A stretch of DNA of 64,000 nt, taken from the NCBI RefSeq assembly GCF_000227685.2, contig NZ_CP007029.1:2826501-2890500 (forward strand), in the 5' to 3' direction. The position numbers and the translations under genes were made by a program. The DNA is from Thioalkalivibrio paradoxus ARh 1 (GTDB taxonomy: Bacteria > Pseudomonadota > Gammaproteobacteria > Ectothiorhodospirales > Ectothiorhodospiraceae). This document shows positions 1-64,000 of the stretch, one piece after another; positions within the stretch are counted from its first letter, which is position 1; every line of letters begins with the position of its first letter. The notes beneath the pieces were generated by a model. That model did not search any database. It was not told the DNA's origin and was given only the letters and a program-made list of their open reading frames with translations.

Positions 1-130
1 GGGGTCTGCCCTGGGAGCAGTGCTGACCTGCGCCCGTAGCCGGCGACGCCGGTGGCCCCGTGGGGGTCCGGTGCCCATCGAGCCCGGCCGGCTGCGGCGG
101 AGCACGGCGGACCGGTGCAGGGATGGCGCG
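1..130. other. window edge, no gene recognised
   Basis: This stretch lies downstream of prmB. In many gammaproteobacteria prmB is followed by aroC, but no chorismate synthase start (MSGNTIG-like) can be read on the minus strand here. I see only GC-rich sequence with short inverted repeats, for example around 41-53. Confidence 0.4.
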
Positions 131-1027
131 CTACGAAGCCGCAGGCAACTGGTCGTGGGTCAACAGGAACACCCCTTCGCCGCCGCCTTCGAACTCGAGC
201 CAGGTGAACGGGAGATCCGGAAAAGCGGCCTCGAGCGCCGGCTGGCTGTTGCCCACCTCGACGATCAGCACGCCCCCCGGATGCAGGCGGGACCGGGCGC
301 CCGCGAGGATACGGCGGACGATATCGAGCCCGTCGGCCCCGGCGGCAAGCCCCAGCGCCGGTTCCTGCCGGTACTCCGGCGCAAGGGCCGCCATCTCCGC
401 GGCATCGACATACGGCGGGTTGGAGACGATCAGGTCGAAACCGATGCCCTCCTCCAGCGCGGAAAACACGTCGCTCTGCACGAGTCGGGTGCGCGCCTCG
501 AGCCCGTGCCGGCGCACGTTCTCGCGCGCGACCGCGAGCGCGTCCCGCGACAGGTCCGACAGCCAGACCTCCGCTTCGGGCAAGACCGCGGCGGCGGCCA
601 GCCCGATACAGCCACTGCCGGCACACAGGTCGAGCACCCGGCGCACGCGGTCCGGCTCCAGCCACGGGCTGAATCCTGCGGCGATCAGTTCCGCGATCGG
701 TGACCGCGGCACCAGCACACGCTCGTCCACGTAGAACGGCATCCCCATGAACCAGGCCTCGCGCGTGATATAGGCGGCGGGCCGGCGGCTGTTCACCCGT
801 TCCCGCAACACCGCTTCGACACGCAGCCGTTCCGAAGGCGTCAGGCGACTGTCCCACCAGGATTCGGGCAGATCCAGCGGCAGCGCCAGGCTGTGCAGAA
901 CCAGCCACGCGGCCTCGTCGAACGCGTTATCGGTACCGTGCCCGAACGTCAGGCCCGCGGCCCGGAACTGGCTGGCGCCGAAACGGATGAAGTCGCGAAT
1001 GCTGCGAAGGTCTGCGGCGGAATCCAT
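131..1027 (-). CDS. prmB: 50S ribosomal protein L3 N5-glutamine methyltransferase PrmB
   Basis: The product is a 298-residue SAM-dependent methyltransferase that modifies a glutamine of ribosomal protein L3 in the cytoplasm. The N-terminal helical domain precedes a Rossmann methyltransferase domain with the SAM motif VLDLCAGSGCIGLAAA and the catalytic NPPY motif (SNPPYVDAAE), which is diagnostic for the HemK/PrmB glutamine methyltransferases. PrmB is preferred over PrmC because of the N-terminal DLRSIRDFIRFGASQF segment typical of L3-specific members and the roughly 300-residue length. It is transcribed alone and diverges from the first FimX-like gene across a gap of about 540 bases. Confidence 0.93.
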   Translation of the reverse strand: MDSAADLRSIRDFIRFGASQFRAAGLTFGHGTDNAFDEAAWLVLHSLALPLDLPESWWDSRLTPSERLRVEAVLRERVNSRRPAAYITREAWFMGMPFYVDERVLVPRSPIAELIAAGFSPWLEPDRVRRVLDLCAGSGCIGLAAAAVLPEAEVWLSDLSRDALAVARENVRRHGLEARTRLVQSDVFSALEEGIGFDLIVSNPPYVDAAEMAALAPEYRQEPALGLAAGADGLDIVRRILAGARSRLHPGGVLIVEVGNSQPALEAAFPDLPFTWLEFEGGGEGVFLLTHDQLPAAS

Positions 1028-1570
1028 GGCAACGGTCAGGGCGCGCGGCCACTACCCCTGGCCCCGAAAGGCGCATGCGGCACGCGCAGCGCCCCGTTCA
1101 CATTCTCGCGCGCAAGGCGCCCTGAACAGGCGCAGCCGGCCACGGAAAGCACGGAAACGCACCGGCAATCCATGGAGCCCATCAGGCTTCCCCTGTGTTG
1201 CGCGTCTTTCCGTAGTGGACTCTCAACGGGACTATGCTCCGCAACGGTTTCGGAAACAGGGGATCGGCGACCATGCCACCCAGGCAATTCCTAGCGCCTG
1301 CGGCCGGCTCGCGCCGACTGTGCCACACTCTACAACAAATTCTCGGCGCAAGGACGCCGGTCGGCACGCGCGCCGGGGGCCGCGGGGCGCCAACGGCCGC
1401 CGCCGGGACGCGGGAACACCCATCCAAGAGGCTAGATCGTTCATACTAGGAACATCGGGATCCACCGCCGCCCGGATCCTGTCCACCGGCATACGACCCG
1501 GCCGCCCCTGGTATCGGCCGGAAGCTGGAACAGTCAGGGCCGGATGGGGCGGTTGCGCGCGGAAAGCTTG
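1028..1570. other. intergenic region between prmB and the first FimX-like gene
   Basis: About 540 bases without a convincing gene. The short open frames lack ribosome-binding sites and family resemblance. The divergent promoters of prmB and the FimX-like gene must lie here, but I could not fix a clear -35/-10 pair. GGAAAG sits five bases before the ATG at 1571 and acts as the likely ribosome-binding site. Confidence 0.4.
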
Positions 1571-3958
1571 ATGATCAACTCCATCAACGTGCTGTTCATC
1601 ACTCAAAGCCCGGACACGGCCGGGCAGGTGATCGGTTGTATCCGTTTCCGCGGCCGTGCGGTTCGTCCAAAACAGGCCGGCAACCGACGGGATCTCGAAC
1701 GACTGCTGCAGAGCTACCGCTTCGATGTGGTCCTGTTGGTCGACAATGACCTGGATCTGGCCCTGGAGGATGTGACCCGGGCACTGCAGCAGAGTGGACG
1801 TCAGACCCCGATCATCGTGCTCACCGACCGACCCGAAGCCCAACGGCTGGAGGACATCGACGCGGGTGCGTTCAGCGCGGTCGGATCCCAGTGCCACGAC
1901 ATGGCTGCAGCCATGACCCTGAAGGCGGTCGATCACCTGCAGCGTACGCGCGAACTCCACCACCTGCGGACCCTGCTCCGGGAAGCCGACCGGCGGTACC
2001 TGCTGATGCTGGACGCCTCGCGCTATCCGATTGCGTGTTTTCACCGCGGCGCCGCGATCTATGCCAACGAGGCTTGGCGCGAGCGGTTCGAGATCAGTCT
2101 CACCGAAAGCCTCGATGCGATCGCACTGCAGGATCTCGTCGTGCCGGAACAGCGCGAGATCCTGAACCAGTTGCTCGACGCACGGGAGGGTGAACCCGAA
2201 GCACTGGAAACCTGCGAGACCCTGGCCATGCGTACCCGGCGCGGGCACAGCTTTGAGGCTGACATCGTACTGACCGGAACGATCATCGACGGCAACCCGT
2301 GCATCGTGGTCCATCTGGGAACTGCCGACGCAGGGGCCGTGCTGGAACCACCCCCCGGCGCCCAGCGGATACACTCGCAGGCCCGTCCACCCCCACCTGA
2401 GATCGGTGTCGACACTGGCGAGGATCCGCTGGAAACGGTCCCGATCCTCGCGCGGCGCGCGAGCCCGGTAAACGAACCCGACCCCGAAGCGTCTCCGGTG
2501 CCGACGCCGACCCAGACATCGACGCCAGAGCGGCAACCGGCATCAGTGCAGGAAACACCGCCTCCAGCGGATCGCACACCGGAAGCGGCCCCGGATTCGC
2601 CTTACCCCGCGCGCGAGGAGACCCTGGCGGAGACCCTCGACGAGCAGGCATCCGCGTTCCCGTGGCCCGCAGACGCCGGGACGGGGACGGGTGCTGCTTC
2701 TACGGTCGAGCCGAAGCCGCCGCGGCACGCGGAACTGATTGGTCACGACCGCTTCCTGCGGATCCTGGAGGAACGGATGGTCGCCGCTTCCCGATCCGAA
2801 CAGCCCCTTGCGGTCGCCGTCCTGCTCCCTGACGGCGATGGCCAGGCGGCCACCGGCACCGACGCGGACACAATCGCCGAGCGGCTCGCTGAACTCTTCC
2901 CGCCTCCCGCGACACTGGCCAAACTGGACGCGGGGGAGTACGCGATCCTGGTGCCCGAGACCCGCCGTCCCGCGCTTGAATCCCGACTCGATGCGCTGAT
3001 GGGTGCAGACAGCGAGGGGACTTTCGACCTTGATACGGTCGCGTTGTCCTGCGGTGTGGCGCTGGCCGACGATTCCGGACCCGAGGCCAGCCAACTGCTG
3101 CAACGCGCTCGCCAGGCGCTCGCGGAATCCCGGGACGCCGGCGGCGGCCGCTATCGCTTTCACGTACCGGCCGCCGCCCGGGAGACCCGGCCGGAGGCCG
3201 ATGCCATCTGGAAGTCCCGGATCCACGACGCGATGGGCAACGACCGGCTGCGGCTGCTGTTCCAGCCGATTGTGAGCTTGCACGGAACCCAGATCCCCCG
3301 GTACAGCGTGTTCGTCCGACTCAAGGGGCCCGGCGGCGAGACATACGAGCCCGCCGATTTCATGCCTGCCGCCGAGCGCACCGGCGTCGCCGCACCCTTG
3401 GACCGCTGGATCATCCGCCACGCCCTCGCCACGCTGGCCAGCCATTTGCAGCGCGACTCCCGCATCGCCTTCTTCGTGAAGCTGAGCCAGGGCTCGCTGG
3501 ACGGTGAACCAGTGGTGGAATGGCTACGGCGTTTCCTGGATCGCTACCGGGTGCCTGCCGGGAACGTAGTGGTCGAATTCAAGGAAGCGACGGTTCTGAC
3601 TCAGCTGGAGATGGCCATGGCAACGGCCCGAGGGCTGCGCGAACTGGGGGTGGGCCTGTGCCTCGGCGATTTCGGCAACGGGCTCGATCCATTCCGGATT
3701 CTGCAGCGAATCGATGCCGGGTTCATCAAGCTGGACGGAGCCTACGTACAGAACCTGGCCGAAAACGACGCTTCGCAGAACACGGTACGCGATTTCACCG
3801 AGACCGCCCACGCCGACGGGCGCCAGGTGATCGTACCGTTCGTTGAGGACGCGGCGACGCTGACCGTGCTGTTCGGTCTCGGTGCCAACCTGGTGCAGGG
3901 CCATTTCGTGCAGCCGCCGAGCGAGGATCTCGACTTCGATTTCGTGCAGGGATTCTGA
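1571..3958 (+). CDS. FimX-like c-di-GMP effector: REC-like, PAS, degenerate GGDEF and EAL
   Basis: A 795-residue signalling protein. Residues about 1-125 resemble a receiver domain (INVLFITQSPD start), 135-260 a PAS domain, about 260-370 a proline-rich linker, 385-530 a GGDEF fold and 545-795 an EAL fold. Both catalytic signatures are broken: GGDEF reads DAGEY, the EAL motif reads FVRL, and the downstream DDFGTG reads GDFGNG. It is therefore probably a c-di-GMP receptor rather than an enzyme, as for FimX, which governs type IV pilus function. In Pseudomonas aeruginosa fimX also lies next to psd, which supports the call. The start at 1571 was chosen over 1544 because GGAAAG precedes it at good spacing. 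A paralogue lies at 9984-12056. Confidence 0.83.
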   Translation: MINSINVLFITQSPDTAGQVIGCIRFRGRAVRPKQAGNRRDLERLLQSYRFDVVLLVDNDLDLALEDVTRALQQSGRQTPIIVLTDRPEAQRLEDIDAGAFSAVGSQCHDMAAAMTLKAVDHLQRTRELHHLRTLLREADRRYLLMLDASRYPIACFHRGAAIYANEAWRERFEISLTESLDAIALQDLVVPEQREILNQLLDAREGEPEALETCETLAMRTRRGHSFEADIVLTGTIIDGNPCIVVHLGTADAGAVLEPPPGAQRIHSQARPPPPEIGVDTGEDPLETVPILARRASPVNEPDPEASPVPTPTQTSTPERQPASVQETPPPADRTPEAAPDSPYPAREETLAETLDEQASAFPWPADAGTGTGAASTVEPKPPRHAELIGHDRFLRILEERMVAASRSEQPLAVAVLLPDGDGQAATGTDADTIAERLAELFPPPATLAKLDAGEYAILVPETRRPALESRLDALMGADSEGTFDLDTVALSCGVALADDSGPEASQLLQRARQALAESRDAGGGRYRFHVPAAARETRPEADAIWKSRIHDAMGNDRLRLLFQPIVSLHGTQIPRYSVFVRLKGPGGETYEPADFMPAAERTGVAAPLDRWIIRHALATLASHLQRDSRIAFFVKLSQGSLDGEPVVEWLRRFLDRYRVPAGNVVVEFKEATVLTQLEMAMATARGLRELGVGLCLGDFGNGLDPFRILQRIDAGFIKLDGAYVQNLAENDASQNTVRDFTETAHADGRQVIVPFVEDAATLTVLFGLGANLVQGHFVQPPSEDLDFDFVQGF

Positions 3959-4124
3959 GCGGCGTTGCGATATCGCGCCCCGCGGGTGGCGACCCCGCCC
4001 GGACCCGACGAACGCTGGTGCCGCGCGAGCCCACTGGCAAGCACCAGCCCCGATACGCTATCGTGTGCAAGCCCCGGACCGGTGGTTCGCATGGCATTGC
4101 ATTCGTTCACGAACCCGACCCGAG

Positions 4125-4985
4125 ATGGCCACCCTCGACGCCCTGCTCGCGCAATCGCTCCGGCTGTTGCCACATCACGCCGTTTCCCGGCTCACCCATC
4201 GCGTCGCGCGCTGGGACTCCCCGCGGATGCAGCCGCTGCTGCGGTGGTTCATCCGCCACTACCGGCTCGACATGGGGGAGGCACAGCCCTCGGACCCGGC
4301 AGCCTATGCCAGCTTCAACGCGCTGTTCACCCGGCCGCTGCGTCCCGAGACACGGCCGCTGGAGGGGGACGAACGCAGCATCGTCAGCCCCGCCGACGCG
4401 CGGGTCAGCGCGTTCGGCACCATCGAGGGCGGGCAGATCTTCCAGGCCAAGGGGCACCGCTACACGGTGACCGACCTGCTCGGCGGCTTCAGCGATCTTG
4501 CCGGGCCGTTCGCGCGCGGTCATTACCTGACCGTGTATCTCTCCCCCCGCGACTACCACCGCGTGCACATGCCGCTATCCGGGCGGCTGACCACGATGGT
4601 GCATGTGCCGGGACGGCTGTTCTCGGTGGCTCCGCGAATCGTCGCGCACACCCCGCGGCTCTACGCCCGCAACGAACGCGTGGTCGCGTTCTTCGAGACG
4701 GGCAGCGGCCCGATGGCGATGGCGCTGATCGGCGCGATCAACGTGGGGTCGATCGAGACGGTCTGGGCCGGGGAGATCACGCCGCCGGCAGGGCGCGCGA
4801 TCCGCCGAATCGACTACAGCAACCGGCAGATCGATCTCGAACGCGGGGCCGAGATGGGGCGCTTCAACCTCGGTTCCTCGGTGGTGCTGCTGCTGCCCGA
4901 AGCGCCGCTGCGATTCGGCCCGGCCCTGGGGCCGGACTCCGAGGTACGCGTGCGCTCCGAGGTCGCACGGATGCTCGATGTTTGA
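4125..4985 (+). CDS. psd: phosphatidylserine decarboxylase proenzyme
   Basis: This 286-residue protein converts phosphatidylserine to phosphatidylethanolamine at the inner membrane. It is a pyruvoyl enzyme that cleaves itself. The self-cleavage site appears as LGSS (NLGSSVVLLL) near the C-terminus, where most bacterial members have LGST; the serine that becomes the pyruvoyl group is kept. Other family blocks are FNALFTRPLRPETRP, SPADARV and YLSPRDYHRVHMP, the last two holding the catalytic Asp and His. The ATG at 4125 gives the usual family length. The open frame runs further upstream, but those residues do not resemble the family. It converges on epmA. Confidence 0.95.
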   Translation: MATLDALLAQSLRLLPHHAVSRLTHRVARWDSPRMQPLLRWFIRHYRLDMGEAQPSDPAAYASFNALFTRPLRPETRPLEGDERSIVSPADARVSAFGTIEGGQIFQAKGHRYTVTDLLGGFSDLAGPFARGHYLTVYLSPRDYHRVHMPLSGRLTTMVHVPGRLFSVAPRIVAHTPRLYARNERVVAFFETGSGPMAMALIGAINVGSIETVWAGEITPPAGRAIRRIDYSNRQIDLERGAEMGRFNLGSSVVLLLPEAPLRFGPALGPDSEVRVRSEVARMLDV

Positions 4986-5123
4986 CTACCTGACGGTTGA
5001 CTGGCCGAGGGCTCGAACCGATCCCGCTGCCCGGCACCGACGGTGCCGTGACCTGCGCCTGGTCTGCCGCGCACGCCGGTTGCGCACGCGCCGTTGGTGA
5101 TACCCAAACCGCCGGCCGGCCCG

Positions 5124-6089
5124 TCAGGCGCGCTCCCAGGGGAAATCGATCACGCCGGTGATGTCATCGACGTCGAGCAGGCGCATCAGCAAGCGATCGA
5201 TCCCCAGGGCCACCCCTGCGCAGTCCGGGAGCCCCGACTGCATGGCTTGGGCGAAATACTCGTCGGCCTCCGGAATTGGCTGGCCCTGACGCTTGCGGCG
5301 CGCACGATCCGCCTCTCGCCGTGTCAGGAACACCGCCGGATCGGTCAGTTCATGAAACCCGTTGGCCAGTTCCAGGTCGCCCCAGTACAACTCGAACCGG
5401 CTCGCGCACCCGGCTGCGCGCGGGCTGGGGCGAGCCAGAATCGCCTGGCTCTCCGGGTAGTCGACGATGAACGTCAGCCGGTCCGCGGGAAATCGAGGAG
5501 CCAGCACCAGCGCCATCAGCGCATCGAGCCAGCCGTCCCGGTCGAGATCGCCGGCGAGTTCGAGACCGGCGTTGCGCGCGGCGCTCTTGCACTGAACGAC
5601 GGTGCAGCGCAGCGGATCCAGGCCGAGTTCGCTCCGGAAGAGTTCCGCATAGGCGACGCAGTGCGCAGCACCGGCAGGTTGGGCCCAGGCCCGATCCTCC
5701 GCCGCGACCGCCTGCACCAGATCCTGGACCTCATCCATCAGGCGCCGGTCGTCGTAGCCCAGCCGGTACCATTCCAGCAGCGTGAACTCGGGGTTGTGGC
5801 GCCGCCCCTGTTCCTCGCCCCGGAACACGCGCGCAATCTGGTAGATATCGCCCGAGCCGGAGGCCAGCAGGCGTTTCATCGGATACTCGGGAGACGTCTG
5901 CAGGTAACCGGTCGCGCCGCCCGGAGCCGCCGCGCGCCAGCTCTCGACCCCGGGATCCAACGGCGCACCCCGCGACAGCACCGGGGTCTCCACTTCGAGC
6001 ACGCCGCGCCGCGCGAAAAAACGGCGTATCGCCGCATTCACCCGGGCGCGCGGCTGACGTGACGCGCCCGCGCCGGGCCGCCAGTTCAC
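5124..6089 (-). CDS. epmA: EF-P lysine ligase EpmA (GenX/PoxA)
   Basis: A 321-residue class II lysyl-tRNA-synthetase-like enzyme without an anticodon-binding domain. It ligates (R)-beta-lysine onto the tip lysine of elongation factor P. Class II motifs are seen as FFARRGVLEVETPVLSRG (motif 1), FRGEEQGRRHNPEFTLLEWY (motif 2) and GVALGIDRLLMRLL (motif 3). The length matches E. coli EpmA (about 325). The open frame extends upstream over efp without family resemblance, so I chose the GTG at 6087-6089, giving VNWRPG. It lies 109 bases downstream of efp on the same strand, a probable operon. Confidence 0.92.
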   Translation of the reverse strand: MNWRPGAGASRQPRARVNAAIRRFFARRGVLEVETPVLSRGAPLDPGVESWRAAAPGGATGYLQTSPEYPMKRLLASGSGDIYQIARVFRGEEQGRRHNPEFTLLEWYRLGYDDRRLMDEVQDLVQAVAAEDRAWAQPAGAAHCVAYAELFRSELGLDPLRCTVVQCKSAARNAGLELAGDLDRDGWLDALMALVLAPRFPADRLTFIVDYPESQAILARPSPRAAGCASRFELYWGDLELANGFHELTDPAVFLTRREADRARRKRQGQPIPEADEYFAQAMQSGLPDCAGVALGIDRLLMRLLDVDDITGVIDFPWERA

Positions 6090-6198
6090 CGCGACGTCCG
6101 CCGCGACCGGGATCGCGGCCGCTGTGCCATCCGGCGCGAATTCCCGGCGGCTGGGCCAGCCACGACCGTAGCCAGCTCGACGCCTTGCCTGCGCTGCC

Positions 6199-6762
6199 TC
6201 AGACGCGCGAGACGTATTCCCCGGAACGGGTGTCGACCTTGACCGTCTCGCCCTCTTCCACGAACAGCGGCACCTTGACCACCGCGCCGGTTTCCAGCGT
6301 CGCCGGCTTCGTGCCACCCTGCGCGGTGTCGCCGCGCACACCCGGGTCGCATTGCACGATCTTCAGCTCAACGAAGTTCGGCGGCATCACCGACAACGGC
6401 TCGCCGTTCCACAGCGTCACCGAGCACACATCCTGTTCCTTCAGCCATTGCGCGGCGTCGCCGAGTGCGGTCTCACCCACCGCGTACTGTTCGTAGGTAT
6501 CCGGAACCATGAAGTGCCAGAACTCGCCGTCGGTGTAGAGATACTGCATCTCGGTATCCATCACGTCGGCCGCCTCGACCGTCTCGCCCGACTTGAAGGT
6601 CTTTTCCAGCACACGCCCGGTGCGCAGATTGCGCACCCGGACGCGGCTGAACGCCTGGCCCTTGCCCGGCTTCACGAACTCGTTCTCGACGATCGTCTGC
6701 GGATCGCCGTCGAGTAGAATCTTCAGCCCCGCCTTGAATTCGCTGGTACTGTACGTTGCCAT
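6199..6762 (-). CDS. efp: elongation factor P
   Basis: A 187-residue translation factor that rescues ribosomes stalled at polyproline stretches. Domain I carries the modifiable loop [10 protein letters not shown], with the acceptor lysine at residue 34, the same position as in E. coli. The substrate suits EpmA/EpmB beta-lysylation, and both enzymes are adjacent. The start [11 protein letters not shown] is unambiguous. Clients with proline runs occur in this window: the TonB at 42564-43475 and the proline-rich linker of the FimX-like protein at 1571-3958. Confidence 0.98.
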
Positions 6763-6828
6763 ATCGTGTCGTCCTCGCGGCCCTGCTGCCGCCTGCAAAC
6801 GGAAACGTGGCCGGCCACCGAGGTAACC

Positions 6829-7920
6829 ATGTCCACAAATCCCAGCATGATACCCCGCCCGCCGCCATCCGCCCAGACACCCGCATGGCAGCGGGCGCTG
6901 GCCCAGGCGATCACCGATCCGCTGGAACTGTTGCGCCGCCTGGATCTGCCCCCCGAACCGGGGCCGGGGACCCTGCAGGCGCATCGGGGATTCCGCACGC
7001 TCGTTCCGGAGAGCTATCTCGCGCGCATGCGGCGCGGCGACCCCCGGGATCCGCTGCTACTCCAGGTGCTGCCGCAAAATGCCGAGGTGATCGAACGCCC
7101 GGGGTTCCTGGCCGACCCGGTCGGTGACCGCGGAGCGTTGGCAGCTCCCGGCCTGTTGCACAAGTACGCCGGGCGTGTGCTGCTGGTGACCACCGGCGCC
7201 TGCGCGATCCACTGCCGCTACTGCTTCCGCCGGGAATTCCCCTATGGCGAACTTCAGGCGTCGCGGGACTGGGACGATGCGCTGACCTACATCCGGGCGC
7301 ATACCGGGATCACCGAGGTCATCCTCAGCGGGGGCGATCCGCTGGCACTGCCCGACCGGCGCTTGGCGGATCTGGTGCGGCGCCTGGAAACCATCGACCA
7401 CCTGCGCCGGCTGCGCATCCACACGCGGCTGCCCGTGGTGCTGCCGGAACGGGTCGACGCAGGCCTGCTCGCCTGGCTGGGGACGGGTCGGCTGGCGCAT
7501 GTACTGGTATTGCACGCGAACCACCCCCGCGAGTTCGAGGCCCCTGCCGGAGCGGCGCTGGCAAAGCTGCGCGCTTCCGAGGTTACCCTGCTGAACCAGG
7601 CGGTGCTGCTCGCGGGCGTGAACGACGATCCGGACACACTCTGCGAATTGCAGCAGGCGGGTTTCGCGGCCGGCGTGCTGCCGTATTATCTCCATCTGCT
7701 CGACCGCGCCCGCGGCACGGGCCACTTCGAGGTCGACGAACGGCGCGCGCGCGCGCTGCATGCCATGCTGCGCGAACGGCTGCCGGGCTACCTGGTCCCG
7801 CGGCTGGTCCGCGAGATCGCCGGCGCGCCCAGCAAGGTGCCCGTGCCGGACGACCGCGACAAACCCGCCGGGATCGATCCGGCCCGCGTTGGCAAAGCTC
7901 GGGCTTTTTCCATACGATGA
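6829..7920 (+). CDS. epmB: EF-P (R)-beta-lysylation protein EpmB, lysine 2,3-aminomutase-type
   Basis: A 363-residue radical-SAM, PLP-dependent enzyme that isomerises (S)-lysine to (R)-beta-lysine for EpmA. The radical-SAM cluster ligands are C125, C129 and C132 ([15 protein letters not shown]), followed by the [10 protein letters not shown] motif and the [14 protein letters not shown] segment of the KamA family. It is shorter than catabolic KamA enzymes, as EpmB proteins are. The ATG at 6829 follows GAGG at 6820-6823. It diverges from efp across 66 bases, which must hold both promoters. The pair fits EF-P modification rather than lysine fermentation. Confidence 0.93.
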
Positions 7921-7950
7921 CCGCGCCATGGACGCGACTTGGGGCAGTGC

Positions 7951-9756
7951 ATGAATGACCTGACGACAGACTCGCCATTCCTACTCCCCCGGCGTGCCCC
8001 ACCGGAATCCGGAGGCTTTCCGCCCCTGGCACCGGACGCGCTCGCGCAATGGATCGACGACCGCCCGCTGGCCGACACACAGGCGGCCGCGGCCGCGATG
8101 CTCGAGGCCGTACACGCGATCAACCGCATCGCCATCGCGCCTGAACGTCTCGCGGTACTTGCCGATCTGCTGGACTCCCGGGTTCTGCCGATGCTGGAAC
8201 TGCTCGAGCAGCGGCTGCGCCAACTGCCGGTTCCGCTGGGGCGCAAGAGCCGGGCACTCGCGGAAACCTATGCCGCGCTGACCGCTGAACTCGCCACCAC
8301 GCATCTCCAGCGCGCGGATGACGAGCTGCGAGGGGACGGTACGGACGAACATCGGGAACTGCCTCATCTGGCCCGGGCCATGCTGCTGACCGGGTGCCGC
8401 TGCATGCATGCCTGGCGACTGTACCAACCTTTGCCCAAAGGTACGTGGCTGCTGATCCATCGGATTTTCGAAACTGCCGAACGCCTGGGCATCACCAAGC
8501 GCGCCGTGCCGCTACACGCCAACCCGCACGCGCTGGCTGCCAACGACATCGACGCGCTGACCGCCCGGCTCGCGGTACTCAGCGCCACCAATGTCCATGC
8601 GCTGCGGCAAGGCGAAATCGACCCACTCGCACGCTGGCTGACCTCCCTGCCGCTGCGCTGCCAGGACAGCCCGCCGGAAGCTGACGCCGACGGCACCCCG
8701 TTCCTGCGTATCCAGCTGGATGAGGACCGCCCCCCGTCGTTGCTGGCGGGAGGCCATCCACCTGCAACAGGGGCAGTCCGCTACGTTGCCCTGGGCCCGG
8801 TACTGGCGGCGATCCGCTCGGGCCCCGGGAATACGGCGCAGGGCTGGCACCCGGTCAACGCGGCGCTGGACCGCCGGCTCCTGAACCTCTGGGTCGCGGG
8901 ACCAAAGCGTCACTTCAGCCGCGAACCTGCCGACACGGGCCCGGTCGTCAGCGTCACCGGCCTTGCGGACATTCACGCAGCGGTCCGCGCCGACTACCGA
9001 TACCAGCGCGACCTCGCGCGTGGCGAAACCAGCCTGTTCCCCTCTGGAATCCTTCCTCCTGGGCCAGACAGCAGTGGCAGCCGGGTCCCGGGAGTGTTCA
9101 CCGGCAGCGGTACCGGGTCGGACGAAGGCAGCGGCCTCAGTCTCGAGCAGCGCACCACGGAGACATCGGGGGAAACCCGCTGGCTCGCGGACCAGGACAT
9201 GGACCGCCTCGCCGCCGCCTGGAACGCGGCGCAGCACGGGGCGGACCCACGCCTGCAGGATGCCGGTGCTGCCTCGGCGGCCCGAGTCCCCCGCCCGATC
9301 GCCGCTCGACTGCGCGACCTGGGTGCCGGGGGACTCAGCCTGCGTCTCTGCGCACCGCCCCAGAAGGTATTCAGCGGCGACCTGATCGCGATCCGAACCA
9401 CGCGTCAGGGGCGCGTCTACTGGCAGCTCGGCATGATCCGCTGGCTGCGCTACGACACCCCCGAGGATGTGACGGTCGGCATGCAGTTTCTCGCGCCGGT
9501 GTGTTCGCCGACCGAGATCCAGGCCTACCGCGCGAATAGACCTACGGGAAAGGTTTTTCCTGGGCTGTTGCTGCGCCTGCCCGGCGAACCCGCGCGCGGC
9601 AGCCTGGTGTTCGCCCCCGGATCGTTCGCCGAGGGCACCCGGGTCGTGTTCCGCCAATCGGGAGAACAGAAGACGGTGTCGCTGGACGCGATTCGGTGCG
9701 AGAGCCACACCTTCGCCCGTGCCGATTTCCTGCTGTCGGACGTGACGCGCGCATGA
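7951..9756 (+). CDS. PilZ-like c-di-GMP-associated protein, function unknown
   Basis: A 601-residue soluble protein. The N-terminal two thirds is mostly helical and I do not recognise its fold. From about residue 445 it resembles a PilZ domain: an arginine-rich lead-in (VPRPIAARLRDLGAGGLSLR) stands where PilZ has RxxxR and D/NxSxxG, and is followed by beta strands such as GDLIAIRTTRQGRVYWQLGMIRW. The motif is imperfect, so ligand binding is uncertain. It starts 31 bases after epmB and sits between psd/epmB and the second FimX-like gene, which suggests a role in the same c-di-GMP/pilus circuit. The ATG at 7951 is preceded by GGGG at 7941-7944. Confidence 0.6.
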   Translation: MNDLTTDSPFLLPRRAPPESGGFPPLAPDALAQWIDDRPLADTQAAAAAMLEAVHAINRIAIAPERLAVLADLLDSRVLPMLELLEQRLRQLPVPLGRKSRALAETYAALTAELATTHLQRADDELRGDGTDEHRELPHLARAMLLTGCRCMHAWRLYQPLPKGTWLLIHRIFETAERLGITKRAVPLHANPHALAANDIDALTARLAVLSATNVHALRQGEIDPLARWLTSLPLRCQDSPPEADADGTPFLRIQLDEDRPPSLLAGGHPPATGAVRYVALGPVLAAIRSGPGNTAQGWHPVNAALDRRLLNLWVAGPKRHFSREPADTGPVVSVTGLADIHAAVRADYRYQRDLARGETSLFPSGILPPGPDSSGSRVPGVFTGSGTGSDEGSGLSLEQRTTETSGETRWLADQDMDRLAAAWNAAQHGADPRLQDAGAASAARVPRPIAARLRDLGAGGLSLRLCAPPQKVFSGDLIAIRTTRQGRVYWQLGMIRWLRYDTPEDVTVGMQFLAPVCSPTEIQAYRANRPTGKVFPGLLLRLPGEPARGSLVFAPGSFAEGTRVVFRQSGEQKTVSLDAIRCESHTFARADFLLSDVTRA

Positions 9757-9983
9757 CCGTGGGCCTGGACCCGCGATACAGGCGCGCGTAGCGACGCGCC
9801 CCCCTTGGTCAGCAGGGCCGCAACTTGGGTATCATGCCGGACAGGGGAACTTGACAGCGAAACCGCGTCGAACCCCGGGACACAGGCCGTATCGTCCGGG
9901 CAGAACTTGCCACGGCGGTGTCTGCGTTCGCTTTGCCATATCGTGTGCAGCCAACAGGATATACGCGATCCGGAAAACCATGG

Positions 9984-12056
9984 ATGTCAACGATGACTGC
10001 AGCGATCGAAATTCTGTTCGTCACCCTGGACCCGGAACGGGCCGAGCGCGTGATCAGCGGCATCCGGATGCGCGGCACTGCGGTGCGTGCGCGGCAGGCG
10101 TCGGACCGTACCGAACTGGACGAACTGCTCGCGTCCAGCCGCTTCGACACCGTCGTGCTGATCGAATCCGGGCTGGATCTGCAGCTTGAAGATATCCGCT
10201 CGGCGCTGCACCAGTCGGGAAGGCAGACGCCAGCCATCGTGATCACCTCGCGCCCGGAAACCGAGCGGCTGGCGATTTTCGACGCTGGCGCGTTCGGAGT
10301 GGTCGGCTGCGGCCAGGAAGAAGTCGCCGCGATGCTGATTCTGAAGGCGGTCGAGTACCAGTTCTGCTGCAATCAGTTACACCGAACCCGCAATACGCTG
10401 CAGGAAGCCGAACGCCGCTACCTGCTGCTGCTGGACAGTTCGCGTGACCCGATCGCCTACGTCCAGGACGGCATCTACCTGTATGCCAACGACGCCTGGC
10501 GCGAATTCTTCCAGATCGAGACACCGGAAGACCTGGCGCGGTACAGCCTCGACGACTTCATCGCCCCGGAGCAGCAGGACCTTCTGCAGCAGCTGCTCGA
10601 CTCGCGCCGCGATCAGCCGGATACGGTGGAAACCACTCAGGCGATGACCCTGCGCGACGCGCAAGGGCGATCCTTCGAGGCCCAGGTCGTGCTGACCGAC
10701 GCGACCGTCGACGGAGAGGACTGTACGGTATTGCGTGTCGCCACCGAGCGCTCCACAAGTTCGACGGGTCAATTGTCGGTCCTCGACCCGGTCACGGGAC
10801 TGTACAACCGGCGCTACCTGATTCGCTCGCTTGAGGACGCGCTGGTCACCGCCGCGCGCTCCGGGTTGCTGTTTGCACTGATCGACATCTCGATCGACGA
10901 CTTCGCGTCAATCCGCATCGAGCGCGGGCTGAGCACGTCGGACATCCTGCTCGCCGACCTGGGCGTGTTTCTCAGGGAGCGTTTTCCCGCGCCCGCCACC
11001 GTCGCCCGCCTCCGCGGCGAGGAGTTCGGCGTGCTGGTACCCAACGTGCGGCGTGCGGAACTGGAACCACAGCTCGACACGCTGATCCGCGACGCATCGG
11101 AGCGACCGGTCAACCTGGGACAGGACACAATCAAGGTCACGTTGTCCTGCGGCGTCGTGATCGCCGACAACTCGGTTCCCACCGCCGAGCACCTGCTCGC
11201 ACGCACCACCCGCGCGCTGGAACAAGCGCGCAGCGCGGGCGGAAATCGCTGCCATTTCCATCGCCCGGAGGACGGGGGACCGGCGCGTACCGAGTCCGAC
11301 CAGGCCTGGCACGCACGGATCGAGGAGGCGATGGCCAACGACCGGCTGCGGTTGCTGTACCAGCCTGTGGTCAACCTGCATGGCGCCGACGTTCCCCGTT
11401 TCAACGTGTTCGTCAGGCTGTTCGGGCCCGAAGGCCAGATCTACCAACCCAACGATTTTCTTCCCGCAGCCGAGCGTACCGGAATCGCGGCCGAACTCGA
11501 CCGATGGATCATCCGCCATGCCATCGAGGTACTCGCGCAGCGCCTGAAGCAGGATCCGAAGGCGACCTTCTTCCTGAAGCTCACGCGCGGCTCACTGAAC
11601 GACGGCTCGGTCGTCGTTTGGCTGCAGGAAGTGCTGCACCAGCACAGGGTTCCGGCGGGCAATGTGGTGGTCGAGATCAAGGAGGCGACGATCATCACCA
11701 ACCTGAAGGCGGCAATCGCCGCCGCACGCGGCCTGAAGGCGATCCACAGCTGCCTGTGCATCGACGATTTCGGCAACGGGCTCAATCCGTTCCATATCCT
11801 CCGCCACGTGGATGCCGACTACATCAAGCTCGACGGAGCCTTTGTTCGCGAACTGGTCACCGACGCAAACAACCAGCAAGCCATCCGCCGCTTCACCGAT
11901 GCGGCCCACGCCAAGGGCAAACAGGTGATCGTGCCACGGGTCGAGGACGCCGCGACACTCGCGGTCCTGTTCAGCCTGAATGTGAACCTGGTCCAGGGCT
12001 ATTTCGTGCACCCGCCCAGCGAACAGCTGGACTTCGATTTCACACAGGTTCTCTGA
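9984..12056 (+). CDS. second FimX-like c-di-GMP effector: REC-like, PAS, degenerate GGDEF and EAL
   Basis: A 690-residue paralogue of the protein at 1571-3958, with the same domain order but no long proline-rich linker. The N-terminal receiver-like part (IEILFVTLDPERAE), the PAS part and the EAL part align residue by residue with the first copy. GGDEF reads RGEEF, closer to active than in copy one, and DPVTGLYNRRYL is well kept. The EAL motif again reads FVRL; the later motif reads IDDFGNG. Phosphodiesterase activity is unlikely and cyclase activity doubtful. Start ambiguity: ATG at 9984 or 9993. It converges on dnaJ. Confidence 0.82.
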   Translation: MSTMTAAIEILFVTLDPERAERVISGIRMRGTAVRARQASDRTELDELLASSRFDTVVLIESGLDLQLEDIRSALHQSGRQTPAIVITSRPETERLAIFDAGAFGVVGCGQEEVAAMLILKAVEYQFCCNQLHRTRNTLQEAERRYLLLLDSSRDPIAYVQDGIYLYANDAWREFFQIETPEDLARYSLDDFIAPEQQDLLQQLLDSRRDQPDTVETTQAMTLRDAQGRSFEAQVVLTDATVDGEDCTVLRVATERSTSSTGQLSVLDPVTGLYNRRYLIRSLEDALVTAARSGLLFALIDISIDDFASIRIERGLSTSDILLADLGVFLRERFPAPATVARLRGEEFGVLVPNVRRAELEPQLDTLIRDASERPVNLGQDTIKVTLSCGVVIADNSVPTAEHLLARTTRALEQARSAGGNRCHFHRPEDGGPARTESDQAWHARIEEAMANDRLRLLYQPVVNLHGADVPRFNVFVRLFGPEGQIYQPNDFLPAAERTGIAAELDRWIIRHAIEVLAQRLKQDPKATFFLKLTRGSLNDGSVVVWLQEVLHQHRVPAGNVVVEIKEATIITNLKAAIAAARGLKAIHSCLCIDDFGNGLNPFHILRHVDADYIKLDGAFVRELVTDANNQQAIRRFTDAAHAKGKQVIVPRVEDAATLAVLFSLNVNLVQGYFVHPPSEQLDFDFTQVL

Positions 12057-12153
12057 AGGCGCGCGGGAAGGCAATCAGCGCAGATCCCGCGTCGAACGCC
12101 GCGCGTCGCATCGATGACGCTGGCATGCCCAGCCTGCACGGCAGGTGCTGGCG

Positions 12154-13305
12154 TCACTTGTTCCAGAACTTCAGATCCTCGAAGAATCCGCGCACGCCGT
12201 CCAGCCAGGAATGCGTCTGCGGACTGTGCCGCGTGCCGCCCTCCTGGGTAGAGGCGTCAAATTCCTCCAGCAGTTCCTTCTGCCGATGGGTGAGATTGAC
12301 CGGCGTCTCCACCACCACCCGGCAGAGCAGATCGCCGACACCACCGCCGTGCACCGAAGTCACGCCTTTCCCGCGCAACCGGAACTGCTTGCCGCTCTGC
12401 GTCTCGGCAGGGATCTTCAGCGACACACGCCCCTTCAGGCACGGCACCTCCAGTTCTCCGCCGAGTGCGGCGGTCGCGAACGAGATCGGCACTTCGCAGT
12501 GCAGGTCGTTACCGTCGCGCTTGAACAGCTTGTGGGGCTTGACCCGCACCTGCACATACAGATCGCCGGGCGGACCGCCATTGATACCCGCTTCGCCCTG
12601 GCCGGATAGCCGGATCCGGTCGCCGGTGTCAACCCCGGCCGGGATCTTCACGTCCAGCGTATTCTGCTGCTGCACCCGGCCGGTACCGCCGCAGGCCTTG
12701 CACGGGCTGGGGATCACCTTGCCGGTACCGTGGCAGCGCGGACAGGTCTGCTGAACCGAAAAGAAGCCCTGCTGAATCCGCACCTGCCCGACACCATTGC
12801 AGGTGGGACAGGTCTCCGGGCTGGTGCCGGGCTCGGCGCCGCTGCCGTCGCAGGTATCGCAGGCGGCGGTGGTCGGTACGCGGATCTTGACCTCGGTACC
12901 GAACACCGCCTCCTCCAGCGTGAGCTCCAGGTTGTACTGGAGGTCCGAGCCACGGAAGGCACGGGCTCCGCCAGCTCGACCGCCGCCACCGCCGAAGATG
13001 TCCCCGAATATATCCTCGAAGATGTCGCTGAAGCTGCCACCGCCGGCGCCACCGAACCCGCCGGGCCCGGCCGCCGACGCATCGACGCCGGCATGGCCGT
13101 AGCGGTCATAGGCGGCGCGCTTGCGCGCGTCGCTCAGCACGTCGTAGGCCGCCCGTGCCTCCTTGAACTGGGCCTCGGCGCTGGCATCGCCCGGGTTGCG
13201 GTCCGGGTGATACTTCATCGCCAGGCGGCGGAACGCCTTCTTGATCGCCTCGGGTGAAGCGTCACGGGCGACGCCGAGCACTTCGTAATAGTCACGTTGC
13301 GCCAT
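12154..13305 (-). CDS. dnaJ: chaperone protein DnaJ
   Basis: A 383-residue type I J-protein that stimulates the ATPase of DnaK and delivers substrates. It has the J domain with HPD (YHPDRNPGD), a Gly/Phe-rich region, four CxxCxGxG zinc repeats ([32 protein letters not shown]) and two C-terminal substrate domains. The start [10 protein letters not shown] at 13305 is the family start; an upstream in-frame codon exists but adds unrelated residues. It is the last gene of the hrcA-grpE-dnaK-dnaJ series. Confidence 0.98.
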
Positions 13306-13355
13306 CTCGGATCCTTGCGGGTTGCCGCAGCGCCCTTTCCGGGCCACGCGGTAAA

Positions 13356-13397
13356 AGGCACGCCCGGTCCCCTGTCGTGCCGGTCCCGGGCGTGCCT
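13356..13397 (-). terminator. hairpin between dnaK and dnaJ
   Basis: A perfect 12-base inverted repeat (AGGCACGCCCGG and CCGGGCGTGCCT) with an 18-base loop. On the dnaK/dnaJ strand the hairpin is followed by TTTAC, giving a run of four T with the last stem base. It may act as a partial terminator or RNA-processing site that lowers dnaJ relative to dnaK. Confidence 0.6.
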
Positions 13398-13450
13398 GAT
13401 CGGGTCAACCGCAGACCGCCGGACCATTGCGGCACCGGCGGCGCAGCGGC

Positions 13451-15370
<1,920 letters not shown>

Positions 15371-15465
15371 GGTGTGCAGCTCCTGCGATCAATTAGGTGT
15401 TTGCGGCGTTCAACGGGGTTGTCCGCCGTCTGTCTGTCCGGGATATGGGGTGGCTGCCGGGGTTT

Positions 15466-16050
15466 TCAAGCGCTGCCGGAGGATTCATCCGGCGCCCGCG
15501 ACACGATGACCATCGCCGGGCGGAGCACGCGACCCTGGAGCAGATAGCCCTTCTGCATCGTCATCAGCACCGTGTTGGGCCGATGTTCCGCGCTTTCCTG
15601 CGTGGTCATCGCCTGGTGCCGCTCTGGGTCGAAACGCTCGCCGGTCGGATCCACCGACTCGATCCCGAACTTGTCGAAGGCCTTGCGCAAGGCCTTCAGC
15701 GTCAATTCGGTTCCCTCGATGATGCTGCCCGCGTCCTCGGTCTTGCGCGCCGCGTCCAGCCCCATCTCGAGGCTGTCGCACACCGTCAGCAACTCGGATG
15801 CGAATCGCTCCATCGCGTACTTGTGTGCCGCCTCGAGCTCGCGTTCGAAGCGACGCCGCTGGTTTTCCATTTCCGCCTGCGCGCGCAGCAGCTGATCGCG
15901 GCGCTGTTCCGCCAGCTCCTCGAGTTCCGCGAGCCGCGCCTGGATGTCTTCGCCGCCCTCTGCCGCCGGCGCTTCGGCCGCGCTTGTCGACGTGTCCTGT
16001 GCCTCCTGGTGTACGGACTCGTGTTCCACGTTTTCCCGCTGGTTGGACAT
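15466..16050 (-). CDS. grpE: nucleotide exchange factor GrpE
   Basis: A 194-residue exchange factor for DnaK. The acidic N-terminus, a long coiled coil (about residues 36-90, ELEELAEQRRDQLLRAQAE) and the conserved C-terminal beta domain (RFDPERHQAMT, VLMTMQKGYLLQGRVLRPAMVIV) are all present. It lies 55 bases downstream of hrcA and 95 bases upstream of dnaK, so the stress cluster is probably one transcription unit with internal control points. Confidence 0.98.
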   Translation of the reverse strand: MSNQRENVEHESVHQEAQDTSTSAAEAPAAEGGEDIQARLAELEELAEQRRDQLLRAQAEMENQRRRFERELEAAHKYAMERFASELLTVCDSLEMGLDAARKTEDAGSIIEGTELTLKALRKAFDKFGIESVDPTGERFDPERHQAMTTQESAEHRPNTVLMTMQKGYLLQGRVLRPAMVIVSRAPDESSGSA

Positions 16051-16105
16051 GCTTCCCTCTTGCTGGTCACGAAAACGAATCGCGGTACGCCGATGCGCCC
16101 GCGCC

Positions 16106-17161
16106 TCAACGGCTGTCTGGGGGCTCGTTCCGGGAATTCAAGGCGGCGCCGAGCAGGCGCGCGGTGATATCGACAATCGGGATCACCCGGTCGTAGGACA
16201 TACGGGTCGGCCCGACCACCCCGAGAACGCCGACGATCTCACCGTCGACGCTGTAGGGCGCGGTGACCACCGAGCAATGCTCGAACCATTCCAGACCCGA
16301 CTCCCGGCCGATGAAGATCTGGACCCGGTCGGCCCGGATACACTGATCCAGGATCGCCAGGATCTCGCGCTTCTCGTGGAACGCCTCGAGCAGCTGGCGC
16401 AGCCGCTGGATGTCGGCCAATTCGTCATAATGCAACAACTGCGTCTCGCCGGCCACCAGCACGTCGTCGGGGTCGTCGGCGCCGATCGCGCGTTCGCCGA
16501 GGTCGATCGCCGCCAGCATCATCGCATCGAGATCGCGGCGCACCGAACGCATTTCCGCAAGCAGTTGCCGGCGCACCACCTGCAGCGCCTGCCCCGCCAG
16601 GTGGGCGTTCAGGTAGTTGGCCATGCGCTGCAGCTCCGGCGGCTGATAGTCCCGCTCGAGCTCCAGCACCCGGTTCTGCACTTCCTTGCCGTCGATCACC
16701 AGAATCGCGAGCACCCGGCGTTCGCTCAGGCGCAGAAACTCGATCTGGGTCAGCGCCACGTTGCGGTTGCGCGGCAGGCGCACCATGCCGGCCAGCCGGG
16801 TCACGCTGGACAGCACGCTCCCGGCCGCGCCGAGCAGGTCCTGGGTCGTCGCGCCCCGGTGAAAGTGCGACTCGATCGCTTCCACCTGCTTGCGGTTCGG
16901 CGCCCGGATCTCGAGCAGTGCGTCGACGAACAGCCGGTATCCGGCCGCGGTCGGCACCCGCCCCGCGGAGGTATGCGGCGCATGCACCAGCCCCAGATCC
17001 TCGAGATCCGCCATCACGTTGCGGATCGTCGCCGGGCTCACGTTCAGTCCGCTGGTGCGGGCCAAGGTGCGCGAGCCGACCGGTTGACCGTCTCGGATGT
17101 AGCTCTCGATCAGCGTGCGCAGCAATGTCCGCGCGCGGGCATCGAGTTGGAATTCCTGCAT
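16106..17161 (-). CDS. hrcA: heat-inducible transcription repressor HrcA
   Basis: A 351-residue repressor of class I heat-shock genes that binds the CIRCE operator and is kept active by GroEL. The winged-helix region (QPVGSRTLARTSGLNVSPATIRNVMADLEDLGL, residues about 25-60) and the GAF-like body ending VVGPTRMSYDRVIPIVDITARLL are classic. The ATG at 17161 (QEFQLDARARTLL) gives the normal length. The gene heads grpE-dnaK-dnaJ and diverges from nadK. A CIRCE-like site 14 bases upstream implies autoregulation. Confidence 0.97.
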   Translation of the reverse strand: MQEFQLDARARTLLRTLIESYIRDGQPVGSRTLARTSGLNVSPATIRNVMADLEDLGLVHAPHTSAGRVPTAAGYRLFVDALLEIRAPNRKQVEAIESHFHRGATTQDLLGAAGSVLSSVTRLAGMVRLPRNRNVALTQIEFLRLSERRVLAILVIDGKEVQNRVLELERDYQPPELQRMANYLNAHLAGQALQVVRRQLLAEMRSVRRDLDAMMLAAIDLGERAIGADDPDDVLVAGETQLLHYDELADIQRLRQLLEAFHEKREILAILDQCIRADRVQIFIGRESGLEWFEHCSVVTAPYSVDGEIVGVLGVVGPTRMSYDRVIPIVDITARLLGAALNSRNEPPDSR

Positions 17162-17175
17162 GCCTCGCTCTCGTG

Positions 17176-17202
17176 TCAGCGCTTGGGGTCGGTGAGTGCC
17201 AG
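17176..17202 (-). promoter_or_regulatory. CIRCE-like operator upstream of hrcA
   Basis: Two half-sites, TCAGCGCTT and GAGTGCCAG, are separated by exactly nine bases, the spacing of CIRCE (TTAGCACTC-N9-GAGTGCTAA). They match the consensus at 6 of 9 and 7 of 9 positions. The site lies in the 139-base hrcA/nadK gap, just before hrcA, where an autoregulatory CIRCE is expected. It is degenerate, so this is a proposal. Confidence 0.5.
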
Positions 17203-17300
17203 CCCAGTCTATGCCATGGCCCTGGGCAGTCAAGACTGCCGCAAACCGGCTGCTGAAGACCCCGGGTGCGCGCACCCGCGGTTTTCCGGATAATGCAGCG

Positions 17301-18179
17301 ATGCAAGCAACCTTCGGCACGATCGGGCTGGTCGGCAAGGGCGACGATTCCCGGACCGCCCCGCTGGTATCGACCCTGCTCGACGCATTGCACCAGCGCA
17401 GTCTGGGCGTAATCATCGAGCAAGGCATCGGAGATTGCGAACACCCCTCCGGGTGTACGGTGGCTCCGCTCGCGGAACTGGCTGGAACGGCCGACCTGAT
17501 CGTGGTGATCGGCGGCGACGGTACGCTGCTTGCGACCGCACGCGCAACGGCCGCGTACGGCACGCCGATACTCGGGATCAACCTCGGACGCCTGGGGTTT
17601 CTGGTCGACGTATCACCGGACCGGGCAGTGGCCGAACTGAACGAGGTACTCGACGGCGCCTACGAGGTCGAGCCGCGCGCGATGCTGCAGACCACGTTGC
17701 TGCGCGATGGCAGCCCGATTTACCAGGGGCTGGCGCTGAACGATGCCGTCCTGCACGTACAGAGCGTGGTCCGGATCATCGAGTTCGACACCTTCATCGA
17801 CGGGCTCGACGTCGGACGACTGCGCGCCGACGGACTGATCATCGCCACGCCCACCGGCTCGACCGCCTATGCGCTGTCGGCGGGCGGCCCGATTTTGACG
17901 CCCGAACTGGAAGCGATGCTCGTGGTGCCGGTCTGCCCGCACAGTCTCAATCACCGGCCTCTCGTCGTCAGCGGGCGCGCGGTCATCGAGATCAAGCTCA
18001 GCAGTGCCAGCCGTTCTCCCGCCCAGGTCGCGCTGGACGGCCAGGAAAACCTGGATTTCGCGCCCGGAGACGTGCTGCGAGTCGAGCGGCGGGCGGAACC
18101 CCTAACGCTGGTGCATCCCCGCCATCATCATTTTCTGCGCATGCTGCGCTCCAAGCTGCGCTGGGGCGAGCATCCCTGA
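17301..18179 (+). CDS. nadK: NAD kinase
   Basis: A 292-residue ATP-dependent kinase making NADP from NAD. The GGDGT nucleotide motif (VVIGGDGTLLATAR), NLGRLGFL and the PTGSTAYALSAGGPI loop are all present. The ATG at 17301 was chosen because the residues just after it (ATFGTIGLVGKGDD) match the family start; the open frame extends 35 codons further without resemblance. It is followed after 21 bases by recN in the same direction, a common gammaproteobacterial pairing. Confidence 0.97.
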   Translation: MQATFGTIGLVGKGDDSRTAPLVSTLLDALHQRSLGVIIEQGIGDCEHPSGCTVAPLAELAGTADLIVVIGGDGTLLATARATAAYGTPILGINLGRLGFLVDVSPDRAVAELNEVLDGAYEVEPRAMLQTTLLRDGSPIYQGLALNDAVLHVQSVVRIIEFDTFIDGLDVGRLRADGLIIATPTGSTAYALSAGGPILTPELEAMLVVPVCPHSLNHRPLVVSGRAVIEIKLSSASRSPAQVALDGQENLDFAPGDVLRVERRAEPLTLVHPRHHHFLRMLRSKLRWGEHP

Positions 18180-18200
18180 GCGCCGGGACGGAAACCAGGC

Positions 18201-19925
18201 ATGCTGCGGCACATCACGGTCCGGGACTTCGCGATCATCGATCAACTGGAGCTCTCGCTCGGCGCGGGCATGACCGCGCTGACCGGGGAAACCGGCGCAG
18301 GCAAGTCGATTCTGATCGACGTGATCGGCCTGCTGCTGGGTGACCGGGCCGATGCCGCCAGTGTGCGCGACGGTGCCGCACAGGCCGACCTGAGCGCGGA
18401 ATTCGAACTGCCGCCGGACCATCCGGCCTGCGCATGGCTGCGGGACGAGGCGCTGGCAGAAAGGACCGACGATCGCGACGGCCCGGACACGACCGGCGTG
18501 CTGCTGCGCCGGGTCATCACCGCACAGGGAAAGAGCCGGGCCTGGATCAACGGCCGGCCGGTGACGGTGACTCAATTGAAGCGGGTCGGACAATGGCTGG
18601 TCGACATCCACGGCCAGCACGCGCACCAGCAGTTGCTGCAGCGGCCCGCCCAGCGGGCGCTGCTCGACGGCTTCGTCGCCCAGGACGTCCGCCGCGAGGT
18701 GGCCGCGGCCCACGCCGAACTGCAAGCCGTTTCCGCACGCCTGGACGCAGCGCGTGAACGGCTGGCATCGGCTTCCGACCGCCTCGACCTGCTGCGATTC
18801 CAGGCCGAGGAGATCCGGGAACTGGGGCCTTGCGCCGGCGAATACACGGAGATTGCGGGCGAACAGACCCGGCTCGCGCATGCGGCGGAGGTCCTCGGGG
18901 CACTGCAGACCGCGCACCAGGCGATCGACGACGACGCCGGGATCGACTCGAGTCTCGGCCAGATTCTGGCCGGCCTGCAGGATGCCGCACGCCATGACAA
19001 CCGGGTCGAACCCGTACTGGAACTGCTCGAATCCGCACGCATTCAGGTGCAGGAGGCCGGCGACCAGCTGCGCCGCATCGCCGAGCACATCGAGATCAAT
19101 CCCGAGCGACTCGCCGAGGTCGACACGCGGGTCGCCATCTACCTCCGGCTGGCCCGCAAGCATCGGATCGAACCGGACGCGCTGCCGGCCCTGCTCCGGG
19201 CGATGGACGCCGAGCAGCAAGAGCTCGAAACCGGCGACGCGGCAGTCGCTGCGCTGGAACAGGACCTCACCGCGGCGCAAGCCCGCTACGACCGGTCAGC
19301 CGCAGCGCTGAGCCAGGCGCGGCGCGCGGCCACCGCGCGGCTCGATCCGGCCGTGACCGAGGCGATGCAGGAACTGGGAATGACCGGCGGGCGGTTCCGG
19401 ATCGAGCTGCAGGACCGGCCCGACGAGGCCGGTCCGCAGGGGCGCGACCGGATCGAGTTTCTGGTGGCGGCAAACCCCGGCTCCGCACCGCAGCCGCTGG
19501 CCCGGGTGGCCTCCGGGGGCGAACTGTCCCGGATCGGCCTGGCACTGCAGGTACTCGCGAGCGCAGAGCAGCCGGTGGACACCCTGATCTTCGACGAGGT
19601 CGACAGCGGAATCAGCGGCGCAGTCGCCGAGGTGGTCGGGCGCAAACTACGCGCGCTAGGCGAACGCTACCAAGTGCTCTGCGTCACCCATCTGCCCCAG
19701 GTCGCGGCGCAGGCCCACTGCCAGTTCCAGGTCAGCAAGACCCGTGGACACGACCATGCGCGCACCGAGATTACCCACCTCGCCCCAGCCGACCGGATCG
19801 AGGCATTGGCCCGGATGCTCGGGGGCGTGGCACTGACGGAACGCAGCCTGGATCACGCCCGCGAGATGCTGGAGGCCGCCGCCGCGGCAGCCTCCGGCGA
19901 TTCGCAAACGCGGCCGCGCCAGTAG
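18201..19925 (+). CDS. recN: DNA repair protein RecN
   Basis: A 574-residue SMC-like ATPase for double-strand break repair. The Walker A motif is GETGAGKSIL near residue 30. The central part is a long coiled coil, and the signature (ARVASGGELSRIGLALQVL) and Walker B (TLIFDEVDSGISG) lie near the C-terminus. It is co-oriented with nadK. No LexA box could be assigned with confidence in the 21-base gap, so SOS control, if present, would act upstream of nadK. Confidence 0.97.
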   Translation: MLRHITVRDFAIIDQLELSLGAGMTALTGETGAGKSILIDVIGLLLGDRADAASVRDGAAQADLSAEFELPPDHPACAWLRDEALAERTDDRDGPDTTGVLLRRVITAQGKSRAWINGRPVTVTQLKRVGQWLVDIHGQHAHQQLLQRPAQRALLDGFVAQDVRREVAAAHAELQAVSARLDAARERLASASDRLDLLRFQAEEIRELGPCAGEYTEIAGEQTRLAHAAEVLGALQTAHQAIDDDAGIDSSLGQILAGLQDAARHDNRVEPVLELLESARIQVQEAGDQLRRIAEHIEINPERLAEVDTRVAIYLRLARKHRIEPDALPALLRAMDAEQQELETGDAAVAALEQDLTAAQARYDRSAAALSQARRAATARLDPAVTEAMQELGMTGGRFRIELQDRPDEAGPQGRDRIEFLVAANPGSAPQPLARVASGGELSRIGLALQVLASAEQPVDTLIFDEVDSGISGAVAEVVGRKLRALGERYQVLCVTHLPQVAAQAHCQFQVSKTRGHDHARTEITHLAPADRIEALARMLGGVALTERSLDHAREMLEAAAAAASGDSQTRPRQ

Positions 19926-19949
19926 AAACGCCCCCGGGCGCCTTGGGAC

Positions 19950-20375
19950 TCAGCCGGGCCGGTGCGGGCAGTTCTCGTCGATGCAGTCGCCGTGGATCAC
20001 CAGCGCGTGATCCTGGATCCGGTACCCGTGCTCCGCCGCGATCTCGCGCTGACGTTGCTCGATGGTATCGTCGAAAAACTCCTCGACGCGACCGCACTGG
20101 TTGCAGATGATGTGATCATGGTGGCCGCCCCGATCGAGTTCGAAGACCGCCTGATTGCCCTCGAAACGCAACCGCGACACCAGCCCTGCGGCCTCGAACT
20201 GGGTGAGCACCCGGTAGACCGTGGCCAAGCCGATCTCCTCGCCGGAATCGAGCAACTCGCGGTAGATCGCCTCGGCGGTCAGGTGGCGGGTCTCGGATTC
20301 CTCCAGGATCTGCAGAATCTTCATTCTCGGGAGCGTGACCTTCAGCCCCGCCTTTTTCAGGTTTTGGGTTTCCAC
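19950..20375 (-). CDS. fur: ferric uptake regulator Fur
   Basis: A 141-residue iron-responsive repressor. The winged helix (LKVTLPRMKILQILEES, TAEAIYRELLDSGEEIGLATVYRVLTQFEAAGL) is followed by the metal-binding dimerisation domain with GGHHDHIICNQCGRVEEF and the C-terminal pair IDENCPH. The start was set at the GTG (20373-20375, giving VETQNLKKAG) because AAGGAG precedes it at six bases. An open frame 23 codons longer is less likely. It diverges from bamE, a conserved arrangement, and converges on recN. Confidence 0.95.
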   Translation of the reverse strand: METQNLKKAGLKVTLPRMKILQILEESETRHLTAEAIYRELLDSGEEIGLATVYRVLTQFEAAGLVSRLRFEGNQAVFELDRGGHHDHIICNQCGRVEEFFDDTIEQRQREIAAEHGYRIQDHALVIHGDCIDENCPHRPG

Positions 20376-20482
20376 TGCCAGCTCCTTCACGCTCCGGAAG
20401 TCAGGTTCACGCCTGCTGCTGCCCCCGGGCGGATGTTGTACCATCGGGCGTTCGCAATCGCCTGTTCGGAATCACGCGCCCG

Positions 20483-20806
20483 ATGCTCAAGATTCTCATT
20501 TCTATTGCCGTCACCGCAAGCCTGCTCGCCGCCTGCAACGTCCCTTCGTTCCGGCTCGACGTGCAGCAGGGCAACGCCATCGACGACGACAAGGTCGCGC
20601 AGCTGCGCGAAGGCATGACCGCGCGGCAGGTTGCCTTTCTGCTCGGCACCCCGCAAGTGAAGGGCACGTTCGTTCGCGAGGACCGCTGGGACTACGTCTA
20701 CTATCACCGCCCCGGCCGTGGCGCAAGCGAACTGCGGCGGGTCTCGGTATTCTTCGACCACGGTCGCGTGGCACGGATCGAGGATACGCAGGCGCCTGGC
20801 GGTTGA
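20483..20806 (+). CDS. bamE: outer membrane protein assembly factor BamE
   Basis: A 107-residue lipoprotein of the BAM complex that folds outer-membrane barrels. The signal peptide ends in the lipobox LLAAC (Cys18). The mature part has the SmpA/OmlA fold with LREGMTARQVAFLLGTPQV and WDYVYYHRPGRG. Length and the divergent fur neighbour are typical. It meets rnfH tail to tail. Confidence 0.96.
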   Translation: MLKILISIAVTASLLAACNVPSFRLDVQQGNAIDDDKVAQLREGMTARQVAFLLGTPQVKGTFVREDRWDYVYYHRPGRGASELRRVSVFFDHGRVARIEDTQAPGG

Positions 20807-20840
20807 CCCGCCTTCCTCGAACGCTGACCCGCATGAGCTG

Positions 20841-21191
20841 CTAGGCGCTGCTGTCCGCGCTCGAGGCACCGCCCTTGCGGGTCGGCTTGCCTTGTGCCGC
20901 ACGCTGGCGGCGCACTTCCTTCGGATCCGCAATCAGCGGGCGGTACAGCTCGACCCGGTCGCGGGCGCGCAGCGCGGTGTCCATCCGCGCGAGCTTGCCG
21001 AAGATGCCCACCTTTGCCGAGCCCAGGTCGATCTCCGGGAACCGTTCGGCAATGCCGGACTGCTGCAGCGCGTCCTGCACTGTCGCACCGGCCGCCACCT
21101 CCACCGGCAGCACCACCTGCACGTCCGGCCGCGCGTAGGCCACCTCGACCGCGATTCTCTGCGCGGCGTTCGGTTCGCCCTGCTCAGTCAT
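20841..21191 (-). CDS. rnfH: RnfH family protein
   Basis: A 116-residue beta-grasp protein of the UPF0125/RnfH family, role unproven. The conserved stretch VEVAYARPDVQVVLPVEVAAGATVQDALQQSG and DRVELYRPLIADPKEVRRQRA matches the family. It overlaps the end of ratA by eight bases; ratA-rnfH is a conserved pair. The ATG at 21191 was used because residues before it are not family-like. Confidence 0.9.
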   Translation of the reverse strand: MTEQGEPNAAQRIAVEVAYARPDVQVVLPVEVAAGATVQDALQQSGIAERFPEIDLGSAKVGIFGKLARMDTALRARDRVELYRPLIADPKEVRRQRAAQGKPTRKGGASSADSSA

Positions 21192-21627
21192 CGTCGCCCC
21201 CGTGAACCTTCCGTGCGCGCTGGACGAAGGCATCCACCAGCGAATTGGCCACCTGGTTGAACACCGGGCCGATTGCCATGGCCATCAGGCGGTTCGAGAA
21301 CTCGAACTCCAGGTCGAGCACGATCCGGGTGCCCCCCTCCTGCTCACTGAACTGCCACCCGCCCTGGAGCCGGCGGAACGGCCCGTCGATCAGCTGCATC
21401 CGGATCCGGTGCGGCGGGTCGAGGCGATTGCGCGTGGTGAACGACTTGTGCAATGCGCCCTTGGCCAATTCGATCCGCGCCTTGATCTCGTCCTCCCCGG
21501 TTTCCAGGATCCGCGCGCTGCGACAGTGCGGCAGAAACTCCGGGTAGGCCTCGACGTCGTTGACCAACGCGAACATCTGCTCGGGCGAGTACGGGACCAC
21601 CGCCAAGCGCTGGATGCGGGTCGGCAT
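21184..21627 (-). CDS. ratA: RatA/Coq10-type START-like protein
   Basis: A 147-residue SRPBCC (START-like) protein. Bacterial members were first described as RatA, which inhibits 70S assembly in E. coli. The family also includes mitochondrial Coq10, a ubiquinone-binding chaperone, and that may be the more general role. Signatures are YSPEQMFALVNDVEAYPEFLPHC and FEFSNRLMAMAIGPVFNQVANSLVDAFVQRA. Its start overlaps the symporter stop (TGATG). Confidence 0.92.
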   Translation of the reverse strand: MPTRIQRLAVVPYSPEQMFALVNDVEAYPEFLPHCRSARILETGEDEIKARIELAKGALHKSFTTRNRLDPPHRIRMQLIDGPFRRLQGGWQFSEQEGGTRIVLDLEFEFSNRLMAMAIGPVFNQVANSLVDAFVQRARKVHGGDDD

Positions 21628-22985
21628 CAGACCAGGCCGACCGCACGCAGGAACACCACCAGAATGGCGATCGGCGCCACGTAGCGGAGGAGGAAGTACC
21701 ACAGCGTGAACAGCCAGCCCAGCTTCAGGCGCAGCTCGGACTGCACCGAGCGTTCGGTCATGCGCCAGCCGACGAACAGCGCGATCAGGAATCCGCCCAG
21801 CGGCAGCATGATGTTCGCGGTCAGGAAGTCGAGCAGGTCGAGGATGCCGCGGTCGAACAGCGTGTATTCCGACCAGACGTTCAACGACAGCAGCGCGCCG
21901 ATTCCGAGCAGCCACGCGAGCATCGCCACCACCGTGGTCGCGAACACCCGGGTCGCCCCGAGGTTCTCGACCAGGAAGGCGACCGCCGGCTCGATCAGCG
22001 AGATCGCCGAGGTCCAGGCGGCAAACACCAGCAGCACGAAGAACAGCGTCCCGAAGTACAGCCCGAGCGGCATCTCCGCAAAGGCCAGCGGCAATGTAAC
22101 GAAGATCAGCCCCGGACCCTGGGCCGGCGACAGGCCGGCGGCCAGCAGGATCGGGAAGATTGCCAGCCCTGCCAGCAATGCCACCAGGGTATCGGCCGCG
22201 ACCACCGTACCCGAGGTCCTCGCGACCGAGGCGTCGCTGCTCAGGTAGCTGCCATAGACCATGATCGCCCCCATCCCGAGGCTTAGCGTGAAGAAGGCCT
22301 GGCCCATCGCCAGCAGCACCGCGTTGGCCGACAGCGCCGAGAAGTCCGGGTAGAACAGGAACCGCATTCCGTCCATGAACGCGCCTTGCGCCATCGAATA
22401 GCCGACGAGAACGATCAGCAGCACCACCAGCGCGGGGACCAGGATGGTGACCGCACGTTCGAGCCCGGACTGCACCCCCCGCGCGACGACCATCGCGGTC
22501 ATCACCATGAAGATGGTGTGCCAGGCGAGCAGCGCCTCCGGATTCGCGAGCATCGCTCCGAACAGCTCCGAGGAGCCCTCGGCATCCAGCCCGGAGAAGC
22601 TCCCGCTGCCGGCCTTGAACACATAGGACAGTGCCCAGCCGGCGATCACGCTGTAAAACGACAGAATCAGGAACCCGGCCAGCACTCCGACCCAGCCCAT
22701 CAGCCCCCAGCCACGGCTCAGGCCCTCCTCGCGGGCAACGGTCAGCATGGTGTTGATCGGGCTCTGCCGCCCCCGGCGCCCGAGCAGGATCTCCGCCATC
22801 ATGATCGGCAGGCCGATCAGCAGGATGCACGCAAGGTACACGAGCACGAACGCCCCGCCCCCGTTCTCGCCGGCGATATAGGGAAACCGCCAGATGTTCC
22901 CCAACCCCACCGCGGAGCCCGTGGCCGCGAGAATGAAGGCCAATCGCGTGGACCACTGCCCGTGGATGGAAATGGTTGCTGGCAT
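21627..22985 (-). CDS. sodium:neurotransmitter symporter family (SNF) transporter
   Basis: A 452-residue inner-membrane protein with about 11-12 hydrophobic segments. The N-terminal signature [36 protein letters not shown] is the sodium-site/substrate motif of the NSS family (LeuT, MhsT). Bacterial members import amino acids with Na+; the substrate cannot be read from sequence. A sodium-coupled importer suits a sodium-rich alkaline habitat, which is inference. It is co-transcribed with ratA-rnfH (TGATG overlap). Confidence 0.92.
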
Positions 22986-23158
22986 CGATCTGCTTCCCCC
23001 TGGTTTTGGCGGATTGTGCGGCAAGGCCGACAGGGGCTCAACTGAACCCTGCTGGATCGATGCCTTCCGTGACCTGCCGCTGCGCATGGCCTGCCGCGCG
23101 CGCCGGTTGCGCCGGTGGCAGGACCACCCAGCGGCAGCGGTTGGTATACTGCGAGGTT

Positions 23159-23638
23159 ATGGCCAAGAAGAATTCCGGAAAAAGCGAGGGCTCCGCGACG
23201 ATCGCGCTGAACCGCAAGGCGCGGCACGATTTCTTCATCGAGGACCGTTTCGAAGCCGGGCTGGTGCTCGAGGGCTGGGAGGTCAAGTCCTTGCGCGAGG
23301 GCCGCGCCCAGCTCAGCGAATCGTACGTATTGATGCGCAATGGCGAAGCCTGGCTGTTCGGGGCGCATGTAACCCCGCTCAGCACGGCCTCCACCCACAT
23401 CCACCCGGATCCGACCCGGACCCGCAAGCTGCTGCTCAAGCGCTCCGAGCTCAGCCGCCTGATCGGCGCGGTGGAACGCAAGGGCTACACCCTGGTGCCG
23501 CTCGCGCTCTACTGGAAACGCGGGCGGGCCAAGCTCGAGATCGGGCTCGCCAAGGGCAAGAAGGAATACGACAAACGCGCGACCGACAAGGAGCGCGACT
23601 GGCAGCGCGAACGCGGCCGGATTCTGAAGAGCCGCTGA
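23159..23638 (+). CDS. smpB: SsrA-binding protein SmpB
   Basis: A 159-residue RNA-binding protein that carries tmRNA to stalled ribosomes. Signatures are [31 protein letters not shown], the FGAHVTPL segment and the basic tail [21 protein letters not shown]. The ATG at 23159 (AKKNSGK) gives standard length. No ssrA gene was recognised in the 200 bases downstream, although ssrA often lies near smpB. Confidence 0.98.
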
Positions 23639-23841
23639 CCGGCCGACCTATATCGGGGCCGGGCGCTGCCCGGCTCAGTCCCTGCGCAGATTGCCTTGCC
23701 GCCTCGAGCGAGGCCCGGGATCCGCTCGAGCTGGCGCGCATTCGAAATCCCGCGCCTGCAACCGATCGCCGTGCAAGCGGTTTTCGGGGCTTCGCACCAC
23801 TGGCGAATGGCGCGAGACCGCAGCCACTGCCACCGAGCGGT

Positions 23842-24552
23842 TCAGGAACGCTCATGCCGCCAGGGCGACGGAACCCCGGAGGATTGCTCCAGCAGCGCGA
23901 CCAGTTCCGCGTGGGCCGCGAGTTCCTCCGGGCCGGGCTCGATCACCGGCAGCCGTGCCTGCGACCGGCGGGCGCGCTGCGGGGTCGACGCCGCGGTCGT
24001 GTCCGGACCCGTCTGATCGAGTCCCAACGCGACCTGCCCCCCGGTCATCGCGAGGTAGACCTCGGCGAGCAGCTCGGCATCGAGCACCGCGCCGTGCAGC
24101 ACCCGGCCCGAGGCATCGACCTGGTAGCGACGGCAGAGTGCGTCCAGCGAGTTGCGTGTCCCGGGGTGCATCTGACGCGCGAGCACCAGCGTATCCAGCA
24201 CCTGACAGATCTCCTCGATGCGGCGAACCCGCGCACCGACCCGCTGCAGCTCGTGGTTGATGAAGCCCAGGTCGAAGGGCGCGTTGTGAATCACCAGCTC
24301 CGCGCCGTCGACGAACTCCAGGAAACGCTCCACCACATCGCCGAACCGTGGCTTGTCGCGCAGAAACTCGTTGGTGATTCCATGCACCTCCACCGCACCC
24401 GCGTCGATCTCGCGGTCCGGCTGCAGGTATTCGTGCAGCCGTTCGCCGGTCACGCGCCGGTTCACGACTTCCAGACACCCGATCTCGATGATCCGGTGCC
24501 CCGCCGCGGGATCCAGTCCCGTGGTCTCGGTGTCCAGTACGATCTGCCGCAT
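23842..24552 (-). CDS. dnaQ: DNA polymerase III epsilon subunit (3'-5' proofreading exonuclease)
   Basis: A 236-residue proofreading exonuclease. The ExoI motif is DTETTGLDPAAGHRIIEIG (residues 7-25), ExoII is NAPFDLGFINHEL, and ExoIII is HGAVLDAELLAEVYLAM, supplying the DEDDh catalytic residues. The C-terminal tail that binds the polymerase subunit is present. It sits downstream of rnhA on the same strand, the conserved dnaQ-rnhA linkage, here co-directional rather than divergent as in E. coli. Confidence 0.96.
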   Translation of the reverse strand: MRQIVLDTETTGLDPAAGHRIIEIGCLEVVNRRVTGERLHEYLQPDREIDAGAVEVHGITNEFLRDKPRFGDVVERFLEFVDGAELVIHNAPFDLGFINHELQRVGARVRRIEEICQVLDTLVLARQMHPGTRNSLDALCRRYQVDASGRVLHGAVLDAELLAEVYLAMTGGQVALGLDQTGPDTTAASTPQRARRSQARLPVIEPGPEELAAHAELVALLEQSSGVPSPWRHERS

Positions 24553-24591
24553 CCGTCGTCTCCTCGTGCGCTGCCGCGGGCATCCGCGGGA

Positions 24592-25059
24592 TCAGCCTTG
24601 TCTCCGCTGCGCCGCCAGCATCTCGTCGATTGCCTGGTTCGCCAGCTGGTCTGCACGCTCGTTCTCCGGGTGGCCGCTATGGCCGCGCACCCAGAACCAC
24701 TCGATTTCGTGCTGCGCCGCCAGGGCATCGAGCCGAAGCCAGAGATCCTGGTTCTTGACCGGTTTCCCGCTGGCGGCACGCCACCCCCGACGCTTCCAGC
24801 CCGGAAGCCAGGAGGTGATCCCCTGCTTCAGGTACTGCGAATCGGTGAGCAGTTCGACCCGGCAGGGCCGGGTCAGCGCCTCGAGCGCCTGGATCGCGGC
24901 GGTCATTTCCATGCGGTTGTTGGTCGTGTCGGGCTCGGCACCGCGCAGTTCGCGTTCCCGGCCCCGAAAGCGCAGCACGGCTCCCCAACCGCCCGGGCCG
25001 GGATTGCCGCGGCAGGCGCCGTCGGTATAGGCATAGACCACGTCGTCGTTTACGCCCAT
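24592..25059 (-). CDS. rnhA: ribonuclease HI
   Basis: A 155-residue endonuclease that degrades RNA in RNA:DNA hybrids. The catalytic carboxylates lie in [44 protein letters not shown] and [15 protein letters not shown]. Length matches E. coli RNase HI (155). The start overlaps the methyltransferase end by ten bases, suggesting coupled translation. Confidence 0.98.
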
Positions 25060-25772
25060 TGCGACCCCCCTGCTGCTCGGACCGGCATGCGGGGCCAGCG
25101 CCAGCCTGCGCGCGGCGTCAGCGGGATCGACTCCCGCCGTTGGGCAATGGTCAGCACGCAGCTGCCCAACAGCGGCAGCCAGGCCGACGCCAGCGCGTCG
25201 GGTCGGCCGAGAACGCGCAGCCAGCGGCCCGGCAGCTGCGCCGGCAACACACTGAGCGCCTGCTGCCGGCGCACCTGAAGCCCTGCGCTCTCGAGCCGCC
25301 GGCGGTGCTGCCGGCGCCGCAGACCCGCCGGCATCGACGCCGCCCAACGCGATCGCGGGACGCGGTCGCAGGCCGTCGTGTCGAGCAGGAACAAATGGCC
25401 CTCGGGGGCCAGCACCCGGCACGCCTCCATCACCAACGCGTCGACATCCTCGGCCAGGCTGCCGGCATGCGCCAGCACCACGCATTCAAAGGCCTTTCCG
25501 GGCAGCGGCAGGCGATCGGTTTCGGCGCGCAGCGGCGCCTGCTCCGGGCCGATCCGCAGGATCCAGGCCATGCGCACCCAGTCGGAATGCACCACCTCGA
25601 CCGGCGCCAGCTCCAGCAGCGAATCGCCGAAGTGCAGGCGTTGTCGCTGCCGGATCTCCCGGCCGAGCACCTCCCGCACCCGGCGCCCCTGTGGTCCGGC
25701 GTACCAGTCGCGCAGACAATCGGCACAGGAAGCTTGGTGAAATGTCTTCTCTGGACTATGCTTCAGGTCCAT
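25050..25772 (-). CDS. class I SAM-dependent methyltransferase (YafS-like)
   Basis: A 240-residue putative methyltransferase of unknown substrate. The body shows a methyltransferase-11-like core ([37 protein letters not shown]), but the glycine-rich SAM loop is weak. The N-terminus has [25 protein letters not shown]. The position next to rnhA/dnaQ and mltD matches E. coli yafS. The only sensible start, ATG at 25770-25772, overlaps the divergent mltD start codon. Confidence 0.75.
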
Positions 25773-27354
25773 GATTACTCGACTTCTTCCTGTCTCCATC
25801 GTCGTGGCCGGGGCGATGCTGCTCGCGACCGGCTGCAGCCTACACGATTCCGCCAGAACCAGCGCGGCCGTCGAAACCGCAGGCACCACGGTCGGCGAGG
25901 AGCCGTCGACCGCGGCCCGGCAGGAAAAAGACCTGTCGCGGGACGCAAGCCGGGCGCTGCGTCGAACCGCACTGCGCCCGGACGACGCCCCGGACATCTG
26001 GTCCCGAGCCCGGATCTCGTTCACATTCACCGACGAGCTGCACCACCCACGGGTCGCACCCTACATCGAACACTACCGCAGCAATCCGAACATCATCGCC
26101 GTGTCGTCGGCACGCGCGCGGCCCTTCGCGTATTTCATCCTGACCGAAATCGAGCGCCGTGGACTCCCGGGCGAACTGCTGTTGCTCCCGATCGTCGAGA
26201 GCGGCTATTCCACCGAGGCGACCTCCAGAGCGCGCGCGGCCGGGATCTGGCAGTTCATCCCCAGTACCGGCAAGCACTTCGGGCTCATCCAGGACGACTG
26301 GTACGACGGCCGCCGCGACGTGTACCAGTCCACGCATGCAGCACTGGATTACCTGGAACGTCTGCATGCGCGCTTCGGCGACTGGTACCTGGCGCTGGCA
26401 GCATACAATTTCGGTCAGGGTAATGTCGCCCGAGCCATCGCGGCAAACGCTGCAGACGGCAAGCCGACGGATTACTGGAGTCTTCAGCTGTCGAGCGAGG
26501 CGATGTCGTATGTCCCGCGGCTGCTCGCGCTGCGCGCGCTGTTCGAGCAGCCGTCGCGCTACGGCGTGACGCTGCCGGCGATCGCCAACCGCCCCTATCT
26601 CGAGCCGGTGGAACTCGGCCGGCAGGCGGACCTCGAGTACGTGGCCGAACTCGCTCGGGTCGAGGCTCGCGAGGTGCTCGCGCTGAATCCCGGCTACCGC
26701 CGCAGCATCACCCACCCCCATGCCGCGCAGCATCTGCTGCTTCCGGCATCGGCGGCGCAGCGGCTGCAAACGGCGCTGCGCCAGCGGGGAAACGATCATC
26801 CACTGGTGCGCTACACCGATTATCAGGTTCGCGCTGGTGACACCCTCGGACAGATCGCGCGGCGCCATGGCCTGTCGGTGGCCGAACTGCGCGGCCAGAA
26901 CCGGTTGAACGGTGACCTGATCCGGGTCGGCCAGACGCTGCGCATTCCGACCTCCGGCCAGGCCGCGACCCGCGATCCGGTGACCGTCCCCGCACGCGCG
27001 ATCTCCGGTCCGCGCGAATACACCGTGAAGGCCGGTGACAGCCTCTGGGGCATTGCCAGGCGCCATGCGGTCAGCGTCGGCGCCCTGCGCGAGCGCAACG
27101 ACCTGGCCGCGAATGCCGTCCTGCAGCCCGGCCAGGTATTGCGTCTGCCCGCCGCGACCGACAGCGTCGCCCGCGACAACACGCAGCGCATGCAATACCG
27201 GATCCGGCCGGGTGACTCGTTGAACGCGATTTCGCGCCGCTTCCAGGTCGAAGTCGCCGACGTGCAGCGCTGGAACTCGCTGAACGGCCACCAGATCCGT
27301 GCCGGCGATACGCTGACGCTGTACGTCGCCGCGAACCTCGCAACCGACGGGTAG
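25771..27354 (+). CDS. mltD: membrane-bound lytic murein transglycosylase D
   Basis: A 527-residue lipoprotein that cleaves peptidoglycan with 1,6-anhydro product formation. The signal peptide ends in the lipobox LATGC (Cys22). The SLT domain carries the catalytic Glu in PIVESGYSTEATSRARAAGIWQF and the GDWYLALAAYNFGQGN motif. Three LysM repeats follow, each beginning YQVRAGDTL-, YTVKAGDSL- or YRIRPGDSL-like. Three LysM is within the family range. The start at 25771 is fixed by the signal peptide. Confidence 0.95.
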   Translation: MITRLLPVSIVVAGAMLLATGCSLHDSARTSAAVETAGTTVGEEPSTAARQEKDLSRDASRALRRTALRPDDAPDIWSRARISFTFTDELHHPRVAPYIEHYRSNPNIIAVSSARARPFAYFILTEIERRGLPGELLLLPIVESGYSTEATSRARAAGIWQFIPSTGKHFGLIQDDWYDGRRDVYQSTHAALDYLERLHARFGDWYLALAAYNFGQGNVARAIAANAADGKPTDYWSLQLSSEAMSYVPRLLALRALFEQPSRYGVTLPAIANRPYLEPVELGRQADLEYVAELARVEAREVLALNPGYRRSITHPHAAQHLLLPASAAQRLQTALRQRGNDHPLVRYTDYQVRAGDTLGQIARRHGLSVAELRGQNRLNGDLIRVGQTLRIPTSGQAATRDPVTVPARAISGPREYTVKAGDSLWGIARRHAVSVGALRERNDLAANAVLQPGQVLRLPAATDSVARDNTQRMQYRIRPGDSLNAISRRFQVEVADVQRWNSLNGHQIRAGDTLTLYVAANLATDG

Positions 27355-27524
27355 CACCAGGATTTCCGCCCCGTTCGACGCCTGACCTTCGGGCTGCCAG
27401 CCGCAGGGCCGTATGCACGTAGCGCAGCCTTCGGGGGGCGATTCCCCGCGCGGCGGGCCGCGTTCATTCGCTGTTCAAACAACGCGCGTATGCTGTCCTG
27501 ACCAGAAACACCGGGAGAATCACG

Positions 27525-27914
27525 ATGCGCAGCCTTTATCTGGTTCCCGCGCTTGTGCTGGTTTCCGCATCCGTACTCGCACAGCCTCCGGCACACGCCC
27601 CAGCCCATGGGGCGAGGGGCGGCGGCGGGCCGATGCTGCAGGAACCGCGGCCGGACATTCACCACGATGCAATCCGGCAGATCTTCGGACGTCACCAGAC
27701 GGCCCAGGCGGCGGCGCTGCCACCCGGCATTCGCATGAATCTCGCGCGCGGCAAGCCGCTGCCACCGGGGCTCGCAAAGCGCGTCGGAGACCCGCTGGCC
27801 CGCGACCTGCCCAGCTATCCGGGATACCACTGGTACCTGGCGGGAAACGATGCATTGCTGGTCGACGCCTACACGCGGGTGATCGTCGACGTGATCGACC
27901 GCGTCTTCCGATAA
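27525..27914 (+). CDS. small periplasmic CigR/RcnB-like protein
   Basis: A 129-residue exported protein. Residues 1-19 form a signal peptide (LVPALVLVSASVLA|Q). The mature part has LPPGIRMNLARGKPLPPGLAKR and GYHWYLAGNDALLVDAYTRVIVDVIDRVF, which resemble the CigR/RcnB (nickel/cobalt homeostasis) superfamily. Function is not known. Several His residues (HHDAIRQIFGRHQ) might bind metal, but no clear site can be named. Confidence 0.62.
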   Translation: MRSLYLVPALVLVSASVLAQPPAHAPAHGARGGGGPMLQEPRPDIHHDAIRQIFGRHQTAQAAALPPGIRMNLARGKPLPPGLAKRVGDPLARDLPSYPGYHWYLAGNDALLVDAYTRVIVDVIDRVFR

Positions 27915-28293
27915 TCCGCGGCGGCATGCCGCGCGGGAATTGCACAAGCCCCCGAGCGCAGGTGCAGCGCCGGAATGCCTGTGGCGTCATGCCGGTAACA
28001 CCGGGGCCTGCGCCGGGCGCCACCGAACAGGGACGCGATCAGGCCAGCGTCCGCCCCCATCCGGATCGCGGCTTGTTCGACTCTCCACGCCGGGCGGTTC
28101 ACAGTGCCACCGACACCTGCGCTGCCGTTTCCGGCGGCCGGTGGTCGCACAACGGCCACATCGGTATGATCGCTCTCGGCCCGCAGCATTCCGGTTTCGC
28201 GGCGACAGGCGTTGCGTTGCCGGCTCCTGCTGCAACCACCGAGCGGCGTGGTCACCCGGGTGCGACGCCGACCAGATAAACGAGGAGGGTTAG
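27915..28293. other. intergenic region before fabI
   Basis: About 380 bases without a recognisable gene. A perfect 12-base palindrome (GCGGCATGCCGC) lies just after the upstream gene and may be a weak terminator. A strong ribosome-binding site (GAGGAGGG) precedes fabI. The remaining sequence should hold the fabI promoter, which I could not place. Confidence 0.4.
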
Positions 28294-29091
28294 ATGGGGT
28301 TCCTGAAGGGAAAGCGCGCGCTGATCGTTGGTGTCGCGAGCAACCGTTCCATTGCCTACGGCATCGCCGAAGCCATGCGCCGCGAAGGCGCCGAACTGGC
28401 CTTCACCTATCAGAACGAGCGCCTGCGCGAGCGCGTCGAGAAACTGGTCGCGACCTTCGACTCGGACATCCTGGTGCCCTGTAACGTCGAAAGCGACCAG
28501 GAGATCGAGCAGGTCTTCGAGCGCCTGGACGACTACTGGGACGGCATCGACATCCTGGTGCACTCGGTCGCCTTTGCGCCCAAGGAACAGCTCGAAGGCG
28601 ATTTCCTGGACAACATCACGCGCGACGGTTTCCGGATCGCACACGACGTCAGCTCCTACAGCCTCGCGGCGCTCGCCAAGGCGGGCCGGGGCATGATGAA
28701 GGATCGCAACGCGTCGATCCTCACCCTGAGCTACCTGGGCGCCGAACGCGCCATGCCCAGCTACAACGTGATGGGCCTTGCGAAGGCCAGCCTCGAGGCC
28801 AACGTCCGCTATCTGGCCTACACGCTCGGGCCGGAATCGACGCGGGTCAATGCGGTTTCCGCCGGCCCGATCCGCACGCTGGCCGCCGCCGGCATCGGCG
28901 ACTTCCGGCGCATCCTGGACCATGTCGAGAACAACGCCCCGCTGCGGCGCAACGTGACGATCGAGCAGGTAGGCAATGCAGGCGCATTCCTGTGCTCGGA
29001 CCTTGCTGCGGGCATTACCGGCGAGGTGATGTACGTGGATTCCGGCTACAACATCCTCGGACTGGGTCCGGGCGAGGTCGGTCTGGAATAG
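28294..29091 (+). CDS. fabI: enoyl-[acyl-carrier-protein] reductase (NADH)
   Basis: A 265-residue short-chain dehydrogenase that reduces trans-2-enoyl-ACP in fatty-acid elongation. The nucleotide motif is [13 protein letters not shown], and the catalytic pair is Y157 and K164 (SYNVMGLAK, the Y-x6-K spacing that separates FabI from ordinary SDRs), with Y147 upstream. Length equals that of proteobacterial FabI (about 262). It is the triclosan-target type. It stands alone and converges on ppiD. Confidence 0.98.
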
Positions 29092-29134
29092 TTGCGCGGG
29101 CGGGCGAGGATCCACCCTCGTCGCGCCCCCGCTT

Positions 29135-29163
29135 GCGGCGCCCGGCTACTGTCCGGGCGCCGC
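29135..29163. terminator. bidirectional hairpin between fabI and ppiD
   Basis: A perfect 11-base stem (GCGGCGCCCGG / CCGGGCGCCGC) with a seven-base loop lies between two convergent genes. There is no T-run on either side, so it may terminate with help or only protect 3' ends. Confidence 0.5.
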
Positions 29164-29168
29164 CGCCG

Positions 29169-31079
29169 TCACTCGAGGTTCTCGGGATAGCGGCGCACCT
29201 TGGCCTCGGACTCGAGCCAGGCGAGGTAGGCCCGCAGTTCGGCACCGGCATAGGCGATCTGCAAGTCGTCGGCGATCCGGTCGAGTTCCTCCGCCACCGC
29301 ATCCGGTTCCAGCATTTCGACCGACTCGAGGACCAACAGCGCGAAATCCCCATCCGGCAGCCGCACGCCCTCGTTCCGGGCACGGTCGTCGACTGGCGCC
29401 GCCATCTGGAACAGGTGCCGGATCAGCGCCGACGGCATCTCGACGTCTTCCGCCTCGGGGCCGGTTGCCCGGTGTACCGGTACCGACTGGATCCAGGCTT
29501 CCGGTTCGGCCTCGGCCAGCCCGGCCACCGTGGCGTCACCCGCCTCGAGTTTCGCCAGAATCGACTCGCCCAGCTCGCGCGCGGCCTGCGCGGCCGCGTC
29601 CCGGCGCAGCGTCTGGCGGATCTCGTCCTCGACTTCGTCGAGCGGCAACACCCGCGGCTCCTGACGCTCCTGCATCCGCAGCACCACGGTGCTGCCGTCC
29701 GCCAGATCCACTGCCTCGCTGTTCCGGCCATCGACGCGCACGGCGGTCCCGAACGCCGCTTCACGCACGCCGGGGAACTCGGCGATCCCGGCGCCGGCGC
29801 CGCGCGTGAACCAGTCGCTGGTATAAATCTCCAGACCGGTTGCGCGCGCAGCGGGTTCGAGGCTGTCGGGATACTCGAACGACTGGGCCATCAGGTCATC
29901 CAGAACCTGGATCTGGCGCTGCTCGGCACGCCGGTCACGCAGGTCGCGTTCGACCTCGTCCCGCACCTCGTCGAACGGTCGCGGGCGCGACGGCTCGATT
30001 TCGGTGACCTCGAGCACATGCCAGCCCTGGCGGGTCTGCACCGGCTGACTCACCAACCCGGCAGGCAGCGAGAAGATGACCGTTTCGAGCACGGAATCGA
30101 GATCGCCGCGCGCTATCCGGCCGATGTCGCCGCCCCGATCCGCAGACAGCGTGTCCTGCGAATACTCTCGAGCCAGGTCGGCGAATTCCTCGCCCTGGTC
30201 GAGCCGCTCCCGGATCTCCCGGATCCGCGCCTGCGCATCCTCCGCGTTCGGCTCGATCAGGATCTGGCGAACGCGGCGCAGCTCCGGCTCAGTGTAGCGC
30301 TGCGCGTTCACCTGGTAGTGTTCACGAGCCTCGTCCTCGGTCACCGAGATGCCTTCCTCCAGCTCCCGTGGATCGAGATGCAGGTACGCCACGCGCATCC
30401 GCTCCTCGGTCGTGAAACGTTCGGGGTTGTCCTGGTAGTAGGCCTCGATCGCCGCGTCGTCGACCACCTCCGGCCGATCGAATGCGTCGGCCTCGAGAAT
30501 CCGCCAGCTCGCCACCCGCACCTGGTTGCGCAGTTGGGCGTACTCCTGGACCTTGCTCATCGGCAGGTCACCGCTCGCCTCGACCGCCTGCTGGATCTGG
30601 GCCATCACGATCTGGTGTGCGACATCGCGCTCGAACTCGCTGGGCGAGATCCTCTGTGCCTGGAGTAGCGCATGGTAGCGCTCCGGGAGGAACCGGTCGT
30701 TCTCGCGAAATTCCGGGATCGCCTGGATTTCCCGCACCACCCCGGTGGCCGAGGCGCGGAACCCCGCTTTCTCGGCCGCCTGGCGCAGCAGTTCCCGCTG
30801 GATCAAGGCTTCGAGGGCCGCGTTTCGGATCGCACGCTCGTCGAACAGATCCGCAGGGACCTCCCCGCCGAACATGCGCGCGATCTGGTCGCGTTGCACG
30901 CGCGTCTCCTGGTGTACCAGGCGCACCGGGATTTCCGTCTTGTTCACTTCCGCAGCCACCAGTGGCCCGGCGCCTCCGAAGTACTCGCCAAGGCCCCAGA
31001 GGGCGAACGGGATGGCGATCAGGCCAATGATGACGTAGGCGAGCCAGCCGGTCGCCTTGTCGCGAATGGATTGCAGCAT
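29169..31079 (-). CDS. ppiD: periplasmic folding chaperone PpiD (SurA_N and parvulin domains)
   Basis: A 636-residue inner-membrane-anchored periplasmic chaperone near the Sec translocon. A short cytoplasmic start (LQSIRDKATGW) leads into one transmembrane helix (LAYVIIGLIAIPFALWGLGEYF), then the SurA_N-like chaperone region and a parvulin domain (ARIREIRERLDQGEEFADLAREYSQD, GGDIG, ARGDLDSVLETVIFSLPAG). Length and layout match E. coli PpiD (623). The start at 31079 was chosen because residues before it are not membrane-anchor-like. Confidence 0.93.
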   Translation of the reverse strand: MLQSIRDKATGWLAYVIIGLIAIPFALWGLGEYFGGAGPLVAAEVNKTEIPVRLVHQETRVQRDQIARMFGGEVPADLFDERAIRNAALEALIQRELLRQAAEKAGFRASATGVVREIQAIPEFRENDRFLPERYHALLQAQRISPSEFERDVAHQIVMAQIQQAVEASGDLPMSKVQEYAQLRNQVRVASWRILEADAFDRPEVVDDAAIEAYYQDNPERFTTEERMRVAYLHLDPRELEEGISVTEDEAREHYQVNAQRYTEPELRRVRQILIEPNAEDAQARIREIRERLDQGEEFADLAREYSQDTLSADRGGDIGRIARGDLDSVLETVIFSLPAGLVSQPVQTRQGWHVLEVTEIEPSRPRPFDEVRDEVERDLRDRRAEQRQIQVLDDLMAQSFEYPDSLEPAARATGLEIYTSDWFTRGAGAGIAEFPGVREAAFGTAVRVDGRNSEAVDLADGSTVVLRMQERQEPRVLPLDEVEDEIRQTLRRDAAAQAARELGESILAKLEAGDATVAGLAEAEPEAWIQSVPVHRATGPEAEDVEMPSALIRHLFQMAAPVDDRARNEGVRLPDGDFALLVLESVEMLEPDAVAEELDRIADDLQIAYAGAELRAYLAWLESEAKVRRYPENLE

Positions 31080-31414
31080 TGTGATTCCGCCAAGGGTAAG
31101 AACAGTGCGAAGCGGTTGATGATAACAAGAGCTTCGCGATAGAGACATTCGAAATGGGGTTTGGTTTCCGCGGGCGCGTGTCCTGCCCCCGGTCCGCACA
31201 CCGACATGGGCGCATCGCAAGCCCCTACTCGAATCGAAAACCGGATCGGGTGGCCATGTGCCGCCGGCTGCCATTGGCAGCCACCCCGTTTCCGGCTACC
31301 CTCACCCGGCCAACGCAAGAACGCGGATCCCCGGGGGAAGGCGCGCGACCGATCCGGACACCGCAGGATCCACGTCGCGTACAACCCGCCGGCGCACCCG
31401 CGGTGGAGACCGCC
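31080..31414. other. divergent intergenic region ppiD/yjbQ
   Basis: About 335 bases between two divergent starts. A relatively AT-rich patch at 31115-31160 is the likeliest promoter area for ppiD. No operator or RNA gene was recognised. GGTGGAG lies before the yjbQ start. Confidence 0.4.
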
Positions 31415-31834
31415 ATGCGACAGCAAAGCCACGCTCTCTCGGTCCGCAGTTCCGGCCAGGGCCTGTACGAGTGCACCGACGCGGTGCGGCGCTGGGTACA
31501 GACCGCAGGCATCCGGGAAGGACTGCTGACGCTGTTCGTGCAGCACACCTCCGCAAGCCTGCTGATCCAGGAAAACGCCGACCCGGACGTTCGCAGCGAC
31601 CTCGAAGACTTCTTCGCGCGGCTGGTACCCGAGTCCGGGATCGCCTTCCGGCACCGTTCCGAAGGGCCGGACGACATGCCGGCGCACATCCGGGGGGCGC
31701 TGACCCAGACCCAGCTGAGCATTCCGATCCTCTCGGGGGTGCCCGCGCTCGGTACTTGGCAGGGCATCTTCCTGTTCGAACACCGTCGCGCGCCGAACGA
31801 ACGCCGGATCCTGCTGCACCTGATCGGCGAGTAG
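31415..31834 (+). CDS. yjbQ: YjbQ family protein (UPF0047)
   Basis: A 139-residue protein of the YjbQ/UPF0047 family, for which weak thiamine-phosphate synthase activity has been reported. The family signature is seen as LLTLFVQHTSASLLIQENADPDVRSDLEDF and the C-terminal GTWQGIFLFEHR, with conserved His and Asp residues. The ATG at 31415 was chosen because the open frame upstream is unrelated and a GGAG site precedes it. Confidence 0.93.
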   Translation: MRQQSHALSVRSSGQGLYECTDAVRRWVQTAGIREGLLTLFVQHTSASLLIQENADPDVRSDLEDFFARLVPESGIAFRHRSEGPDDMPAHIRGALTQTQLSIPILSGVPALGTWQGIFLFEHRRAPNERRILLHLIGE

Positions 31835-32007
31835 CGCGGGTCTACGGGTGTCGCCGTGGCACGCGGCTTGCGCGCGGGCCGTGTTCCGGGCGTTCCGGCC
31901 TCTGCGGCGGCGCCGGGGAGGAAAGGGCTCGCGAGGGGCCGGATTCCCGCTATATTCACTACGAGCCTTCGGTGACACGCCCCCCACCCCGACCCGGCAG
32001 CGAACCC

Positions 32008-34104
32008 ATGAGCGCCCAGGAGCCCACCCTCGAGCAGCTGCGCAACATCGGCATCATCGCGCACATCGACGCGGGGAAGACAACGACCACCGAGCGCATT
32101 CTGTATTACACGGGGCGCACGCGCGCGCTCGGCTCGGTCGATGCCGGCACCGCTGTCACCGACTGGATGGAGCAGGAACGCGCGCGCGGCATCACCATCG
32201 TCTCGGCCGCCGTCTCGTCGGAGTGGCGCGACCACCGCATCAATCTGATCGACACCCCGGGACATATCGACTTCACCGCCGAGGTCCAGCGTGCGCTGCG
32301 CGTACTGGACGGCGGCGTCGTGGTTCTGGACGCGGTCCAGGGCGTCGAGCCGCAGAGCGAGACCGTCTGGCGCCAGGCCGATCAGTACCGCGTGCCACGG
32401 ATTTGCTTCGTGAACAAGATGGACCGCATCGGCGCGGACTTCGACCGTGCGGTCGCCTCCCTGCGCGAGCGTCTGGGCGCCGAACCGGCCGTGCTGCAGC
32501 TGCCGATCGGCGCCGAATCCTCGTTCGAGGGAGTCATCGACCTGTTGTCCATGCGCGCCGTGCGCTGGGCCGATGAACTCGGCGCCCGGCGCGAGTACGG
32601 CGAGATCCCGTCCGCGCTTCGCGAGCCCGCGGCCACCGCCCGTGCGGCGCTGATCGAACGGATTGCCGAACACGACGACGCGCTGCTTGCTGCCTATGTC
32701 GATGGCGTCGAGCCGGCCCCCGAGCCGCTGCTCGCGGCGCTGCGCCGCGCGACGCTGGACCTGCGGCTGTTTCCGGTGCTGTGCGGGTCGGCGCTGCGCA
32801 ACAAGGGGGTTCAGCCCCTGCTCGATGCGGTCGTGGATCTCCTGCCCTCACCGCGCGAGGTCGGACCGGTACACGGTGTGGAGCCGCGCAGCGGCCAGAA
32901 AATCGAGCGTCCGCCCGACCCGAAGGCGCCGTTGAGCGCGCTGGCGTTCAAGGTCGCGGCCGACCCCTACTCCGGGCGACTGACCTATGTGCGGGTTTAC
33001 TCGGGCCAGCTGCGCACCGGCATGACCGCGTACAACACCCGCAACGCGCGGCGCGAGCGCGTGGGCCGTCTGGTGCGAATGTATGCCGACCAGCGCGAGG
33101 ACATCGAGGAAATCGCTGCCGGCGACATTGCGGCGATGCTCGGCAGCAAGGGAACACGGACCGGCGACACGCTCTGCGCCCCCGAGCAACCGGTGCTGCT
33201 CGAAACCATCGCCTTCCCTGAACCCGTCGTCTGGGTCGCGGTCGAGCCGCGCGGCGCCGCCGACCAGGACGCGCTTGCAACGGCCCTGCATACGCTGGCC
33301 GAAGAGGATCCGACGTTTCGCGTGCGCCACGACGAGGCCACCGGCCAGATGCTGGTGGCGGGCATGGGCGAGCTGCACCTGGAAGTGCTGCTCGAGCGGG
33401 TACGCAGCGAGTTCCATGTCGGCGTCAACGTCGGCCGGCCGCGCGTGGCGCACAAGGAAACGATCGGCCGCGAGGTTCCGCATGTCGAGGGTCGGCACAT
33501 CCACCAGACCGGCGGGCACGGGCAGTACGGACACGTGGTCCTGGCGCTCGCGCCAGGCCCGCGTGGTTCCGGCCTGGTTTTCGAGAGCGCGCTCAGCGGA
33601 GGCGCGATACCGAAGCAGTTCCTTCCTGCGGTCGAACGCGGCGTGCACGATGCGGCGCAGGCCGGGGTTCTTGCGGGATACCCGGTCACCGACGTGCAGG
33701 TGCGGCTGCTCGACGGCTCGCATCACGAGGTGGACTCGTCCGAACTGGCCTTCCGCGCCGCGGCGCGCGTGGCTTTCGAAGAAGGCCTGCGCCTGGGCGC
33801 ACCGGTGCTGCTCGAGCCGATCGGACGGCTCGAACTGCTGGTACCCGAGGCGTATCTGGGCGACGTGATGGCGCTGCTCGCCGCGCGCCGCTGCGATGTC
33901 ACCGGTCTGGAGGCGGGCCCGAGCGGCGCAGAGGTCGTGCGCGGGAACGTCCCGCTGGCCGAGATGTTCGGTTTCGCCTCCGCGCTGCGCTCGGCCAGCC
34001 AGGGGCGGGCCCTGTTCACGATGGAGCCGCTGCACTACGCGCCGGTAGACCCGGAACTGGCCCGCCGCATCCTCGGCACGGGCGGCGCCCGCTCCCCATC
34101 CTAA
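32008..34104 (+). CDS. fusA: elongation factor G paralogue
   Basis: A 698-residue translational GTPase of the EF-G family. The P-loop is AHIDAGKTTTTERI, G2-G4 are RGITIVSAA, DTPGHIDFTAE and NKMDR, followed by domains II-V (QTGGHGQYGHVVL in domain IV). The gene is not in the str operon (no rpsL, rpsG or tuf nearby), so it is probably a second EF-G copy, whose role could be elongation or ribosome recycling. The start at 32008 gives the family N-terminus; the longer open frame upstream is spurious. Confidence 0.88.
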   Translation: MSAQEPTLEQLRNIGIIAHIDAGKTTTTERILYYTGRTRALGSVDAGTAVTDWMEQERARGITIVSAAVSSEWRDHRINLIDTPGHIDFTAEVQRALRVLDGGVVVLDAVQGVEPQSETVWRQADQYRVPRICFVNKMDRIGADFDRAVASLRERLGAEPAVLQLPIGAESSFEGVIDLLSMRAVRWADELGARREYGEIPSALREPAATARAALIERIAEHDDALLAAYVDGVEPAPEPLLAALRRATLDLRLFPVLCGSALRNKGVQPLLDAVVDLLPSPREVGPVHGVEPRSGQKIERPPDPKAPLSALAFKVAADPYSGRLTYVRVYSGQLRTGMTAYNTRNARRERVGRLVRMYADQREDIEEIAAGDIAAMLGSKGTRTGDTLCAPEQPVLLETIAFPEPVVWVAVEPRGAADQDALATALHTLAEEDPTFRVRHDEATGQMLVAGMGELHLEVLLERVRSEFHVGVNVGRPRVAHKETIGREVPHVEGRHIHQTGGHGQYGHVVLALAPGPRGSGLVFESALSGGAIPKQFLPAVERGVHDAAQAGVLAGYPVTDVQVRLLDGSHHEVDSSELAFRAAARVAFEEGLRLGAPVLLEPIGRLELLVPEAYLGDVMALLAARRCDVTGLEAGPSGAEVVRGNVPLAEMFGFASALRSASQGRALFTMEPLHYAPVDPELARRILGTGGARSPS

Positions 34105-34114
34105 TGGGCCATCG

Positions 34115-36517
34115 TCAGGCTGGCCGGCCGAGGCGCAGGCTGGCCAGCGCGACCACGACGTAGGCGGCCGCCGCTCCCTGCATCACGAAGGCAAAGCCCG
34201 CGCCCAGCGCGATCAGCGTGGCCAGCGCGGTGGCCGAGACGGACAGGCAGCTGTCGATACCGCAGGCCCAGGGAATGTGGGTGGCGTCGCTATCCGCGAG
34301 ACGGCGCAGACCGAAGGGGAACATCATGCCCATCAGGAATGCAGGCGGCGCGAGCAGCAGAACCACGACCGCGGCCCTTGCGCCCGGGGGCCAGCTCATC
34401 GACAGGTCGAGCACCGGCATCAGCCAATGGGCATAGAGCAGGATCAGCCCGGCGATCGCCACGCCGGTGAGCAGGACATTGCGCCGCGTCGCCGCGATAT
34501 GTGACGACCACAGGCTGCCGGCACCGGAGCAGACGAGCAGCGTGGCCAGTACCGCGGCCGTGGCGTACACCGGCTGCCCCAGATAAAGCACCAACTTCTG
34601 GATCAGCACGATCTCGAAGAACATGAAGCCGATGCCGGTCGCGGAGAAGTACAGCAGCGTCCAGCGGCGGCGGCTGCCCTGCCAGCCGACCCGGAACAGG
34701 GGAAGCACGATCAGGATCACTGCGGCGGCTACGATCTGCAGGAGGGTCACCGCGGCCAGCACCAGCCCGAGTTCCAGGTACGGCAGCTCCCGGGCACCGT
34801 AGATCGCCTGCAGTTCGGGAATGCTGGACAGGCGCATGAACTGTCCGAAGAAAGGTCGGTCGTCGGTGGTCGTACCGATGGCGAACAGGTAGTCGTCGAG
34901 CAACGCCGCCGGGTCGCCGTGCAGCAGGGTATCGACGTGTTCCAGAAAGCTGCGATCGGGCAGCCGGTTGAATCGGTCGCGCTCGCCGGGCTGCACGTCC
35001 TCCAGCAGCAGCGGGTCGAATGCCAGGTCGCGGGCGAATTCCCGGATATGCCCGCGCTCGGCGTCCGAGAGCGCGGTCCGGCTCAGCAGATAGGTGGTCG
35101 TGCCCCAACTGCGCACCGCCGCCACGTGCGCCGGCGCGTGCCCGATACCCTCCCGCTCGAGCAGCGTGCGCCAGGTCGCGAGCAGCCGCAGGGGCTTGCG
35201 CGGGGGCTCGTCCTGCCAGACCGTGACCGCAATGATGCCCTGGTCGCTCAACGCGTCCCACATCGCGGCGAACGCGTCCAGTGTCAAGCCGTACTGCTCG
35301 CGCAGCGCGTACACGCCCGACGTGCCGCCGAAGGCGCCGAGCGGCGGCAGCACGATCAAGTCGTAATCCTGCTCTCGCTCCCCGGCCAGATAGCTGCGCA
35401 CCGTGGTACCGAGAAGGCTGACGGTGGGATCGCGATAGATCGAATCGATCCACTCCGGGTACCGGTCCCGCAGCAAGCGGTTGGCCTGGCGGTGGGGCTC
35501 GACCGCGGTGATCGTTGCCGCGCCGTGACCCAGAGCATGCGCCACATCCTCGCCAGCGCCCGCGTCGAGCACCAGCACCGACTCCGGGTCGCGCACCGCG
35601 TAGGGCAGCCCACGGGTGGTGTGGTCGAGCAGATGCACTTCGCCGGTCCCGGCGCGGCCGAGCAGCGTGCCGTAGTACTCGCCGTTGTTGAACATCACGT
35701 CGCGCACTGGCGGCTGGCCGCGGAACTGCAGACTCAGCGAGGGCGCGTAGCGCTGGGCATCGGCGCGCACGACCTGCAGCAGGCCGTGCGGGCTCGATGC
35801 GCTGTGGACGATCTCGGCGCCGGGCAGCAGCAGCGCGGCGTGGATCGGCTTGTACTCGGAGGGCTGCGGTCCCGGCGGGTTCACCAGGCCGATCACCGGC
35901 ACCAGCAGCGCGGCGGAGGCCATTGCCACGGTCGCCGCCTTCGGGACCGACCGCGGCCGCGTGATCCACGCAGCCAGCAACAGCGCCAAAGCCAGCAGCG
36001 CCGGGAGCCGTTCCGGCGGCAGCGCCCACAAAAGCCCCAGCACCAGCACTGCGCCGGCACCCGATCCCACCATGTTCGCGAAATAGAGCGAGCCGATGCG
36101 CGCCACTTCCCGGTAGAAGACCAGCGTGATCGCCAGCCCGGCGAAGAAGAAGGGCAGCGCGTAGACCAGGTACAGGAACAGCAGCAGGCCTACCTGCCCG
36201 GGGTCGAAGAACAGCAGAAACGTGTCGAAATCGCCGAACACCCCCGAGAGCCAGGCGGTCGCGGCCATCGTCACCGCGCTCGCGCCATACAGCAGCGGCA
36301 GTGCGGTGGCGTAGTGGCGCTGCAGCGGCTCGCGCAGCAGCACCAGCGCGGTCCCGGCGGCGCCGAAGCCCAGCAGGGCGGTGGAGATCACCATGTAGGC
36401 GAAGTGATGCCACTGCGACACCGCGAGCAGTTGCATCACTACCAGCTGGAACGCGATCACCGCCGCCGATGCCAGCGCGATCGACCAGGACACCCAGCGC
36501 GGAGCGGGGATCATCAC
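34115..36517 (-). CDS. spermidine-synthase-like membrane protein
   Basis: An 800-residue protein with about six transmembrane helices in residues 1-215, a soluble central domain (about 220-540) and about six or seven more helices to the C-terminus. The central domain is spermine/spermidine synthase-like: VLVLDAGAGEDVAHALGH for the SAM-type loop, ITAVEPHRQAN, and YDLIVLPPLGAFGG where true synthases have D-x-x-D. The normal aspartates are largely missing, so polyamine synthesis is unlikely. Such fusions are common in environmental bacteria and have no firm function. It converges with the EF-G paralogue with only ten bases between. Confidence 0.7.
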   Translation of the reverse strand: MMIPAPRWVSWSIALASAAVIAFQLVVMQLLAVSQWHHFAYMVISTALLGFGAAGTALVLLREPLQRHYATALPLLYGASAVTMAATAWLSGVFGDFDTFLLFFDPGQVGLLLFLYLVYALPFFFAGLAITLVFYREVARIGSLYFANMVGSGAGAVLVLGLLWALPPERLPALLALALLLAAWITRPRSVPKAATVAMASAALLVPVIGLVNPPGPQPSEYKPIHAALLLPGAEIVHSASSPHGLLQVVRADAQRYAPSLSLQFRGQPPVRDVMFNNGEYYGTLLGRAGTGEVHLLDHTTRGLPYAVRDPESVLVLDAGAGEDVAHALGHGAATITAVEPHRQANRLLRDRYPEWIDSIYRDPTVSLLGTTVRSYLAGEREQDYDLIVLPPLGAFGGTSGVYALREQYGLTLDAFAAMWDALSDQGIIAVTVWQDEPPRKPLRLLATWRTLLEREGIGHAPAHVAAVRSWGTTTYLLSRTALSDAERGHIREFARDLAFDPLLLEDVQPGERDRFNRLPDRSFLEHVDTLLHGDPAALLDDYLFAIGTTTDDRPFFGQFMRLSSIPELQAIYGARELPYLELGLVLAAVTLLQIVAAAVILIVLPLFRVGWQGSRRRWTLLYFSATGIGFMFFEIVLIQKLVLYLGQPVYATAAVLATLLVCSGAGSLWSSHIAATRRNVLLTGVAIAGLILLYAHWLMPVLDLSMSWPPGARAAVVVLLLAPPAFLMGMMFPFGLRRLADSDATHIPWACGIDSCLSVSATALATLIALGAGFAFVMQGAAAAYVVVALASLRLGRPA

Positions 36518-36545
36518 CGACGCCAGGACGGCCCCGCCTCTGCGG

Positions 36546-37256
36546 TCATGGTGTCTTGCGTGTCAGCGGGACAAAGCGCACCGGCAGCAGGCTCTCGCTC
36601 ACGGTGCGGTCACCGTCGCGCGTGATCAGCATCAGCGTCTGGGTACGAAACGGCGAGCCCACCGGGATGACCATGCGACCGCCGTCACGCAACTGATCCA
36701 ACAGTGGCGGGGGAATGTGGTCGGCCGCGGCGGTCACGACGATCGCGTCGAACGGGGCGTGCTCCTCCCAGCCATAATAGCCGTCGGCCTGCTTGACCCG
36801 GACGTGCCCATATCCGGCCCGCCGCAGGTTGGTTTCGCCCCATTGCGCCAGCTCGCCGATGATCTCGACCGTGAACACCTCGTCCAGAATCTCCGCCAGC
36901 ACCGCCGCCTGATACCCGGAACCCGTCCCGATCTCCAGCACGCGCATCCCGGGCCGCGGCTTCAGCAGTTCCGTCATGTAGGCCACCAGGAACGGCTGCG
37001 AAATCGTCTGGCCGTAGCCGATCGGAACCGGCCGATCCTGATAGGCATGACGGCGCCGATCCTCCGGCACGAAGCGATGGCGCGGCACCCGGCGCAACGC
37101 TTCGAGGGTCGCCGGATCTTGGATGCCGCGCGCCTCGACCTGGGTGGCGACCATGCGTTCGCGCTCGCGGTCGAAACGGCCGTCCTGCGCCAGCACCGGG
37201 CCGGTCAGCGATCCCGCCAGGAGCCCCCAGATCAGCACGCGGATGACGGATGTCAT
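36546..37256 (-). CDS. pcm: exported protein-L-isoaspartate O-methyltransferase
   Basis: A 236-residue repair methyltransferase for isoaspartyl residues. The core has RHRFVPEDRRRHAYQDRPVPIGYGQTISQP and the SAM loop VLEIGTGSGYQAAVLAEI. Unlike the cytoplasmic enzyme it begins with a cleavable signal peptide (TSVIRVLIWGLLAGSLTGPVLA|Q), so it should act in the periplasm. The start at 37256 is chosen because it begins the signal peptide. It lies 28 bases downstream of the spermidine-synthase-like gene start, on the same strand and upstream in transcription. Confidence 0.9.
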   Translation of the reverse strand: MTSVIRVLIWGLLAGSLTGPVLAQDGRFDRERERMVATQVEARGIQDPATLEALRRVPRHRFVPEDRRRHAYQDRPVPIGYGQTISQPFLVAYMTELLKPRPGMRVLEIGTGSGYQAAVLAEILDEVFTVEIIGELAQWGETNLRRAGYGHVRVKQADGYYGWEEHAPFDAIVVTAAADHIPPPLLDQLRDGGRMVIPVGSPFRTQTLMLITRDGDRTVSESLLPVRFVPLTRKTP

Positions 37257-37741
37257 GTCGGACCTCCGCGGTCGGGTTGCCGGCCCCGCTGCAGGCCCCG
37301 CCGCCGGGGCCTTGGCATTCAGCGGCAGCCGTGAACTCAGCACCTACCCCTATGGCGATTGTGGGGTTGTATTGGTTCCCGCAAGGGCACGCAACCGGCA
37401 GCTGTGCGAATCGATGCCTCCGTGGGTGCAACACCCACCGGCCGAGATCGGCGGCAAAGGCCCGTCGACCGGCGCCGCCCCAAGCCTGCGCCGTGGCCCG
37501 TGGACCATGCCGTGCAGGCATTTGCCCCAGGGGGTGTGGCAAATGCCCTATCCCCCCCGCTCGTGCCTAACCAACCATATGTTTCCACTACTAATTAATT
37601 CTAGGCATGAAGATTGCTTTCCCTGACCTCGGGGCTCGACCTGAGCCCTGCACGGCCGGCGTGCGCCGCCGAGGCCGAACAAGACAGAGAACCCGCGGAC
37701 CGCTCGACCAGCGGGGGCATACCAGAGGAGAGGAAAGACCC
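37257..37741. promoter_or_regulatory. divergent control region pcm/mbnP with inverted repeat
   Basis: This 485-base gap has no gene. A 10-base perfect inverted repeat (GGCATTTGCC ... GGCAAATGCC, 37517-37547, 11-base centre) lies about 195 bases before mbnP. An AT-rich patch (around 37575-37605, with CTAATTAATT) follows and is the likeliest promoter site for mbnP. GAGGAGAGG precedes the mbnP start. The repeat could be a metal-regulator operator; this is inference. Confidence 0.45.
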
Positions 37742-38671
37742 ATGCATAACACCCATCGCTTGCTCACGCTCGCCGTCGCCAGCGCATTCACCGCGGCCTG
37801 CGGCGGTTCCGGCTCCAGCACCGGGGATCCCGGCCAAGGAGGATCGAACCCGACCTCGCAGGAGGTGGTCATCCCATTCCAGGCCCATGCAGCCGGAACG
37901 CCCATTGCCTGCGACCAGTCTCTGCATGGGCTGGGCCTGTCGGGCACCGAGGCACGACTTGCGGATTTCGCCCTGTTCGTGCACGACGTGCGCCTGATTG
38001 CAGACGATGGCACCGAAATCCCACTGGAACTCGAACAGAGTCCGTGGCAGTTCGAGAACGTGGCGCTGCTGGACTTCCAGGACCGTGGCGACTTCTGCCT
38101 CGGCGCGGACAAGCCGATGAACCACGAGGTGCGCGGAACCGCCGCCTATGACCCCACCGCCACGACCATCGCCGGCCTGCGTTTCATCGTCGGCGTGCCG
38201 CATGACTTGAATCACATCGACGCGTCGACCGCGCCCAGCCCGCTGAACCGGACCACGATGTTCTGGAACTGGCAGGGCGGCTACAAGTTCATGCGTTTCG
38301 ATGTCGAGCCGGTCGGCGGGATTCTCCGACCGTCGGATCCGGAGTTCTCGGGCTCCCGTTGGAATTTCCACCTCGGCAGCACCGGCTGCACCGGCGATCC
38401 GGCCGTCGGCGAAACGGTGTCCTGCATGTACCCGAACCGTGTGGACGTCGCGCTGGACGGCTTCTCCCCGGAACAAGGCCACGTGAACATCGATTACGCC
38501 CGGTTGGTCGAGTCGAGCAATCTTGGCATCGACGCCGGCGGCGCCGCCGGCTGCATGTCCGGAACGGGCGACCCCGAATGTGGCCCGGTGTTCCAGCAGC
38601 TCGGCATCGCGCTCGGAGACGGCCCAGAGCCGTCGCTGCCGCAAGCCGTGTTCACCGTCGGCCAGAACTGA
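37742..38671 (+). CDS. mbnP: MbnP-family copper-binding lipoprotein (metallo-mystery pair)
   Basis: A 309-residue exported lipoprotein (lipobox TAAC, Cys20). MbnP proteins bind copper. In the methanobactin system the partner MbnH oxidises an MbnP tryptophan to kynurenine to build the copper site. Family blocks seen: HDVRLIADDGTEIPL, RFIVGVPHDLNH and FWNWQGGYKFMRFDVEP, with W175 and W177 as candidate modified residues. Cys57/Cys119 and Cys216/Cys228 could form disulfides. The ATG at 37742 follows GAGGAGAGG. An MbnH partner follows after a 92-base gap. No methanobactin precursor or biosynthesis gene is in the window. Confidence 0.88.
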   Translation: MHNTHRLLTLAVASAFTAACGGSGSSTGDPGQGGSNPTSQEVVIPFQAHAAGTPIACDQSLHGLGLSGTEARLADFALFVHDVRLIADDGTEIPLELEQSPWQFENVALLDFQDRGDFCLGADKPMNHEVRGTAAYDPTATTIAGLRFIVGVPHDLNHIDASTAPSPLNRTTMFWNWQGGYKFMRFDVEPVGGILRPSDPEFSGSRWNFHLGSTGCTGDPAVGETVSCMYPNRVDVALDGFSPEQGHVNIDYARLVESSNLGIDAGGAAGCMSGTGDPECGPVFQQLGIALGDGPEPSLPQAVFTVGQN

Positions 38672-38699
38672 CTCGAAGCCGACCCTCCCAGAGCACAAC

Positions 38700-38728
38700 G
38701 TGACGCCGGCGCGCCCCGCCGGCGTCAC
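38700..38728 (+). terminator. intercistronic hairpin mbnP/mbnH
   Basis: A perfect 12-base stem (GTGACGCCGGCG / CGCCGGCGTCAC) with a five-base loop lies between mbnP and mbnH. No T-run follows, so it more likely stabilises the mbnP message or attenuates mbnH, giving more MbnP than its modifying enzyme. Confidence 0.55.
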
Positions 38729-38763
38729 GGCCTCGTTCTGCCCGCATCTCCCGGAGGACTCCC

Positions 38764-40056
38764 GTGACACGCACCCGTGCTCCCCAGCATCGGCCTTCAT
38801 CTAGCGCCTGGCCTGATTCCATCCACCACCGCGTCTCGCGCCCCGGGCGCTCCCCGGCCCAGCCCCGCAGGCTGCACCGGATCCGAGAATCCGGCGCGTG
38901 GGGGCTAACCGCGACTGGGCTCGCGCTTCTCCTGCTGCTGCCCGGCTGCGGCAGCGAAACCTTCGTCGACGACCACGGCGCCCGACTCAGCGCCTTCGAC
39001 TACGACGTGCCCGAACGGATCCCGCTGCCTGTCGAACCCGAAGACAATCCGATGACCGAGGAGAAGTTCCAGCTCGGCCGGCACCTGTTCTACGACCCGC
39101 TGCTTTCGGCCAACGGATCGATCGCCTGCGCCTCGTGCCACCATCAGGACAAGGCCTTCGCGGACGGCCGCGCCCTCCCGGTCGGAGCTACCGGCGAAGT
39201 ACACCCCCGCAATTCGCAGGGGCTGGTCAACACCGCCTACTTTCCATCGCTGACCTGGGCCAACCCGGTCCTGCTGACCATCGAGCAGCAGATCATGATC
39301 CCGCTCTTCGGCGAGGAACCGGTCGAACACGGCATCAACGACAGCAACCGGGGTCAGATCCTGTACGAACTGGAGACCGATCCGGTCTACCAGCGCCTGT
39401 TCGCCGACGCGTTTCCCGACGACGACCAGCCCTTCACCTTCCACCGGGTGGTACAGGCTCTGGCCAGCTTCGTACGCGGCATCACGTCGTTCGATTCCCG
39501 CTTCGACCGCTACCAGGAAGGCGATCGCGATGCCCTGACCGCCAGCGAGCGACAGGGCATGGAACTGTTCTTCAGCGAGCGGATGGAATGCTTCCACTGC
39601 CACGGCGGGTACAACTTCACCAACTCGGTGTACGACCGCAGCCATTTCTTCCGCGAGATGCCGTTCCACAACACCGGCTTGTTCAACATCGACGGGCTCG
39701 GCGGCTACCCGGAACCCAACACCGGTGTTCACGAAATCACCGGGCGGCCGGGCGACATGGGCCGGTTTCGGGCCCCCAGCCTGCGCAACGTGGCACTGAC
39801 CGCACCCTACATGCACGACGGGTCCATCGAAACCCTGGAAGAGGTGATCCAGACCTACGCCGCGGGCGGTCGCAATGTCACCACCGGCCCGCATGTCGGC
39901 GATGGCCGGATGAACCCGTTGAAGGACGGTTTCGTGGTCGGCTTCCAGCTCTCGGACGCCGAACTCCAGGCGGTGCTCGATTTCCTGCACGCGTTGACCG
40001 ACGAATCCGTAACCACCAATCCACGCTTCAGCAACCCCTGGGAAGAACAGGAATGA
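38764..40056 (+). CDS. mbnH: MbnH-type dihaem cytochrome c peroxidase family protein
   Basis: A 430-residue c-type dihaem protein of the MauG/bacterial CcP superfamily. Haem motifs are CASCH (C122-H126) and CFHCH (C276-H280). Other family blocks are LGRHLFYDPLLSANGSIACASCH and FRAPSLRNVALTAPYMHDGS. A hydrophobic segment ending LLLPGC (Cys62) suggests a lipoprotein; the 40-residue stretch before it is unusually long. The GTG at 38764 follows GGAGGA at close spacing and is the only good start. It should use its high-valent haems to modify MbnP next door. Confidence 0.88.
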   Translation: MTRTRAPQHRPSSSAWPDSIHHRVSRPGRSPAQPRRLHRIRESGAWGLTATGLALLLLLPGCGSETFVDDHGARLSAFDYDVPERIPLPVEPEDNPMTEEKFQLGRHLFYDPLLSANGSIACASCHHQDKAFADGRALPVGATGEVHPRNSQGLVNTAYFPSLTWANPVLLTIEQQIMIPLFGEEPVEHGINDSNRGQILYELETDPVYQRLFADAFPDDDQPFTFHRVVQALASFVRGITSFDSRFDRYQEGDRDALTASERQGMELFFSERMECFHCHGGYNFTNSVYDRSHFFREMPFHNTGLFNIDGLGGYPEPNTGVHEITGRPGDMGRFRAPSLRNVALTAPYMHDGSIETLEEVIQTYAAGGRNVTTGPHVGDGRMNPLKDGFVVGFQLSDAELQAVLDFLHALTDESVTTNPRFSNPWEEQE

Positions 40057-41321
40057 AACCGACCGCATGCATCGACCGCGGGAACATGGTTCCCGGTGTT
40101 CCCATCGCCCTCCTCGCAGCCGCCGTCGCCGCATCCCTGGCCCTGACCGCGCGTCCGGGCCACGCCCATGCACCGGTCTCGGCACCGGCGAAGACCGAGG
40201 TCAGTGCCGGATTGTCTCTGACCTGGCGATCCCAGGGCGTAGTTGACGACGGTCTGCCCTGGCGCATCCCTGGCGCCCTGATGGGCGGCCACGCGTTGCC
40301 GGCCCAGGAAGGCCTGGAACTCGATGATGCCTTCCTGGGGATCCGACACCCTTTGAGCGATCGGCTGCACGTAGGTGCGAAGATCGCCGCCCACGGCCAC
40401 GGGGGCGACAGCGGGGACGTGGACATCGAGCTCGAGCATGCGTTTGTGGGCTTCTCGCACGAACTCGCGCACCAGCCCGTACTGTTCGAGGCGGGGCGGA
40501 TGTCGCCGCGCTTCTCGCCGGCAGTTGCCGAACACCCGTCCACCCGGCTGTTCAGCGAAGCGCCACTGGCGATGGACGTGTTCCTGGGCCGTCATTACCA
40601 CGACGAAGGGATCCTGCTGATGCGTTCAGACCCCGACGGACTCTCGGCCGGCGTCGAGCTCTGGCGGGGTTCGAACTTTCCAGCCACCAGCGGCTCCGGC
40701 GGCGGCGCCTGGGATCTGTTCGCTACCTACCGCTGGTCCGGCCACCGTCAGCAGGCAGACGTCGGACTCTGGCACCTGCATGCCGATGCCCGGCTCCGCC
40801 CCGATGCGCGTTACCAGGAAGGCCACAGCCACGGGCTTCCGGACGAGGAGATGCCGCCCGACATCCGCTTCACCGGCGACACCCGGCTGACTGGACTGCA
40901 CGGCAGCGTCCGCCACTTCGTTCGTCCGGACCTGGCGATTGGCATCAGCGGGGAGTTCCTCGACTCCCGCAGCGACGGCGCGCTGTCGGATGCCCTGCGC
41001 CGGGCCAACTACACCGGTGACTACCGGGGCGGCTGGATCCAGCCCGAATTGCACTGGGGCCGGCACACGCTGGGGCTTCGATATGAGCGACTGGAGCTCA
41101 AGAACGAATTGCACGGGGCCGCCGCGCCGGGACTGGCGAAGGATGCCAATCTGCTCAATGACGACGACCCAGAACGTCTCGGGATCGCCTGGCGTTATCG
41201 CTTCGACCACGGTCTCGCAGTCCGGGTCGAATGGACCCGCGACCAGTCGCTACCCGAGCGCAGCAACCGCCTCGGAATCGGCCTGGTCTGGCAGCAGACG
41301 CGTCCACTCCGTGGTCTTTGA
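40053..41321 (+). CDS. predicted outer-membrane barrel of the metallo-mystery-pair operon
   Basis: A 422-residue exported protein; residues 15-38 are a signal peptide (ALLAAAVAASLALTARPGHAHA). The mature part alternates polar and hydrophobic residues as in beta barrels (YRGGWIQPELHWGRHTLGLRYERLEL, LGIAWRYRFDHGLAVRVEW) and ends LGIGLVWQQTRPLRGL. It is rich in His and acidic residues (AAHGHGGDSGDVDIELEHAF, LHADARL, YQEGHSHGLPDEEMPP), fitting metal passage or binding. No named family is certain. It overlaps the mbnH stop (ATGA), so the three genes are one operon. Confidence 0.65.
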   Translation: MKPTACIDRGNMVPGVPIALLAAAVAASLALTARPGHAHAPVSAPAKTEVSAGLSLTWRSQGVVDDGLPWRIPGALMGGHALPAQEGLELDDAFLGIRHPLSDRLHVGAKIAAHGHGGDSGDVDIELEHAFVGFSHELAHQPVLFEAGRMSPRFSPAVAEHPSTRLFSEAPLAMDVFLGRHYHDEGILLMRSDPDGLSAGVELWRGSNFPATSGSGGGAWDLFATYRWSGHRQQADVGLWHLHADARLRPDARYQEGHSHGLPDEEMPPDIRFTGDTRLTGLHGSVRHFVRPDLAIGISGEFLDSRSDGALSDALRRANYTGDYRGGWIQPELHWGRHTLGLRYERLELKNELHGAAAPGLAKDANLLNDDDPERLGIAWRYRFDHGLAVRVEWTRDQSLPERSNRLGIGLVWQQTRPLRGL

Positions 41322-41343
41322 CCCGAAAGACGGTTCTTTCGGG
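41322..41343. terminator. hairpin after the barrel gene
   Basis: A perfect 9-base stem (CCCGAAAGA / TCTTTCGGG) with loop CGGT begins one base after the stop codon of the barrel gene. It is probably part of a double terminator for the mbnP-mbnH operon. Confidence 0.6.
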
Positions 41344-41357
41344 AGTTCAGCACTGCC

Positions 41358-41391
41358 GGGATGGCGGCCGCGTCAGCGCGGCCGCCATCCC
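41358..41391. terminator. strong bidirectional hairpin between convergent operons
   Basis: A perfect 15-base GC-rich stem with the four-base loop TCAG lies between the barrel gene and exbD, which converge. It can serve both directions. There is no T-run of note. Confidence 0.65.
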
Positions 41392-41404
41392 TCGAACCCC
41401 CACG

Positions 41405-41809
41405 TCAGGGATTGCGGGTCGCGAACGCGAGACGTTCAACGCCGCTGTGCTGCACCACGCTTACCAGCTCGGCGACCTTCTGGTAGGGGACTGACGCGTC
41501 CGCACCCAGCCGGACCACCACACGAGGCTCCTTGCCGACGTACTCTTCCAACAAGCCCGCAAGTGCGTCACGCTGCACTGGCACATCGTCCAGCAGTAAC
41601 CGGCCATCGCCATGCAGCACCAAGGTCACCACCGTAGGCTCGGCGTCTGCAGGCGCCTCCACCTGTGGCAGATCCACGCCAAGGGCCTGGGCAAACACGG
41701 GGGCTGCGATGATGAACATCACCAGCAACACCAGCATCACGTCCACCAGCGGAACCACGTTGATTTCCGACAGCGGTTGATCCTCGTCGCCCAGCAACCC
41801 CCCGGCCAT
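41405..41809 (-). CDS. exbD: ExbD-type energy transducer
   Basis: A 134-residue single-span inner-membrane protein of the TonB-ExbBD motor. The N-terminal INVVPLVDVMLVLLVMFIIAAPVF holds the membrane helix with the proton-carrying Asp (VDVMLVLL). The periplasmic part (VDLPQVEAPAD, RVVVRLGADASVPYQKVAELV) is typical. Start and exbB stop overlap (TGATG). It is the last gene of the receptor-led operon. Confidence 0.93.
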   Translation of the reverse strand: MAGGLLGDEDQPLSEINVVPLVDVMLVLLVMFIIAAPVFAQALGVDLPQVEAPADAEPTVVTLVLHGDGRLLLDDVPVQRDALAGLLEEYVGKEPRVVVRLGADASVPYQKVAELVSVVQHSGVERLAFATRNP

Positions 41810-42483
41810 CAGACGGCCCTCCCCGGTCGCAACGGCGCGGCCGGTGCAGCCATGCCATCTCCTGGGAGCCCGCTGCAGGCCAGCATCTGCAGGGCGTTGC
41901 CCTCCAGCACTCCCATGATACGCCGCAACCGACGCAGCAGCAGGTTGTAACCGACGACCGCCGGAATCGCGGTGAACAGGCCGGCTGCGGTCGCGACCAG
42001 CGCCTCGGCCACCGGTCCGGCGATCAAATCCATCGAGATCGCCCCCCCGGCCCCTCCCAGAGCCTGCAGGGCATGCATGATGCCCCATACCGTCCCGAGC
42101 AGACCAATGAACGGAGCCGTGTTTCCGGTCGTCGCGAGTGCGACCAGCCCGGTTTCGAGGCGTGCACGCTGGGACCGTACCCGGTGGGCCACCAGGTCCC
42201 GCAGGTCGTCGCGGTCCGTTCCCCGGAGGTGGGCCCACCTTAAGTCCGCTAAGACCCGGCTCGACGGTGAACCCGGTCTCAACACGTTTCCGAGTCCCTC
42301 GGAAGACCACTCGCTCAAGGCTGCCGCGCCGCGCTGCTCGATCGTGAAAACGCGCCGAAACTGCACGCCCTTGTACAGGATCACGGTCCAACTCAACACC
42401 GACAGCGCCACCAGCAGCAGGAAGACGCCGCGTACCACCAGGTCGGCGTGCCCCCACCAACCCAGCCAAAGGTCACCATCCAT
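41809..42483 (-). CDS. exbB: ExbB-type proton channel subunit
   Basis: A 224-residue MotA/TolQ/ExbB family protein with three transmembrane helices (about residues 14-36, 118-140 and 160-185). The conserved region GNTAPFIGLLGTVWGIMHALQALG and GPVAEALVATAAGLFTAIPAVVGYN includes the family TVWGI and the polar channel residues. It pairs with the adjacent ExbD and TonB. GAGGAGAG lies just before the ATG at 42483; the much longer open frame upstream is an artefact of the TonB repeat. Confidence 0.93.
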   Translation of the reverse strand: MDGDLWLGWWGHADLVVRGVFLLLVALSVLSWTVILYKGVQFRRVFTIEQRGAAALSEWSSEGLGNVLRPGSPSSRVLADLRWAHLRGTDRDDLRDLVAHRVRSQRARLETGLVALATTGNTAPFIGLLGTVWGIMHALQALGGAGGAISMDLIAGPVAEALVATAAGLFTAIPAVVGYNLLLRRLRRIMGVLEGNALQMLACSGLPGDGMAAPAAPLRPGRAV

Positions 42484-42522
42484 CGTTCTCTCCTCGCTCA
42501 AGGTCTCGTGATACGGCACCCC

Positions 42523-42541
42523 GCTGCAGCGACGCTGCAGC
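42523..42541. repeat. paired GCTGCAGC palindromes between tonB and exbB
   Basis: Two copies of the palindrome GCTGCAGC are separated by three bases and can form an 8-base stem. They lie in the 80-base tonB/exbB gap and may set the tonB to exbBD expression ratio. Confidence 0.4.
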
Positions 42542-42563
42542 ATTGCCTGATGCCAGGTCCCGT

Positions 42564-43475
42564 CTAGCCGTCCGCCAGCCGAAAACGGATCGGCACCTCC
42601 ACCGTCGCCGCCACCGGCCGGCCCTTGCGCCGCGCCGGCTCGAAATGCCAGCGCCGGACGGCATCCTGCGCAGCGGCATCCAGTAACCGGAATCCCGAGC
42701 CCGAATGTACGGTCACCGAGAGCACCCGACCATCGGCTCCCACCTCGACCTCGAGCAATACCAGCCCTTCCATTCCGCGGCTGCGCGCAGCGGCCGGATA
42801 CACGGGCTCCGGGTTGTTCAGGTAGGCCGCCTGGCTCGACGGCGGCACGAACGCCGGAGGTTCGGGCGGCCCGGCATCGGTGTCCTCCGCGGCCGTGCCC
42901 CCCGGCGGCTCGGCGTCCCGAACGGGCCTGGGTTCCGGCCTGGGTTCCGGCCTGGGTTCCGGCCTGGGTTCCGGCCTGGGTTCCGGCCTGGGTTCGGGTT
43001 CGGGTTCGGGTTCGGGTTCGGGTTCGGGTTCGGGTTCGGGTTCGGGTTCGGGTTCGGGTTCGGGTTCGGGTTCGGGCTCGGGTTCGGGTTCGGGTTCGGG
43101 CTCGGGTTCGGGCTCGGGCTCGGGTTCGGGCTCGGGTTCGGGCTCGGGTTCGGGCTCGGGTTCGGGCTCGGGTTCGGGCTCGGGTTCGGGCTCGGGTTCG
43201 GGCTCGGGCTCGGGCTCGGGCTCGGGTTCGGGCTCGGGTTCGGGCTCGGGTTCGGGCTCGGGTTCCGGCTCGGGCGTCCCGGCCAGGAGCTCCGGTGCGG
43301 GATCGGCCAGACGAACCATTTCGAACCCGGTCACCACGGCTGGCGGCTGCTCGGGGTCCTCTCCGGACCAGCCGAGCATGGCCACCATTGCGGCATGGAG
43401 CCCGAGCGCAACCGCAAGCGCGGCGGCCTGTCCCACGGCGCACGGGACGGAAATCGGTTCAGCAGGGGCTGCCAT
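42564..43475 (-). CDS. tonB: TonB with an extreme Glu-Pro spacer
   Basis: A 303-residue energy transducer spanning the periplasm. It has an N-terminal helix ([20 protein letters not shown]), then 47 consecutive Glu-Pro units, a run of Arg-Pro-Glu-Pro units, and a TonB C-terminal domain ([51 protein letters not shown]). Ordinary TonB has shorter Glu-Pro and Lys-Pro segments. The unbroken repeat is encoded by hexanucleotide repeats. The start overlaps the end of the TlpA-like gene by 17 bases. Such proline density should need EF-P. Confidence 0.93.
42925..43272. repeat. hexanucleotide tandem repeat within tonB
   Basis: Fifty-eight contiguous hexamers. On the plus strand, 42991-43272 holds 47 copies of GGTTCG/GGCTCG (one GGTTCC near the end), and 42925-42990 holds five GGCCTGGGTTCC 12-mers plus a half unit. 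Changes of whole hexamers keep the reading frame, so tonB length could vary without loss of function. Confidence 0.95.
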
Positions 43476-44001
43476 TCCAGGATGGACTCGATGCGCCGGA
43501 GTGTGTTGCCACGTTCAGGCAGATCCACCGCTCGACACGATCCAGCGGCAGACGCCCACTGACCGCTTGGCGCTCATGGCCTTGTGGATAGAAATACGTT
43601 CGCGGCAGCTCGCCGTACCAGCCGGGGTCGATCGCGACTCGCAGGCGTTGCACGAACGGATCGGCGAAGATCCAGCGCTCCTGGCCATCGAGTCCGTGGT
43701 CAGTCAGAAATGTCTCGACCTCGTGCCGGTCTTCATAGGGGTCGACGGAGACGAGAACGAGCGCTAGGTCGGGGAACCGGCGGGCCAGGTCAGACCAGTG
43801 TGGCAACTCAGCCCGGCACGGTCCGCAGTCGAGGGACCACAGTTTCAGGATGAATGGCCCTCCAGCATGGCTGTCCTCGATCTCGTCGATGCTGTCCTGC
43901 ACGAACGGGCGTAACCCGGCGTCAGCCGCCCATGCCCCTGAGCACAGCACCGGGACCGTCAGCATAGCCAGTGCCCGAACGAGGGCCGGTCGCCAAGTCA
44001 T
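43459..44001 (-). CDS. TlpA-like thioredoxin
   Basis: A 180-residue exported thioredoxin-fold protein. The signal peptide ([21 protein letters not shown]) precedes a domain with the redox motif CGPC in [16 protein letters not shown] and the cis-Pro loop [10 protein letters not shown]. TlpA/Sco-like proteins reduce cysteines or copper sites in the periplasm, so it may reduce the CxCC protein encoded just upstream. The start overlaps the stop of that gene (ATGA). It ends CLNVATHSG-, an unusual C-terminal Cys pair region that overlaps tonB. Confidence 0.85.
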
Positions 44002-45245
44002 GGCGCCGAAACCTTGAAGAGCTGGTAACCGGCAGCAGGCCCGTGCCAGGACAGCAGGGCCTCGCCCTCGCTCTCCAGCCACAGTGGATGGTCCGCCGGA
44101 CCTGGCATTCGCGCCTGTTCAAACGGGGCACCCCAGCGCCGGCCGCCATCGGCCGATTGCATCACCTTGAGGATCGTGTCGTCACCGTCGACCTCGGTCC
44201 ATGCGATCGCCACGCGTGCACCGAGGGACAGTACGTCCGGATGGCTCGCCGAGCGGTCACGTCGACCCACCGGCAAGGGATCCGAGAAAGCCCGGCCTGC
44301 ATCCATCGAGTGGGCATAATACGGTCCGCGCCGCTGCTCGCTGGCATTGGTGAACCAAACCATGTGGTATACACCGTCGTCGTGTATCGACAGACCGGGA
44401 CCGTGGTGCGGACAGGCGTCGATCTCCCATCCGTCCTCGCTGGCTCGGCGCAATTCCCCTGGCATCCCGTGGTCCCGAAAGGCCAGCAGCGCGTGGTCTC
44501 GGGTACTCGTTCCGAAGACATGGCGCCAGATCAGCACGGGCAGACCGTCCGGATCCATGTCCAGGGCAATTCGACAACACTGACAGCTGTGGTCTGCGAG
44601 CTTGCCGTTGGCCGAGAAGCTCCGGCCGCCGTCCGTGGACCGGGCATAGTAGAGGGCCGACCCCGGGTAGCGATGGCCAACACGGTCGGCAGCAGCGGCA
44701 TCGCGCGCGTCCAGCCAGGCGAGGAACACCGCGCCCTCGCCATCGACACCGAGGGCATCGAACCGGTGGCTGATCGGCTCGCGATTGTCGTTGACCGTAA
44801 CCGGGCTGGAAAAATGGGTACCGCCGTCGAGGGAGCGACTGAAGCGGATATCCCCGCTGAAACGGCGCTCCAACCGCCGCGTGTACGACACATACAATTC
44901 GCCGGCGGGACCCAGCGCCAGCTTTGGACGGTTCTCGCCGTTATGATCGATCGGTTCGGGCTCCGGATTGACCGCGACCGGTGCGTCGAAGGTCTGGCCC
45001 CAATCGTCGGACGCGGCCACCAGCACCCGGTCCCGCTGTACCCAGGCGACCCGTAGCCGCCCCTCTCCGTCGATCACCGGGGTCGGTGTGTGCCCGCAGT
45101 GTACCGAGAGCGGGGCCGGGTCGTTGCGGCAGTCGGGATGGCGAGGCGTGTCGGTCGTCCCGCCGTCGGTGGCATCGGCCGGCAGTGGCGTGAACACGCA
45201 GACCACTGCCGCCAGCACGGCGACCCTCATCGGATTCTGCAACAT
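43998..45245 (-). CDS. exported BNR/sialidase-fold beta-propeller protein with CxCC motif
   Basis: A 415-residue secreted protein with signal peptide (VAVLAAVVCVFTPLPADA). Repeated Asp-box sequences (SDDWGQTF, SLDGGTHF, STDGGRSF, SMDAGRAF, SADGGRRW) show a six-bladed sialidase-type propeller. The catalytic residues of true sialidases are not evident, and the context is metal uptake, so glycosidase activity is doubtful. A Cys cluster SCQCCR and ACPHHGPG could bind copper. It sits between the TonB-dependent receptor and the TlpA-like thioredoxin. The start at 45245 follows AGGGGG. Confidence 0.72.
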   Translation of the reverse strand: MLQNPMRVAVLAAVVCVFTPLPADATDGGTTDTPRHPDCRNDPAPLSVHCGHTPTPVIDGEGRLRVAWVQRDRVLVAASDDWGQTFDAPVAVNPEPEPIDHNGENRPKLALGPAGELYVSYTRRLERRFSGDIRFSRSLDGGTHFSSPVTVNDNREPISHRFDALGVDGEGAVFLAWLDARDAAAADRVGHRYPGSALYYARSTDGGRSFSANGKLADHSCQCCRIALDMDPDGLPVLIWRHVFGTSTRDHALLAFRDHGMPGELRRASEDGWEIDACPHHGPGLSIHDDGVYHMVWFTNASEQRRGPYYAHSMDAGRAFSDPLPVGRRDRSASHPDVLSLGARVAIAWTEVDGDDTILKVMQSADGGRRWGAPFEQARMPGPADHPLWLESEGEALLSWHGPAAGYQLFKVSAP

Positions 45246-45256
45246 CGCTCGCCCCC

Positions 45257-47326
45257 TCACTGGAATCGGTACCGAACGCCGGCATAGACGGTACGCGGCA
45301 GCCCGGGGGCCAGTTCTTCGCCACGGGCCTGGGTAAAGGCCGAGGAGGTCGCGTACCGTTCGTCGGTCAGGTTGTGCACACGCCCGAAGACCTCGAGGTC
45401 GTCGCCGATCCGGTAGGCCATGCGTAGGTGCACTAGGTCGTGCCCGCGGTAACGCGTCGTGTTCTCGTCGTCCATCCAGTAGCGCCCAACGCGCTCCCAT
45501 TCCAGTTCGCCGTGCAGACCTTGCAGCCAGGCAGGTCGGTACCCCAGCCGCGTGCTGGCCACCAGGCGGGGGGCAGAACTCATCTCGTTGCCGGCGAAAT
45601 CGAGCCCGGTCCGCGGACTCCATTCCTCGAAGGTATGGCGCGAATGGCTTAGAGCAACGTCCAGCCGCAGCGCCTGCCCGAGGTCGGAACCCACGCCGAC
45701 CTCGACACCGCGGTGCCGGGTCCGTCCCGCATTCGTGGTTTCTGGCACCCCCGTGGCCGTGTCGGTAAACCGTACGATGTCGTCCCGCTTATCGAGCTGG
45801 TACAGGGTGAGTTCGAAATCTATGCCCTCGCCGATGCGGCCACGCAGTCCCAGTTCGTAACTGTCGGCCTTGACGGGATCGAGGTCGACGCTCCCGACCG
45901 CCGTCCCGGGCCGGAACAACTGGCCCTCGGAGGGGGCGCGGAAGGCATGGCGGTAAGCGGCGAAACCACTCAGCCGCGGGTGGAACGCGTAGGTCGCGCC
46001 CAGCTTCGGGCTCCAGCTCTCGAAATCGACCTGGGTGCTCTCGGGCCTCCGATGCCGTTCGCTCGGTGGTGTGTCGAGCCGGTCCTTGTAGTCGTAACGC
46101 ATGCGGTCGTAGCGCAGGCCGGCGCTCAGACGCAGGTGCTCGCTCGGCGAGGACTCGAGGTGGACATAGGGCGACGCGCTCATGAACGTCACGTCGTATT
46201 CATAGATCCGCTCACCCACCGTGTAGTCCGTGAACACCGGGCCATCGCGGGTCGTCTCGATATGTCGCTCGACCCGACTCCCGGGGCTATAGTCGAAGTC
46301 CGCACCCACGATCACGCGAGCCCGCATTGGTTCGAAGTCGCGCCGGTGCCGTAGCAAGAGCCCCGCGGACAGGTTCTCCGTCTCGGACACGTATGGATCG
46401 AAGTTCAGCGTCCAGTTCGGCATCAGGTCCATCGTGTTTTGGCGCAGATAGGACGTGACGCTCAGAAGGCTGTCGGCGGTCTCCCTTTCGTAGGCTGTAG
46501 AGGCCCGCAAAGCCCCGACCTTTCGGAACGAGATCGGGGTGTAGTTGCGGGTCGGCCTCTGCTCGTAGTCCTCGCGGGACAGGCGCGAAGAACCGGCAGT
46601 GTCCTGGTCGATCCTCGATCCTGCAATGACCGTTTTCAAGACTGCGCCGCTGTCCAGAAAGCGGTCCCAGCGCAGATTCAGGCTCTGGCGATCATATCCG
46701 GTACCGTCGCGCCAGCCATCGGTCCGGGTCAGGTTCAGGTCCGCTCGCAGACCGTCGCCATCCCAGGTATTGCCGGCACTCCCCATCAGCCGCGTGTATC
46801 CGTATTCGCCCACATCCAGCTGAATCTCCGCCTCTGGATGCAGCGGCGCCGGGCGGGTCAGCACGTTTACCACCCCGCCAATCGCATCGGATCCGTAGAG
46901 GGCGGTTCCTGGTCCACGAAGCACTTCGACGCCCCCGGCCTGCGGAAGGTTGACCTCGTACAGCGCATTGTGGTTGAAAAACCCGGTCGAACGCGTCGGG
47001 ATCCCATCCTCAAGAAACAGGTAAACCGGCGCGGTAGTGATGGGCTGCCGGATCGCAGTCATGTGCCCCTCGCCCCCGGTCACGTTGACGTGGACTCCCG
47101 GCACACGGCTCATCAGCTCGGATGGATGCGTCGGGCGCGCTTCAGAGATTTCGCTGGCGTCGATCACCGAGACCGCGGCCGGGGTTTCCTCCACCGCCTG
47201 TGCCTCACGGGTGCCGGTAACGGTAACCTCGTCGAGACGCTCTCCTGCGATTGCCTGGGGCATCCAGAGCACCGTCAGGCCGAGCATGATCCAGCCGGGC
47301 TGGATGCGCTTGCAATGGCGTGGCAT
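45257..47326 (-). CDS. TonB-dependent outer-membrane receptor
   Basis: A 689-residue receptor: signal peptide (IMLGLTVLWMPQAIA|G), TonB box-like RLDEVTVTGTRE, plug domain (EVLRGPGTALYGSDAIGGVVNVLTRPA) and a 22-strand barrel ending with aromatic YRFQ. The plug ERLDEVTVTG and the barrel resemble the BtuB/copper-receptor branch. The ligand is not readable, but the dedicated TonB-ExbBD, the CxCC propeller and the converging MbnP/MbnH genes point to copper or a copper chelate. GGAG lies upstream of the ATG at 47326. This is the first gene of the six-gene minus-strand operon. Confidence 0.92.
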   Translation of the reverse strand: MPRHCKRIQPGWIMLGLTVLWMPQAIAGERLDEVTVTGTREAQAVEETPAAVSVIDASEISEARPTHPSELMSRVPGVHVNVTGGEGHMTAIRQPITTAPVYLFLEDGIPTRSTGFFNHNALYEVNLPQAGGVEVLRGPGTALYGSDAIGGVVNVLTRPAPLHPEAEIQLDVGEYGYTRLMGSAGNTWDGDGLRADLNLTRTDGWRDGTGYDRQSLNLRWDRFLDSGAVLKTVIAGSRIDQDTAGSSRLSREDYEQRPTRNYTPISFRKVGALRASTAYERETADSLLSVTSYLRQNTMDLMPNWTLNFDPYVSETENLSAGLLLRHRRDFEPMRARVIVGADFDYSPGSRVERHIETTRDGPVFTDYTVGERIYEYDVTFMSASPYVHLESSPSEHLRLSAGLRYDRMRYDYKDRLDTPPSERHRRPESTQVDFESWSPKLGATYAFHPRLSGFAAYRHAFRAPSEGQLFRPGTAVGSVDLDPVKADSYELGLRGRIGEGIDFELTLYQLDKRDDIVRFTDTATGVPETTNAGRTRHRGVEVGVGSDLGQALRLDVALSHSRHTFEEWSPRTGLDFAGNEMSSAPRLVASTRLGYRPAWLQGLHGELEWERVGRYWMDDENTTRYRGHDLVHLRMAYRIGDDLEVFGRVHNLTDERYATSSAFTQARGEELAPGLPRTVYAGVRYRFQ

Positions 47327-47587
47327 GAGCAGACATCTCCTTGGAAGTTCGGGGGACCGTCCCGTACGCAACCCCTATGCCAGAACCTGAATATCCCCTT
47401 GTCTCAATGACCTGCACTCAACCGCCCTTGTCGGACTCGGAATTTTCTGGGTGAGATGCCCCAACCGCAGGGGCAGATCACACAGTGGCAGCCGAGCCGA
47501 TGCCGCGACGTTGCCTGGCCGACCGTCGCGGCGCATCGGCAGACGCCGTTTCCAGGCGAATCATCCCGTTCCAAATCGAACCAGCGT

Positions 47588-47603
47588 GAAACAGACGGGT
47601 TCC
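47588..47603 (+). promoter_or_regulatory. possible activator site upstream of the flavocytochrome genes
   Basis: GAAACAG ... GTTCC lies 80-95 bases upstream of the sigma-54 -24 element. A similar GAAACAG ... GTTCC element occurs at 61460-61474 at comparable distance from the copC promoter. It may be the site for the NtrC-type regulator encoded at 50005-51390. Confidence 0.4.
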
Positions 47604-47682
47604 TCTCCAGACCACGTTTTCCGTACCCATCTTTTTGTTTTATTTAATGTTTCATGGGCCGTGAGACATTCCGTGCGTACGC

Positions 47683-47698
47683 TGGCCTGGTGCTTGCT
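47683..47698 (+). promoter_or_regulatory. sigma-54 promoter of the flavocytochrome operon
   Basis: TGGCCTGGTGCTTGCT matches TGGCACG-N4-TTGCW at 5 of 7 and 5 of 5 positions. The invariant GG and GC are exactly ten bases apart. The implied start is near 47709, about 65 bases before the cytochrome start codon. Confidence 0.65.
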
Positions 47699-47773
47699 GC
47701 TGTTCCCAGCGGGAACCGAACGCGAGCCACATCGCTGGCTCCCCCGTCCACGACCGAACCAGGAGGAAGAACG

Positions 47774-48082
47774 ATGAATCGACGTTTCAGGTACGCACTG
47801 CTGCCAACCCTCGCGCTGGTCGTCGCCGGCATCGCCGGCAGCGCCGGCGCCAACGACCTGCGGGGAGCACTGCTCGCGGGTAACTGCTACGGCTGCCACG
47901 GTCCAAACGGCGACAGCCAGGGGGGAATTCCGTCGCTCTCCGGCCTCGATGCCGACCAGATTGCAGAGACGATGCTCGCATTTCGCTCCGGAACCCGCGA
48001 AAGCACCGTGATGCAGCGACAGGCCAGCGGCTACAGCGAGGACGAAATCGCCTCGATCGCCCAGCACATTGCCCAACACTAA
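47774..48082 (+). CDS. monohaem cytochrome c, FccA-like subunit
   Basis: A 102-residue exported cytochrome. Signal peptide LPTLALVVAGIAGSAGA is followed by one haem motif CYGCH (C38, C41, H42). A downstream Met (VMQRQASGYSEDE) can be the sixth ligand. It lies 16 bases before the flavoprotein gene, the arrangement of flavocytochrome c sulfide dehydrogenase (fccA-fccB). It is smaller than the classical dihaem FccA, so SoxE- or FccA-like is the safe wording. AGGAGGAAG precedes the start. Confidence 0.85.
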   Translation: MNRRFRYALLPTLALVVAGIAGSAGANDLRGALLAGNCYGCHGPNGDSQGGIPSLSGLDADQIAETMLAFRSGTRESTVMQRQASGYSEDEIASIAQHIAQH

Positions 48083-48098
48083 GCGCGGAGCACCGGAA

Positions 48099-49388
48099 AT
48101 GACTGCCATCAACCGTCGACGTTTTCTCCAACTGTTCGGTGCAGGCGCGGCCACGGCCGCCTCGTCCCTCGCCTACGGCCATGCGATGCACGACAGCGGA
48201 AACAAGGCACAGCGTGTCGTCGTGATCGGGGGCGGGTTCGGAGGCAGCACCTGCGCCCGCTACCTGCGCCACTTCGACCCGGATCTCGAGGTCACGCTGA
48301 TCAACCCGTCCGACACCTACACCACCTGCCCCTTCAGCAACCTCGTGCTCGGAGGAGAACGGGATCTGGCGTCGATCACCCACGACCTCTCCCAGCTGGA
48401 GCACCACCACGGCGTTCGGCTCGTACAGCGCTGGGTCGAGTCGATCGACGCCGACGGCCATCGTGTGGTGCTCGACGACGGCAGCGCGATCGGTTACGAC
48501 CGGCTGGTCGTGTCACCGGGAATCGATCTGCGCTGGGACGCGGTCGAGGGCTACGACCAGGCCGCACAGGAGGCGATGCCCCACGCCTGGCGTCCGGGCG
48601 AGCAGACCCTGCTGCTGCGCCGCCAGCTCGAGGCGATGTCCGACGGTGGCGTAGTGGTGATCGCACCTCCGGCAAACCCGTTCCGCTGCCCGCCGGGGCC
48701 CTACGAGCGGGCATCGCTGATCGCGCACTATCTGAAGCACCACAAGCCCCGATCCAAGATCCTGATCCTCGATGCGAAGGACGCATTCGCAAAACAGGGG
48801 TTGTTCCAGACCGGTTGGGAAACGCTCTATCCGGGCATGATCGAGTGGGTCCCCGGCATCGAGGGCGGCACGGTCGAACGCGTGGATGCCGCCACCGGAG
48901 AGGTGTTCACCCCCTCCGGCCGCTACCGCGGCGATGTGGTGAACCTGATCCCGCCACAGCACGCCGGTGCAATCGCGCGCAATACCGGCCTGACCGACGA
49001 CAGTGGCTGGTGCCCCGTGAACCAGCAGACGTTCGAGTCGCTGCAGATCCCGCATATCCATGTAATCGGCGATGCCAGCATTGCGGGCGCGATGCCCAAG
49101 GCGGGCTTTGCTGCGAACAGTCAGGCGAAGGTCTGCGCGGCCGCAGTCGTCGCCGCGCTGCATGGCTTCGATCCCACCGAGCCTTCGTGGTCCTCAACCT
49201 GCTACAGCCTCGTCGGCCCGGAATACGGCATCTCGGTCTCCGCAGTCTATCGACTCGACAACGGGAGCATCGTGGCCTCCGAGGGTGCTGGAGTCAGCCC
49301 CGGGGAAGCAGACGACCACTTCCGCCAGCTCGAGGCCGTCTACGCGCGCGGCTGGTACGACAACATCACGGCCGAGATGTACGGCTAG
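48099..49388 (+). CDS. flavocytochrome c sulfide dehydrogenase-type flavoprotein (FccB/SoxF)
   Basis: A 429-residue FAD protein exported by Tat: RRRFLQLFGAGAATAASS, then the dinucleotide motif VVVIGGGFGGSTCARYL. C197 (NPFRCPPGPYERA) and C368 (SSTCYSLV) match the redox-active cysteine pair of sulfide dehydrogenase, and GDASIAGAMPKAGFAANSQAK is the second FAD block. It oxidises sulfide or polysulfide and passes electrons to a c cytochrome. Here it probably handles sulfur released from thiocyanate. The ATG at 48099 is fixed by the Tat signal. Confidence 0.9.
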   Translation: MTAINRRRFLQLFGAGAATAASSLAYGHAMHDSGNKAQRVVVIGGGFGGSTCARYLRHFDPDLEVTLINPSDTYTTCPFSNLVLGGERDLASITHDLSQLEHHHGVRLVQRWVESIDADGHRVVLDDGSAIGYDRLVVSPGIDLRWDAVEGYDQAAQEAMPHAWRPGEQTLLLRRQLEAMSDGGVVVIAPPANPFRCPPGPYERASLIAHYLKHHKPRSKILILDAKDAFAKQGLFQTGWETLYPGMIEWVPGIEGGTVERVDAATGEVFTPSGRYRGDVVNLIPPQHAGAIARNTGLTDDSGWCPVNQQTFESLQIPHIHVIGDASIAGAMPKAGFAANSQAKVCAAAVVAALHGFDPTEPSWSSTCYSLVGPEYGISVSAVYRLDNGSIVASEGAGVSPGEADDHFRQLEAVYARGWYDNITAEMYG

Positions 49389-49398
49389 GAGGTACCCG

Positions 49399-49956
49399 AT
49401 GCAACGCGATCTGAAATCCGGGAGCGTGCTCGTTGCGCTGGTCGCCGGTCTTGCCACAGCCAGCGCAGTACTCGCTCATCCGCCCCACCACCATGACCAC
49501 CACGGCCATGGCAGTGGCTGGGAAGTTCCAGAGGCGGAGATCCACCGGGAAAACCCGATCCCGCCCGATGCGCGCTCACTCGACCAGGGCGGAGTGCTGT
49601 ACGCGGAACACTGTGTGCGCTGCCACGGTGAAACGCTGCGCGGAGACGGACCCGACGCGCATGATCTCGACCCGCCGGTCGCCGATCTGGTCGAGCACGC
49701 GCCCCATCACTCCGACGGCGATCTCGCCTACCGCGTGCGGATCGGGCGCGGTCCGATGCCAGGCTTCGGGGATGCGCTCGACGAGCGTGACATCTGGGAT
49801 CTGGTGAACTTCATGCGGGACCGAGCCCAGGGTGCGGCGCTGGCCGGAACCAACGGCCATTCCCCTGACCACGCTGCCGGCGATCACCACCACGGCGATC
49901 ACCACCACGGCGATCACCACCACGGCGATCACCACCACAGCGGTCATCATCACTAG
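49399..49956 (+). CDS. His-rich monohaem cytochrome c
   Basis: A 185-residue exported cytochrome. The signal peptide ends SAVLA|H, so the mature protein begins HPPHHHDHHGHG. The haem motif is CVRCH (C72, C75, H76), with MPGFGDALDERDIWDLVNFMRD as a typical class I C-terminal helix. The C-terminus is GDHHH repeated four times plus SGHHH. Both ends can bind several Cu or Ni ions, so it may double as a metal store for the copper enzymes. AGGAGG precedes the ATG at 49399. It is third in the flavocytochrome operon. Confidence 0.85.
   Translation: MQRDLKSGSVLVALVAGLATASAVLAHPPHHHDHHGHGSGWEVPEAEIHRENPIPPDARSLDQGGVLYAEHCVRCHGETLRGDGPDAHDLDPPVADLVEHAPHHSDGDLAYRVRIGRGPMPGFGDALDERDIWDLVNFMRDRAQGAALAGTNGHSPDHAAGDHHHGDHHHGDHHHGDHHHSGHHH
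49879..49938 (+). repeat. 15-base tandem repeat encoding GDHHH
   Basis: Four identical copies of GGCGATCACCACCAC, in frame in the His-rich cytochrome. Recombination could change the number of metal-binding units without a frameshift. Confidence 0.95.
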
Positions 49957-49963
49957 CGACGGA

Positions 49964-49996
49964 CTGCGATCCGGCCCCGGGGGGACCGGATCGCAG
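49964..49996. terminator. bidirectional terminator between cytochrome and regulator genes
   Basis: A perfect 11-base stem (CTGCGATCCGG / CCGGATCGCAG) with an 11-base loop lies between two convergent operons. Confidence 0.65.
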
Positions 49997-50004
49997 CGAT
50001 TCCC

Positions 50005-51390
50005 TCAGGACGAGGCCGGATCCCGCCCGATGTTGTACTGCCGCATCTTGCGCCAGAGCGTCGTGCGGCCGATGCCGAGCGACTTGGCCGCAGCGGTCAG
50101 GTTCCATCGGCAGCGCACAATGCTTTCCTCGATGATCTGACGCTCGTGCCGCGCCAGGCTGCCATCCGCCGGCGCTGCTTCCTTGGATACAGCTGTCGGT
50201 GCAAGCGGGGTGCGCGCAGGCCGCTGGAGGGTCTCGGGAATATCGGCAACGGTGATCCGGTGCCCGCGGCAAACCGCCGCGGCCCACTCCAGCGCATTCT
50301 CCAGTTCGCGCACGTTGCCCGGGTACTCGGCATTGCACAGCACCGACATGGCCTCGTCCTCCACCGTAAACCCATCACAGCCGTCACCGGCCGGCAGGCG
50401 CTCCAGGATGCGCCGCACCAGCACCGGGATATCTTCCCTGCGCTCACGCAGCGGCGGCACCCGCAGTCGGGCGACATTCAGCCGGTAGAACAGATCCTCG
50501 CGGAACTCCTCGCGTGCAACCGCTTCTTCCAGATCCGCGTTGGTGGCCGCGATCACCCGCACGTCCACCGCCTGGGTGGTGTTGCTACCGACGCGCCGGA
50601 CCTCGCGATCCTGCAACGCGCCGAGCAGCTTCGCCTGCATGTTCGCGGGCAGCGTGCCGATCTCATCCAGGAACAGCGTGCCATTGTGAGCCTCCTCGAA
50701 CAGACCCCTGCGGGCCTGTGTCGCCCCGGTGAAAGCACCCTTCGCGTGGCCGAACAACTCGCTTTCCAACAATGGCTCGGGCAGCGCCGCGCAGTTCACC
50801 GACACGAACTGCCCGTTAGACCGTTCGCTGTGATGGTGGATGGCCTTGGCAATGCAACTTTTTCCGGTCCCGGTCTCGCCGGTGATCAGGGTGGTCAGGT
50901 GAGTCGGTGCCACCTTCTGGATCCGGGCCAGCACCTCGCGCATCGCAGGGCTATTCGCGACCAGTGCGCCCAGCCCCACACTACCGCTGGCCTCGGTCCG
51001 GAGCTGCGCCACCTCGCTGCGCAGCGAGCGCCCGTCGAGCGCCTTTTGCACCTTCAGCAGGATCTCGTCGTTCTTCGCCGGCTTGGTGATGTAATCGGTC
51101 GCACCGAGCTTCATCGCCTCGACCGCGGTGTCGATACTCCCGTATGCCGTCATCACGAGAACCTCGGTCTCGGGCATCCGGCGCTTGACCTCGCGCACGA
51201 CGTCCAGACCCGACATTCCCTCCATGCGAAGATCCGTCAACACCAGATCGGCGGGTTGTTCCTGGAATCGTTCGACCGCCTCCTCGCCGCTCGCCGCGAG
51301 GCTCACGTTGAAACCCGCCTTCGAAAGCAAGAACTCGAGCGTGCGCCGAACGCCCCGCTCGTCGTCCACGATCAGCACTCTACCCGTCAT
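50005..51390 (-). CDS. NtrC-family sigma-54-dependent response regulator
   Basis: A 461-residue activator. The receiver (residues 1-120) has VLIVDDERG, the phospho-Asp in LVLTDLRMEG and the Lys in YITKPAK. The AAA+ domain has Walker A GETGTGKS, the sigma-54 contact loop GAFTGA and LFLDEIGTL. A Fis-type helix-turn-helix (NLTAAAKSLGIGRTTLWRKMRQY) ends it. The start overlaps the sensor-kinase stop (ATGA), so the two form a pair. It is the last gene of the thiocyanate dehydrogenase run, and sigma-54 promoters occur at three places nearby. Confidence 0.95.
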   Translation of the reverse strand: MTGRVLIVDDERGVRRTLEFLLSKAGFNVSLAASGEEAVERFQEQPADLVLTDLRMEGMSGLDVVREVKRRMPETEVLVMTAYGSIDTAVEAMKLGATDYITKPAKNDEILLKVQKALDGRSLRSEVAQLRTEASGSVGLGALVANSPAMREVLARIQKVAPTHLTTLITGETGTGKSCIAKAIHHHSERSNGQFVSVNCAALPEPLLESELFGHAKGAFTGATQARRGLFEEAHNGTLFLDEIGTLPANMQAKLLGALQDREVRRVGSNTTQAVDVRVIAATNADLEEAVAREEFREDLFYRLNVARLRVPPLRERREDIPVLVRRILERLPAGDGCDGFTVEDEAMSVLCNAEYPGNVRELENALEWAAAVCRGHRITVADIPETLQRPARTPLAPTAVSKEAAPADGSLARHERQIIEESIVRCRWNLTAAAKSLGIGRTTLWRKMRQYNIGRDPASS

Positions 51391-54300
51391 CGCTCCCCTC
51401 CGTTCGGTGTCACCGGACCGCCGGTTAGCGGCAGAGAGACCGACACCCGCGTCCCCTTTCCGGGCTCGCTCTCCAGGTCCACGGTTCCGCCCCAGTTCGA
51501 AGCGATCCGGCGCACGATCACCAGTCCCAGCCCCACGCCGTCGGCCTTGGTGGTCTGAAACGGTTCAAATACCCGGTCCCGGATCTCCGGGGCGATTCCC
51601 GGTCCCGAATCCGACACCTCGAACCGCACCCTGCCCGCTTGCGAATTCACCCGCAGCGTCACCGGCCCCTTGCCATCGGTCGCTGCCGCGGCATTGTCCA
51701 TCAAGTTCGCCAGCAGCTGCTGGATCTCGGCCGCTTCGCCGTTGAGCATCGGCAAGTCGTCGGAAATCTCTTTGTGCACGACCAGTTCCGGAAAACGCAT
51801 CAGCGCGATCCTCGCGATCTGGTCGATCAACGGGCCGATTTCGAACCGTTGCTCGCGGGCGCGCGACGGGCGCGCATAATCGAGTGTATCGGACACCAGG
51901 TGGTTCAGGCGGTTGACTTCGGCTTCCATCAGTTCCAGCAATTCGCGCTGCTCGGCGGCGTCCATGCACCCTTTCTGCAAAAGCCCCAGCGCGCTGGTGA
52001 TCGCACCCAGCGGGTTGCGGATCTCGTGCGATAGCGATGCAGCCATTTCGCCCAGCGAAGCGAGACGCTCCGACTCCACCAGGGTTTCCTGGGCATTCTC
52101 GAGCGCAACATACGCCTGCTTCAGATCCCGGATCAGCGCCGCGGTCTCGATCGCCAGTGCGGCCTGCTGCGCGAACAGCATCGTCTGCTCGACGAAGTCG
52201 CGCCCCATCGTCTCCGGCTCCGACACGGGCAGGAGCATGAACCCCACCAGTCGCTCCCGGGCACTGAACGGAGACAGCAGCACCGGCGTGGACTCGAGCT
52301 CGGGCTCGAGCCCATCCAGCCCGATGTCCGCAAGCTGTCCCGCCGTCAGGCACAGCGGCGCACAGTCGCACAGCAACCGCTCGATCGTGCACTCTCCCGG
52401 CCCAACGTTCCGCTGGAAGCGCTGTGGCCAGCCCGAGGACTCGGCCCGTACCAGACACCCGTAGAGTCTGCGTGCTTCCCGTTCGAACAGACAGAGCAGT
52501 GCCGGTGAGCACTTGAGCAGGTTCATCGCTCCACGGCAGACGACCGCGAGTACCGTATCGAGATCCCGAGCCGCGACCATCGCCAGCATCGTCTCGCTGA
52601 GCCCGGTACGAAACTGCGCGGAGCACTGGCTCTCCCGAAACAGGCGCCCGTGATGGATCGCAAACGCGGCTTGGCCGGCGAGGGCACGCGCCAACGCCAC
52701 CTCGTCTCGTCCCAATCGCTGTCCGGGGCCCAGCAGCAGCGCAACGCAGCCGATCACCCGACTTTCCACCAGCAGCGGGATGTAGAGCGCCTCTCCCAGT
52801 TCACCAGCATCGATGCCGGACTGGATCAGCGTTTCCGGAAACCGCGGTGCGCCATCCGGCTGCAGCGTGATGTCGACGGTCCGCCGCTCGCGCACACACG
52901 GGGCCAGCGCCGGGTGTGCGGCCACTTGGAACACGGCACCCTGGAGCCCACTTTCATCCTGCGCCGCGTGCTCCGCCGCCACCGTCGCGAGCCTGCCGTC
53001 CTCCGAGACCAGATAGGCCAACGCCCAGCGAGCCTCGAGCACCTGGAGTTCGCGTTGCAGCAGGGTTTCCAGAATCCGGTCGAGGTCGATGCTCGAGGTC
53101 ACCTCCCTGAGGGTTTCGTACATCGCCATCAGGTGCCGGTGCCGCTTCACCAATTCTTCATGCAACCGCGCCCGTTCCAGCGCCACGGCTGCCTGATTGG
53201 CAAACACCTGCAAGCGCACCGAATCCTCGGCCACCGGAAGGTAATCGTCGCGGTAGTCGAAGCGGATGCTGCCGAGGACACGGTCGCGCCCGACCAGCGG
53301 ATGCATCAACCGCAGATTCCCACTACCCCGGTACCCATTGCCGGGTGTGGTGCCCCCGGTCTCGGGCCGCCCGAACCGGTCACGGTCTTGGTCCTGCACG
53401 ATCTCGACACCCACGACGCCCGGCAGGCGCCGGGCCGCATTCAGGATCGATTCCAGCACGGCCTGAGTGTCCAGTGACCGGCTGATGTCCTCGAGGATCG
53501 CCGCATGCGCTGCCAGCATCCGGTTGTCGTCTCGAATCCGGCGGTTGCTGTTCTCGACCGACTGCATCGCACCCAGCAGCCGCTCGTGATAAAACTCGAG
53601 TTGCCGGAACCCCTTCACGAACTCGATCGCGAGCATCACGATCAGCACCGCCACCACCCCCACGCGGACGCCGTGCCAGATCCACCAGTTCACGTCCCAC
53701 AGGCTCGAATACGGAAACATGAACTCGCTCTGGGCCAGGAGCAGCATCACCACCGCGAACACCAGGAACACCGGCTCGCGCACGCGCAGGAAATCGGCCA
53801 GCAACGCGATGCCGACCACGAGAAACAGCGCCCCGGCACCCAAGTTCATCGCGACGGCCAGCGGCGAGAACTCGCCATACACCAGCATCGCCGGCACTCG
53901 TTCGCTGAACTGCGCGGAAACGAACACAACCAGCATCGTGGCCAGGAACACGCCTGCCAGCGGCGCTACGGACCCCGGCCGGCACCAGCCGAGCCTTGCG
54001 ACCACGAGCGACAGCGCCAGCAGTGCCGCCCCCGAAACCGCCGATAAGGAATGGAACCAGACGAACAGCACCGAGCCCGGCGGCGCCGCTGCATGAGCAA
54101 GCGCGAACACCCCCATCGCGATGAATGCATACGCCATCACCGCCAGCCGCGCGTTGCGATAGCGACGAGATTCCAGGAACAGGATCACTGCGACCACCAG
54201 GGCCATGAAGCCGTAGAACAGCTCCAGCAGCAGATGGGCGCCGGTGTTGTGGTGGTGCACATCCGCGGCCACGGGCCACAGGAAGTGCTGCGCGAGCACC

Positions 54301-54419
54301 GCCAGCGGCGGCAGCAGCACGACCAGCACGGCGATCCCGAGTTGCCCGAACGGCACACCCGAGGCGAAACCGCCTACGGCGCCGGCTCTTGCGCTGATCA
54401 ACCCGCTCCCGGGCTGCAT
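51387..54419 (-). CDS. multi-GAF membrane sensor histidine kinase
   Basis: A 1010-residue kinase. Residues about 25-290 hold seven or eight transmembrane helices (a MASE-like module), then a short coiled coil and two or three GAF domains (about 310-740). The phospho-acceptor is in ASLSHEIRNPLGA (His near residue 795), followed by the ATPase boxes QQLLANLMDNAAAA, DSGPGIAPE and GVGLGLVIVRRI. The layout resembles PrsK-like kinases that pair with sigma-54 regulators. The signal is unknown; thiocyanate, copper or redox state are candidates by context. ATG at 54419 chosen over a TTG at 54440. Confidence 0.9.
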   Translation of the reverse strand: MQPGSGLISARAGAVGGFASGVPFGQLGIAVLVVLLPPLAVLAQHFLWPVAADVHHHNTGAHLLLELFYGFMALVVAVILFLESRRYRNARLAVMAYAFIAMGVFALAHAAAPPGSVLFVWFHSLSAVSGAALLALSLVVARLGWCRPGSVAPLAGVFLATMLVVFVSAQFSERVPAMLVYGEFSPLAVAMNLGAGALFLVVGIALLADFLRVREPVFLVFAVVMLLLAQSEFMFPYSSLWDVNWWIWHGVRVGVVAVLIVMLAIEFVKGFRQLEFYHERLLGAMQSVENSNRRIRDDNRMLAAHAAILEDISRSLDTQAVLESILNAARRLPGVVGVEIVQDQDRDRFGRPETGGTTPGNGYRGSGNLRLMHPLVGRDRVLGSIRFDYRDDYLPVAEDSVRLQVFANQAAVALERARLHEELVKRHRHLMAMYETLREVTSSIDLDRILETLLQRELQVLEARWALAYLVSEDGRLATVAAEHAAQDESGLQGAVFQVAAHPALAPCVRERRTVDITLQPDGAPRFPETLIQSGIDAGELGEALYIPLLVESRVIGCVALLLGPGQRLGRDEVALARALAGQAAFAIHHGRLFRESQCSAQFRTGLSETMLAMVAARDLDTVLAVVCRGAMNLLKCSPALLCLFEREARRLYGCLVRAESSGWPQRFQRNVGPGECTIERLLCDCAPLCLTAGQLADIGLDGLEPELESTPVLLSPFSARERLVGFMLLPVSEPETMGRDFVEQTMLFAQQAALAIETAALIRDLKQAYVALENAQETLVESERLASLGEMAASLSHEIRNPLGAITSALGLLQKGCMDAAEQRELLELMEAEVNRLNHLVSDTLDYARPSRAREQRFEIGPLIDQIARIALMRFPELVVHKEISDDLPMLNGEAAEIQQLLANLMDNAAAATDGKGPVTLRVNSQAGRVRFEVSDSGPGIAPEIRDRVFEPFQTTKADGVGLGLVIVRRIASNWGGTVDLESEPGKGTRVSVSLPLTGGPVTPNGGER

Positions 54420-54533
54420 CGATACCTGACCTTGTTCCAACTCGCTCCCCCGCTCGGCGGGCGCCCCGGCCCGAATTCGGGCCGGGGCTGCGCACGCACC
54501 GGCATACCGGCACGCCCGCAGCTCGCGCAGTGG

Positions 54534-55082
54534 TCACCTCGAGTCGGAGGCAACGCGCACCGGCCGCTGTATGCGTTCGAAGCGGTCCGTCGCGTCATCA
54601 TGATAGCGTAGTTCCAGCGTACCCCAGCCCGTGGGTCCGTCAACCCTGAAGCCGAACCGTTCCCGAACCGATTCGCCAGGCTCGATCGCACGTTCGTTGC
54701 GGACCGTTGCACGCACCCAGGCGCGGTCGAAGCCCAGCGTGTCCAGTGCTGCCCGCAACTCTGCGTGCTCCGCCGGTACTGGATCCTGTGCCGCGAGCGG
54801 TCCGAGGTCGCGGATGAACTCTCCATACCCCCTCGGATCCCCGCCTTCCGGGACGAGCCGGATCCCGTTGTAGAACACGTGCACCGCCCGGGTCCCATGG
54901 TTTTCCAATGTCACGGTGACGGCAAGCAGCCCCTCGGTGATCCCTTCCCCGACGAAGACTTCCTCGACCGCGTCCACCTCGAGCCCCAGCGAACCGTCGC
55001 CCTGCCCGCAACCGCCGAGCAGGGCAACCGCCAGCAGCAGTGCCCAGGCGGGCCAGCGAACACTGATGCCGCCCACCATCAT
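54534..55082 (-). CDS. small lipoprotein of the thiocyanate dehydrogenase cluster
   Basis: A 182-residue lipoprotein (lipobox LLGGC near residue 25). The mature part has an immunoglobulin-like or DUF-type beta pattern (EGLLAVTVTLENHGTRAVHVFYNGIRL, ESVRERFGFRVDGPTGWGTLELRY). I do not recognise the family. It overlaps the preceding gene (TGATG), so it is translated with the transporter genes. A 114-base gap separates it from the kinase gene. Confidence 0.7.
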   Translation of the reverse strand: MMVGGISVRWPAWALLLAVALLGGCGQGDGSLGLEVDAVEEVFVGEGITEGLLAVTVTLENHGTRAVHVFYNGIRLVPEGGDPRGYGEFIRDLGPLAAQDPVPAEHAELRAALDTLGFDRAWVRATVRNERAIEPGESVRERFGFRVDGPTGWGTLELRYHDDATDRFERIQRPVRVASDSR

Positions 55083-55777
55083 CAGTGTGGCGGCATCGGG
55101 ATGAACAACGGCGCGCCATCCCCCCCGAACCGATGCCTGCGGGCCAACGCTTCGACATCCGCGTCGGGTGGGCGGAGGTGGACATAGTACCAGTCGGTGC
55201 GCTCGACGATGTCATCCTGCGGCTCGGCTTCGGGGCTCAGGTACATCGTGTTGTCGAACCGGATGTGCATATAGCCTTCAAGCATTTCGTAGTACTCGTC
55301 ATAGCCATCCGCCTCCATCAACAGGTCGAGGTGGATGCGGTCCGACAGGTTGATGACCGAGCCCGGCACCCTGGAATTGCCGTCCTCGGCTGCCTCGACC
55401 GGGATCTGCTCCCAGCGAGGCCCCACCTGCAAGTAGCCGCGGACCGACGGAACCATGAAGTACATGTCGTGTTCCGGGTAGAGGTTCTCCATCCAGATGG
55501 TCACGCGATAGCGTCCGTCCGGGTCCATCGTGACCTCGTCGAGGTCCGCGCGCAGATGGCGCCAGGCCATCCGCTGAAGTTCTGCCATGCGTTGTTCGCG
55601 CGCTTCGACCAGGCTGGTCTGATACGCGCCAACGCCCCAGTCGAGCAATGTCAGCGAGCCGGCAACGATCGCGATCCAGAGCAGCAGCCTGCCCAGAATG
55701 CGTTTCCAGCCATACCGGCGCTTGCGTACCCGGTTGCGCGGCGGGCGCTTGCCCTCGGTCGTGGCAACGCTACCCAT
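55082..55777 (-). CDS. membrane-anchored periplasmic protein, unknown
   Basis: A 231-residue protein. A basic N-terminus (RNRVRKRRYGWKR) precedes one membrane helix (LLLWIAIVAGSLTLLDWGVGAY), and the rest is periplasmic. That part is rich in Asp, Glu, Met, His and Tyr (NLYPEHDMYFMVPSVRGYL, EADGYDEYYEMLEGYMHIRF). No family recognised. Start ATG at 55777 (GTG at 55780 possible) overlaps the ATPase stop (TGATG). It may serve the transporter next to it, possibly as a metal-site chaperone; this is inference. Confidence 0.65.
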   Translation of the reverse strand: MGSVATTEGKRPPRNRVRKRRYGWKRILGRLLLWIAIVAGSLTLLDWGVGAYQTSLVEAREQRMAELQRMAWRHLRADLDEVTMDPDGRYRVTIWMENLYPEHDMYFMVPSVRGYLQVGPRWEQIPVEAAEDGNSRVPGSVINLSDRIHLDLLMEADGYDEYYEMLEGYMHIRFDNTMYLSPEAEPQDDIVERTDWYYVHLRPPDADVEALARRHRFGGDGAPLFIPMPPH

Positions 55778-56454
55778 CACGCCGCTTCCTCGAGCGGGCG
55801 CCCGTCGTCGATCCGAATGCAGCGCCGGGTACGGTCACCGATCTCCTGATCGTGCGTGACCAGCACGATGGTGTTACCCATCGTGTTCAGTTCCTCGAAC
55901 AGATGCACGATGTCCATGCGCGACTTGCGGTCCAGGTTCCCCGTAGGCTCGTCCGCGAGGATCAGGTCGGGTTTCTTCATCAGCGTCCGGGCGATACTGA
56001 CCCGTTGCGCTTCGCCTCCGCTGAGCTCGTGCACCATGTGGTCCGCCCGCTTCCGCAATCCCACGCGTTCGAGGCACTCGAGCGCCGCCGCGCGATCACC
56101 GCGGCTGCGCGCGCTGAACGCTCGCGGCAGCATCACGTTTTCGATCGCAGTCAGCGACGGCATCAACCGGGGATCCTGAAAGACGTAGGACACTCGTCGG
56201 CGGCGGACCTCCAGCAGCTGCCGTTCGGACAGTTGGTCGATCCGCTGACCAGCGAGCCAGACCTCCCCGCTGCTTGGGTGGTCGATTCCACCCATCAGGT
56301 TCAACAGCGTCGACTTTCCCGAGCCGCTCGGCCCCATGATGGCGACGTATTCGTTACGGACGATCTCAAGGTCGACATCCTCGAGCGCGGCCACGCGCTC
56401 GTCGCCGGTCTTGTAGATCTTGGAGACGCCCTTCAGTTGTACGATCGGATCCAC
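55777..56454 (-). CDS. ABC transporter ATPase (LolD/MacB type), first
   Basis: A 225-residue ATPase: Walker A GPSGSGKS, signature LSGGEAQRVSIARTL, Walker B LILADEPTGNLD, switch His in LVTHDQ. It belongs to the MacB/LolD class that works with FtsX-type permeases. The GTG at 56454 was chosen because AGGAGG precedes it by five bases; residues upstream come from the permease frame. It follows its permease by 25 bases. Confidence 0.92.
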   Translation of the reverse strand: MDPIVQLKGVSKIYKTGDERVAALEDVDLEIVRNEYVAIMGPSGSGKSTLLNLMGGIDHPSSGEVWLAGQRIDQLSERQLLEVRRRRVSYVFQDPRLMPSLTAIENVMLPRAFSARSRGDRAAALECLERVGLRKRADHMVHELSGGEAQRVSIARTLMKKPDLILADEPTGNLDRKSRMDIVHLFEELNTMGNTIVLVTHDQEIGDRTRRCIRIDDGRPLEEAA

Positions 56455-56479
56455 GTTGACCTCCTGGATTCGCCTGGTT

Positions 56480-57694
56480 TCAGAGAGCCCGGAAGGCCTC
56501 GACGGGACGCGCCTGGCAGGCACGGAACGCTGGATAAAGCGTCGCCAGCAGGCTCGCCACCAGCGCCGACGTGACCGCAAGCGCCACGTGTTCCCACTGC
56601 CACCGGATCACCACGTCGGGCATGACCACCGGGCCCAGCAGATGCGCGATGCCCGCTCCCAGCAGGTAACCGAGCAAGCCACCGATCACGCCGATCAGCG
56701 CGGCCTCGTACATGAACAGTCGCACCAGTTGGCCGTGCGACGCCCCGAGCACCTTCAGCAGGCCGACCTCGCGGATTCGCGCATGCAGCGACCCCATGAT
56801 CATGTTGAAGACCGCCATGCAGGCGATCACGAACGCCATGACCACGAACCCGACCACGGTGGCGAACACGTTGCTGAAGATCGCCGCCTGGGCGGCGGCG
56901 ACGTCGCGCTGCGACGTGGCACGCACCCCGACCACGCCCTGGTTGATCGCGAGTTCCGCTTCACCGACCGGGCAGTAGTTGCACATCGCGCGAACATTGA
57001 TCAGCGATACCTGCCCTTCCCGGTTGAACGCCCGTTGCACTGTGGGCAAGGTGCCGAAGGCCATGTAGTCGTCCGGCGAGTTGGTTTCCTGCAGGATCCC
57101 CGCGACCCGGAACGTCTGCCCCGCGATCTCGACTTCATCACCGGCGTGGATACGCGTCGCCGACGCGAGGATCTTGCCGAGCATGATCTCGTCGTCGCGT
57201 CGCAGCAGATCGCCGACATCGACCTCCCACCAAAACTTCGCGATGTACTCGTTCCTGGGTTCGATCCCGGCAAACACGATGTCCCGCCCCTTCAGCTGCG
57301 TCTCGGCGTAGACCCTGGGCGCGAAAGTCGGCGGGTCGACCTGCTCCTGGTCGCCCATGAATCCCTCGATCAGGATTAACGCGTTGCGCGCACGCCAGCC
57401 CTCGATGATCGCCTGGTCGTAGACCTCGCGGATATGCGGAATCGCATCCTCCGGTATGTAGTGCTCGCCGCCGATCCCGAAACCCTGCAGGCTGGTCTCA
57501 TTCGTGGTCGCGGGAAGAATCGTGAGCTGGTGGCCATAGCGGTTGATGGTCTGGGTCAGATCCTGGTACCCGCCGCCACCTACGGTGATGGTCGCGATCA
57601 GCAACGCGACCGCGAGCGCGATGCCCGAAGCCGTGTAGAGCGTCCGCATCTTCCTGCGGCTCACCTCGCGCAGTGCGATCTGGATGATGTTCAT
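56480..57694 (-). CDS. FtsX-type ABC permease with periplasmic CxxC, first
   Basis: A 404-residue permease: one N-terminal helix, a large periplasmic MacB-type domain (about 45-270) and three C-terminal helices (VVGFVVMAFVIACMAVFNMIM, ALIGVIGGLLGYLLGAGI, ALAVTSALVASLLATLYPAF). The periplasmic domain holds CNYC (C238 and C241), unusual for the family and suited to copper or a disulfide. Its start overlaps the second ATPase stop (ATGA). The substrate is unknown. MacB-type transporters move proteins, lipids or small molecules in the envelope rather than importing ions. Confidence 0.88.
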   Translation of the reverse strand: MNIIQIALREVSRRKMRTLYTASGIALAVALLIATITVGGGGYQDLTQTINRYGHQLTILPATTNETSLQGFGIGGEHYIPEDAIPHIREVYDQAIIEGWRARNALILIEGFMGDQEQVDPPTFAPRVYAETQLKGRDIVFAGIEPRNEYIAKFWWEVDVGDLLRRDDEIMLGKILASATRIHAGDEVEIAGQTFRVAGILQETNSPDDYMAFGTLPTVQRAFNREGQVSLINVRAMCNYCPVGEAELAINQGVVGVRATSQRDVAAAQAAIFSNVFATVVGFVVMAFVIACMAVFNMIMGSLHARIREVGLLKVLGASHGQLVRLFMYEAALIGVIGGLLGYLLGAGIAHLLGPVVMPDVVIRWQWEHVALAVTSALVASLLATLYPAFRACQARPVEAFRAL

Positions 57695-58362
57695 AGCATT
57701 CTCCCGTCTTTCATTTTCAGGACACGATCGGCCCGCTCGGCGAGCGCGTTGTTGTGCGTGACCATCAGAAGTGAGGTGCCATCCTGGTTCAGCGTCTGCA
57801 GCAGCAGGTCCATGACTTCGGCCTCGGTCTGCTCGTCGAGGTCGCCGGTCGGCTCGTCGGCGAACAACAGCGTCGGCCGGTTGATCAGCGAACGGGCGAT
57901 TGCGACGCGCCGCTGTTGTCCGCCCGACAGCTCGCTGGGGTAGCAGTGGATCTTCTCCGTCAGCCCGACGGTGTCGAGTAGCGCCTCGGCCTGGGAATAC
58001 ACGTCGGCCGAGACGCGTTTCCTCCCGAACATTCGCGGGAGAACCACGTTGTCGAGCGCGGTCAGGGTCGGAATCAGGCTCGAAAACTGGAACACGAACC
58101 CGATACGTTCGTTGCGCAACAGCGATCGGCGCGCATCCCGTTGCCCCCACAGCGATTCATCCTCGAAATAGACGGTTCCCGAGGTCGGCCGCGTGAGCCC
58201 TCCCAGCATGCTCAGCAGGGTCGACTTGCCGCTGCCGGAGTGTCCGATCACCGCGACGAACTCACCCGGCGCGATATCGACCGAGACGGCGTGGACCGCG
58301 TGGATGCGCTGGTCCCCGATCACATAGGACTTCGACAGTTCTTCGCCACGCAACAACATCAT
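57691..58362 (-). CDS. ABC transporter ATPase (LolD/MacB type), second
   Basis: A 223-residue ATPase: Walker A GHSGSGKS, signature LSGGQQRRVAIARSL, Walker B LLFADEPTGDLD, switch His in MVTHNN. It is similar in class to the first ATPase but not a close copy. Starts and stops overlap its neighbours on both sides by four bases, so it is translationally coupled to both permeases. Confidence 0.93.
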   Translation of the reverse strand: MMLLRGEELSKSYVIGDQRIHAVHAVSVDIAPGEFVAVIGHSGSGKSTLLSMLGGLTRPTSGTVYFEDESLWGQRDARRSLLRNERIGFVFQFSSLIPTLTALDNVVLPRMFGRKRVSADVYSQAEALLDTVGLTEKIHCYPSELSGGQQRRVAIARSLINRPTLLFADEPTGDLDEQTEAEVMDLLLQTLNQDGTSLLMVTHNNALAERADRVLKMKDGRML

Positions 58363-59561
58363 TCACCTGCCCGAATCGCGTCGTAGGGTTCCAGTCGTGC
58401 GCCCGAGACCGCCGGGTAACTCGCGCCCAGCGTCGCCACCAACAGCGCCATCAGGACCGCGGCGCCGCCCATCAGCGCGATATTCTCGACCGGCGGCCAG
58501 AGGAACGGGATGTTCAGCAGTTCAAGGTGGAACCCGATCGTGCGGCTGAACATCCGTAGCAGTACCAGCCCAAGCGCGACCCCGGCCAACCCGCCCGCGG
58601 CCCCGAGCATCGCCGACTCGGTGAGCACCAGGTTGAACACCCGGCCCTTGCGCGCGCCGATCGCCCGCAGCAGACCGAGCTCGCGCCGGCGTTCATTGAT
58701 GATCGTGGAGAAGATCGCGCTGATCATCAGGATATTGCCCAAAATCAGCACGCCTGTGAGCAGCGCGGTGCCGGCGAACAGCGCGACCACGTTCTGGCGC
58801 ACGCCGGTCACCACGTTGCCGGCGGTGACCACCGAGATGTTCGGGTTTTGCGCCAGTGCGAAACGCACGTGGTCCGCATTCGCACCGCCCTCGAGCCGCA
58901 CCAGCACTGCGGAAATATCGCCCGGACCGAAACCAAGCTCGACGTCGTCGTAGTCGCGCGACGCCTCGGCCAGCGCGTAGGCGTCGGCAAGATCCAGAAA
59001 GATCGCATTGTCGGACAGGCCGATGCCGGTCCGGTCGAGCTTGCCGTACACCGTGAAGTAACGCCCGTAGTAATAAACACTCTCACCCAGCTCGAACTGG
59101 CTGGCTCCGCCGACGACCACGTCCCCGGGCTGCATCTCGCGGTTCAGATGTTCGTTGACCCAGGGCATCACGGTGAAGTCGTTCTCCCGGTCGAAACCGA
59201 CCAGGAACGCGTCACCGACGATGCAGTGCTCGGCATCGGCGGTGGTGAGAAAGAGCTGCGACGCCACGGTGTTCACGCCCTGCAGCGCGCCGACCTCCTC
59301 GGCCAGATCGGCCTGCATGTAGAAGGTCGATGGCTCGCCGGTGAGCAACGCGCGCTCCATGCCCACCATGGTGCCCCGCGGCACGACCATCAGGTCGGCC
59401 CCGAGCTTCGAGAATCCGTGGTCCACGCTGCGCTCGATGCCGTGCATCAGCGTCGCGGTGGCAAATACCGCTGCGGTCGCGATTCCAACCGCAAGCACCA
59501 GCGCGGCCGTGCGAAACGGCTTGCGAAAAAGGTTGTGTGCTGCCAGCGTAAAGAGATTCAT
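58359..59561 (-). CDS. FtsX-type ABC permease, second
   Basis: A 400-residue permease with an N-terminal helix (FRTAALVLAVGIATAAVFATATLMHG), a periplasmic domain (about 45-265) and three C-terminal helices. The segment LTGVLILGNILMISAIFSTIINERRRELGLLRAIGARKGRVF is the FtsX-family core. It pairs with the second ATPase. It is the first transporter gene after thiocyanate dehydrogenase, separated by 61 bases with a small hairpin (59587-59604). Confidence 0.92.
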   Translation of the reverse strand: MNLFTLAAHNLFRKPFRTAALVLAVGIATAAVFATATLMHGIERSVDHGFSKLGADLMVVPRGTMVGMERALLTGEPSTFYMQADLAEEVGALQGVNTVASQLFLTTADAEHCIVGDAFLVGFDRENDFTVMPWVNEHLNREMQPGDVVVGGASQFELGESVYYYGRYFTVYGKLDRTGIGLSDNAIFLDLADAYALAEASRDYDDVELGFGPGDISAVLVRLEGGANADHVRFALAQNPNISVVTAGNVVTGVRQNVVALFAGTALLTGVLILGNILMISAIFSTIINERRRELGLLRAIGARKGRVFNLVLTESAMLGAAGGLAGVALGLVLLRMFSRTIGFHLELLNIPFLWPPVENIALMGGAAVLMALLVATLGASYPAVSGARLEPYDAIRAGE

Positions 59562-59586
59562 TCCGCCCCCCGAGCATCAAAAGAGC

Positions 59587-59604
59587 GGCCGCCGGACGGC
59601 GGCC
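59587..59604 (-). terminator. small hairpin after thiocyanate dehydrogenase
   Basis: A 7-base stem GGCCGCC / GGCGGCC with a four-base loop lies between the dehydrogenase stop and the permease start. Without a T-run it is more likely an RNA-stability element giving more enzyme than transporter. Confidence 0.45.
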
Positions 59605-59622
59605 CCAATGCGCACGACGATG

Positions 59623-61269
59623 TCAGGTCGTGGTGGAGCGGCTGATCCGCAGGTCCTCCAGCGTGCGGGGCACGATCACGTTGTCGTGGTGCCCCATCGG
59701 GCTGGGCAGGAAGCCGAGGACCTCGTCGGTCTCGGTTTCCATGACCACGATCGCGGACGCCGTGTTCTGGTAACCGGAAAGCGTGCCGACGACGAACTTG
59801 CCGTCGTAGGTAATCGCCAGTGTATGCATGTCGGGGCCGAGGTCGACCTCCTTCAGCACTTCCCAGTTGACCGCGTCGATCACAGCGATCCCGTTCGGGG
59901 TCGGCGACGGCCACCACATCGTGACGTAGATCTTCTTCGCGTCCGGCGTGAACACCATGTGGAAGGTGTTCGGGTAGGCGCCGCGCCAATCGGGGCTCTC
60001 GACGACCGCCTTCTTCTCCCAGGTCGTGGGGTCGTCGTGGTTGGAGCTGTCCCAGACCATGATGTTGTTCTGGCGCAGGCTGTTCATGAACAGGAAGCTC
60101 TGGCCGTCGGGCGAGAAGCCCGCCTGGTGCCCGGCACTGATCACCTCGGGAATGTCCACGGTCCAGGTGTCGTCATCGACCTTGACCAGCTGGAACTGCG
60201 AAGGCGTGCCCTTCGGCCCGGCGAGGACCGCCACCGGCACCTGGTTCTCGCGGTCGAACACGACGCAGACACCAGGCAGACGCATCGACGCGACCGCCCA
60301 CTTGCCGCGCGGGTCGAACACCAGCGCATCGTTCGCAACGGAGTGCAGCGGACGATCGCCCGAAACCTTGCCGTCCTCGATCGCGAGCTCGCCGCCAGGG
60401 ACGAGTTCCCAGTCGATCTTGTTGCCCTTGGAGCCCTGCAGGTCGTAGCGACCGCCGGGCAGCGTCGGCTTCAGGCGTTTGATGGTCATGGTGCCGCCGT
60501 CGAGCCAGGCGCGCTTCAGGTCCTTGACGTTCGGATCCCAGTCGAAGGCCCAGGCGTATCGGACCATATCGGTCTCGCGATCGAACTCGGCGCAGATGTC
60601 CTTCTGCCCGTCGCCCACTGCATAACCGTCGGCTTCGGGGGTGATCGTCACGTGCACACCCAGCCCCAGACCGCTGACCTCGGCGGCATCGCGCTGCAGG
60701 TTCATGCGCGTCCCGTCGTACTTGATGCGGTAGATCTTCATGCCCTCGCCCGGGTCTTCCACCGTGACCGGCACACCGTAGATGAACAGGTTCTTGCCGC
60801 CCTGGGTGTTCACCACGAACTCGAACTCCTTGTAGGGGTCCGGGGACGGGAAAGCCGCCATGTGGTGCATGATCGGGCAGGTGTCGCCGTAGTTCCACGC
60901 GGCCAACCAGGCCATCGTCCAGCCGGTGCTGAGGTCAGTGGCAGCGACCGTGCCGGAGAACTTGCCCGGGGCAACCAGGACGTACTTGCCGAGCTGGTCG
61001 TAGAAGTCCTGGACCTTGACGTACTTGCTGCCGCTGCGGCCGAAGATCTGCGCCTGGGCGTCCTGGGTCACCAGACCACGGACGCTCTCGGGCATGAACG
61101 GGGCGGCGGCGGTGGCAGCGAACGCGGCGCCAGTGCCGATCCCGACGGTCTTCAGAAACTTGCGCCGGGACTCCGATGCCCCCGTGTCCTCCACGCTACC
61201 TTCGGCGGTCTCCGCGGCGATGTTTGGCTCGGACAGATCCTTGCCATCGATATGGTCGGAATTGCTCAT
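59623..61269 (-). CDS. tcDH: thiocyanate dehydrogenase, trinuclear copper enzyme
   Basis: A 548-residue periplasmic enzyme that oxidises thiocyanate to cyanate and elemental sulfur with release of two electrons. The Tat signal is SRRKFLKTVGIGTGAAFAAT. The rest is a seven-bladed propeller related to N2O reductase but without its C-terminal CuA domain. With the start at 61269 the copper ligands and active-site residues I recall from the T. paradoxus structure fall exactly in place: K103, H135, H206, E288, D314, H381, H437, H482, H528. GGAGGAG precedes this ATG. It heads the operon, 110 bases below a sigma-54 promoter. Confidence 0.97.
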   Translation of the reverse strand: MSNSDHIDGKDLSEPNIAAETAEGSVEDTGASESRRKFLKTVGIGTGAAFAATAAAPFMPESVRGLVTQDAQAQIFGRSGSKYVKVQDFYDQLGKYVLVAPGKFSGTVAATDLSTGWTMAWLAAWNYGDTCPIMHHMAAFPSPDPYKEFEFVVNTQGGKNLFIYGVPVTVEDPGEGMKIYRIKYDGTRMNLQRDAAEVSGLGLGVHVTITPEADGYAVGDGQKDICAEFDRETDMVRYAWAFDWDPNVKDLKRAWLDGGTMTIKRLKPTLPGGRYDLQGSKGNKIDWELVPGGELAIEDGKVSGDRPLHSVANDALVFDPRGKWAVASMRLPGVCVVFDRENQVPVAVLAGPKGTPSQFQLVKVDDDTWTVDIPEVISAGHQAGFSPDGQSFLFMNSLRQNNIMVWDSSNHDDPTTWEKKAVVESPDWRGAYPNTFHMVFTPDAKKIYVTMWWPSPTPNGIAVIDAVNWEVLKEVDLGPDMHTLAITYDGKFVVGTLSGYQNTASAIVVMETETDEVLGFLPSPMGHHDNVIVPRTLEDLRISRSTTT

Positions 61270-61377
61270 TACAGACTCCTCCAAGTAGGTGATGTGCTAC
61301 CGAAAAGCACTGGCGGCCGTTTCGCATTCCGGGCAATCGGCGGCCAGCAGACCGCGTTCGTCGCGGTGACCAGGGCG

Positions 61378-61394
61378 TAGCGAGATCCGTGCCA
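61378..61394 (-). promoter_or_regulatory. sigma-54 promoter of thiocyanate dehydrogenase
   Basis: On the minus strand TGGCACGGATCTCGCTA matches TGGCACG-N4-TTGCW with a perfect -24 block and one mismatch in the -12 block. GG and GC are ten bases apart. The implied transcript start is near 61368, about 100 bases before the start codon. Confidence 0.78.
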
Positions 61395-61459
61395 GCACAG
61401 CTGCGGCGCGGCGTGGGGCGGAATTTCCGGAGCTACCCGGCGTCGGCGCGTTCCACCCT

Positions 61460-61520
61460 GAAACAGCCTGTTCCGTTCCGGTCCGGTGAAACGCCTTTTC
61501 GCGCAACGCCGGAACCGAAC
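61460..61520. promoter_or_regulatory. candidate activator-binding repeats between the two sigma-54 promoters
   Basis: GAAACAGCCTGTTCC at 61460-61474 is a near-palindrome, and it overlaps the left arm of a 12-base inverted repeat (61470-61481 with 61509-61520). The first lies 65-80 bases from the tcDH promoter and 85-100 from the copC promoter, distances usual for NtrC-type upstream sites. Confidence 0.45.
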
Positions 61521-61559
61521 CCGCGGGCCCCACGGCAAAGAACAAGGGGCGCAGCGGTC

Positions 61560-61576
61560 CGGCACGCTTTTCGCAT
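61560..61576 (+). promoter_or_regulatory. sigma-54 promoter of copC-copD
   Basis: CGGCACGCTTTTCGCAT matches TGGCACG-N4-TTGCWT with two T-to-C changes. The GG and GC are exactly ten bases apart. The implied start is near 61587, giving a leader of about 115 bases. Confidence 0.68.
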
Positions 61577-61700
61577 GCAGGTACTCCATCCGCGACGCCG
61601 GGGCCCGATGCGCCGGAGGGTCTTCGCCCCCAGCCAGCTCTCCGCACGGACGGCCGCGGCGCCGCGGACCTGATTGACCCACGACCAACGGAGGCAAGCG

Positions 61701-62183
61701 ATGTACGCAACCAAACCAGGACTTGCGCGCCTGGCACCCGCAGTACTGGCCGCAGCGGTTTTCGTCGCGACACCCGGCACGGCCGACGCACACGCACACC
61801 TGCGCGCGGCCGACCCGCCCGAGGCGATCGTCGATGCCGCCGGACTCCGGGAAATCCGCCTGGTCTTCAGCGAGCCCGTGGTGGATCGCTTCAGCACGTT
61901 CCGGGCGTTCCGCCTGAGCCTTCCCGAGAACGGCATCCGCAATCTGACCCAGCTCAATACTCTCGCCTCGGAGCTGGGGGTCGACACCGAGGAGAGCGCC
62001 CACCACGAAGTCGAACTGGAGAGCGACCTTTCCTCGCAGTCGGCCGAGGTCACCCTGCATAGCGATGAACCGCTGCCCGCGGGGGCCTACGCGGTGGTCT
62101 GGCGGGTGCTTTCCGTGGACGGGCACACGACCACCGGCTTTCATGCCTTCGTGCACGCGGGTGGGACCGCCTCGAGCCACTGA
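61701..62183 (+). CDS. copC: periplasmic copper-binding protein CopC
   Basis: A 160-residue exported protein. After the signal peptide (PAVLAAAVFVATPGTADA) the mature chain begins HAHL, supplying the N-terminal His of the Cu(II) brace. SVDGHTTTGFHAFVH carries the C-terminal Asp and His ligands. GGAGG precedes the ATG at 61701. CopC with CopD generally moves copper from periplasm to cytoplasm or to copper enzymes; next to a three-copper enzyme, supply to tcDH is likely. Confidence 0.95.
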   Translation: MYATKPGLARLAPAVLAAAVFVATPGTADAHAHLRAADPPEAIVDAAGLREIRLVFSEPVVDRFSTFRAFRLSLPENGIRNLTQLNTLASELGVDTEESAHHEVELESDLSSQSAEVTLHSDEPLPAGAYAVVWRVLSVDGHTTTGFHAFVHAGGTASSH

Positions 62184-62186
62184 CCC

Positions 62187-63356
62187 GTGGAGTTCTTCTG
62201 GACGACCCTGGTGCTTGCGGGACTCGTGTTCCTGCTGGCACCGGGGTTTGTGCGCTACGCAATCCTTCCGCCCGCTGCACCGGACCCGGTCATTGGCGGC
62301 CGCCGGCTGTTGCCCTGGGCCGGCGTCGCGATGCTCGCGGCGGGCACCGTGGGCGACGTGCTGCAGGTGGTCTGGACTGCGCTCGGCACGCTCGACCCGG
62401 AGATGACATCGGCCTATTTCACCGAAACCCGGCACGGCCGGATCAGCCTGGGCCGCCTGGGGTTGCTGGCCGCGTTCCTCGCTGCATGGCAGCTCCTGCC
62501 ACGGCGTGCTAGCGCGGTCAGCCACGCGTTTCTCGGCGCTGGCCTGGTGCTGAGCGTCAGCCTCACCAGCCACGCCGCCGGCGACGGCCAGCACCTGCTG
62601 GTGGCAGCCGACGCGGTCCATCTCGCGGCGGTCGCTGCGTGGGTCGGGACCGTGGTCTGCCTGGCACTGATGCCCGTATGGAGTCGGAAGCCAGTACCTG
62701 CGTGGCTGCCGGAGGCCATGCGCCGGACGTCGGCCGTCGGCCTGGTCGCGGTCGTCGCGGTCCTGGTCACGGGAACGTATGGGATCTGGTCCCACTTCTG
62801 GAGCCCGGCGCAGGTGCTGGGCACTCCCTATGGCCAGGCGCTGCTGTTGAAGCTGCTCCTGGTCGCGCTGATCCTCGGGATCGCCGCACTCAACCGCTGG
62901 GCACTGGTTCCGGAGGCTGCGCGCACTGGCACAGCGACTCGGCTCGGCTGGTCTGTCCGCGTCGAGGCGGGATTGCTGATCCTGGCGCTGGTCGCCGCCG
63001 GCTACTACGTGACGCGGTCGCCGCCAGGGGAGCCGTCGTCGCTACTCGATCCCGTGGAACTGGCGGAGCAGCTCGGACCCTATCGAATCGACGCGGCCTT
63101 TGTTCCGGCCGACCCGGGCTTTCGCCTGCAGCTGGAGGTCACCGACCTGGAAGCCGTGCCGCTGGCCACAGACCCTGGCGTGCACCTGGTCCTGGACATG
63201 ACGGACCATCGCATGGTGCCGTTGCGCCCCGCGGTGGAACGGATCGGTCCCGGCCAGTACCGCGCCCGTGACGTGTTCACAATGCCTGGCCGCTGGCAGG
63301 CCCGGTTGCAGGTCGGCGACGAAACCATGCTGTTGTTCCTGGATGCGCGGCCGTGA
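62187..63356 (+). CDS. copD: CopD-type copper transport membrane protein with extra C-terminal domain
   Basis: A 389-residue inner-membrane protein with about eight helices (residues 1-290) and conserved His in SHAAGDGQHLLVAADAVHLAAVAAWVG, typical of CopD/YcnJ. Residues about 300-389 form a periplasmic YtkA/FixH-like beta domain (DAAFVPADPGFRLQLEVTDLE, HLVLDMTDHRMVPL, GQYRARDVFTMPGRWQARLQV), with Met and His that could bind copper. The GTG start lies three bases after the copC stop, so copCD is an operon. Confidence 0.93.
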   Translation: MEFFWTTLVLAGLVFLLAPGFVRYAILPPAAPDPVIGGRRLLPWAGVAMLAAGTVGDVLQVVWTALGTLDPEMTSAYFTETRHGRISLGRLGLLAAFLAAWQLLPRRASAVSHAFLGAGLVLSVSLTSHAAGDGQHLLVAADAVHLAAVAAWVGTVVCLALMPVWSRKPVPAWLPEAMRRTSAVGLVAVVAVLVTGTYGIWSHFWSPAQVLGTPYGQALLLKLLLVALILGIAALNRWALVPEAARTGTATRLGWSVRVEAGLLILALVAAGYYVTRSPPGEPSSLLDPVELAEQLGPYRIDAAFVPADPGFRLQLEVTDLEAVPLATDPGVHLVLDMTDHRMVPLRPAVERIGPGQYRARDVFTMPGRWQARLQVGDETMLLFLDARP

Positions 63357-63559
63357 GCTGCGGCGGAAGAACGCGGCCAGCGCGGCTGCAGACCGGCACG
63401 GGAGTTGCAGCATTTCCCCCACCTGGGACGGGCCGCGATGCCGCGGCCCGTCGGTCAGGGCAGCCGCGGCCACCGTTCATGGGTTAGACTCGGGATCCTG
63501 CGGGCGCCCCCGGCATCCACTACTGCAAGCCAACCCTCTGACATTCTGGAGAATCCACT

Positions 63560-63823
63560 ATGGGAATCGGCGGTATCAGCATCTGGCAACTGGCCATCAT
63601 CCTCGCGATCGTGGTGCTGCTGTTCGGCACCAAGAAGCTGCGCAACGTCGGCGGCGATCTGGGCAGCGCTCTGCGGAACTTCCGCAAGTCGGTGAAGGAA
63701 CAGGAAGACGGCCCGGACTCCCTGGCCACCGAGCAGGAAACGAAAGGCGACGACGCTGCACGCCCGGTGGTCCTCGCCCAAGCCGGTGCCGATGCGCCGG
63801 GCCGGGCTGGCGATCGTCCCTGA
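63560..63823 (+). CDS. tatA: Tat translocase subunit TatA/TatE
   Basis: An 87-residue single-helix protein: [34 protein letters not shown], the TatA N-terminal helix, FGTKKL hinge and amphipathic helix. The acidic tail is disordered. No tatB or tatC follows in the window. It sits beside two Tat substrates (tcDH and the FccB-like flavoprotein), so it may boost export of this cluster. It lies 203 bases after copD. Confidence 0.95.
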
Positions 63824-63911
63824 CCCGCCGCTCCCCTGAAGCCGCCCCCGGGACGCTGCGCGGATCCAGGGAGCGGCCCAGCGACGTGTCCGCACGGATG
63901 CCGATCCCGCG

Positions 63912-64000
63912 ATGATCGACGTCGCCATCGTCGCCTTCGCCACCTTCTTCGTGACGGTGGGGCCGGTGGATGTGGCGGTGGTCTATGCCGCGCTGACCCC
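63912..64000 (+). CDS. MarC-family membrane protein, N-terminal fragment cut by the window edge
   Basis: The frame from the ATG at 63912 reads IDVAIVAFATFFVTVGPVDVAVVYAALTP and stays open to the end. The pattern FVTVGPVDVAVVYAALTP matches the first helix of MarC/YhgN transporters (usually FVTIGPxxxxPIF). Function of the family is unsettled. Only 29 residues are visible. Confidence 0.72.
   Translation, partial: MIDVAIVAFATFFVTVGPVDVAVVYAALT

Follow-up and report, generated by a model that had tools for sequence, protein, structure and literature searches.

A predicted bidirectional sigma-54 control region between the thiocyanate dehydrogenase and copCD genes of Thioalkalivibrio paradoxus ARh 1

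The 434-nt gap between the thiocyanate dehydrogenase gene (tcDH) and copC in Thioalkalivibrio paradoxus ARh 1 is very probably a bidirectional sigma-54 control region, in which two outward-facing promoters would share one enhancer of the NtrC-type activator EBP1. The elements of this region keep a conserved geometry among the Thioalkalivibrio genomes that carry tcDH, the dyad, the sigma-54 site and EBP1 are paired across genomes, and the genome encodes sigma-54 itself (one match to PF04552, E 9e-67). All positions below refer to the window, the whole 64,000-nucleotide stretch that was analysed. The earlier note on this DNA had predicted joint sigma-54 control of tcDH and copCD; conservation and the distribution of EBP1-linked sites lend support to that prediction, and the present analysis adds to it a putative activator site common to the two promoters and a predicted promoter before fccAB.

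The tcDH-copC gap and its gene cluster

tcDH is located on the minus strand (59623–61269, ATG at 61269). It was named by homology to the gene of Thioalkalivibrio thiocyanoxidans ARh2 and from the papers; no family was matched in the Pfam search. tcDH is followed on the same strand by a MacB/FtsX-like ABC permease gene (58359–59561), by genes for an ABC ATPase, a permease and a second ATPase (55777–58362, named after the available text of PMC5328954) and by two accessory genes of 232 and 182 aa (54534–55780). As the earlier note had pointed out, the run also contains a kinase and an NtrC-type activator; both are on the same strand, at its end. The sensor histidine kinase (51387–54440) contains MASE3, GAF, HisKA and HATPase domains. 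EBP1 (50005–51390) exceeds the cut-offs for PF00072, PF00158 and PF02954, corresponding to a receiver, a sigma-54 interaction AAA+ domain with GAFTGA, and a Fis-type HTH. On the other side of the gap, copC (61701–62183), copD (62187–63356) and the 87-aa tatA (63560–63823, named after the same text) are all on the plus strand. This gene order fits the account of Tv. paradoxus ARh 1 and of Tv. nitratireducens ALEN 2 in the available part of PMC5328954, and the related genome G379, used below for comparison, is presumably that of ALEN 2. The ARh2 cluster is like that of the window; its genes are orthologous, and according to the accessible text of PMC5744179 both tcDH and copCD are induced on thiocyanate, with RNA-seq logFC values of 7.5 for tcDH, 4.7 for copC and 4.0 for copD.

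Putative sigma-54 sites were scored against TGGCACG-N4-TTGCW, which has 12 informative positions. The predicted promoter toward tcDH (61379–61394, minus strand) reads TGGCACG-GATC-TCGCT (TGGCACGGATCTCGCT) and scores 11/12; the one toward copCD-tatA (61560–61575, plus strand) reads CGGCACG-CTTT-TCGCA (CGGCACGCTTTTCGCA) and scores 10/12. Direct inspection agreed with the earlier note: in both sequences the GG and GC doublets are separated by exactly ten bases, and the sites are oriented away from each other, one towards tcDH and the other towards copCD. Transcription would be expected to start at ∼61369 for tcDH and at ∼61586 for copC, leaving leaders of ∼100 and ∼115 nt, respectively. All six tcDH- and copC-facing sites of the three Thioalkalivibrio genomes have TCGC in place of the consensus TTGC, and the first base of the copC-facing site is C or A, not T. 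The scan for sigma-70 promoters was uninformative, since none was found and 0.6 was expected. A single IHF-like match with up to two mismatches to the consensus was found, at 61294 on the minus strand, outside the stretch between the promoters.

Between the two promoters lies a putative shared activator site (61450–61474). It is composed of the dyad GTTCC-ACCCT-GAAAC (61450–61464) and, one helical turn on, of a third half-site GTTCC (61470–61474); the three half-sites follow each other at intervals of 10 bp. The distances from the dyad to the tcDH and copC promoters are 55 and 95 nt, respectively, in the window and in G379, and 56 and 94 nt in ARh2. With this upstream position and its co-distribution with EBP1, described below, the dyad is a candidate enhancer.

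Could both sites be chance matches to the consensus in a GC-rich gap? Loose matches do occur at the chance rate: allowing up to three mismatches, there are 105 matches in the window against 105.5 expected. With the GG/GC core required, the two strands of the 64 kb contain 12 sites of at least 10/12, three of them 11/12, and the tcDH/copC pair represents two of the 12. From this density, each strand of the 434-nt gap would be expected to hold ∼0.04 outward-facing sites; the pair is unlikely yet not decisive, because many gaps had been scanned for the earlier note. Genome-wide (one contig, 3,756,729 bases), 44 sites have at most one mismatch, as compared to 43 for the backwards control; the sigma-54 consensus alone has zero predictive power in this genome. 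Owing to these chance-level numbers, consensus counting in the window and the genome was discarded as evidence, and the decision therefore needed comparison with other genomes, which raises the predicted promoter pair above chance.

Co-occurrence of the sites with EBP1 across genomes

Matches to tcDH were found in three of the 47 family genomes, namely that of the window, G379 and ARh2 (G404, the same contig as locus L002). EBP1 (E ≤ 1e-115) is present in exactly these three. Conservation in other tcDH-bearing genomes was one of the two refuting tests named in the earlier note; in oriented alignments, both sigma-54 elements are kept in G379 and ARh2, in the same geometry. The tcDH-facing site is identical in G379 and reads TGGCATGAATTTCGCT in ARh2, and the copC-facing site is identical in G379 and reads AGGCACGCTTTTCGCA in ARh2. 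Changes in the tcDH-facing site are either within the N4 spacer or from TGGCAC to TGGCAT. Between the window and ARh2, 261 of the 434 intergenic positions agree (206/367 outside the elements), and the agreement is 13/16 and 15/16 inside the tcDH- and copC-facing sites and 13/15 inside the dyad. The only 16-base windows of the gap that are fully identical begin at 61561–61564, at the copC-facing site. The tcDH-facing site is unexceptional by conservation alone, because 24% of all 16-base windows in this gap share at least 13/16 positions with ARh2; further blocks of 15/16 are found close to the tcDH leader, in windows starting at 61306–61308 and 61344–61353. Conservation by itself does not single the putative elements out.

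We then scored 57 of 60 tcDH-related contig loci, leaving out L015, L057 and L059 as short or partial, for a sense-strand sigma-54 site of at least 10/12 within 380 nt before tcDH. Such a site is present in all five contig loci with EBP1 and in none of the 52 loci without it, where the best score is 9. The five EBP1 loci do not represent five independent events, because they are related by descent and fall into ∼3 lineages; the absence of EBP1 from the controls, many of which are short contigs, is for that reason absence from the fetched stretch only. Within a single locus, the sites stand out only slightly: at the five EBP1 contig loci, randomly drawn stretches from the same locus equal the sigma-54 site in 0.9–5.8% of draws and the dyad in 2.2–13.7% of draws.

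Four betaproteobacterial loci (L003, L004, L005 and L007) contain tcDH, the ABC genes, the accessory genes, the kinase and EBP1 (52–54% identical) in the same order; copC had no match in any of them. Each has two dyads of 9/10 or 10/10 at a distance of 19–20 bp from each other, followed downstream by a sigma-54 site of the TTGC type. The exact dyads are those of L004 and L005, located 108–141 nt before the sigma-54 site, and the dyads of L003 and L007 reach 9/10 only. In L166 (G583:C13), a locus from relatives of the L003 genome, we observed a sigma-54 site of 11/12 and two weaker dyads (8/10, counted by hand) before tcDH; the tcDH frame contains one in-frame TAG in this assembly. The Thioploca locus L006 has the same ABC genes, and neither a sigma-54 site nor a good dyad precedes its tcDH; a search of the whole Thioploca genome revealed no close relative of EBP1, the best activator (38%) being on a contig other than that of tcDH. 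The best activator in the whole genome of one Reyranella (L018) has 40% identity and is located away from tcDH. Among L008–L061, 54 tcDH-related loci from Reyranella, Melainabacteria and others, 49 match the MacB-like permease in the fetched stretch, and none of the 54 matches EBP1, the kinase or copC there at E ≤ 1e-10.

The dyad motif, RTTYC-N5-GRAAY, was defined from the Thioalkalivibrio and beta loci. Five gammaproteobacterial loci with a distant tcDH (32–37%, tblastn) were fetched after it had been fixed. Four of them contain the kinase and EBP1 (42–53% identical) upstream of tcDH; L163 has neither, and no exact dyad was found in it. The four EBP1-bearing gamma loci have 15 exact dyads; a sigma-54 site adjoins 13 of them according to the script and 12 according to manual reading. 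In L162, the GC is missing from the best site before tcDH, which has TTGAT. The same locus contains a divergent sigma-54 pair around one dyad, between an Alginate_exp (porin-like) gene and two CusB/HlyD-like genes, the latter followed by genes for an AcrB-family pump, the kinase and EBP1. Downstream of tcDH in L159, the frame at 11092–11409 resembles the tcDH C-terminus and has its own dyads and a sigma-54 site of 11/12; it is apparently what remains of a second tcDH copy, duplicated together with its promoter, and may be compared with the 52-residue fragment reported for Guyparkeria in the available text of PMC6504805.

Counted over all 11 EBP1-bearing loci (221,564 bases), 20 of the 26 exact dyads adjoin a sigma-54 site, whereas none of the five exact dyads does so in the 56 control loci (902,206 bases). 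Among the linked dyads, those at L002 20595 and L162 16650 look fortuitous, and another two, in L159, are part of the tcDH remnant. Only a spacer of 5 is enriched, with 26 dyads as compared to 0–7 for spacers 0–4 and 6–12. The true half-site is also the best among 60 letter permutations, with 20 linked dyads; the next values are 8, 8 and 4, all from near-identical half-sites. Taken together with the 5/5 versus 0/52 distribution of sites before tcDH, these counts make chance matching unlikely, and the retained sites and spacing and the dependence of the distribution on the activator point the same way; we consider chance a very improbable origin of the two sites.

Another explanation is that the dyad serves as the operator of a different regulator, for example one responding to copper or redox state, and lies beside sigma-54 promoters that are activated from elsewhere. 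Recognition of the dyad by EBP1 is deduced from their co-occurrence, and further activators exist, including the stand-alone EBP2 beside the cluster (see below). However, among the 11 EBP1-bearing and 56 control loci, the exact dyads linked to a sigma-54 site were found only where EBP1 orthologs are encoded, and they lie at enhancer-like distances. The EBP1 proteins themselves argue against it as well: outside Thioalkalivibrio they are only ∼42–54% identical to that of the window, and still GRTTLWRK is present in the HTH region at all 11 loci. A different regulator is thus improbable in our judgement, and EBP1 remains the favoured ligand of the dyad. GAFTGA occurs in seven of the 11 EBP1 proteins, including that of the window; the four gamma ones have GSFTGA, which counts against the proposed control, as does the missing GC before tcDH in L162.

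It could also be that only the tcDH-facing site works as a sigma-54 promoter; copCD would then use another one, such as a copper-responsive sigma-70 promoter, and the copC-facing element would be an operator or decayed. The lower score of the copC-facing site and the smaller rise of copCD than of tcDH in ARh2 (PMC5744179, available text) are in line with this. The four beta loci gave no match to copC, so that the copC arm could be followed in just three related genomes. Against it, no part of the gap is better conserved than that of the copC-facing site, which faces copC and keeps a distance of 94–95 nt to the dyad in each of the three genomes; it also has a parallel in the divergent pair around one dyad in L162. 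We regard this alternative as unlikely and favour two working promoters around a common EBP1 site.

Further units with the same arrangement

A third putative sigma-54 site is located before the genes for a cytochrome c and fccAB (47683–47698, plus strand; TGGCCTGGTGCTTGCT, 10/12), and G379 has TGGCCTGGCCCTTGCT at the same place. Upstream of it, two 9/10 dyads, 20 bp apart, constitute a putative activator site (47548–47582), which is also found in G379. In ARh2, where fccAB is located elsewhere in the cluster, a sigma-54 site of 12/12 precedes fcc, and an exact dyad lies ∼420 bp upstream, further from the promoter than at the other units. A separate exact dyad (GTTCCCAGCGGGAAC, 47702–47716) overlaps the expected fccAB start near 47708 and is kept in G379 as GTTCCCGGCGGGAAC; it may serve repression or autoregulation, or be fortuitous. 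We tentatively list a weak sigma-54-like site before a TonB receptor gene (47367–47382, minus strand), which scores 9/12 here and also 9/12 in G379.

Behind marC, ∼940 bases past the end of the window, we found the gene of a second sigma-54 activator, EBP2 (L148:1437-2393 = G000:C1:2891437-2892393). EBP2 has 318 aa, no receiver, and 41% identity to EBP1. It is associated with the dyad GTTTCACAACGAAAC and, 74 nt further on, with the sigma-54 site GGGCACGTCGTTTGCT (11/12); the pair in G379, GTTTCACAACGGAAC and CGGCACGTCGCTTGCA, is likewise 74 nt apart. The gene of a DsbD_2-type membrane protein (L148:3085-3783) follows ∼700 bases after EBP2, and is also present in G379.

The exact dyad alone is common, occurring at 86 places in the genome of the window. 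Among the 37 of these that were read with their flanks, four have a linked sigma-54 site, namely tcDH/copC, EBP2, L183 and L199. L183 was rejected as a target with its dyad at the 3′ end of a 487-aa frame, and L199 with its dyad inside a 734-aa frame. These 37 exact places thus offered no convincing target outside the cluster. The pattern of three half-sites has four exact places in the whole genome, two of which are the tcDH/copC and fcc regions; it was given no weight, because it had been written after both regions were seen.

Proposed control, known systems and meaning

NtrC/NtrB-type systems comprise a receiver-AAA-Fis activator, a dyad enhancer tens to ∼150 bp upstream, and a -24/-12 promoter. 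The system in the window resembles them in its receiver-AAA-Fis activator, upstream dyad and predicted -24/-12 promoters; it differs in the dyad, RTTYC-N5-GRAAY, and in its targets, thiocyanate oxidation and copper supply. Divergent sigma-54 promoters with one common enhancer are a known architecture. Co-regulation of the orp operons of Desulfovibrio vulgaris was reportedly the subject of a 2011 paper in J Bacteriol. The orp1/orp2 operons are the nearest relative in design (PMC3897727, available text), and by sequence the tcDH-copC gap resembles them in that an activator-type dyad lies between two predicted sigma-54 promoters facing outward; the orp operons consist of other genes in another phylum, and they require IHF, which has two functional sites between the promoters, according to the same text. 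The Thiohalobacter/Guyparkeria TcDH region is described in the accessible part of PMC6504805 with a sigma-54 activator, a histidine kinase-like protein and a Cus-type copper system near tcDH; different from the window, it misses copCD, and L159–L162 resemble this type.

The earlier note had known of no description of this control. That stands in part only: a GAFTGA sigma-54 activator was already presumed to regulate the ARh2 operon, and the joint rise of tcDH and copCD was reported, in the available text of PMC5744179. The same text describes neither a promoter nor an activator site, and the word 'promoter' is absent from the text available for PMC5744179, PMC5328954, PMC6504805 and PMC6934394. 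GTTTC and GAAAC are likewise absent from the available text, motif figures apart, of the sigma-54 regulon papers PMC4641369 and PMC6615313. In the open-licence literature, no title or abstract opening among the matches listed describes these promoters. Sigma-54 control has thus already been proposed, and the cis elements, promoters as well as activator site, appear undescribed. New here are the genes, the enhancer motif and its reach across beta- and gammaproteobacteria.

We infer the following course of events. On a signal that accompanies thiocyanate, the sensor kinase would phosphorylate EBP1, which would bind the central dyad at 61450–61474. EBP1 would then loop to either side, and its ATPase would open sigma-54 polymerase at both promoters, so that transcription from the predicted starts would depend on sigma-54 in vivo. 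The minus-strand promoter would drive an operon reaching from tcDH through the ABC genes to the kinase and the activator themselves, forming a positive feedback, and the plus-strand promoter would drive copCD-tatA. A second copy of the dyad/sigma-54 arrangement would drive cytochrome-fccAB. In ARh2, the logFC on thiocyanate is 5.8 and 6.9 for fcc and ∼2 for the activator (PMC5744179, available text); the kinase and the activator rise less than tcDH, as would be expected with a promoter of their own or with attenuation.

In the literature covered here, as far as its text was available, the control of thiocyanate oxidation has consisted of gene-level induction and a presumed activator. With named promoters, an enhancer and a predicted geometry, the suspected control becomes directly testable. 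A thiocyanate-responsive enhancer could serve as a biosensor part, and the sequence signature may help to recognise functional TcDH systems in metagenomes from wastewater and soda lakes. For the organism itself, the shared control region offers an explanation for the joint rise of the copper enzyme and its copper supply. Going further, we lean towards the reading that one kinase-activator pair and one 15-bp enhancer constitute a dedicated thiocyanate regulon across beta- and gammaproteobacteria, which would drive tcDH together with copper, electron-acceptor or porin genes recruited by each lineage (copCD and fccAB in Thioalkalivibrio, CusB-like and porin-like genes elsewhere). The trio of tcDH, EBP1 and dyad plus sigma-54 site would then mark dedicated thiocyanate oxidisers, as opposed to the tcDH-like genes of Reyranella, Melainabacteria and others, where the trio was not found, and in the genome of the window and in G379 a cascade would be added by EBP2, which has a dyad and a sigma-54 site to itself.
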